Source: Acetobacteraceae bacterium (lineage in GTDB: Bacteria > Bacillota > Sulfobacillia > JAIMBG01). Taken from it: DNA of 39,452 nt. Both the position numbers and the translations under genes were made by a program. Below the pieces are notes generated by a model. The model was not told the origin of the DNA, made no database searches, and was given only the letters and a program-made list of their open reading frames with translations. The stretch is taken from NCBI GenBank assembly GCA_023511555.1, contig JAIMBG010000003.1, positions 1 through 39,452 of the forward strand, given 5' to 3'. Shown in pieces: positions 1-39,452 of the stretch (position 1 is the first letter of the stretch; every line of letters starts with the position of its first letter).

Positions 1-790
1 GGATGCCGAAGTCCTGGAACCAGGAGATGAAGCGACGCACCACGGCGATGGGCAGCGCCTCGGGCAGGGTCACGAAGAAGAAGGCCGTCAGGCCCGTGTC
101 GGTGAGCAGCCGCTTGGCGGCGGCGATGCGGTCACGGAAGTGCAGCAGGTAGTCCAGCAGCGGGTCGGCTTCCTCCTGCTTGCTGTAGGAGAGGAGGCGC
201 CGCAGCGAGCGGGCCTCTTCCCGGCTCTGCACCATCTTCTGCACCCACATGGAGTAGACGGCGGACATCCCCAGCAGCCTGCGGGCGTTGGCAGTGGGGG
301 CTGTGTCGAAGACGTAGACCTCGTACTCGCCGCGGAAAATCACGTCGATCATGCTCTCGAACATGGCCGATTCCTCGAAGGCCGGGTTCATGGTGGCCGA
401 CTCCACGAAGGCGTCGGCGCGGGTGCGGATCTCGGCGTACTTGAGGAACCAGTCGATCTTCTCCTTGATCTCCCGTTTGGACCGCTCGATGGTCTCCCGC
501 GTGTCGATCTCCAGGGCAGATAGCCCCTCTGCTCCCCGCACCGGTGTGACCCGGCCGAAGACGTCCTGGTCCAGCAGCCCGCTGAGGCTGTGCACCGGGT
601 TGGTGGAGACCAGCAGCACGCGCCGCCGCTGGGCCAGCCCCAGGGCCGCCGCCCCGGCCAGCACCGTCTTGCCCACGCCGCCCTTGCCGCCGAAGAAGAG
701 GTACTTCAAGGTGGGGCGGGCCTCGATGACGGAGGACAGCGGTTCCTCCACCAGATCCGCCCAGGTGGCGCTAGCTATCTGCACGCTCAC
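1..790 (-). CDS. ArsA/GET3-family ATPase, second of tandem pair (3' end truncated by window edge)
   Basis: Reverse-strand translation from GTG ~790: VSVQIASATWADLVEEPLSSVIEARPTLKYLFFGGKGGVGKTVLAGAAALGLAQRRRVLLVSTNPVHSLSGLL...; deviant Walker A KGGVGKT; open to window edge; start overlaps the 3' end of the upstream ATPase gene. Confidence 0.85.
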   Translation of the reverse strand, partial: MSVQIASATWADLVEEPLSSVIEARPTLKYLFFGGKGGVGKTVLAGAAALGLAQRRRVLLVSTNPVHSLSGLLDQDVFGRVTPVRGAEGLSALEIDTRETIERSKREIKEKIDWFLKYAEIRTRADAFVESATMNPAFEESAMFESMIDVIFRGEYEVYVFDTAPTANARRLLGMSAVYSMWVQKMVQSREEARSLRRLLSYSKQEEADPLLDYLLHFRDRIAAAKRLLTDTGLTAFFFVTLPEALPIAVVRRFISWFQDFGI

Positions 791-1766
791 GTCCGTCTCC
801 CCCAAACATGGCATCGGCCATGCGCGCGATCATCTCCAGCCCGGTGACGTCCCGCTCGAACTCCGGAATCCAGGCCAGCACCTGCCCGCCGAAGAGGTCG
901 CTGATCTTCCGCAGGTAGCCCTGCTGCATCTGCAGCCGGTGCCGCAGGTAGTCGGGGATCTCCTCTTGGGCCAGGGCTTCGGGCAGCACGCGGTTGACGA
1001 TGTACCCGCTGATGGGGACCTGGAAGCGAGAGAAGAGCTGCGCCGCCTTCTGCGTGTCCAGCAGGACCATCTCCTCGGGTACGATGACGAAGAAGAAGGC
1101 TGTCCTCGCCTGGTCGGTTAGGATGCGGCTGCTGGTGGTGATGCGCTGCCGGATGTCCTGCAGCTCCTGCAGGATCAGGTCTTCTTGCAATTGCTCCCCC
1201 TTGAAGCGGGCGGCCATCTCCGCATACTGCTGCATCTCCTCGCGCAGCCGGGTGATGCGCTCGATCCACTCGTCGTATACGCTGGCCATGCTCAGGTAGT
1301 AGAGGGCGTGACCCAGGGGGACCAGGTCGTAGATGAAGTAGTCGTACCGTCCGGCCACCACGATGTCAACCACCTGGTCGAAGATGGCGCTCTCCTCCAT
1401 GGCCGGCTCGGCCGAGGCCGCGGCGATGTAGTGCTCAATCTCATCGGGCACGCGGTCGAAGCCGTACATCTCCAGGATCTTGCGACGGATTTGGTCCTGA
1501 TACTCCTTGATGTGCCGGTCGGCGTCGATCTCCTGGGCGAAGAGGCCGGGGATGATCTCTACGGGCCCCCGCCCGTAGATGTCCCGCTGGAAGATGTCGG
1601 AGAGGGAAGCCTGGGGATCCACGGAAAAGACCAGGACCTTGTACCCGCGGCGGGCCAGGTAGTAGGCGGTGGCCGCCGAAAACGAGGTCTTGCCCAGCCC
1701 GCCCTTCCCCCCGTACATGATGTAGCGCACGTCAGGGAACTTCTGAAAGAAAGCGGCCAGCGACAC
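771..1766 (-). CDS. ArsA/GET3-family ATPase, first of tandem pair
   Basis: 331 aa, YGGKGGLGKTSFSAATAYYLARRGYKVLVFSVDPQASLSDIF; GTG start with GGAGG upstream. Confidence 0.9.
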   Translation of the reverse strand: MSLAAFFQKFPDVRYIMYGGKGGLGKTSFSAATAYYLARRGYKVLVFSVDPQASLSDIFQRDIYGRGPVEIIPGLFAQEIDADRHIKEYQDQIRRKILEMYGFDRVPDEIEHYIAAASAEPAMEESAIFDQVVDIVVAGRYDYFIYDLVPLGHALYYLSMASVYDEWIERITRLREEMQQYAEMAARFKGEQLQEDLILQELQDIRQRITTSSRILTDQARTAFFFVIVPEEMVLLDTQKAAQLFSRFQVPISGYIVNRVLPEALAQEEIPDYLRHRLQMQQGYLRKISDLFGGQVLAWIPEFERDVTGLEMIARMADAMFGGDGRERADS

Positions 1767-1795
1767 CGCACTTCACCTCCTCCGGTGGGCCGGGG

Positions 1796-2185
1796 TCAAA
1801 ACAGCGCGTCGGTGAGGTCCTTCTCCCTCAGCATCCGCCGCTTCCAGGTCGCGATCTGCGGCACCACGTAGGGGAGCAGCCTCAGGGAGTAGTAGGGGGG
1901 CAGTATGGGCACTCCCAGAAGGTCGCCCATGGTGATGAGGATGAAGAGGTGCTCCATGCTGGACCGCGTCTTGAGCGCAAAGCGCGTCATGTCATGGGCG
2001 GCCATGCCGTAGACGAACTCCTTGACTATGCTCCCCACCGTCTCCCGGGGTTTCTTCTCCCCTGCGCCCTTAGCGCCGGCCCTCCCCGGGCCCTCGCCGG
2101 CAGCCTTCGCCGGGCCGCCCCCTTCGGCGGGCCCGGCGGCCTTCTCAGCCGCAGGCCGCTTTCTGCCTCGACCCAGGAAAGCCAC
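1796..2185 (-). CDS. Small conserved-looking protein with Ala/Gly/Pro/Lys-rich N-terminal linker and hydrophobic C-terminal segment, in cstA-arsA operon
   Basis: ORF 1796..2215; GTG at 2185 has AAGGAGG 8 nt upstream; C-terminal DMTRFALKTRSSMEHLFILITMGDLLGVPILPPYYSLRLLPYVVPQIATWKRRMLREKDLTDALF. Confidence 0.75.
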   Translation of the reverse strand: MAFLGRGRKRPAAEKAAGPAEGGGPAKAAGEGPGRAGAKGAGEKKPRETVGSIVKEFVYGMAAHDMTRFALKTRSSMEHLFILITMGDLLGVPILPPYYSLRLLPYVVPQIATWKRRMLREKDLTDALF

Positions 2186-2275
2186 GATGCCACCCTCCTT
2201 CCCCGTGGCGGGCAAAGGGACCGGGACCGGGCCCTGCAGGGGCCCGGCCCCGGCCCCGTGGCCGAACCCCGAACC

Positions 2276-3964
2276 CTAGTCCGCAGCGGCCGGGGCCTTC
2301 TTGGCTTCGGCCCGCTTGCGGTAGAACGCGCCGACGCCGTCCACCGCCAGCACGATGGCGGCCACGATGAGGAATATGCCGATGGCGGCGGCGATGATGT
2401 TGCCGCCCACCTCGACCCCCAGCGTCCGGCCGGCGGCGGGCTTGATGGTGCCCGCATACAGCTTCATGACCTTGATGATGAGGGTGTAGCTGGTGTAGCC
2501 CAGGGCGGCGATGGTGGTGACGAGCATGAACCACATGGGGCCGTATGTCCACCAGAAGTTCTTCTTCTGGCCGGCCAGCCAGATGGAGGCCAGCAGCAGC
2601 CCCAGCGCCGCCATGAGCTGGTTGGCGCCGCCGAACAGCGTCCAGATGTAGCTGAAGGTGCCCGTGACCACCAGCACCCAGGTGATTAACAGCGCGATGA
2701 GGGTGCCCACGTGGGGGTTGCGCAGGAACCCGGCCTTCTCCGGCGCCAGGTCGGCCGTGGCCACGCGGGCGAAGCGCACCGCGAGCTGCAGCACGGTGAT
2801 GGCCAGGACGACGAACATGGCCCCGGCGAAAGCCGCCCCGAAGCCGGAGGGGATCTTGAGGAAGGCGAGCAGGTTCGCCATCCCGCCCACGAACACCGAC
2901 GCCGGGCCGGCCTTAAGCGCCTCCTTGTAGGCGCCGAAGGTGGCGAAGCTGGCGGCTATGATGAGGGCCACCGTGGCCAGCACCATCTCGGTGAACATCG
3001 AGCCCGCCACCACGTACCGGGTGTCGGTCTCACGCTCCAACTGGCGGGACGTGCCCGAGGCCGACAGCAGCCCGTGCCAGCCGGATATCGCGCCGCAGGC
3101 GATGGTCACGAACAGTATGGGCCACAGCGGCCCGGCGCCGATCTTCCAGGTGGTGAAGACCGGGGCGCTGAACTGGGGATGACCGATGAAGATGCCTATT
3201 ACCGCGCCCACGATGCCCAGGAACACCAGGTAGAAGGCGATGTAGTTGACCGGCTGGGCGTATGCCCAGATGGGGAGCACCGCGCCCAGGTAGCTGAAGA
3301 ACAGGGTGTAGAGCAGGAGGATGTGGAAGTTCAGCTTGATGGGGAGCACGGTGCCCGCCCAGATGCACACGAACGACAGCACCACCATGATCACCGTGGT
3401 AAGGATGAGGTCCCACCGGGCCCGGTAGATGAGGAGACCGGTGCAGATGCCCAGCACCATGAGGCCGAGTATGGCCAGCGGGATGGACGTGGTGCTCATC
3501 ATGGCCCGGGTGATCATGTCGGCGAACGCGGCGCAGATGAGGATCAGGTAGAAGTAGATGAAGGCCAACAGCACGGAGCGGGCGCGGGGCGATATCAGGC
3601 GGTAGCTCAGGGCCCCGTAACTCTGGCCCTCGTTGCGGATGGAGGTCATGGCGGCGGCGTAGTCGTGCGCCCACCCGAACAGCAGCGTCCCCAACACGAC
3701 CCAGAGCAGGCCCGCCAGCCAGCCCCACTGCATGGCCACAATGGGCCCCACCACCGGGCCCAGGGCGGCGATGGACTTGAACTGGTAGCCGAACAGCACG
3801 TGCCGGCTGGTGGGCATGAAATCCACGCCGTCCATGTACATCTTGGCCGGCGTCACCTTGTTGGGGTCGGAGACTATCACCCTGCGGTCTATGTAGCGGA
3901 CGTAGACGTAGTACCCGAAGAATGCCACGACGAGGGCGATAGCCATAGCCAGAGCGGAATTCAT
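2276..3964 (-). CDS. cstA: Carbon starvation protein CstA family transporter
   Basis: Multi-TM protein; YVRYIDRRVIVSDPNKVTPAKMYMDGVDFMPTSRHVLFGYQFKSIAALGPVVGPIVAMQWGWLAGLLWV is CstA-typical; ATG at 3964 preceded by GGAGG. Confidence 0.93.
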   Translation of the reverse strand: MNSALAMAIALVVAFFGYYVYVRYIDRRVIVSDPNKVTPAKMYMDGVDFMPTSRHVLFGYQFKSIAALGPVVGPIVAMQWGWLAGLLWVVLGTLLFGWAHDYAAAMTSIRNEGQSYGALSYRLISPRARSVLLAFIYFYLILICAAFADMITRAMMSTTSIPLAILGLMVLGICTGLLIYRARWDLILTTVIMVVLSFVCIWAGTVLPIKLNFHILLLYTLFFSYLGAVLPIWAYAQPVNYIAFYLVFLGIVGAVIGIFIGHPQFSAPVFTTWKIGAGPLWPILFVTIACGAISGWHGLLSASGTSRQLERETDTRYVVAGSMFTEMVLATVALIIAASFATFGAYKEALKAGPASVFVGGMANLLAFLKIPSGFGAAFAGAMFVVLAITVLQLAVRFARVATADLAPEKAGFLRNPHVGTLIALLITWVLVVTGTFSYIWTLFGGANQLMAALGLLLASIWLAGQKKNFWWTYGPMWFMLVTTIAALGYTSYTLIIKVMKLYAGTIKPAAGRTLGVEVGGNIIAAAIGIFLIVAAIVLAVDGVGAFYRKRAEAKKAPAAAD

Positions 3965-4497
3965 CCTCCAATCCCCCCGTAACGTGGAATCCGAGTTGAA
4001 TCCCCGCCGCAAGCTCAGGCTTTCTGCCCCTCGAGCACCAACCGGGCCGCCTTACCCTTCCCCTCGAGGCATCACCTCCCTCGCCCCCGCGCGCGGTGCC
4101 CAGGACCACGGGGCCCTTCCAGGCGCCCGCGCCGTACCAGGACATGAAGGACTGCACCGGGCTAAGAGTTTCTCTGGCAGTCCTGCCCGTTCCTTCCTGT
4201 CGTCAGATTTTTCTGTGGGGGCGAAGGGGTCAGCCACCAGGAGGGAGCGCCTGCGATGCCTTGTGTGGGGCCGGCACGCCGCTACGCGGCCAGTGCGCTC
4301 ACCCCCTTGGCCGTCGCGGGTACCGGGCACCCGCGCCACGACTTCCAATGCATGCCGGCCCGTTGCGGGCTTCGCGTCGCCGAGAAGGCTGGCACTAAAG
4401 GAAATTGGGAGAAGATGTGGAACAATAAAGGGGGACGGGTGACAGAAGAGCTCAGAGAAACCCCGGGGAGGCCGAGAAGGAGGGGAGGCGCCCGGGA

Positions 4498-7266
4498 ATG
4501 AACCAGGGAGGGCCCAGCACCAATCCGGAAAGTGGCGGTGGATGCCCAGGCCGGGGTGCGGTTTGGCACCGGGTTGACCTGCACCTCCACAGCCCTGGTG
4601 TGGAGAGTTTCGCCTGCCCCTCCGGAGCCAACCTCAGCAGCGAGGCGGGGCGTGCAGAGGTTGTCGAGAAGTATCTCGCGCAACTGGCGAGCCAGAACAT
4701 CGGCGTCGCAGCGATCACGGACTACAACGGCATACGGCTACACTGGTTCGAGCTTCTCGCCGCTGGGGCCGCAAACCGTGGCATGGTGCTACTTCCAGGG
4801 GTGGAACTGTCCTTCAGGTCGGCCGGGAAGCACGGGCTTCACGTGCTAGCCGTCTTTGACCGCGACGCAGATTGGGCTGGGATCAACCGGTTCCTGCAGG
4901 CCCTGGACAGAGACCCCGCTACCCCGCTGTTCACGGACAGGCTACATCGCGACATTGACCCCAGAGGCAGCATCGCGGATGTACTAAAACAGGTGAGAGA
5001 CCGCTTCAATTGCCTGCTCATTTTTCCCCATCCGGAAGGGGATAACGGTTGCTTCAAAACCTTCAAAGCCCAAGACGCAGCTCGACTTCTGAAGGAGGTA
5101 CGGCCAGACGCAATAGAACACTTTCCGACGGTCGAAACCAGAAAGAAGGCGGCCGTTGAGGTGCTCGGTCCCGACTTCTGGCGCTACCTGTCGCTGGTCG
5201 AGTTCTCGGACGCCAAGCGCATTGAAGAAGTCGGCACCAGGACGTTGGCCGACGGGAGCCCCCGTGCGACCTTCATAAAGCTCAGCGCCACGGACGTGAG
5301 CGCTCTTCGGCTGGCACTCCACGACCCAGCAACGCGCCTGAGCATCGGCGGAATCCCGCGAGCCCCCCATGCCAGGATTGTAAGCACCGCTGTCGAGGGC
5401 TCTGGGTTCCTCGGCAATATCAGCATTGAGTGGAACGATGACCTTAATGTGATCATTGGAGGCAGAGGGGCCGGGAAGTCGGCCATTCTCGAGACGTTGC
5501 GCTACGCTTTGGCACTGTCTCCCTATTCGGACGAATCGTCCCGGATCGACTTGGTCCGGCATGCTCTAGGCAGCGGGGGCAAGGTAACCGTGGTGTTAAA
5601 CCGGCCGCTGGGAGGCGTCAAGAGCCGCGAGTATGTGGTAACTCGAGTCCTGGGCGAAGAGCCCCGCGTAACTGAGGCTGACACAGGAAAGCTTGTGGCC
5701 ATACCCCCCCGTCAGCTGCTGGGCCCGGTCGGCGGCCCCACGATACTTGGGCAGCGAGAGATCCAAGCAGTCTCTCAGAGTACTGGCTACCGCCTGGCTC
5801 TCCTGGATGAACTCATTGGTGACGAGGCACGCGAGCGTGCTAACGCGGTTCGTGAGGCTATCGAGGAACTTCGAGCCAACGCGCGAGAGATCCTGGCCGC
5901 CCGCAAGGCCCTGGAGAAGCGAGAGGAACACCGCCAGCGCCTGTTGGCAATCCGGCATGAACTTGATGTCTATGAGAGACACGGCGTTGCAGACAAGCTT
6001 AAAGAGGTCGGCGATCTACGTAGTGACGACCAACTCTTACGGACCGCAGGGGATACCATCAGGACGGTCAAAAGCGACTGGTCAGCCATGTGTCAGGATC
6101 TTCTTGCCGCGCTGGACGCGGGACACCGCGGCTTGCTTCGCGGCCAGAGCAAGCAGAAGGCACTGCTGGAGGAAGCTGCCCGGACCCTCGCGGAACTGCG
6201 GGACCGGTTGGGGTCCCTCTCGAAACAGGGCCTGACCCTGCTCGACGAAGCCGACCGGGCCTTTGGGGCATTTAGAGACCGATGGAAGGAGCTTATCCTC
6301 CCTCTGGAGGAGGAGATCAACCGCATCAAAAGGGAGGTACGTACCGACGTCCTCGACCCGGACCGCCTCTTGAGATTGGTCGAGGAGCAAACCGCCTTGA
6401 TGCCTTTGCTCGAAGACCTGGACCGGATGGAACGGCGACTCGCGGACCTGCTCGAGAAACGCCGGGACCTGCTCGCCCGAGTTGCCGACCTCAGGTTAGA
6501 GGAACACAAGCTTCGCAGAGAACGGGCCGATGCCATCTCGAGACTGTTACAGGACCGTCTATTACTTAGGATAGAGTTCAAGGGGCACAGGGAAGAGTAT
6601 AAGAAGCGGCTCGCGGCTATGCTGAAGGGGGCGGGTTTGTACCCTGATGCAATTGACAACATTGCAATGGCAACTGACGGGATCCAGTTGGCGGACGCTG
6701 TCCAGGGGGGCCCAGAAGTGGTTCAAGAGCGCTTTGGGCTCACCCCCGCAATGGCTCAACGGTTGGTCAAGCAACTTACGGACGACGAGTCGAGACTCTT
6801 CGAGTTGCAGACCATTATACCCGCCGACGCTGTGGCGGTGTACCTAAGAGTGGACGACGAGTATCGGCCCCTGGAAAGGTTGTCCCTGGGTCAGCGCGCG
6901 ACCGCCATCTTGCTGCTGCTGTTTGCGTTCCAGGGCCGTACTCTGGTGCTGGACCAGCCCGAGGACGACCTCGACAACAGATTCGTGTATGACGACATAG
7001 TACAGATCCTGAGAGAGCAAAAGGGCCTAAGAGATCCTGGGCACCGACGCCAGATCATCGCCGCCACTCATAGCGCTAACATCCCGGTACTAGGCGACGC
7101 TGAACTCGTGCTTGCCCTGGAGGCGAGAGAGGGCCGGGCCCACATAATCGGCCGCGCGTCGATTGACGACGCGCGCATTCGAGAGCTGGTCAAGGCGGTC
7201 ATGGAGGGCGGCGAAGAGGCCTTCCGGCGTCGGGCGGAAAAGTACGGGGGGGTTCCACCCTCATGA
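4498..7266 (+). CDS. PHP-domain / SMC-like AAA ATPase (TrlF-like; similar in architecture to the Ppl antiphage protein)
   Basis: 922 aa; PHP motif VDLHLHSPG and AAITDYNG near N-terminus; Walker A IIGGRGAGKSAILETLRYAL; long coiled-coil region; ABC-like signature LSLGQRATAILLLLF; Walker B TLVLDQPEDDLDNRF; RBS GGAGGGGAGG upstream of ATG. Confidence 0.88.
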   Translation: MNQGGPSTNPESGGGCPGRGAVWHRVDLHLHSPGVESFACPSGANLSSEAGRAEVVEKYLAQLASQNIGVAAITDYNGIRLHWFELLAAGAANRGMVLLPGVELSFRSAGKHGLHVLAVFDRDADWAGINRFLQALDRDPATPLFTDRLHRDIDPRGSIADVLKQVRDRFNCLLIFPHPEGDNGCFKTFKAQDAARLLKEVRPDAIEHFPTVETRKKAAVEVLGPDFWRYLSLVEFSDAKRIEEVGTRTLADGSPRATFIKLSATDVSALRLALHDPATRLSIGGIPRAPHARIVSTAVEGSGFLGNISIEWNDDLNVIIGGRGAGKSAILETLRYALALSPYSDESSRIDLVRHALGSGGKVTVVLNRPLGGVKSREYVVTRVLGEEPRVTEADTGKLVAIPPRQLLGPVGGPTILGQREIQAVSQSTGYRLALLDELIGDEARERANAVREAIEELRANAREILAARKALEKREEHRQRLLAIRHELDVYERHGVADKLKEVGDLRSDDQLLRTAGDTIRTVKSDWSAMCQDLLAALDAGHRGLLRGQSKQKALLEEAARTLAELRDRLGSLSKQGLTLLDEADRAFGAFRDRWKELILPLEEEINRIKREVRTDVLDPDRLLRLVEEQTALMPLLEDLDRMERRLADLLEKRRDLLARVADLRLEEHKLRRERADAISRLLQDRLLLRIEFKGHREEYKKRLAAMLKGAGLYPDAIDNIAMATDGIQLADAVQGGPEVVQERFGLTPAMAQRLVKQLTDDESRLFELQTIIPADAVAVYLRVDDEYRPLERLSLGQRATAILLLLFAFQGRTLVLDQPEDDLDNRFVYDDIVQILREQKGLRDPGHRRQIIAATHSANIPVLGDAELVLALEAREGRAHIIGRASIDDARIRELVKAVMEGGEEAFRRRAEKYGGVPPS

Positions 7267-8450
7267 ACTGGGTGGAGCTTCGGGCCCGCATCGCCAAGTG
7301 GGAGGATCTCCATACGGAGTTCAAGGAGTGGCTACCGCATAAGGATGACGTAGCTGCGAGCCTGGTGGCGTTCGCAAACACGGACGGGGGGCAATTGGTA
7401 ATCGGAGTCACGAAGGAGCGTCTCATCAAGGGAGTCGACGACGCGGATGCTGTGGCTCGGCTGGTGGACGACGTTGCCACCAACAACTGCGAGCCGCCGA
7501 TCACGGTGATCCAGGAGGTCTTGTGGCCCGACAACCACGGACCGGGGGCCGAGACAACCCTCACGGCCAGACCAGTCCTGGTGGTGAACATCCCCAAAGG
7601 GGATCAGCGTCCGTACCGTACTAACCGGGGTGTATTCTACATCCGGACGACATCGGGGCGCCGCAGCGCGTCCCGCGAAGAACTGCTGCGCCTCTTCCAG
7701 GCCACGGAGAGCCTGTACTACGACGAAACACCGCTCCATCGCCTTTCCCTGTCTGACTTCGATTTTGACTCCCTCGACAGGTACCTTGAGGCCACGGGGC
7801 AGCGGCAGCTTCACGGCGACCCGGAACGCCTGCTGACAAACTGGGGCCTCTACCGCAACGGCCACCCCACAATCGCCGGCCTCGTCCTCTTTGGGCGCGA
7901 GCCCCAGCGGCACCTCCCCTTCGCTCAGATCAACGCGGCTCGCTTCCCCGGTAGGGACAGCTCCTTGGAACCGTCTGACCGGAAGGACCTGACAGGCAGG
8001 CTCCTGGACGTGATCGACCAGGCAGAGCGCTTCCTGGACCTCCACCTCAGGGTCCCCCACGAGATCCGCGGCTTCGAGCCCGAACCCAAGCCGGAGCTGC
8101 CCAAGGAGGCCCTCCGAGAGGCCATCGTCAACGCCGTGGCCCACCGTGACTACACGATCCACGGCCCCGTCCGGCTGTTCGTGTTCGACGACCGCGTGGA
8201 GGTCCACACCCCCGGCAAGCCCCCGAACACCGTCGACGAGGGTGCCATGCGCGCTGGAACCCACGTGGTCCGCAACCCGCGCATATACGCGCGGCTTTCC
8301 GACGCCGGCCTGGTCACGCGGGCCGGAACCGGAATCCCCCGCATCATCCGACTGGTAAAGCAGGCCACAGGCCGCGACATCGAGATAAACGTACGGGAGT
8401 TCGAGGTCCTGTTGACCATCCCCAGAACCCGCGCCGACTCCGCGCCGTAA
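7263..8450 (+). CDS. AlbA_2 (Schlafen AlbA-like) / RecG-like HATPase_c_4 domain protein, translationally coupled to upstream ATPase
   Basis: 395 aa; DLHTEFKEWLPHKDDVAASLVAFANTDGGQLVIGV (AlbA_2), C-terminal EALREAIVNAVAHRDYTIHGPVRLFVFDDRVEVHTPGKPP (HATPase_c_4); ATGA overlap with preceding stop. Confidence 0.88.
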   Translation: MNWVELRARIAKWEDLHTEFKEWLPHKDDVAASLVAFANTDGGQLVIGVTKERLIKGVDDADAVARLVDDVATNNCEPPITVIQEVLWPDNHGPGAETTLTARPVLVVNIPKGDQRPYRTNRGVFYIRTTSGRRSASREELLRLFQATESLYYDETPLHRLSLSDFDFDSLDRYLEATGQRQLHGDPERLLTNWGLYRNGHPTIAGLVLFGREPQRHLPFAQINAARFPGRDSSLEPSDRKDLTGRLLDVIDQAERFLDLHLRVPHEIRGFEPEPKPELPKEALREAIVNAVAHRDYTIHGPVRLFVFDDRVEVHTPGKPPNTVDEGAMRAGTHVVRNPRIYARLSDAGLVTRAGTGIPRIIRLVKQATGRDIEINVREFEVLLTIPRTRADSAP

Positions 8451-8473
8451 AAAAAGGCCGCCTCTCGGCGGCC
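8449..8473 (-). terminator. Rho-independent terminator of groESL operon
   Basis: Reverse strand GGCCGCC-GAGA-GGCGGCC followed by TTTTTTT. Confidence 0.85.
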
Positions 8474-8602
8474 GTAAACAGACAGTCCTCAGCCCTAACA
8501 CAGCACGGCAAACCCAGGCCGGAGCCGCGGCCCGGCCCCGCGGGTGCAGCCCCCGGGCAGCCCTGCGGGGCCGGCGCCGGCGCGCACTTCCGCCCTCCCC
8601 GT

Positions 8603-10219
<1,617 letters not shown>

Positions 10220-10257
10220 CTAAAGCCCCCTCCCTCTTCGCCGGGTAGAGGTCCCGG

Positions 10258-10545
10258 TCACTCCACCACGGCCAGGACGTCGCGCTCGCTCAGGATCAGG
10301 ATTTCCTCACCCTCCAGCTTGACCTCGGAGCCGGAGTACTTGGAGAAGATGATCCTGTCGCCCACCTTGACCTCGAGGGGCACCTTCTCCCCGTTGTCCA
10401 GGACGCGACCGGACCCCACCGCCAGGACCTTGCCCTGCTGCGGCTTCTCCTTGGCGGTGTCGGGGAGAACGATGCCGCCCTTGGTCCGCTCCTCCTGCTC
10501 TATGACCTGGACCACCACCCGGTCTCCCAGCGGCCTCAGCTTCAT
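10258..10545 (-). CDS. groES: Co-chaperonin GroES
   Basis: 95 aa; [47 protein letters not shown]. Confidence 0.99.
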
Positions 10546-10595
10546 TCCCCAGCTCCCTCCTTACGTACCCGGCGTGACGCCCCCCCAGGGGCCTG

Positions 10596-10622
10596 TTAGC
10601 ACTCCAGGCCGGTGAGTGCTAA
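10596..10622. promoter_or_regulatory. CIRCE element (HrcA operator) upstream of groESL
   Basis: TTAGCACTC-CAGGCCGGT-GAGTGCTAA, perfect 9-N9-9 inverted repeat 51 nt upstream of groES start. Confidence 0.97.
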
Positions 10623-10930
10623 CCCACCAATATAATAAACAGCCGCCCTCCCCCCAGTCAACATACAATAGCGGTGCCTCTAAAGCCATCCAGCAGCACA
10701 CTCCGCCGCCGGGGGCGTTTAACCTCGCTCTATCTCGCCCTAGCTCCCTCGGACTCATGTGGAGCGCAGCGCCACCCCTCCGGCACCTCGAACCGTAGCC
10801 TGCCTCCCCAGGCTATTATTGCCCCCGCCGGTGCGCTTATGCGAACGTCCCGCCGCCTGCCCGCCCCTTCCAGGCGGAGGATGCGGGCCCCGCATCCGGA
10901 CGGCCCCCCGGCTCCCTGGACGGCGGGCAG

Positions 10931-11425
10931 TCAGGGCCCGGTCCGCCCGCAGTCGGCGGCCTCTCCCCTCAGCACCTGCACCGCGTGCGGCAGGGCCGGG
11001 AGCACCGCCTCCAGGCACTCGGCGGCTGCCGCGGGGCTGCCCGGCAGGTTCACGATCAGCGTGCGGCCCCTCACCCCGGCCGTGCCCCGGCTCAGCATGG
11101 CGTGCGGGGTGCGGCGCAGGCCCATCATTCTCATGTGCTCGGCGATGCCCGGCACCTGGCGGTGGGCCACGCGCAGGGTGGCCTCGGGCGTGACGTCGCG
11201 CGGGCCCAGGCCCGTTCCTCCCGTGGTCACCACCATGTCTACCCTGAGCTCGTCTGCCAGCTCCACCAGCCTCTCCGCGATGCTCTCCAGGTCGTCCGGC
11301 AGCACCTCACAGCAGACCACTTCGGCCCCGGCGTCCTCCAGCATCTTCCTTACCATCGGACCGCTCCGATCCTCCCGCTCCCCCCGGGCGGCCCGATCAC
11401 TGGCCACCACCACTGCCACCCTCAC
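10931..11425 (-). CDS. MoaB/MogA-type molybdopterin biosynthesis protein
   Basis: VASDRAARGEREDRSGPMVRKMLEDAGAEV...VVTTGGTGLGPRDVTPEAT; start overlaps moaC stop (GTGA). Confidence 0.95.
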   Translation of the reverse strand: MRVAVVVASDRAARGEREDRSGPMVRKMLEDAGAEVVCCEVLPDDLESIAERLVELADELRVDMVVTTGGTGLGPRDVTPEATLRVAHRQVPGIAEHMRMMGLRRTPHAMLSRGTAGVRGRTLIVNLPGSPAAAAECLEAVLPALPHAVQVLRGEAADCGRTGP

Positions 11426-11937
11426 GTCTCTCCCCCTCCCCGGCCCCGGCCGACCGTCTCAGCAGAGGCGGGCGGCCATGCCTCCTCGCGGCGGAACTCC
11501 CCCGTCCTCCCGCCGCTCTTCTCCACCAGCCTGATGCCTCCGATCACCAGCCCCCCCTCTACCGCCTTGCACATGTCATACACCGACAACGCGGCGGCCG
11601 CTACGGCCACCAGCGCCTCCATCTCCACCCCGGTGCGGGCCACCGCCCTCACCCTGGCCTGTATGTGAAGCCTTCCCACCGCCCTCTCAGCCCAGAACTC
11701 GACCTCCGCGGCCTGAAGAGGCAGGGGGTGGCAGAGCGGCACTATCTCCCAGGTATGCTTGGCCGCGGCGATGCCGGCCAGCCGCGCCACCGGCAGGGCG
11801 TCGCCCTTGGGCAGGGCCCCGCCCAGCAGCGCCTCCAGCGTGGCGGGCGACATCTGCACCCAGCCCCGTGCCAAGGCCTCGCGTTCCGTCTCAGGCTTGC
11901 AGCTCACGTCCACCATGCGGGCGTCCCCGGCATTCAC
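11422..11937 (-). CDS. moaC: Cyclic pyranopterin monophosphate synthase MoaC
   Basis: MVDVSCKPETEREALARGWVQMSPATLEALLGGALPKGDALPVARLAGIAAAKHTWEIVPLCHPLPL; likely GTG start 11937 with GGAGG-rich RBS (ORF extends to 12027). Confidence 0.95.
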   Translation of the reverse strand: MNAGDARMVDVSCKPETEREALARGWVQMSPATLEALLGGALPKGDALPVARLAGIAAAKHTWEIVPLCHPLPLQAAEVEFWAERAVGRLHIQARVRAVARTGVEMEALVAVAAAALSVYDMCKAVEGGLVIGGIRLVEKSGGRTGEFRREEAWPPASAETVGRGRGGGET

Positions 11938-12044
11938 CGAAGCCGGCCCCTCCTCCCCCCGGGCGGCGGCGATGCGTCGGACCCCAGGGGGTCCCAACCT
12001 GGGACCCGACGCCCCCGCATTCGGCACCGTCCCCTGCCCCCTAC

Positions 12045-13052
12045 CTAGCCGCCGATGCGGGCCATGCAGGGTGCTTCGCCGCCGACCCGGCCTTCCCCTC
12101 TCTCCCCCGCAGCAAGCCGGTGAGACCGCGGCTTCAGACTGGCGGCGCGTTCCAGCGCCCGCCTCAGCGCCGGCTCGGGGCAGCCGGAGCGGAGCAGCGG
12201 CCCCAATGGGACTTCGGGCCCCCCAGCCAGACAGGGGCGAAGCGCCCCATCGGCCTGCAGCCGGAGACGATTGCAGGAAGCGCAGAACCCGCGACTCATA
12301 GGGGCGATAAACCCCACGGCGCCCTGGCCGCCCTTGAGCCTCCCATACTCCGCCGGCCCGGCCCCGGCCACCCCGGGGGCAGGCTCAAGCGGTCCCAGCT
12401 CCCGCTCCACAACGGCCCGAACCTGGGCAGTGGGCACCCGCGCCCTGGCCGACCACGGCCCGGCCTCGCCCAGGGGCATGAGCTCGATAAACCTCACATG
12501 GACCGGGGCCTCGAGCGTCAGCGCTGCGAAGCGCGGGACCTCGTCCAGATTGAACCCTCGCACCACCACCACGTTGAGCTTCACCGCTGCGAACCCCGCC
12601 AGGAGCGCCTCATCCAGGCCCCTCAGCACCTGGCCCAGCCGGCCGCCGCGGGTGATGCGGGCGAAGCGGTCGGCGTCGAGCGAGTCCAGGCTGAGGTTGA
12701 GGCGGGCCACCCCGGCCTGGCGCAGGTCGCCGGCCAAGCCGGGAAGCAGGGTGCCGTTGGTGGTCAGCGACAGGTCCGCCAGCCCGGGAAGCCGTGACAG
12801 GAGGCTCAGGAAGTCGAGCAGACCCTGGCGCACCAGCGGCTCGCCGCCCGTCACCCTGACCCGGGTCACGCCCAGCTCCAGGGCGCATTCCACCACCCGC
12901 AGGATCTCCTCATAGGTGAGGATGTCCGAAGGGGGCCGCAGCGCCACGCCCCCGGGGGGCAGGCAGTAGATGCAGCGCAGGTTGCAGCGGTCGGTGACCG
13001 AAAGCCTCAGGTAGTCCAGCCTGCGTCCGTAGCGGTCGATGAGGCCCGGCAA
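12045..13052 (-). CDS. moaA: GTP 3',8-cyclase MoaA (radical SAM)
   Basis: LIDRYGRRLDYLRLSVTDRCNLRCIYCLPPGGV (CxxxCxxC) and C-terminal CASCNRLRLQADGALRPCL; TTG start at 13052 preceded by GGAGG (ORF extends to 13214). Confidence 0.95.
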   Translation of the reverse strand: MPGLIDRYGRRLDYLRLSVTDRCNLRCIYCLPPGGVALRPPSDILTYEEILRVVECALELGVTRVRVTGGEPLVRQGLLDFLSLLSRLPGLADLSLTTNGTLLPGLAGDLRQAGVARLNLSLDSLDADRFARITRGGRLGQVLRGLDEALLAGFAAVKLNVVVVRGFNLDEVPRFAALTLEAPVHVRFIELMPLGEAGPWSARARVPTAQVRAVVERELGPLEPAPGVAGAGPAEYGRLKGGQGAVGFIAPMSRGFCASCNRLRLQADGALRPCLAGGPEVPLGPLLRSGCPEPALRRALERAASLKPRSHRLAAGERGEGRVGGEAPCMARIGG

Positions 13053-13056
13053 GGGC

Positions 13057-14997
13057 TTATGCCTCCTCGTCGCTCCACCGGGTCCGGCCCGTCTCCTCCA
13101 GGCGGTAGCCGCCCAGGGCGGCCACCCGGCCGGCAAACTCCGCGCCCCCAAGCACCCGCAGGAGGGCCTGGGCCGGTTCGGTGCAGTAAAACTCCTCGGG
13201 GACGACCAATTCATAGCGCTCCGTGGCCACCGGCACGAAGTCCAGGCCGAGGGCCAGAGCCGCCGCCCTGAGCCCCAGGCCCACGTCGGCCGAGCCTGCC
13301 TTGATGGCCGCCGCCACCCCGGTGTGGGTGAACTCCTCCCGCCCGTAGCCGGAGATCCCGGCGGGGTCGAGGCCGGCCCGGTGGAGGAGGTGGTCCAGGA
13401 GCACGCGGGTGCCCGAGCCGCGCTGGCGGTTGATGAACCTCACCCCGGGGCGGAGGAGGTCGGACACGGAGGAAATGCCGCGGGGGTTGCCCGGGGGCAC
13501 GATGAACCCCTGCTCCCGGTGGGCCAGGGTGACGAGCGCCGCGCGCCTTCCAGGCCAAAAGCGCCTGAGGTAGGGGAGGTTGAAGTCGCCGCTGGCCTCG
13601 TCCAGGAGGTGCGACCCGGCCAGGTGGGCCTCGCCCCGGGCCAGGGCGGCGATGCCCCCCAGGCTGCCCCAGTTCGCCGTGGCCAGCCTGAGCCCCGCCT
13701 GGCTCCAGGCCAGGTCCGAGAGCACGTCCAGGGCCAGGTCGTGGCTTCCGACCAGCAGTATGGTGCGCTCCAGCTCCGCCCAGGGCAGGAGGAGCTCGAC
13801 CTCGACCTCCTCGCCCTCCCCCAGGCCCTCGCTCTCCGGGCCGACCCGGATCCAGCCGTCCGCCCGGACCAGGCTGGTGGTGGCTCCGGCGCCCCGGCCC
13901 AGGGGGACGGCCACCACCCGGCCCCCCACCCGGGCCACCTTCACCCGCACCAGCTCCTCCACCCCGGCCGTGGACGCGACGGCACGCGCCAAGCGGGCCC
14001 GGACCCGCTCCGGCCCCGAAGAGGGGGCGCCCAGGAGCGCCAGGATGATGGGCTCCACCACCAGGCGGCAGGCCAGGTAGGTGGAGACCGGGTAGCCGGG
14101 AAGGCCCACGATGGGCTTCCCTTGCTGGCTCAATCCCAGGAGGGTGGGCTTTCCCGGACGGATGGCCAGTCCCCGGACGAGCACCCGCCCCAGGGACTGA
14201 ATCACCTCCAGGGTGTGGTCGCCGGAGCCGGCGGACGACCCCCCGCCGATCAGCACCAGGTCCGCCCAGGCCAGGGCTTCGGCCACGGCCGCCCGGATGG
14301 CGGGGACCTGGTCGGGCTGAAGCGGCCAGGCCCGGGGCTCAGCGCCAAGTCCCAGGCAGAACGCGACAACCACCTGGGAGTTGGACTCCACCAGCTCACC
14401 GGGGCCCAGCCCCTGCGCCGCCCGTGAAGGAGGGACGAGCTCGTCGCCGGTGGGGATCACCGCCACCCTGGGCCGGCGCCTCACCTCCAGGGCCTCTACG
14501 CCGCCGGCGAGCAGCGCCCCGAGGTCCTGGGGCCGCACCCGGTGCCCGCTGGGCAGGATGAGGTCGCCCGCCACCATGTCCTCCCCCACCGCCCGGACGT
14601 GCTGGCCGGGGGCTGCGGCTGAGGTGAGGACGGGTTCCTCCGGGGTGCCCAGCACCTCTTCCACCGGGACTACGGCGTCGGCCCCGGGGGGCAGGGGGTC
14701 GCCGGTGTCCACGGGCCAGGCCGACTGTCCCCGCAAGAGCCGCACCGGCGCCCTCTCGGTGGCGCCTGCGGTGGCGGCGGACGCCACCGCCAGCCCGTCC
14801 ATCGCCGCGGCCAGGAAGTGGGGCACGGTGAGCCGGGCCCGCACCGGGACGGCGGTAACGCGGCCCAGCGCCTGGGCCACGGGCACCGTCTCCGCCCCAA
14901 GCGGCAGGGCCGTCCCCGCCCCGGCCATGGCGGACAGCAGGCACTCTAGGGCCTGCGGAACCGGAACCACCTCACGGTACCTCCCGGCCTCAGCCAC
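13057..14997 (-). CDS. MoeA fused to C-terminal substrate-binding-protein-like (PBP/LysR-substrate-like) domain
   Basis: MoeA motifs MDGLAVASA, TGDPLPPGADAVVPVEEV, LIGGGSSAGSGDHT, GLPGYPVS; C-terminal LVGSHDLALDVLSDLAWSQAGLRLATANWGSLGGIAALARGEAHLAGSHLLDEASGDFNLPYLR; GTG 14997 with GGGAGGGG RBS. Confidence 0.93.
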   Translation of the reverse strand: MAEAGRYREVVPVPQALECLLSAMAGAGTALPLGAETVPVAQALGRVTAVPVRARLTVPHFLAAAMDGLAVASAATAGATERAPVRLLRGQSAWPVDTGDPLPPGADAVVPVEEVLGTPEEPVLTSAAAPGQHVRAVGEDMVAGDLILPSGHRVRPQDLGALLAGGVEALEVRRRPRVAVIPTGDELVPPSRAAQGLGPGELVESNSQVVVAFCLGLGAEPRAWPLQPDQVPAIRAAVAEALAWADLVLIGGGSSAGSGDHTLEVIQSLGRVLVRGLAIRPGKPTLLGLSQQGKPIVGLPGYPVSTYLACRLVVEPIILALLGAPSSGPERVRARLARAVASTAGVEELVRVKVARVGGRVVAVPLGRGAGATTSLVRADGWIRVGPESEGLGEGEEVEVELLLPWAELERTILLVGSHDLALDVLSDLAWSQAGLRLATANWGSLGGIAALARGEAHLAGSHLLDEASGDFNLPYLRRFWPGRRAALVTLAHREQGFIVPPGNPRGISSVSDLLRPGVRFINRQRGSGTRVLLDHLLHRAGLDPAGISGYGREEFTHTGVAAAIKAGSADVGLGLRAAALALGLDFVPVATERYELVVPEEFYCTEPAQALLRVLGGAEFAGRVAALGGYRLEETGRTRWSDEEA

Positions 14998-15170
14998 CGA
15001 CCACCCCTCCCTCGGATCCGCTCCCCCGCCCCGCCCGCGGCCGGGCCCGGAGCTGCCCGCCCACGGGGCCGGCGGCCGCCGTCCACCCTCCCGCAGCGCC
15101 GGCGTCCCGGACCGGTCAACCGCCACCACCGGGGGACGCCGGCCCTTCGGCTTGCCCTTGGCCCCGGCCC

Positions 15171-16739
15171 CTACCTGCAGAGCAGAACCTCGGCCTCCTC
15201 TCCGGCCTCCAGCCCCTCCCGGGCCTCGGGCACCCGGGCCAGGCCGTCGGCCCACACCAGGCCGGTGATGAGCGCCGACCCTCCCGGGACGGGGCGGGCC
15301 CACAGCCCCCCGTCCCTCACCTCCAGCCGCACCCTGACGTAGTCCTCCCGGCCCACGGCCGACGGCACCCGCTCCACCAGCCGTGCCCTCACCCAATCCG
15401 CCGGGGCCCAGCCGGGCCAGACCCCGCTCCCGGGCCGCCGGGCGCCGGAGGGCGTGCCGGCCGGCACGGGCCCGTCCCGTGAGCCGGTCAGCCCCGCTTC
15501 GTCAGTGGGGATGGCAACCCCGCAGCCAGCGCGCGCGGCGGCCGCCGCCGGGCCCGCCCGCTCAGTTTCGGCGGCGGCTGGCCTGCCGGGGACCGCCTCC
15601 GCGCCGGTCCCCCCCTCCAGTCCTGCCAGCAGGAGCAGCGCCGGCCGGGCGAACAGTTCGTAGCTCACCAGCGCCGACACGGGGTGGCCGGGCAGGCCCA
15701 CCACCGGGCAGCCCCTGGCCACCGCGAGCACCGTGGGCTTCCCAGGCCGCACCCGGACGCCGTGAACCAGCACGCCGGGGGGGCCCAGGGCGTCAAGCGC
15801 CGAGGCCACCAGGTCGCGCTCCCCCACGGAGCTTCCCCCCGACAGCAGCACCATGTCGGCCTCCAGCGCCTGGGCCAGGCCGGCGCTGAGCTCAGGCCCG
15901 CGGTCGGGGAGCACCCCCAGCCCCCAGGGGATGCCGCCGTCGCGGCGCACGCAGGCGGCGAGCGCGGGCAGGTTGCAGTCCCGGACCCGCCCGGGGCCGG
16001 GGGACTCTTCCGCCGGGACCAGCTCGTCGCCGGTGGAGACCACTGCCACCCGGGGCCGCGCCCAGACGCCCACCCGAACCCGGCCCACCGCCGCCAGCGC
16101 CGCTATGTCGGCGGGCCTGAGCCGCCAGCCCCTGGGCAGAACCATAGCCCCCCGGGCCACGTCCTCCCCCACCGCCACGCAGTTCTCCCCCACCGCCACC
16201 GGCCTCAGCACCGCCAAAACGGAGGACGGCGCGGCGCCGAGGGCCGCGCCCCCGCCCCCGGAAGCCGCGGCCCGAGGCACAAAGCCCCCCGGGCCACCTG
16301 GGGGTGCGGGCCGGCCCTTTCCGGCCCCGCCAGGGGGGCCGCCCGCCCCCAGCACCTCGGCGTGCTCCAGCATGACCACGGCGTCGGAGCCCGGAGGCAG
16401 CATGGAGCCGGTGGCCACGGCCACGGCCTGCCCCGGGCCCACGGAGCCCGCGAACACCTGGGAGACGGACACCTCACCGGCCAGCTCCAGGTAGGCCGGG
16501 AGCGCCTCCGTCGCCCCATAGGTGTCCTGGGCCCGCACGGCGAACCCGTCGACCCGGGAACGGGGGAAGTGGGGCACGTCGACCGGCGAGGTGACGGCCT
16601 CGGCCAGGACCCGCCCCAGGGCTGCGTCCAGGCCCAACTCCTCCACCGCCGGAGGAAGGCCCCGCCGGGCAGCGCCCACTGCCTCCAGGAACAGGGCCCG
16701 CGCCTCGGCCACGCCCGCCAGTCTCCGCCAGCCCCGCAA
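15171..16739 (-). CDS. moeA: Molybdopterin molybdenumtransferase MoeA
   Basis: VDVPHFPRSRVDGFAVRAQDTYGA, ATGSMLPPGSDAVVMLEHAEVL, STGDELVP, LSGGSSVGERDLV, GLPGHPVSALVSYELF; TTG start with GGGGAGG (ORF extends to 16877). Confidence 0.94.
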   Translation of the reverse strand: MRGWRRLAGVAEARALFLEAVGAARRGLPPAVEELGLDAALGRVLAEAVTSPVDVPHFPRSRVDGFAVRAQDTYGATEALPAYLELAGEVSVSQVFAGSVGPGQAVAVATGSMLPPGSDAVVMLEHAEVLGAGGPPGGAGKGRPAPPGGPGGFVPRAAASGGGGAALGAAPSSVLAVLRPVAVGENCVAVGEDVARGAMVLPRGWRLRPADIAALAAVGRVRVGVWARPRVAVVSTGDELVPAEESPGPGRVRDCNLPALAACVRRDGGIPWGLGVLPDRGPELSAGLAQALEADMVLLSGGSSVGERDLVASALDALGPPGVLVHGVRVRPGKPTVLAVARGCPVVGLPGHPVSALVSYELFARPALLLLAGLEGGTGAEAVPGRPAAAETERAGPAAAAARAGCGVAIPTDEAGLTGSRDGPVPAGTPSGARRPGSGVWPGWAPADWVRARLVERVPSAVGREDYVRVRLEVRDGGLWARPVPGGSALITGLVWADGLARVPEAREGLEAGEEAEVLLCR

Positions 16740-16919
16740 CTTCAGCACCTCCCCGCCGCCATCAGGGCGCCTGCGGCCCCGACTGCCGCCGGTCAGGGCG
16801 CGGGCGTCGGCGCCGGGGGCCCACGCCGCCGCGGCCGCCGGGCCCGCCCACGACGCGGGTGCGCAGCCGCCCCGCACTCCCCGGCCCTGCTGTCCCGCGA
16901 CGCTGCCCTGCCGCCGCCC

Positions 16920-17150
16920 CTATCCGAAGCAGCCGAGCTGGCAAGCGGTGATCCGAACCCCGGCGCTATCGGCCGCCGCCCCTACCTCGCGAGGGGAGAC
17001 CCCCAGGCGCCGGGCCAGCTCCAGGGCCCGGGCGCAGGGCAGGCGGCCGTCCGCCGCCGCCTCAACCACCGCCGCCACCACCCGGGGGTCAGGATCCCCC
17101 GTCGGGGGCGGCGCCACCCTGTCCTTGCACCTGCCACCCACGCCGGACAC
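16920..17150 (-). CDS. Small protein ending in CQLGCFG, first gene of Moco operon (unknown function)
   Basis: In-frame tail of ORF 16920..18161: (V)SGVGGRCKDRVAPPPTGDPDPRVVAAVVEAAADGRLPCARALELARRLGVSPREVGAAADSAGVRITACQLGCFG; GTG start preceded by GGGGAGG; helical/HTH-like middle. Confidence 0.7.
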   Translation of the reverse strand: MSGVGGRCKDRVAPPPTGDPDPRVVAAVVEAAADGRLPCARALELARRLGVSPREVGAAADSAGVRITACQLGCFG

Positions 17151-17179
17151 ACCTCCCCGCCCCCCGGGCCCCGCCCCCC

Positions 17180-17411
17180 AAAAAGGCGCAGGCACCCGTG
17201 CGGACGAGTGCCGGTGCCACGCCGGACATAGCCGGCGGCCAACTCCTTTCCAACACGGGAGGTACGGGGGTTTCCCCCGCGCCCCAGACAGGGGCGCTGG
17301 CCGTGCCCTCGGCCGCCCGCCCCCGAAGGGAAGGGACGGGCGGCTCCGGCCCGGGGGCCGTGGGCAGAGCGGCCGGACGCCCCCCGCCTTTAGGCCCCGG
17401 GGCTCGGAGTA
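17180..17411 (-). ncRNA. Structured 5' leader of Moco operon; candidate Moco-type riboswitch with downstream terminator-like hairpin
   Basis: Reverse strand CGGGGGAAACCCCCG hairpin, CCTCCCGTGTTGGAAAGGAGTTGG, CGCCGG-CTATGT-CCGGCG-TGGCACC, then GGCACC...GGTGCC TGCGCC TTTTT, directly before the molybdopterin genes. Confidence 0.5.
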
Positions 17412-17412
17412 T

Positions 17413-17445
17413 AAGATTGTGGTGAAGCCCGGGTCGACGGTGACC
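17413..17445 (-). promoter_or_regulatory. Possible sigma-A-type promoter for Moco operon
   Basis: Reverse strand TCGACC-N18-TATACT upstream of structured leader. Confidence 0.35.
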
Positions 17446-17555
17446 CATTTCGCCGCCCGCGCCCCGAATCCTTCCCGTCGGGCAGGGAACCGCACGCCGT
17501 CCGTCGAATTGCAGCACAGCCTAACTTGCTGGGCGGGGGGAGGTCGAGCGCAGCC

Positions 17556-18167
17556 ATGGCCTTCAAGGGCAGCCTGGTGGTCATCGCGGGCTGCATGTTC
17601 GCCGGAAAGTCGGAGGAGCTCATCCGCCTGGTGAAGCGGGCCGCCATAGCCCGTCAGCGGACCCTGGTGTTCAAGCCCTCCCTGGACGACCGCTACGACC
17701 GCGAGGAGGTGGTGTCCCACGACGGGGTGGGGGTCAAGGCCATCCCCATCGACCCCCACCAGCCCCAGGCCATCCTGGAGCGGGTGGACAGCCTCACCCA
17801 GCCGGTGCAGGTCGTGGCCCTGGACGAGGGCCAGTTCTTTTCCCCCGCCATCCTGGACGTGGTCCAGGACCTGGTGGGACGCGGCGTCCGGGTGATCGTC
17901 GCCGGGCTGGACACCGACTTCGCCGGCCGCCCCTTTGGGCCCATGCCGCAGCTCATGGCGCTCGCCGACGAGGTGATGAAGCTCAAGGCCATCTGCGTAC
18001 GGTGCGGCCAGCCCGCCTTCCACACCCAGCGCCTCATCGACGGCCGCCCCGCCCCCCTGGACTCCCCCCTCATCCTCATCGGCGGCTCCGAAACCTACGA
18101 GGCCCGGTGCCGCGACTGCTGGGAGATGGGGAGCCCGGAGCAGAGGCCCCAGCCGTCCCAAGCCTAG
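17556..18167 (+). CDS. tdk: Thymidine kinase
   Basis: MAFKGSLVVIAGCMFAGKSEELIRLVKRA, ALDEGQFF, GLDTDFAGRPFGPMP, zinc Cys pairs ICVRCG/CRDCW; GGGGGGAGG RBS. Confidence 0.97.
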   Translation: MAFKGSLVVIAGCMFAGKSEELIRLVKRAAIARQRTLVFKPSLDDRYDREEVVSHDGVGVKAIPIDPHQPQAILERVDSLTQPVQVVALDEGQFFSPAILDVVQDLVGRGVRVIVAGLDTDFAGRPFGPMPQLMALADEVMKLKAICVRCGQPAFHTQRLIDGRPAPLDSPLILIGGSETYEARCRDCWEMGSPEQRPQPSQA

Positions 18168-18245
18168 TAGCCCCCCCCGCCGGGTGGAGCCTCACTGTTG
18201 AGCGCGAAGCAGGACCAGGCGATGAGTTCTGCGAACCCCGCCGCC

Positions 18246-19100
18246 TCACTTCGCGTAGCTGTAGAACCCCCGCCCCGACTTGCGGCCCAGGTAGCCGGCC
18301 TTGACCATCTTCCTCAGCAGCGGGCAGGGCCGGTACTTGGGGTCCCCCAGCCCCTGGTGCAGCACCTCCATGATGGCCAGGCAGGTGTCCAGCCCGATGA
18401 GGTCGGCCAGGGCCAGAGGCCCCATGGGGTGGTTCATCCCCAGCCGCATCACGGTGTCGATGTCCTCGGCCGTCGCCAGGCCCTCCATGAGGCAGTACAC
18501 CGCCTCGTTAATCATGGGCAGGAGCAGCCGGTTGGCCACGAACCCGGGGTAGTCGGCCACGGTCACGGGCGTCTTGCCCATCCTCCTGGCCAGCTCCAGC
18601 ACCGTCCGGTGGGTCTCGTCGGAGGTGGCCAGCCCCCGGATCACCTCAACGAGCTGCATGAGCGGCACGGGGTTCATGAAGTGCATGCCGATGAACCGGT
18701 CCGGCCGCTTGGTGGCCGAAGCCAGGTCGGTGATGGAGAGCGAAGAGGTGTTGGAGGCGAATATGGTGTGGCTTCCCGCCTTGTCCTCCAGGGCGGCGAA
18801 CAGCTTCTTCTTTACCGCCATGTCCTCCACCACCGCCTCGATGACCACGTCCGCCTCCTCCGACTTCCCCAGGTCCAGGGTGGGCGAGATGCGGCCCAGG
18901 GCCTCGTCCTTCTGGGCCGCGGTCAGCTTGCCCTTCTCCACCGCCCGCTCCAGGTTCTTCTGGATGACCCCCAGGCCCTTCTGCACCAGCTCCAGGGTGA
19001 GGTCGTGCAGCCACACCGTGCAGCCGGCCTGGGCGGCGACCTGCGCGATGCCGGACCCCATCTGCCCCGCCCCCACCACAAGCACGCGATTCACTTCCAC
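18246..19100 (-). CDS. hbd: 3-hydroxybutyryl-CoA dehydrogenase
   Basis: [86 protein letters not shown]. Confidence 0.96.
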
Positions 19101-19122
19101 CAGAGATCCCTCCCCGGCCCGC

Positions 19123-20307
19123 CTAGGGCTCGACCCTCACGATGGTGGCCTCGCCCTGGGCCATGCCGCTGCATATCGTAGCCAGCCCCAGGCCCCCGCC
19201 CCGGCGCCGGAGCTCATATATCAGGGTCATGAGGATGCGCGCGCCGCTGGCCCCGATGGGGTGACCCAGGGCCACCGCGCCGCCGTTGACGTTGACCTTC
19301 TCCGGGTCCCACTCCCCCACCTTGATGGCGGTGAGCGCCACGGCAGCGAACGCCTCGTTCACCTCGATGAGGTCCATGTCCTCCGCCTTGAGCCCGGCCC
19401 GCTCTAGCGCCGCCCTGGCGGCCACGGCGGGCACGGTGTTGAGGTAGCGGGGCTGCACCGACGCCTGGCCCTGGGCGACGATGGTCGCCAGGGGCTTTAT
19501 CCCCATGGCCCTGGCCACGTCGGGGTGGAGCAGGACTATCGCCGCCCCCCCGTCGTTGAGGCCCGGCGCGTTGCCCGCGGTCACGGTGCCGTCGGGCTGG
19601 AAGGCCGGCTTGAGCGCCGCCAGCTTCTCCAGGCTGGTGTCGCGGCGGGGGTGCTCGTCGACGGCGAACACCGCCGGCGGGCCCTTGCGCTGGGGGATCT
19701 CCACCGGCGTCGTCTCGTCCTTGAACTTGCCCGAGTCGATGGCGGCGATGGCGCGCTGGTGGCTGCGCAGCGCCCAGCGGTCCTGCTCCTCCCGGGTGAT
19801 GCCGAACTCCTTGGCCACCTCATGGCCCAGCACCCCCATGTGGCAGTCGCAGGCCGGGCACCACAGCCCGTCCTTGACCATGGCGTCCACGAGAGGGGCG
19901 TGGCCCAGCCGGTAGCCCCAGCGGGCCTGCTCCAGGATGTAGGGAGTGCGGCTCATCGACTCCATGCCCCCGGCCACCACGATCCTGGCGTCGCCCGCCC
20001 GGATGAGGGCGTCCCCCAGGTTAACCGCCCGCAGGCTGGAGGCGCACACCTTGTTGATGGTGTCGGACGGGACCTCGGGCGGAAGCCCGGCCTTGAGCCC
20101 CGCCTGCCGCGACGGCACCTGGCCGGCCCCGGCCTGCACCACCATGCCCATGAACAGGTAGTCGATCTTCTCCGGGTCGACCCCGGCCCGTTTTACCGCC
20201 TCGCGGATGGCGATGGCGCCCAGGTTCACCGCCGGCACGTCCTTGAGGCTTCCGCCGTATGTACCGAACGGCGTCCTCACCGCGCTGGCTATCACCGTTT
20301 CCTTCAT
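19123..20307 (-). CDS. Acetyl-CoA C-acetyltransferase (thiolase)
   Basis: [79 protein letters not shown]; start 20307 with GGGGGAGGAG RBS. Confidence 0.96.
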
Positions 20308-20487
20308 GACCGGCACTTCTCCTCCCCCGCCACTTGTTTTCAGGTCAGCCGCCTGCAAGCCGGGCTGGCACCGAACCCCGCCGGCGGCCGCCCGGCGACC
20401 GCCGCCGGCCTGGCGACCCCACCGGGTCCAGCCCGGCCGCCGTCCGCGGCCCATGCCCGCCGTTCGGCCGCCGGTCGCGGCCGGCCT

Positions 20488-21381
20488 CTACGCCAGAAGC
20501 CCCTCCGGGCCCGCATAAACCGTAAGCCTTCCGCCGCGGGCAAACCCCACCAGCGTAAGCCCCAACTCCTGGGCCCGGGCCACGGCCCGATCGGTGGGGG
20601 CGGCCCGCGAGGCCACCATCCCCAGGCCCACCCGGGCCACCTTCTCCACCATGGCCTCCGACAGCCGGCAGCTCGCCACCAGGTAGACCCCGGCCGCGGC
20701 CGGCGGCGTGGCCGGGCCTCCGGCGCCGGGAGCCCCGGCCGCAGCGCCAGCCCGGCGAGCCCCCGACCCGCCGCCAGCGCCAGGCGCCCCAGCCCCGCCC
20801 CCAGGCGCCCAGCCTGCCCCGCCGCCGCATGCCCACCAGCCCACGACCTTGTCCACCGCCCGCCACCGGCTGAGGTCCTCCCGGACGACCAGCAGCTCCG
20901 GCCCGCGGGCCAGGCCGGCGCAGTGGGTGCCGCCGGTGGCCCGGTGCACCGCGGCCGCCCGGCCCAGCGCTTCCATGGCCTTCAGCACCTCCCCGGCGCT
21001 TACCCGCGGCCCGGGCGGCGGAGGGCCCTCGATCAGGCGCCCTGGCGGCGGCACGGCACCGCCGGAAGCTCCCTGGGGGGCAGGGCGCGGCCCCGGCCGG
21101 CTCCAGATCCGGGCCTCCCCGGAGGCGGCGTCTACCTCGACCCTTTCTACGGCCCCGGGGCCGGGGACCAGGCCCTCGGAAAGGACGTAGCCCCACACCA
21201 TCTCCTCCAGGTGGAGCGGGGAGCACTGGAGCCGCCCCAGATCCCGCCCGTCCAGCCAGATCCTGAGCCCGGACTCCCGCACCACCAGGTCGCGGCCTTC
21301 CACGGGCCGCCCCCCGCGGATCAGGCGCACCGGCACCCAGGTCGCAAGCGCATCGTCCCCCTCACTCCGCAGTCCTACCAC
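20488..21381 (-). CDS. fdhD: Formate dehydrogenase accessory protein FdhD with Ala/Gly/Pro-rich insertion
   Basis: LHLEEMVWGYVLSEGLV, ATGGTHCAGL, DKVVGWW, SCRLSEAMVEKVARVGLGMVASRAAPTDRAVARAQELGLTLVGFARGGRLTVY. Confidence 0.9.
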   Translation of the reverse strand: MVGLRSEGDDALATWVPVRLIRGGRPVEGRDLVVRESGLRIWLDGRDLGRLQCSPLHLEEMVWGYVLSEGLVPGPGAVERVEVDAASGEARIWSRPGPRPAPQGASGGAVPPPGRLIEGPPPPGPRVSAGEVLKAMEALGRAAAVHRATGGTHCAGLARGPELLVVREDLSRWRAVDKVVGWWACGGGAGWAPGGGAGAPGAGGGSGARRAGAAAGAPGAGGPATPPAAAGVYLVASCRLSEAMVEKVARVGLGMVASRAAPTDRAVARAQELGLTLVGFARGGRLTVYAGPEGLLA

Positions 21382-21886
21382 CTCCGCCGCCCCCGTCGGG
21401 CGCCTCCCTGGCGAAGCGGCGCAGGAGCCGCGACGCCTTATCGGGGGTGAGCCTCCCGAACGTCTGGTCGTCCACCATCATGGCCGGCGACAGCCCGCAG
21501 GCTCCGAGACAGGCCACCCTCTCCAGGGTAAACGCCCGGTCGGGGGTGGTGTCGCCCGGGGCGATGCCCAGGTCGGCTGACACCCGGCTCAGGATGCGCT
21601 CCCCGCCGCGCACGTGGCAGGCCGTGCCCAGGCAGACCCGGCACACGTGGCGGCCCCGCGGCTTGAGGTGGAACTGGGCGTAGAACGTGGCCACCCCGTA
21701 CACCTTGACCGCAGGCAACCCCAGGGCCCGGGCCGCCTCCTCCAGCGCCGGCCGGGGCAGGTATCCCATCTCCCTCTGGATGTCCTGGAGCAGGGGGATG
21801 AGCGCCCCCGGCTGCCCCCGATACCTGTCCAGCAGCGCGCCGAGCTTCCCGGAGTCCTCGACCGGTTCACCGCGCACGCCCCTCAC
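21362..21886 (-). CDS. NuoE-like [2Fe-2S] subunit of NAD-linked formate dehydrogenase
   Basis: GALIPLLQDIQREMGYLPRPALEEAARALGLPAVKVYGVATFYAQFHLKPRGRHVCRVCLGTACHVRGG...ERVACLGACGLSPAMMVD. Confidence 0.94.
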   Translation of the reverse strand: MRGVRGEPVEDSGKLGALLDRYRGQPGALIPLLQDIQREMGYLPRPALEEAARALGLPAVKVYGVATFYAQFHLKPRGRHVCRVCLGTACHVRGGERILSRVSADLGIAPGDTTPDRAFTLERVACLGACGLSPAMMVDDQTFGRLTPDKASRLLRRFAREAPDGGGGGGRTAE

Positions 21887-24590
21887 CCCCTTCGGCCTGG
21901 GCCGCCCGTGCCACGCGGGCCGCGCAGACCTTGAACTCCGGTATCCTGGCCACCGGGTCCAGGGCGGGGTTGGTGAGGAGGTTGGCCGCAGCCTCTGCGA
22001 AGTGGAAGGGGAGGAACAGGACCCCCCGCGCGGTGCGGTCGGTGACCTCGGCCCTCACCCGCACCCGGCCCCGGCGGGTCGAGACCTCTACCCAGTCCCC
22101 GTCCTCAACCTTGAGCCGCGCGGCGTCCTCGGGGTGGATCTCCACCCTGGCCTCGGGCCGGTGGGCGGAGAGCCCGTGCGACCGGCGGCTCATGGAGCCG
22201 GTGTGGTAGTGGTAGAGGATGCGGCCGGTGGTGAGCACCATGGGGTACTGGGCATCGGGCACCTCGGCCGGCCGCCGGTACTCCACGGGGATCAGCCGCC
22301 CCCGCCCCCGGGGGAACCGCTCGCGGTGAAGGACCGGGGTCCCGGGGTGGTCCGGGGAGGGGCAGGGCCAGACCAGCCCGTCCTCCCCCAGCCGTCCATG
22401 GCTCACGCCGCCGTATGTGGGCATGAGCCCCGCCATCTCCTCCATGACCGCCGCCGGGCCCCGGTACTGCCAGCCCTGGCCCAGGCGCGACGCCAGCTCC
22501 AGCACTATCTCCAGGTCGGGCCGGCTCCGGCCGGGAGGCTGCAGCGCCCGCCGCAGGAGCTGGATGCGGCGCTCGGTGGAAGTGAACGTGCCCTCCCGCT
22601 CGGCGAAGCTGGCGGCAGGCAGTACCACGTCGGCCAGCTTTGCCGTCTCGGTGAGGAAGATGTCCTGCACGGCCAGGAAGTCGAGGCGCTTGAGCGCCTC
22701 CTCCACGTGGCCCAGGTCGGGGTCGCTCAGCATGGGGTTTTCGCCCACGATATACATGGCCTTAAGCTCCCCGCGCCGCGCCGCCTCCATCATCTCCACC
22801 ACGGTGAGGCCGGGCTCGGCGGGGAGCCTGACCCCCCAGGCCCGCTCGAACCGGCCCCGGGCCTCGGGGTCGTCGACCCGCTGGTAGCCGGGCAGGTAGG
22901 CCGGGAGCGCCCCGGCGTCGCAGGCACCCTGCACGTTGTTCTGGCCCCGCAGCGGGTTGACCCCGCCGCCGTCGCAGCCCAGGTTGCCGGCCAGCATGGC
23001 CAGGTTGGCTATGGCCAGGACGTTGTCGGTGCCGGTGGTGTGCTGGGTTATGCCCATGGCGAAGAAGATGGCCCCGGGCCTGCGGGTGCCGTAGACCCTG
23101 GCGGCCCTGACCAAAAGCTCGGCGGGCACCCCGGTTATCTCCTCCACCCGCCGGGGGGGATAGGCCTCGAGCACGCGCGCCAGCTCGGCGAAGCCCTCGG
23201 TGCGCCCCTCCACGAACGCCGCGTCGTAGAGCCCCTCCTCAACCAGGACGTGGGCCAGGCCGTTGAGCAGGGCCACGTCCGTCCCGGGACGGTGCTGGAG
23301 GTGGATGTCGGCGCAAAGCGCCAGCTCGACCCGCCGGGGGTCGGCCACCAGCAGGGCGGCCCCGCGCCGGTGCGCCCGCCCGATGCGGGCGCCGATCACG
23401 GGGTGGGCCTCCACCGCGTTCGAGCCTATGACCAGCAGGGCCTGGGACCGGTCGATGTCGGCGATGGGGTTGGTCATGGCCGCGCTGCCGAACGCCATCA
23501 TCAGGCCCGCCAGGGTGGAGGCGTGGCACAGCCGGGCGCAGTGGTCCACGTTGTTGGTGCCCAGCGCCGCCCGGGCCAGCTTCTGAATGAGGTAATTCTC
23601 CTCGTTGGTGCACTTGGCGGAGCTCAGCACCCCCACCGCCTGGGGGCCGTGGCGGTCCCGGGCCTCTTTCAGCCCCCGGGCGGCCGCCTCCAGCGCCTCC
23701 TCCCAGCTCGCCGGCACCAGCCCGCCGTCCTTGCGCAGGAGCGGCTGGGTGAGGCGGTCGGGGCTGGAGAGGAAGTCCAGCCCGAACCGGCCCTTGACGC
23801 ACAGCAGCCCCTCGTTGGCCGGGCCCGGGGCGGGCGAGGCCCCGATGAACCGGTTGTCGCGGACGTGGAGGTAGAGGCTGCAGCCCACGCCGCAGTATGG
23901 GCAGATGGTGCGGACCCGGGTCTGCTCCCAGGCCCGGCCCTTGCCCACGAAGGCCCGGGGCATCAGCGCCCCCACCGGGCAGACGGCGGCGCAGTTGCCG
24001 CAGAAGAGGCAGGGGCTCTCCTCCAGGGGGACGTCAAACGCCGTGGTCACGCGGGTGGCGAACCCCCGGAAGGCGAAGTCCACGGCGCTCCGCCCCTGGC
24101 GCTCGGCGCACATCCTGATGCACCGGCCGCAGAGGATGCACTTTCTGTGGTCGCGGATGAAAAACGGGTTGCTGTCGTCGGGCGGGTAGTCCTTCCTTTC
24201 CCCGGGGTAGGTGGTGCGCTCCACCCCGTACTGGTAGGCGTAGCGCTGCAGCTCGCACTCCCCCGCCTTTTGGCAGGTGAGGCAGTCCTCGGGGTGGTTG
24301 GCGAGCAGCAGGCTGATGACGGTGCGGCGCGCCCTCACCACCCGCGGCGACTCGGTCTCCACCACCATGCCGTCCTGGACCGGGGTCACGCAGGAGGCCA
24401 GCAGGGTGCGGGCGTTCTTCACCTCGACCAGGCACAGCCTGCAGGCCCCGATGTCGCTGAGCAGGGGGTGGTGGCAGAGATGGGGGATGGCTATTCCCGC
24501 CTCCTCCGCGGCCTGGAACACCGTGGCCCCCGGCCGGGCCAGGACCTGAAGGCCGTTTATCTGGAGCTTGAGGCTACCCACGGGACTCAC
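21867..24590 (-). CDS. fdhA: Formate dehydrogenase alpha subunit (Mo/W-bisPGD, NuoG-like N-terminus, catalytic Cys)
   Basis: 907 aa; N-term 2Fe-2S/4Fe-4S region, TICPYCGVGCSLYLHV, NNVDHCARLCHASTLAGLMMAFGSAAMTNPIADID. Confidence 0.95.
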   Translation of the reverse strand: MSPVGSLKLQINGLQVLARPGATVFQAAEEAGIAIPHLCHHPLLSDIGACRLCLVEVKNARTLLASCVTPVQDGMVVETESPRVVRARRTVISLLLANHPEDCLTCQKAGECELQRYAYQYGVERTTYPGERKDYPPDDSNPFFIRDHRKCILCGRCIRMCAERQGRSAVDFAFRGFATRVTTAFDVPLEESPCLFCGNCAAVCPVGALMPRAFVGKGRAWEQTRVRTICPYCGVGCSLYLHVRDNRFIGASPAPGPANEGLLCVKGRFGLDFLSSPDRLTQPLLRKDGGLVPASWEEALEAAARGLKEARDRHGPQAVGVLSSAKCTNEENYLIQKLARAALGTNNVDHCARLCHASTLAGLMMAFGSAAMTNPIADIDRSQALLVIGSNAVEAHPVIGARIGRAHRRGAALLVADPRRVELALCADIHLQHRPGTDVALLNGLAHVLVEEGLYDAAFVEGRTEGFAELARVLEAYPPRRVEEITGVPAELLVRAARVYGTRRPGAIFFAMGITQHTTGTDNVLAIANLAMLAGNLGCDGGGVNPLRGQNNVQGACDAGALPAYLPGYQRVDDPEARGRFERAWGVRLPAEPGLTVVEMMEAARRGELKAMYIVGENPMLSDPDLGHVEEALKRLDFLAVQDIFLTETAKLADVVLPAASFAEREGTFTSTERRIQLLRRALQPPGRSRPDLEIVLELASRLGQGWQYRGPAAVMEEMAGLMPTYGGVSHGRLGEDGLVWPCPSPDHPGTPVLHRERFPRGRGRLIPVEYRRPAEVPDAQYPMVLTTGRILYHYHTGSMSRRSHGLSAHRPEARVEIHPEDAARLKVEDGDWVEVSTRRGRVRVRAEVTDRTARGVLFLPFHFAEAAANLLTNPALDPVARIPEFKVCAARVARAAQAEGGEGRAR

Positions 24591-26523
24591 CTCCCCGCCT
24601 GGGCGACCGGTCGCCTGGGGCAGCCGCCGCGGAGGCGGCAGGGTTTGGGCTGGCCTCCCCTGCGGGCGCCTCGTCCGGAGAGCCGGTCAGCACCGCGCCG
24701 AAGGCGCAGGCCGCCTCGCAGGCCCCGCACCTTATGCAGCGGGCCGGGTCGATGACGTGGGGCTCCTTCCTTACACCCGAGATGGCCCCGGAGGCGCAGG
24801 CATCCAGGCACTTGCCGCAGCCCTTGCACCGGGAGGGGTCGATGTAAAAGGCGCAGAGCGCCCGGCAGACCCCGGCGGGGCAGCGCCGATGCAGCACGTG
24901 GGCCTCGTACTCCTCGCGGAAGTAGCGCAGCGTGGTCAGCACCGGGTTGGGGGCCGTCTGGCCCAGCCCACAGAGCGACGACTCCTTGACCACCTGGGCC
25001 AGCTCCTCCAGCCGCTCCAGGTCTCCGGGCCGGCCCTCGCCCCGGGTGAAGCGGACCAGCATCTCCAGCATGCGCCTGGTGCCCTCCCGGCAGGGCACGC
25101 ACTTGCCGCAGGACTCGCTCTGCACGAAGTTGAGGAAGAACCGCGCCAGGTCCACCATGCAGGTGCGGTCGTCGAGCACCACCAGGCCGCCCGAGCCCAT
25201 CATGGCCCCCGCCTGGGTGAGCGAGTCGTACTCTATGGGGGTGTCGAGCAGGGACTCGGGAAGGCACCCGCCCGACGGCCCCCCGATCTGGACCGCCTTG
25301 AACCCCCGGCCCTCCTTGATGCCGCCGCCCACCTCGAAGATGAGCTCCCGGAGGGTGAGCCCCATCGGCACCTCGGGGAGCCCGGTGCGGGCGATCTTGC
25401 CCGTGAGCGCGAACACCTTGGTGCCCTTGCTCCGTTCCGTGCCCACGGCGGCAAACGCATCGCCGCCCCCCAGGATGATGGTGGGGACGTTGGCGTAGGT
25501 CTCCACGTTGTTGATGTTGGTGGGCTTGCCCCAGAGCCCCTGGATGGCGGGGAACGGCGGCCGGGGCCGGGGCATGCCCCTCTCCCCCTGGATGGAGGCC
25601 AAGAGCGCCGTCTCCTCCCCGCACACGAACGCCCCTGCGCCCTCCTTGATCTTGAGGTGGAAGTTGAAGCCCGTGCCCAGGACGCCGTCGCCCAGGATGC
25701 CCAGGTCTTCGGCCTGGGAGATGGCGAGGCGCAGCCGCGCCACCGCCAGCGGGTACTCCGCCCGGACGTAGAGGTACCCCTCGTCCGCGCCGATGGCAAA
25801 CGCGGCTATGATCATGCCCTCGATGACGGAGTGGGGGTCGCCCTCCATGACGCTCCGGTCCATGAACGCGCCGGGGTCCCCCTCGTCCCCGTTGCAAACC
25901 ACGTACTTCTTGTCGCCCGGGGCGCCGGCGGTGAACTCCCACTTGAGGCCGGTGGGGAAGCCGGCCCCGCCGCGGCCCCGCAGCCCCGAGCGCTTCACCT
26001 CGGCGATGATCTCCTCCCGGCTCATGGCGCTCAAGGCCTTCACCAGCGCGGAGTAGCCGCCGTGGGCGATGTAGTCCTCGATGTTCTCGGGGTCGATGAA
26101 GCCGCAGTTCTTCAGCACCACCCGGCGCTGCTTGGCGTAGAACTGCAGGCCGGGGTAGGGCCGCTCCGGCGTCCCCACCAGGCCCACCAGCCAGTCTTCG
26201 ACGCGGCGGCCGCCCACCACCTCTTCCTCCACCAGCCGGGGGACGCGGTCGGGGGTCATGTTGCCGTAGCTCCAGCGCTCGCCGTCGCGCTCTACGTCCA
26301 CCAGCACCTCGGCCTCGCAGAGGCCGATGCAGCCCACCCGGGCGATGTCCGCCCTGAGCCCGCGGCGGCCCAGCTCGGCCTCCAGGGCGGCCAGCACCTC
26401 CCTGCCGCCGGCGGCCACGCCGCAGGTGCCCAGCCCCACGATGAGGCGGAGGCCGTCCTTGGCCTGGGCCTTTTGGGCCAGCCGGTTCTGAAAGTCCTTG
26501 AAGTTGGCCAGGGTTAATCTCAT
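24574..26523 (-). CDS. NuoF-like NADH/FMN-binding subunit with N-terminal thioredoxin-like and C-terminal 2x[4Fe-4S] domains
   Basis: SGLRGRGGAGFPTGLKWEF, CNGDEGDPGAFMDRSVMEGDPH, ESCGKCVPCREGTRRMLEML, DPSRCKGCGKCLDACASGAI, DPARCIRCGACEAACAFGAV; ATG 26523. Confidence 0.95.
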   Translation of the reverse strand: MRLTLANFKDFQNRLAQKAQAKDGLRLIVGLGTCGVAAGGREVLAALEAELGRRGLRADIARVGCIGLCEAEVLVDVERDGERWSYGNMTPDRVPRLVEEEVVGGRRVEDWLVGLVGTPERPYPGLQFYAKQRRVVLKNCGFIDPENIEDYIAHGGYSALVKALSAMSREEIIAEVKRSGLRGRGGAGFPTGLKWEFTAGAPGDKKYVVCNGDEGDPGAFMDRSVMEGDPHSVIEGMIIAAFAIGADEGYLYVRAEYPLAVARLRLAISQAEDLGILGDGVLGTGFNFHLKIKEGAGAFVCGEETALLASIQGERGMPRPRPPFPAIQGLWGKPTNINNVETYANVPTIILGGGDAFAAVGTERSKGTKVFALTGKIARTGLPEVPMGLTLRELIFEVGGGIKEGRGFKAVQIGGPSGGCLPESLLDTPIEYDSLTQAGAMMGSGGLVVLDDRTCMVDLARFFLNFVQSESCGKCVPCREGTRRMLEMLVRFTRGEGRPGDLERLEELAQVVKESSLCGLGQTAPNPVLTTLRYFREEYEAHVLHRRCPAGVCRALCAFYIDPSRCKGCGKCLDACASGAISGVRKEPHVIDPARCIRCGACEAACAFGAVLTGSPDEAPAGEASPNPAASAAAAPGDRSPRRGGESRG

Positions 26524-26919
26524 GCGCCGCACCACCTGCCTTCGCCCCAGAATCCCCACAGCACCGCAGGGCGGTCGCCGACCGCAATCAAGACGCTTTG
26601 ACCTCGCCCAGGGACCCTGCGCCTCCACGGACGCCCGGCAAGCCTGTGCCGGCCGCCCCCAAGACGGCAACGGAGTTCCGCGTCCCTGCGGGGTGCCCCC
26701 CGCGCCCAACCGCGCACCGGACAGTTATTCTAGACCCCGGGAGGCTTCTCCTTCAGGGGGGAGAGAGGGGGAGGGGAAAGGAGGGAAGGGCGGTGTGTAC
26801 GAGATCAGATGACGCTCGCCTCCGGTGAACCGAAGCGCCGCAGGTGACTGTAATGCTTCCGGCCGTCAAGCGGGAGGTCTCGCCGCCAGGGGGGACCGCC
26901 AGGCGGGAGGTACGGGCGG

Positions 26920-27699
26920 TCAGGGCGTCGGGCCGCGCGCCCTGCCTCGGAGTCCCAGGAGCAGCCGCACGACGCTGATGGCGTTCTCGTCGGCCTCGAA
27001 CTCGTTGGCCTCGAGCACCACCGTGGCGCAGTCATCCTCGGTGAGAAAGCCGGTGATGGTGCGGTCCTCCAGGATCAGGCGCAGCCGGGCCCTGCCGAAG
27101 GGGCACCCGGCGGGGCCGCAGTAGGTGGCCTCCCGGAGCCCGGCCTCCACCAGGCGCAGCACCGCGGGGTCGTCGACGACGAACGACCCCGTGCGGGTGT
27201 CAACGGCGATGCGCCGCAGGCCCCGGATGTCGCCGGGGTCGAAGGGGCGCCAGGCAGCCAGGGCGTGGAGCCGCGAGGCGAGCGCGGGGGCGCGAAGGTA
27301 GGCGCCCCCGAAGTCCACCCAGCCCTTCCCCAGGGCGTGGACCACCACCACGCCCTCCTCCAGCGTCGTCGCCGCGGTTATCGAACGCTCGCCTTCGTAC
27401 AGAAGATCGAGCGCCACCCCGGTGAGGCGCCGGTGGCAGTCCTCCATCACCGGCGCCCCCTGCAGCAGTGAAGTCAGCTCCGCGATCGTGGCGGGGTCGC
27501 TGATGGTGGCCTCCCAGCGCGCCCCGAAGGAGCGGCAGACGGCGCGGAGCGGGACGGCGGCGGGAAGGCAAAACCGGCCTCCGGCGATGGTGGGCGGGTC
27601 GAGCCCGCCCGCCGCACTCAGAGCCGGCAGCGCGAGGGTAAGAAGCAGCCCCAGCGCCGAAAGCGCGGCCAAGAAGCGCTTCGAACCCATGGCGTTCAT
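26920..27699 (-). CDS. Secreted protein of unknown function
   Basis: MNAMGSKRFLAALSALGLLLTLALPALSAAGG signal-peptide-like N-terminus; paired Cys (FCLP/AVCRS, EDCHRR, YCGPAGCPF). Confidence 0.6.
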   Translation of the reverse strand: MNAMGSKRFLAALSALGLLLTLALPALSAAGGLDPPTIAGGRFCLPAAVPLRAVCRSFGARWEATISDPATIAELTSLLQGAPVMEDCHRRLTGVALDLLYEGERSITAATTLEEGVVVVHALGKGWVDFGGAYLRAPALASRLHALAAWRPFDPGDIRGLRRIAVDTRTGSFVVDDPAVLRLVEAGLREATYCGPAGCPFGRARLRLILEDRTITGFLTEDDCATVVLEANEFEADENAISVVRLLLGLRGRARGPTP

Positions 27700-27970
27700 C
27701 CCTCCGACGGCGGCGGCTCCACCAAGTATCCGCCACCGCAGACGGCCCGGCCTTTCCTGGGGGGGAGCCGGACTAGAAGGCCCCGGGCCCCGCTGCAGCA
27801 CGCGGGGAAGGGGCTTCAGGAGGTCCCCGTCGGTCTCAGGGGGGCTGGCTGAACAGCGGCGGTCTTCTGGACGGAGCTGGCGCGGCGTGCGATGGCGCGC
27901 AGCGGGGACAGGGCGTCACGGGCGTGTCCAGGGGTATGTGGGGCTTCAGGGTGGTGACAGCCCTGCCGAG

Positions 27971-28042
27971 GTGCTCAAGTCCTGCGGCAGCAGCCTGCCG
28001 TACGGCGTGCTCAGGGCCTGCGGCAGCAGGCTGCCCTACGAC
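27971..28042. repeat. Tandem direct repeat, 2 x 36 bp, 31/36 identical
   Basis: GTGCTCAAGTCCTGCGGCAGCAGCCTGCCGTACGGC / GTGCTCAGGGCCTGCGGCAGCAGGCTGCCCTACGAC. Confidence 0.85.
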
Positions 28043-28090
28043 GACGAACAAGGCGGTGGATAGTTGCTCCAGAACCGTACGCCGATGAGG

Positions 28091-29314
28091 TTAGGGCACA
28101 ACGAAGGTCACAATGCTCTCCCGCGAAGGTCTCCGCCCATACTTACCCATCTGCTGCGCGCTGTTGCCCCTGTACCTGACAGCGAGAATGCGGCGGCACG
28201 CGAGGCCAGCTTGTTCGCCCACCTCGGCGCACAACTCATCTACCGGGACCAGGACACCACAGTACTGAGCGTTTCCAACGACGACAGCCACCCTGGCTCC
28301 CGGAAGGCACACGCGACGGATCTCGCTCAACGCAAGATACATGTCGATGAAGTAGCCTTCCACCATAGCGGGAACCCGTCGATCTGTACTGGCGGCCTGA
28401 ATCAGGGACACAATCTCCCTTAGCGTCGAAGGTCGCTGGTACCCTCGAGGCACGGGGCGTTGCGGCCGGGCCTCGGGATGAGAGTGAAAGCTCTGGTATC
28501 GGAGCGCCCGAGTCTGCTCCCAGTTCAAGAACGCTAGCATGAGTTCAACGCCGAACACCCTGGTATAATCATGTCGGTTGGGATAAGGCGGAGAAGTGAT
28601 GACTGCTGTAAACACGCGTCCCGTGACAGGCAGTCGCCGCGCGTCGGCCTGTTCCACCGCCCATTGAGACCCGGAAGGACGATGAACGCGGTTGAGGTCG
28701 GAGAGCATCATGCCTAGGCGCTCAGCAAGGGCGTGGGGGAAGGTGTGTGCTGGCGCTCTCGTCTTCACCCATTTAAGCCAGCCGCCCGCGGGTATGGCTC
28801 GGCTGTACCGGGGTATCACGCCCAGCACGCCGAGTCTAAAAAAGTCCCTCTCGGGTTCAGATAAGGGCAGCTCAGCTATGGTAGCAAGGGCGGAGGCGAA
28901 GGTACCTAGCAAACGGCCGGGCAGCGCCCTTCTTACCAGTTGGGAGTAGCGTCCATGAGCACGACCGGGCTTACCAAGGGAGTCAAGCAGTCGGGAAGAG
29001 AGCGCGGAAAGCCGCTTGACGTCCAAGTCGCTGACCTTTGTTCTCGCTGCGAGGACGGCCAGGGGCGAAAGGTCAAACCCGGTCGCGGGTACACCCTGTT
29101 CACGCGCGGCAAGTACCGTCGTCCCGGCCCCGACGAACGGATCCAGCACGCGATCCTTGGCACCCAAGTTCCACTCCTCAAATAACGCGTGTACTAGGTC
29201 GCTGGAGAAGCTGTGGGGAAACACGTACCAGCGGTGAATGGGCTTGGAGTGAAGACCGTGGGGGGTCACCCAAGGTCCCCAGGCTGGGCGTTCCTCTACC
29301 GCATAAGTGGGCAC
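28091..29314 (-). CDS. DNA methyltransferase (amino-methyltransferase with TSPPY motif)
   Basis: VLDPFVGAGTTVLAAREQGVPATGFDLSPLAVLAA (motif I) and VFTAVITSPPYPNRHDYTRVFGVELMLAFL (motif IV). Confidence 0.9.
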   Translation of the reverse strand: MPTYAVEERPAWGPWVTPHGLHSKPIHRWYVFPHSFSSDLVHALFEEWNLGAKDRVLDPFVGAGTTVLAAREQGVPATGFDLSPLAVLAARTKVSDLDVKRLSALSSRLLDSLGKPGRAHGRYSQLVRRALPGRLLGTFASALATIAELPLSEPERDFFRLGVLGVIPRYSRAIPAGGWLKWVKTRAPAHTFPHALAERLGMMLSDLNRVHRPSGSQWAVEQADARRLPVTGRVFTAVITSPPYPNRHDYTRVFGVELMLAFLNWEQTRALRYQSFHSHPEARPQRPVPRGYQRPSTLREIVSLIQAASTDRRVPAMVEGYFIDMYLALSEIRRVCLPGARVAVVVGNAQYCGVLVPVDELCAEVGEQAGLACRRILAVRYRGNSAQQMGKYGRRPSRESIVTFVVP

Positions 29315-29320
29315 TAGCGT

Positions 29321-31138
29321 TCACCCCGCGCGCTCATGGCCGATCCCCCGATATGCCGGCTGCGGGAACTCTATCTTGATCGGCTGTCGGTATATGGGGT
29401 GCGATAGCAGCAACTCCCCTTTGTTCAAACGAGTGAGGTGCGCCTTTAGAGCCTGAGCAATATGCCGGTACGCGGGTTCGGAGAGCTCCGAGGAGTCGCT
29501 GCGACCAATGACCTTGGTTGCACAGTTCCCAACGACTTGGGGATGGACTTCGCTCATGAATTGCTCCGCCGAGATGAGAACCACCCCCAGCGACCGGCCC
29601 CGGGCGGCGATGTCCAGAACGTACTCGAGTATCGAGGATTCTCCCTCCGTCCGCCGTGAAGGAGCATATTTGTTGAGCTCGTCGACGAACAGTATGACTT
29701 TCTTCGGTAGGTCACCCAGTTCGTCGACTGTAGCCTCAGCATACATGTTGTATACTTCCTGCACAATGTGGCCCAAAGCCAGGGCTCGCTCTTCCTCCGT
29801 CAGTCTCGCCACGTCCACCACGGTGACCTGGCCCCCGCGAATCTGCCGGATCTCCTCACCCAGATTGACGGCACGCCGGGTGGCGCGCTGCTCCACAAAC
29901 ACCCCCGACTGGCGATTCTTGACCACCCGCCTGAGGATTCGCACGAAGCGTCCGACGGACGCAGGTTTCACCCCGCTGACCTCCTGGGGCACCCCCTTAT
30001 CCATGAGCGGCGGTCCGCTCAGTAGATCGCTCCACGTGCTGACTTTGCTCCATTTCGGCTCCTGATTCATGATTCCCTGATGGATTTCGCCGATTAGCGC
30101 TCCCAGGGTGTCCCACGGGTCCGGCACCCGAATGAGCAGCCCCAGCCCCGGTCCGGGGGAAGTCCGCGTCCCTATAACGTCTTCCAGCGAGTATGCATAC
30201 ACCTGGAACTGGTCCGGTGGCTCCCCGAAACAATTGGGAAGGCCGGTGGTTTGAGTTTCCTTCCCCCAAGGCAGCAGATAGCGAACGTTGTCGAAGGGCT
30301 GGGGCCGAAGTCCAAGGAGCTCCCACAGCTCATACTCCTCAGCCTTCATATCGTGCCTGGGCTTATCAATGACCAGGAGATCATTCTGCTTCACGTTCAG
30401 AATCACCACTGCGATGTCCTTGGAGCCAACCGTCTGCAGTATCGACTGTATAAGAAACATGGCGTATGAGGTTTTCGTGGCGAGGCCGGAGATGCCAGCT
30501 ATGTTCACATGCGCCCCCTCAGGCCCCAGCACGTAGCGCTTGTCAAGGTACACGCGCACCCTGCTGCCATTGGAGATGCGCACGACCCCAGCGGGAATCG
30601 CGACTCGGTCCCTATGCTGGCGCTCGTACTCCATCATCTTATCGATGCCTAGGGCGACGTGGACCCCACCTTCGTCGGCGAAGCGCACCGGTGAGTCGCT
30701 CTGTACTGGCATGTAAATGCCCATCGGATAACGCTTGGGGTCGGAAGGGTCATAGTTGGCTAGGACACTTACTTCTGCCACGTTTGCCCCCTGCCTCGGC
30801 GTCTGGGGCAATACCCGGGTGCTCCCAAAATCGCTAGAAATATAGTTCGAAAGATGCGACGGAGCGTCCGTGACCTGCTCTATATTGGTCACTAGCCCAA
30901 ACGTTCGTGTCCCTCCGATATGGTCGGCCTCCACTATGTCAAAGGGATTGACGATTTCCTCAGGCGCCAACCAGAAGAAGAACTTCTCCGCAGAGTTGGG
31001 CTCGCGGTCGGTGGCAGAGGCTTTTCCTATGATTCGGCGGCTCCCGTCCACCGCTTCTTGCTCCGCTGATTCTTTCTCACTGCGAGGCACGACTCGAACT
31101 GCCACTGCCTGATCCCCCCGACTCTCATTGTTGGGCAC
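29321..31138 (-). CDS. HerA/FtsK-superfamily-like ATPase (DUF87-type)
   Basis: VNIAGISGLATKTSYAMFLIQSIL (variant P-loop), PKKVILFVDELNKYAPSRRTEGESSILEYVLDIAARGRSLGVVLISAEQFMSEVHPQVVGNCATKVIGRSD; GTG 31138; ORF extends to 31198. Confidence 0.85.
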   Translation of the reverse strand: MPNNESRGDQAVAVRVVPRSEKESAEQEAVDGSRRIIGKASATDREPNSAEKFFFWLAPEEIVNPFDIVEADHIGGTRTFGLVTNIEQVTDAPSHLSNYISSDFGSTRVLPQTPRQGANVAEVSVLANYDPSDPKRYPMGIYMPVQSDSPVRFADEGGVHVALGIDKMMEYERQHRDRVAIPAGVVRISNGSRVRVYLDKRYVLGPEGAHVNIAGISGLATKTSYAMFLIQSILQTVGSKDIAVVILNVKQNDLLVIDKPRHDMKAEEYELWELLGLRPQPFDNVRYLLPWGKETQTTGLPNCFGEPPDQFQVYAYSLEDVIGTRTSPGPGLGLLIRVPDPWDTLGALIGEIHQGIMNQEPKWSKVSTWSDLLSGPPLMDKGVPQEVSGVKPASVGRFVRILRRVVKNRQSGVFVEQRATRRAVNLGEEIRQIRGGQVTVVDVARLTEEERALALGHIVQEVYNMYAEATVDELGDLPKKVILFVDELNKYAPSRRTEGESSILEYVLDIAARGRSLGVVLISAEQFMSEVHPQVVGNCATKVIGRSDSSELSEPAYRHIAQALKAHLTRLNKGELLLSHPIYRQPIKIEFPQPAYRGIGHERAG

Positions 31139-32258
31139 GTGCAGGGAAGGCTGGCCACCTAAGCCCTGCGCGCAAAGCCTCACTGGAAATGAACGCATTC
31201 TTGACCGCCTGCTCGGCTAAGTGGATCGCATAGAGGTGCGCGTGCCAGCGCGGGTCCTTACCGTGCGGTGTTACATGTCGCTCAGCAACCAGTACCGCGG
31301 ATATCTCATCGATCAGCTCTGAAGGCACTGCTTCGCGGGTTGGGTTGGGAAACTCGACCTTGACCACCCCCATGAGGGGATAATCCAGGTGGCGTTGCTC
31401 CCGAAGACGAACGTACCACACAGCCATCTGGCCCGAGCGGACGGAGAAAGCACACGTCCGCGCTGAATGGGGTAGGCCGGCGAGCAATTCATACAAGTTC
31501 ACTACCTGCCTTGCGCCACCCCCAGGCAGCGTAAAGGTCGGCTCACGGCTGAATGACTTGGTCACGCCGAAGAAGTGCGGAACGTTGCGCCATGCGTGCA
31601 GGTCCTTGCCCAGGCTCCCATCTAGAACCAGCCAGTGGCCGGGTTCCCGCGCGAGGTTGCGTCCCAAGGCGTCCTCCAGCTTTGCCATCATGTGGTGGGC
31701 CTTGTGTGCAGCACGTGAACGGGGCTCCTTGCCAGGGGACGTCATCTCGCTTTCGCCGTCTTCCTCCATGATGTCGCAGAATCTGTATGGACCGCCAGCC
31801 TCCTGTACCAGCTGGGCGACGCGTTCTCCAAAGGACACAGCCTTCTTATCCATCATCAACACGATCTGCCTTTCGAATCCAGCCACCTTTACTCGCCCGT
31901 CGTCCAGCCGGAACACCACGGCGGCTCCGATCTGGGCCACATGGACAGATGTGCGCCGCCTGCCTTCAACCACGTCTCCCAGGAAATACGTTCGGGCGGA
32001 GCCGTCCAGGAAGTACCTCAACATGTGATGCTCGTTCCGATGTAGCGGGCGTAATGTCACATACGGCCTCCGGTTGGGGGCCTCCAAGACGACGTCCAGC
32101 AGCCGGTCTTCGCCCATTCGAAGCGTATCGATGACCTCTTGATGATCCGGCCGCACCAGATCCTCCATGGCCTGGCCGGTAGCGGGCAAGACCTTGCCTT
32201 CCCGGTTTATCAACTCCAACGCGGGATGAAGGCCTGCGAAAGGATTGCGCATCGTCAC
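31125..32258 (-). CDS. NurA-domain nuclease
   Basis: 377 aa; LRYFLDGSARTYFLG and HWLVLDGSLGK acidic motifs, C-terminal HLYAIHLAEQAVKNAFISSE; between methylase and HerA, overlapping both. Confidence 0.8.
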   Translation of the reverse strand: MTMRNPFAGLHPALELINREGKVLPATGQAMEDLVRPDHQEVIDTLRMGEDRLLDVVLEAPNRRPYVTLRPLHRNEHHMLRYFLDGSARTYFLGDVVEGRRRTSVHVAQIGAAVVFRLDDGRVKVAGFERQIVLMMDKKAVSFGERVAQLVQEAGGPYRFCDIMEEDGESEMTSPGKEPRSRAAHKAHHMMAKLEDALGRNLAREPGHWLVLDGSLGKDLHAWRNVPHFFGVTKSFSREPTFTLPGGGARQVVNLYELLAGLPHSARTCAFSVRSGQMAVWYVRLREQRHLDYPLMGVVKVEFPNPTREAVPSELIDEISAVLVAERHVTPHGKDPRWHAHLYAIHLAEQAVKNAFISSEALRAGLRWPAFPARAQQ

Positions 32259-35200
32259 GAATCCTCCAGGGACCGCCTGATCTCGGCCGACTCCTCGTCA
32301 GTCAGCCCCCACAAAGCGGCGGCCCATCGATCTACCTGGCCCTGAATCCGGGCGACGCGCTGCCACTCGGTCTGCTTGGCTGCTTCGTGAGCCTGCTGAG
32401 AGAGTTCAGCCAGCCGGACATGGGCTGTATTCTTGGGGGAAAACCGCGGTATGCTTACATGTTTCAGGACATGAGGGTCAGGATGCAAGACTATGTAATT
32501 CTTGATGGCGAGGCGGGATGGCGCCGAGTTGAGCACAGCACAGAGGTAGTGCGCCTCCTCCTCGCTTGCGCAGTCAACAAGAATACACGTGTGATCGGGA
32601 ATCACAGGCTTTGCGACGCCCAGGACGTCCGCGCGTCCCACGACGGCAGCCTCTACCTCGTTAGCTACCTCCCGCCATACGACCTTCCACGGAGCAAAGG
32701 TGAAGAGGCTGACGTTAAACATCGACCAATAGGGATCTGCATCTTTGAAGTATCGTCGGAACGCCGCCCGCCGCCGCAGAAGCACCTCGAATCTGGAAAG
32801 ATACGAGTGGGCTTTCGGATACCGTGCCTCCATGACCTCACGGCTTATGCCTCTACGGGTCGACGGATCCTGGGTCATCAAGATGTGGCCAGAAGGGACG
32901 GCGGACCAGCGCCTCACGTCTCGCCCCCGCAACAAGGGATAGAGCAGCTCCGGTTCCACCGACGCCTGAGTCCGCGGCACCTCGCGACGCGCACCCTCAG
33001 TAATGTTTGCCACGATGGCGAAGCCGCCGGGCCGGGGACTCACGATGTCAACCCAAAACACGGCATTCGCCCCGCCTGTGTTGCATCCCTCGTGAGCGGT
33101 GTAATGAGATGAACCCAGCACTTTACGCAGGGCACGGATCGACCAGCGCCTCCCGGTCAGCCACGCTGAGGTAGGGTCTCCGGCGTCAACCGGCTCAGCA
33201 AACCACTCACGGTAGGTTACCTTCTCGCTGCTGACCGCTGCATAGGGAGTGTCAAAACCGATCGCGCTCCCCCGCCCCGTCTGCCGCTTCTTCCAGTACT
33301 GGTAGGACACGGGATAACGCACCGCGTGCCCTTTAGCAAACACAGCCACCGTGGGCCTGTTCGTCGCACGCTCAAAGGGGTCCAACTCTGTCATGTCTTC
33401 CACCACCAGGGGACCGAAAGGCGTTCCATCAGGGAGGCAAAAGCGGCGGAACCCCTGGCTGGCAGCCGAGGCCTTGAACAGGCTCTGCGAAAGCAGGAAA
33501 CCCAGCTTGCCACCTTGCCGCAGGTATCGGTGAGCGGCAACGTAGGTCATGAGCATGGAAATGTCTTTCTTGCCTTTCCCTAGGATGGTATCCATGCCCT
33601 CGTGGGGAAACAACTTATAGTACTCCCATAGGGGCTTCGTCCGCGAGCGGTAGTCGTCCGGCAGGTTCTCCCAGTTCACCCATGGGGGGTTGCCAACCAC
33701 ATAGTGGCAAGGCTCCAGAAAGAGCGGGGCGAAGGTGTTCTTCACGATTCGGGCCCAGACCCCGTCGAGGCCCTCATCGTGCAACTCTCGGAGCTGACGG
33801 TAAAGCAGCCTGATGTCTCCCTCCGCAACCGCCATCTCCTCCGGCTCGACGATACCCGCCGAGGACACCCGTGCCAGAAAGGCGTCCTCGGCGACACCCG
33901 CCTCCGTTGCCTCATCCAGGAGATTCGCCAGGGCGTCCAGCCGCTGGCGGTCTGCGAAGCAGGCTGGAATGCGGAACACCCCTACCGAGGTCGTGAGAGG
34001 GTACACGTTGTCCTCGAAGATCCCCGTCCCCGGTTGCGGCGTGAGCACCGAGTCAGCCTGATACACTGGAATATCTATGGGGCGATCAGCTAGCCGCGCC
34101 TTCAGCAGGTCGCCGAGGGCAAGCAGGTAGTTGGTCCGCGCGGCAATGACTGCCAGTGGGTTGAGGTCGATCCCCACGACATTCTGAAGGATCAGCATCA
34201 GCGTCTCGCGCGCATCGGACTTCTTCCTGCCTGCCCGATCTCTGATATGCCGTATAAGCGCTACAAGGAACGTACCGGAGCCGCAGGCGGGATCCAGAAC
34301 TCTCTTGCGAGGGTTGCCGAGGTCAGCCTCCCCGAGTGTTTGCCGGATCAGCCTCTCCGCAAGCCAGTCAGGGGTGTAGTACTCGCCCAGGTCATGGCGA
34401 ATGTCGCGCGGGAGGAGGTAGTGGTACAACTTCTTCAACAGGTCGCGGGCATTCTCCGGCGCAAGCTCCAGAGTACCGGGATCATACTTCGCCAGTTGCC
34501 TTGCCAGGCGTGCCGCCGCCCACTCCACCTCCTCGTCCCAGGCTGGCAGGTACCACCCGAAAAAGTCACCTTCTAGAAAGTTCCGGATGCCGTAATCCCT
34601 GAACGGGTCTCCCCGCTCAAGCGCAGCGAAGGCCCAGCGCAGGTCTGCTCCCTCTGTGCACCCCAGCTTCTGCAGGGAAAGGTGCGAGCCTCCGGCAAAA
34701 TGCTCCGCCGCCAGAAAGGCTATGAGCTTGATGAGCAGCGCGTAGTACGTGTGGAGTGCGAAGAATACCCGCGGGGCCTCCACATACCTCGGCTCCAGCC
34801 CCATGCCCCGCACAAAGCTCTGGAATTCCTCCTTGCCTTCGATACGGGAGGCCCACTCACGGTAGTCGGTCGCCTCCCCGAAGAAGGTCGCCCACTGCTC
34901 GAAAAGCTTGATCACCAGAGGGTGCTTGCTCCGGTGAAGTGCTCGGTACAACGCCCTCACCGACCGCTTCGCGTTGTCGGTACGAGGTCCAAAGTCGGCC
35001 AGCAGATTCTCAGGGACCAGGGCAGCACCTGTGGCAAGCGAAAACAGCAGGCGCAGGAACAACTCTGCGGAACCCTCGTTGACAGCTACCGGCTCATCAA
35101 TTGACCAGCCGTCGCCGACCCGTCTGACGAAGATAAAGTAAAACCCGTCTGTTACCACACCGGCCAAGCGGCTTGCCTCGCGCCGTTCCCGCCTAGCTAC

Positions 35201-35515
35201 ATCCAAAATATAACCCTCAACCTGCTCTATGACGCTCTTGTTGGCATGCCCAGCATTGCTTGGCCTCAGAGTACCAGGGCGTTTGTACTCCAGGACGAGG
35301 CGGTTGTACAGGGAATCGACCCTACCACGGGCAACGGAATACTCGTCTCTAGGCTTGAGAACGAGCCCGGCCTCCAGGGCCGTCTCCTCGAGAACGCGGG
35401 CTGCCTCCCGCCGGAAGTCGGCCTCGGTTCCCCCCCGCCCCGCACTTTCTTGGAGGGCCTGGGCGACCCGGGAGGCAGAACGGGAGACCAGTTCTTCAAC
35501 AGTCGCGCTCCCCAT
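32255..35515 (-). CDS. Eco57I/type IIG-like protein: N-terminal PD-(D/E)xK-like motif + N6-adenine methylase + target-recognition region
   Basis: 1086 aa; RVDSLYNRLVLEYKRPGTL (D...ExK), DPACGSGTFLVALIRHIRDRAG (motif I), YVVGNPPWVNWENLPDDYR (NPPW), C-terminal TaqI-like specificity-type sequence. Confidence 0.88.
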   Translation of the reverse strand: MGSATVEELVSRSASRVAQALQESAGRGGTEADFRREAARVLEETALEAGLVLKPRDEYSVARGRVDSLYNRLVLEYKRPGTLRPSNAGHANKSVIEQVEGYILDVARRERREASRLAGVVTDGFYFIFVRRVGDGWSIDEPVAVNEGSAELFLRLLFSLATGAALVPENLLADFGPRTDNAKRSVRALYRALHRSKHPLVIKLFEQWATFFGEATDYREWASRIEGKEEFQSFVRGMGLEPRYVEAPRVFFALHTYYALLIKLIAFLAAEHFAGGSHLSLQKLGCTEGADLRWAFAALERGDPFRDYGIRNFLEGDFFGWYLPAWDEEVEWAAARLARQLAKYDPGTLELAPENARDLLKKLYHYLLPRDIRHDLGEYYTPDWLAERLIRQTLGEADLGNPRKRVLDPACGSGTFLVALIRHIRDRAGRKKSDARETLMLILQNVVGIDLNPLAVIAARTNYLLALGDLLKARLADRPIDIPVYQADSVLTPQPGTGIFEDNVYPLTTSVGVFRIPACFADRQRLDALANLLDEATEAGVAEDAFLARVSSAGIVEPEEMAVAEGDIRLLYRQLRELHDEGLDGVWARIVKNTFAPLFLEPCHYVVGNPPWVNWENLPDDYRSRTKPLWEYYKLFPHEGMDTILGKGKKDISMLMTYVAAHRYLRQGGKLGFLLSQSLFKASAASQGFRRFCLPDGTPFGPLVVEDMTELDPFERATNRPTVAVFAKGHAVRYPVSYQYWKKRQTGRGSAIGFDTPYAAVSSEKVTYREWFAEPVDAGDPTSAWLTGRRWSIRALRKVLGSSHYTAHEGCNTGGANAVFWVDIVSPRPGGFAIVANITEGARREVPRTQASVEPELLYPLLRGRDVRRWSAVPSGHILMTQDPSTRRGISREVMEARYPKAHSYLSRFEVLLRRRAAFRRYFKDADPYWSMFNVSLFTFAPWKVVWREVANEVEAAVVGRADVLGVAKPVIPDHTCILVDCASEEEAHYLCAVLNSAPSRLAIKNYIVLHPDPHVLKHVSIPRFSPKNTAHVRLAELSQQAHEAAKQTEWQRVARIQGQVDRWAAALWGLTDEESAEIRRSLEDS

Positions 35516-36228
35516 CGGCCCCCACCCTTCTCAAAGCCCGGGAATGCAGACCAGGCTTGGGCGAGCAAACGCTTCGTCCAGAGAGGACTATTCGACGACT
35601 GCGACGAGCTCCCCTGCGGTCGGCGAGTAAGCAGTCCAATCGAAGAAACTGCTCCCGCCTTACCAAGATACTACCACCCCGGTCTTCTAAGAGTCAAGGC
35701 GTAGCCCTGGCACTTAGAGGTGACAGCAGATTCCTTGGCCCTGGGCAACACGTTCCTTCCCGGTTGCGCTAGTCCACACCCGCCGAGCCCCGAGCCAGCC
35801 CCGCTCCTGGGGGCCGGTTTGCGACCGCCGGACGGGCCGGGCGGGAGGAAACCGTACATGAGCGCAGGAGCGGTCGCCTACGCCGTCGGCTTGAGGACTT
35901 CAAGCGCCTCCTTCGCCACAGGTCGGCTCGTAGACTCCCTGAGGGCTCATGATCCTGAAGCGCCTCTGCCTCGTCCGGCGCCGGGCCACGAGTTCACCCC
36001 AGAATCACGGCATCAAAGGCTCTGAAGTTAGGCAAGAGACTGCCGGGTCGGCCCCGACTCCACCATTCCGCCTCCGCATCCCAGCCCGCCATACCCGGCC
36101 TCCACTCCTCGTTCCACCGCGGCCATGCCCCTACCGCCCGGGATGGTGCCGCGGCGCCGGCAAAAAAGAAGGGAGCCCGGCCCCCCATCCGCTGTGCCCA
36201 CCCAAATCCGCCCCCCGCCGAGGCGCCG

Positions 36229-37641
36229 CTACAGCCCCATCAGCCTCTCCAGGGCCGCGCCCCCCGGCCCGCGGGGGACGGCGAAGATGACACCCTGGGC
36301 GCCTTCCCCGCCACCCAGGCAGGCGAAGTGCAGCCACTCGTCCGCCGGCAGCACCACCAGGCGGCGCAGCCTGATGATGGCGCGGCCTGCGGCGTCTCGC
36401 TCCAGCCCCTGCGGGACCCGGTCCAGCGCCGGGGCAAGGCTGGCCGCCGACGAGTAGGCCAGGTCCAGCGCTTTGCCCGCCCGGCCGAGCTCGGCGCCCA
36501 CCTTGGCCTCCACTGCCGCGACCGGCCCGGAGGCCGTCACCCGGCCCCTGAAGCCGCCCAGCGCCGACTCAAGCGCTGCCGCCACCCCAGCCAGGGCGGC
36601 GGGATCAAGGCCGCTGGGCTGGCCGCCGCGCACCACCGCCCCGGAAGACGGGGCGCCGGCCACCACGGCGACCGGCGCAGCCTGCGGGGCTTCGGCGTGC
36701 TCCTGCGTCACCTCGGGGTCCAGGGCCGCCACGTTTGCCACAAAGGGCCGCGGCTCGCCCTCGACCCAGGCCGTGCCCTCGAAGTGGTAGACGGGGTGGA
36801 GGTAGGGCTGCCTTTCGGGGTTGGGCGACTCCCAGTAGGCCAGGGTCACCCTCTCCACCCGGGCCCGGTCGGCCCCCTCGGGCAGGTCGATGGCCCCCCG
36901 CCCCGCCACCAGCTCCGACAGCGCCGACGCGACGCCCCGGAGGGGCATTGTCCGGTAGGGCTCCAGCCTACGCCAGTAGCTCGACACGCCGACCACTTCA
37001 AGCCCCCCGTTACAGCGCGCCACATCCACGTCGATGCGTGACACGCCCAGCACCGGCAGGCCGCCGATGGCGCGGCGGTAGAGCACCGTCTTGCCTACCA
37101 CCCGCTCCGCCAGGTCATCGCCCCTTGCAGCCACCGCCGGCTCTACCCGGGAGGGCTGGAACTCAGCAGGGAGAAGGCCCCGCTCCCTCAGGAACGAGCC
37201 GGCGAGGGCTACCGCCTCGGCATCGGAACAGGGGTCGGCTGCGCTGGGAAGGGGCTCCGGCCACCGTCCCGGCGTCACGTAGGAGAAGGTGCCGTCCCGG
37301 TTGACCACCAACTGTCGCGCGCCGTCGCTCACCACATAAATGGGGCCCTTGGACTCCACGGGGCCCTCGAGCCCCAACAACGCCGCCAGCCTGCGGGCCT
37401 CTTCCGGCCCCGCCCTCTGCGGCGCCACCCGATACACGGGGCACCGGTCCGGGAGGCCCTCGCCCAGCGTGTCAGCGTGCTCCCAGGTCACCGGCGGCAG
37501 GCTGCGGCCCACCGGAGGGAGCTGGAGGGCAGGGACGGCACGGCCCGCCCCCGGTCCCAGAGCCATGACCGCCACGGCCGCGATCAAGGCGAGCCCGGCG
37601 GCGCACGAAACTGTCGCCCACAGGGTCTTCCTGCCTCTCAT
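36229..37641 (-). CDS. Membrane-anchored/secreted protein of unknown function
   Basis: MRGRKTLWATVSCAAGLALIAAVAVMALGPG N-terminal hydrophobic segment; ATG 37641 (ORF extends to 38133). Confidence 0.65.
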   Translation of the reverse strand: MRGRKTLWATVSCAAGLALIAAVAVMALGPGAGRAVPALQLPPVGRSLPPVTWEHADTLGEGLPDRCPVYRVAPQRAGPEEARRLAALLGLEGPVESKGPIYVVSDGARQLVVNRDGTFSYVTPGRWPEPLPSAADPCSDAEAVALAGSFLRERGLLPAEFQPSRVEPAVAARGDDLAERVVGKTVLYRRAIGGLPVLGVSRIDVDVARCNGGLEVVGVSSYWRRLEPYRTMPLRGVASALSELVAGRGAIDLPEGADRARVERVTLAYWESPNPERQPYLHPVYHFEGTAWVEGEPRPFVANVAALDPEVTQEHAEAPQAAPVAVVAGAPSSGAVVRGGQPSGLDPAALAGVAAALESALGGFRGRVTASGPVAAVEAKVGAELGRAGKALDLAYSSAASLAPALDRVPQGLERDAAGRAIIRLRRLVVLPADEWLHFACLGGGEGAQGVIFAVPRGPGGAALERLMGL

Positions 37642-37769
37642 ATGCCCACTTGCCCGCCAAGAATCGAGGTCTCCCCCCCGGACGGGCCGGCCGCTTTGTA
37701 GACCAACCGGATTCAAAGCTGGGAGGGGCCGAGCAACGTAGGAGGGCGTCAACCGGGGTCGACGCACCG

Positions 37770-38603
37770 CTACCCCAAATCCCCCGCCGAGGCCAGGGCC
37801 CACACCAGGCTGAGGTCCTCGCCCGCACCGGGGCCTCGGCGCATAATGATGTTTTCCCTCACCGGGCGGAGCCCCACCGCCCGCAACGCCTTGAGCGCCG
37901 GGCCGTTCAGGCCGGGCGCCTCGGCCACCACCTCGGCGCCGGGGGCCAGCGCCCCCAGGCATCTCTCCAGAACGCTCACGGCGGCAGCCTCCCCCGGCTG
38001 GGCCGAGCCCCAGGGGCCCAGCCGCCAGCGGTCGGCGCCCACGCGCGACGCCATCAAGAACGCCCCCGGCTCGAAGAACAGCGATGCGGCGCGGAGCATC
38101 AGGGCGAGCACCCGGCCCCGGTCCACCTTCCATCCCGCCCGGTCCATCTCCAACACCCGCTCCTGCTCGGCGGGCCCGACCTGGCCGGGCGAGGGGAGGG
38201 GCTCACCGCCGCCCGGGGCTTTCCCCTCAAACTTCACCACCCGGTGGTAGGGCGAAAACCCGGCCCGGAGGTAGAGCCCCTGCGCCTCGGGCACGCTCTC
38301 CAGGTAGACGGACCTTATGCCCTGGGCCTCAAGCCACTCCAGGGCATGGGTCAAGAGGCGGTGGCCCAGCCCCCGGCCCCGGAGAGGGGGTTCGAGGATG
38401 AGGTTGCCCAGCCAGGCGACCTCGCCGTAGCTCACCGTGGTTATGAGCCCCACCGGCCCGCCCTCCCCCTCGAGCACGAAGCAGCCCTCCGGGCTCAGGT
38501 CCAGGTACCGCCCCAGGTCCAGGGCGGTGGTGGCCCAGCCCTCGGACTGCATCAGTGCCGCCAGCCGCGCAATGTCCCGGGCCTCCAGCAGCCTCACCCG
38601 CAC
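37770..38603 (-). CDS. GNAT-family N-acetyltransferase with C-terminal extension
   Basis: VRVRLLEARDIARLAALMQSEGW...GEVAWLGNLILEPPLRGRGLGHRLLTHALEWLEAQGIRSVYLESVPEAQGLYLRAGF; probable GTG start 38603 (ORF extends to 38654). Confidence 0.88.
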   Translation of the reverse strand: MRVRLLEARDIARLAALMQSEGWATTALDLGRYLDLSPEGCFVLEGEGGPVGLITTVSYGEVAWLGNLILEPPLRGRGLGHRLLTHALEWLEAQGIRSVYLESVPEAQGLYLRAGFSPYHRVVKFEGKAPGGGEPLPSPGQVGPAEQERVLEMDRAGWKVDRGRVLALMLRAASLFFEPGAFLMASRVGADRWRLGPWGSAQPGEAAAVSVLERCLGALAPGAEVVAEAPGLNGPALKALRAVGLRPVRENIIMRRGPGAGEDLSLVWALASAGDLG

Positions 38604-38628
38604 CGCCGCCACCCCCGTCTTCCAAGCA

Positions 38629-38655
38629 AATGAACCCAGCAGGGCTGGGTTCATT
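38629..38655. repeat. Perfect 12-bp inverted repeat with 3-nt loop
   Basis: AATGAACCCAGC-AGG-GCTGGGTTCATT. Confidence 0.95.
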
Positions 38656-38699
38656 CGCCCGCCCCCCGCCCCCTCGGGCCGGGCGCGAAAGTGGGCCCG

Positions 38700-38792
38700 C
38701 TACTTCTTCTTCTTGCTCCCGGCGCCGCCCTTGCCGCCCCCGGACTTCGCCGTCTTCTTCGTGGCGGCCGGCTTCTTGGCTGCACACGGCAT
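38700..38792 (-). CDS. 30-aa Lys/Ala/Gly-rich basic peptide (not in ORF track)
   Basis: ATG...TAG: MPCAAKKPAATKKTAKSGGGKGGAGSKKKK; preceded by GGGAGGGGGTGA RBS-like sequence. Confidence 0.65.
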   Translation of the reverse strand: MPCAAKKPAATKKTAKSGGGKGGAGSKKKK

Positions 38793-38866
38793 CCGGCCTC
38801 ACCCCCTCCCCCCTGTCCCGCCGGGCCTTCGCCGGGGCGGGTATGAAGGAATCTGCCGGGGGTTTT

Positions 38867-39270
38867 CTACACCGCGGCCCATACTCCTTCTGTGGTTCCA
38901 TCCTGACCGGCCAAAACTCCCAGGGCGTCGGAGCCGCTCCCCAAGCAGCCGGGGTAAGCCAAGGCGCAGCTCAAGGGCGCCCACCCGCACCTCCAGCTCC
39001 GATAGAAGCACTCGGGTGGCGGCGGAGAGGAGCAGGGCGACCCCGTGCCATAGGTGTTCCAGTATGCCGGACGGTAGGCCACGATGCTCGTGTCGGCGTA
39101 GCGGCGGGCGGAGACGTAGCACTCAACGTCACCTTTGTCGGTTGCGGTGTAGGTGTAGATGTCGCCGCTCTATGACATCACTTTTTCGATCCAGGTGGTG
39201 GACGGGTACACGCTATGGTCCCGGCTTCCGATTCCGTAGCGGCTCGTGGCGCCGCCGCAGCCGCGGCCCC
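38867..39270 (-). pseudogene. Degraded ORF with in-frame TAG (39170-39172)
   Basis: Reverse-strand frame reads ...ATSRYGIGSRDHSVYPSTTWIEKVMS*SGDIYTYTATDKGDVECYVSARRYADTSIVAYRPAYWNTYGTGSP...; coherent protein-like sequence on both sides of the stop. Confidence 0.45.
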
Positions 39271-39297
39271 CCAAAGGGCGAAGACACAGAAGCTATA

Positions 39298-39330
39298 GGG
39301 AGAGGGCCTGTCCGGCCCTCTCCCTTTCCT
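39298..39330 (+). terminator. Terminator-like hairpin (possibly bidirectional)
   Basis: GGGAGAGGGCC-TGTCC-GGCCCTCTCCC followed by TTTCCTT. Confidence 0.55.
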
Positions 39331-39452
39331 TGCCGGCGATGGTTCGGCGCCAGCCGAAGCGCCAGCCAAAGCCAGGCCCCCGGTCGGCAGCCGCCCGGCC
39401 CACCGGAGGGGCCCGCCCCCTCCAGGTCCTTCCGCGCCGCCCCGCCCTCTGC

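Follow-up and report, generated by a model that had tools for sequence, protein, structure and literature searches.

A type IIG restriction enzyme joined to a NurA-HerA pair and a second methylase in a transferable cassette of tdtA-operon composition: a candidate restriction system

What would a bacterium do with two DNA methylases, a NurA nuclease and a HerA-type DNA motor encoded side by side? The question is raised by four consecutive minus-strand genes in a stretch of 39,452 nucleotides (the window), the features of which are collected in Table 1. A first reading made from the sequence alone (the sequence-only reading) had proposed an ATP-dependent restriction machine in which the methylases mark self DNA and the HerA-NurA complex degrades unmarked DNA, and had left open whether this composition had been named. 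The four ORFs were found where that reading had placed them, as were the 6 nt between the HerA stop and the M2 start.

Table 1. Features of the four-gene cassette and its upstream region, in window positions.
Feature	Position	Strand	Size or motif	Basis or remark
M1, predicted type IIG (IIC) restriction endonuclease-methyltransferase, TspDTI/Tth111II subfamily	32255..35515	-	1086 aa	PADLOC, Pfam, motifs, domain order
M1 nuclease motif, PD-(D/E)XK type	35282..35317	-	D67-x8-E76-Y-K78	Homologue alignment
M1 target-recognition segment	32396..32875	-	Codons 881-1040	Placed by alignment from the L020/L021 and L076/L092 swaps
NurA	31125..32252	-	377 aa for the ORF from GTG 32258 (31125-32258)	Probable ATG start 32252
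HerA/TdtA-type hexameric DNA translocase	29321..31105	-	594 aa; 625 aa for the ORF from 31198	Probable GTG start 31105
M2 amino-methyltransferase	28091..29314	-	407 aa; DPFVGAGTT ... TSPPY	
Sigma-70-like promoter match	35668..35697	-	TTGACT-18-TAGTAT, extended -10	About 150 nt upstream of M1; consensus scan

Two of the gene junctions had to be redrawn after comparison with relatives. NurA relatives begin with an invariant methionine that corresponds to residue 3 of the window's NurA ORF, and NurA probably starts at this ATG, 2 nt past the M1 stop, so that the GTGA at 32255-32258, previously taken for an overlap of the M1 stop with the NurA start, is probably unused. In the relatives, HerA genes encode ~550-588 aa and HerA homology begins ~30-50 residues inside the window's HerA ORF; the start at 31198 is likely an over-long call, and GTG 31105 is preferred. 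With the later start, NurA and HerA would not overlap as had been thought. The G+C content of the four genes is 58.8-61.2% (67-72% at third positions) against 71-74% (81-95%) in the neighbouring genes, and such a low value inside surroundings of ~72% G+C marks the four-gene block as foreign. It should be noted that the promoter match is suggestive by its position only, because the consensus scan of the region gave 1 match against 2.0 expected, which is not above chance.

The sequence-only reading described M1 as a PD-ExK/Eco57I-like methylase. The methylase is there, but M1 is, in its predicted architecture, a full type IIG restriction enzyme-methylase: the PADLOC model for type IIG enzymes, PDLC03630, covers practically its entire length (1157 bits across residues 18-1084), Pfam N6_Mtase matches as well, and a single chain carries, in this order, an N-terminal PD-(D/E)XK nuclease, a helical linker, an N6-adenine methylase with NPPW and a C-terminal target-recognition domain, with the nuclease, SAM and NPPW motifs all intact. 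Residues D67, E76 and Y77 are invariant across 39-43 homologues, and position 78 is K or E (E in most), a choice described for the TspDTI subfamily (PMC3384240). The first match of a model of residues 1-345 was the nuclease of the type IIL/IIG enzyme DrdV (probability 0.99), with an E value of 0.11 that makes it support, not proof, for the nuclease domain. The layout matches that of TspDTI, with catalytic residues D67/E76/K78 in M1 and D66/E75/E77 in TspDTI (PMC3384240); the Thermus enzymes TspDTI, Tth111II and TsoI have D-EXE, whereas M1 of the window has D-EXK. The earlier statement that the system is not classical type II is therefore wrong as regards M1, which has the make-up of a classical type IIG enzyme, one that both cuts and marks.

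Relatives of M1 of ~640-950 aa, matching from about residue 165 and lacking the nuclease domain, are present in the window's own genome (L117, C179; 6739-9597 of L117) and in the genomes G329, G138, G218, G313, G334, G352 and G391. They have ordinary chromosomal surroundings in the loci inspected (L117, L118 and L119), and are possibly orphan methylases descended from a type IIG enzyme. A different variation is seen in L076 (207-4211), where M1 has a 229-residue in-frame insertion between the SAM motif and NPPW with Vsr/DUF559-like endonuclease sequence (family assigned by eye). The insertion is missing in L092, though the methylase parts are 98% identical.

The second gene gave no match in Pfam, NCBIfam or PADLOC, and its sequence matches to the PDB were borderline (E 0.26 with the single sequence, 0.048 with a profile). 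Its AlphaFold model (pLDDT 88.5) matches Deinococcus radiodurans NurA (7f6d, E 1.4e-11) and TM1739 (E 4.8e-8), with nothing else below E 0.001 in the fold search, and D85-G-S and D213-G are conserved in 60/61 sequences. The proposed NurA-family nuclease is thus confirmed by the predicted fold. The assignment of the third gene as a HerA-like ATPase also held: Deinococcus HerA is the closest structure (7f6d_B, E 1.8e-41 with the single sequence and 2.8e-65 with the profile), the unusual Walker A sequence GISGLATKTS (GISGVATKTS in Deinococcus) is present in 59/60 relatives, and Walker B reads VDELNKYAP. The features of a bacterial NurA-HerA complex are therefore present, i.e. a NurA fold with its catalytic acids, a HerA with both Walker motifs, and adjacent genes. 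Moreover, the identity of NurA between genomes rises and falls with that of HerA (correlation 0.98), as it should for proteins in one complex. Both proteins belong to the same bacterial family as the D. radiodurans pair, sharing Walker A GISG.ATKTS and the NurA fold, although the likeness of NurA is essentially structural (16% identity) and no coupled restriction enzyme has been described in Deinococcus. M2, recognized from the start as a second TSPPY DNA methyltransferase, is probably an N4-cytosine or N6-adenine DNA methylase, as suggested by its matches to Pfam N6_N4_Mtase (1.2e-6) and PADLOC MTase_II (PDLC03224, 3.9e-54) and by its DPFVGAGTT and TSPPY motifs, motif I coming first.

The composition of the cassette is already known, while this member of it is new. 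A literature search for NurA together with type IIG enzymes led to the work on the Thermus tdtA operon alone. This operon (TTC1877-TTC1880), located in ICETh1 of Thermus thermophilus HB27, encodes a type IIG enzyme (Tth111II/TthHB27I), NurA, TdtA and an N4/N6 methylase (PMC5365140), of 1106, 377, 568 and 410 aa compared with 1086, 377, 594 and 407 aa in the window, the likeness being one of order and sizes (PMC5365140). Base composition is also comparable, with 58% G+C in a 68% host for the ICETh1 operon and 59-61% against 71-74% for the window cassette. However, ICETh1 is an excisable integrative and conjugative element (ICE) with a XerC-type integrase and tRNA repeats, whereas no ICE, integrase or tRNA repeats were found for the window cassette. 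The tdtA-like cluster of T. scotoductus DSM 8553, named in the same work (PMC5365140), is locus L062 of our collection; it is without M2, and its proteins are 42-59% identical to those of the window (M1 ~0.44-0.49, NurA 0.42, HerA 0.59). DNA donation by transjugation in Thermus requires the type IIG enzyme, NurA and TdtA (PMC5365140, PMC7767461): deletion of tdtA abolishes donation, that of nurA lowers it by 4-5 orders and that of the type IIG gene by ~3 orders (PMC5365140), while transfer is little affected by deletion of the second methylase (PMC7767461). Neither paper reports a restriction or phage phenotype for the operon (PMC5365140, PMC7767461). The cassette therefore matches a characterized system in composition and order, but the characterized function is DNA donation.

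As the sequence-only reading had stated, the cluster is neither BREX nor DISARM, since it contains no PglZ, BrxC or DrmA/DrmB. For BREX, DISARM and MADS, PADLOC gave only partial methylase or ATPase similarity (PglX, mad2, mad8), and the Mad gene set is not in the window cluster. The SIR2-HerA and DUF4297-HerA defence systems likewise couple a hexameric motor of the HerA type to a partner protein, be it a nuclease or another effector; their partner is SIR2 or DUF4297, whereas the window HerA has NurA, two methylases and a type IIG enzyme beside it. The match of the window HerA to the defence HerA 8xau is weak (E 0.024 with the single sequence).

A scan of 85,462 species genomes with NurA alone returned 66 loci, spread across more than 15 phyla (as taken from the titles). 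In the 34 loci with enough flanking sequence, a few of the loci being near-duplicates, HerA is adjacent to NurA in 34/34, M1 is in the cluster in 29/34 and M2 in 17/34. The expected co-occurrence of the four genes is thereby borne out, and these counts support a conserved, co-inherited methylase-NurA-HerA-methylase cassette. Within the phylum, the NurA search was positive in 12/398 genomes, and M1 at an identity of at least 46% over its length was found in 9/398, always in the same cluster as NurA and with one copy decayed; more distant M1 relatives occur without this NurA. In plasmids no NurA was found, and plasmids and phages contain only 27-32% identical relatives of M1. A viral origin was considered and rejected, there being just 2 related loci among 2.9 million viral contigs. 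One contig classed as viral (L133, IMG/VR 3300045912_000930) does contain M1, NurA, HerA and M2, all at ~43-47% identity, and may be a provirus or misclassified host DNA.

In a sister form, observed in six loci (L054, L067, L068, L077, L081 and L083), the order is NurA-HerA-M1 and then a gene for a B12-binding radical SAM protein; M2 was found in none of them. The radical SAM proteins are 56-72% identical to that of L067, and in some of the loci a DUF3800 or SocA-like gene lies in between. Judging from this arrangement, the radical SAM enzyme may stand in for the second methylase.

The cassette is evidently a horizontally acquired, self-contained block that moves as a unit. The window NurA is 70-74% identical to copies in Moorella, Syntrophomonadaceae, a Desulfobacca, a Nitrospirae and an Armatimonadetes genome, but 44% identical to the one found within its class; the window cassette is thus nearer to the former, which indicates transfer between phyla. 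No flanking sequence is common to L020 and L021, and among 112 proteins flanking 14 relatives no family occurs in more than 2. The Pfam view of these flanks covers the 25 most frequent of 149 families, and a single integrase could escape it. In the window, no tRNA, no Rfam match and no notable direct or inverted repeats were found at the element ends, and the genes neighbouring the cassette gave no integrase match. An empty site was not found, the genes flanking L021 having just distant relatives in sister genomes. A decayed cassette (L019/L031), in which M1 is without residues 170-794 and a deletion fuses HerA to M2, lies in L019 at the chromosomal position where a sister species has the intact L020 cassette, although the decay is possibly an assembly error instead.

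Single neighbours in the flanks of relatives include BrxF, BrxC, HEC-07, PDC-S15 and LmuA, which are listed here for their occurrence, with no enrichment claimed. In L044 (1089-3807), BrxF and the N-terminal half of BrxC (DUF6079) stand directly upstream of M1-NurA-HerA-M2, i.e. BREX parts are mixed with the module. In L039, L040 and L080, an AAA_21 (HEC-01A-like) ATPase gene and a DUF4276-like gene are directly upstream of NurA, and in L039 they lie between M1 and NurA.

Close pairs of cassettes revealed an exchange of recognition parts. L020 and L021 come from two genera of one family and are 86% identical in DNA, but only 54% in a 480-base block comprising M1 codons 881-1040, with identity recovering at once on both sides (log-likelihood ratio 125.6 against 26.6 for the best of 30 block shuffles). 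L076 and L092 differ by a like replacement at the corresponding place in M1 (91% against 61% identity; log-likelihood ratio 111.4 against 67.3), and the exchanged block takes in the loops that have been suggested to determine the specificity of TspDTI (PMC3384240). Across seven close cassettes, identity in the recognition segment correlates only weakly with that of the rest, at r 0.31-0.46, while the other parts correlate among themselves at 0.66-0.97. M2 is replaced independently, being 0.52 identical between L044 and L049, whose HerA proteins are 0.91 identical. The possibility that M2 guards the sites of M1 found no support, because M2 stays 87% identical where the M1 recognition segment was replaced; M2 does not track this segment, and the two methylases therefore probably protect different sites. 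Two recognition elements thus vary around a constant motor and nuclease.

Turnover of recognition elements is usual in restriction systems under shifting pressure from foreign DNA. The clean swap of the M1 segment between nearly identical cassettes fits the behaviour expected of a restriction system, and points to selection on M1 rather than proving an involvement of HerA-NurA.

Taken with what the window cassette or its relatives show of composition, motifs, NurA fold and transfer as a unit, this exchange makes it somewhat better than an even bet that the cassette is a restriction system coupled to an end-processing motor, i.e. a mobile type IIG enzyme and a HerA-NurA module acting on unmarked DNA. 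From relatives it is known that type IIG enzymes cut and mark, that HerA is driven by ATP and that NurA-HerA resects ends. In the host genome, M1 would mark one strand of its asymmetric site; in DNA lacking the mark, it would cut or nick ~11/9 nt away. A HerA hexamer and a NurA dimer would then load on the ends, pump the duplex and degrade or resect it. M2 would add a second, independently evolving mark aiding the distinction of self from non-self, and the methylases would protect self DNA from HerA-NurA. We infer both the role of M2 and the action of the complex on incoming unmarked DNA in this organism. Some relatives adjoin defence genes (BrxF-BrxC in L044, a HEC-type ATPase in L040). Against a restriction function stands the fact that the sole homologous operon to have been tested, tdtA, acts in DNA donation (PMC5365140, PMC7767461). 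Furthermore, TspDTI, a member of the M1 family, restricts alone, and its flanks, like those of TsoI, contain no methylase (PMC3384240), which means that restriction can do without HerA-NurA. Of the machine proposed in the sequence-only reading, what stands is the conserved cassette with its intact motifs and exchanged M1 segment; what does not is its novelty, the type IIG enzyme itself being classical and the composition known.

A DNA donation machine of the transjugation type is a less likely but serious competitor, and the strongest one: M1 would nick or cut the cell's own DNA, NurA would trim the ends, and the HerA/TdtA hexamer would pump double-stranded DNA to a competent neighbour. The gene order and nearly equal sizes are those of the very operon whose deletions cut donation (PMC5365140), and a ComEC homologue in the window's genome makes DNA uptake possible. 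However, outside Thermus thermophilus the cassette was not seen in an ICE, the window has no integrase-, tRNA- or repeat-bounded element, the flanks of the relatives are unrelated, and donation gives no clear reason for the repeated clean exchange of recognition segments. Less probable still is that two functions merely adjoin without joint action, the type IIG enzyme restricting and modifying while NurA-HerA repairs its breaks by end resection, as proposed for Deinococcus. The Deinococcus pair, of whose family both window proteins are members, indeed resects 5' ends (PMC9960219), but NurA is patchy in the phylum, M1 accompanies it in most of the flanked loci, and Thermus tdtA mutants are not heat-sensitive and only marginally UV-sensitive, unlike other HerA-type genes (PMC5365140). 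Chance neighbourhood or a decayed island without function is very unlikely. Parts of M1 and of HerA-M2 are indeed deleted in one sister copy, L019, but in the window every catalytic motif is intact and the frames stay open across 7.4 kb, and different phyla share the gene order. Restriction with a motor-nuclease is accordingly the reading we favour over donation and over independent restriction and repair, giving it slightly more than an even chance.

If the cassette restricts DNA, a family present in more than 15 phyla would gain a function, and restriction would here involve a type IIG enzyme that passes its product to a separate ATP-driven motor-nuclease. The most thoroughly studied member of the family, through which gene exchange in Thermus has been explained, would then be defence machinery put to another use. 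A wider proposal, to which we give rather less than an even chance, is that the tdtA-type operon is at root a widespread unrecognized restriction system, with recognition by the type IIG enzyme and destruction of the cut DNA by HerA-NurA, that donation in Thermus is secondary or a by-product, and that the sister form swaps M2 for the B12 radical SAM enzyme. Restriction and donation predict opposite results for incoming and outgoing DNA.

Two further observations concern the surroundings of the cassette. Just downstream of the M2 stop, at 27971-28042, are two tandem 36-nt copies that are 86% identical. On the plus strand at 4498-8450, the window contains a second block of low G+C (61-65%), with a gene for a 922-aa AAA_21 ATPase (N-terminal VDLHLHSPG stretch; PADLOC Ppl, 4e-36) that overlaps a gene for a 395-aa Schlafen AlbA_2 and HATPase_c_4 protein, which looks like another acquired defence-type pair.
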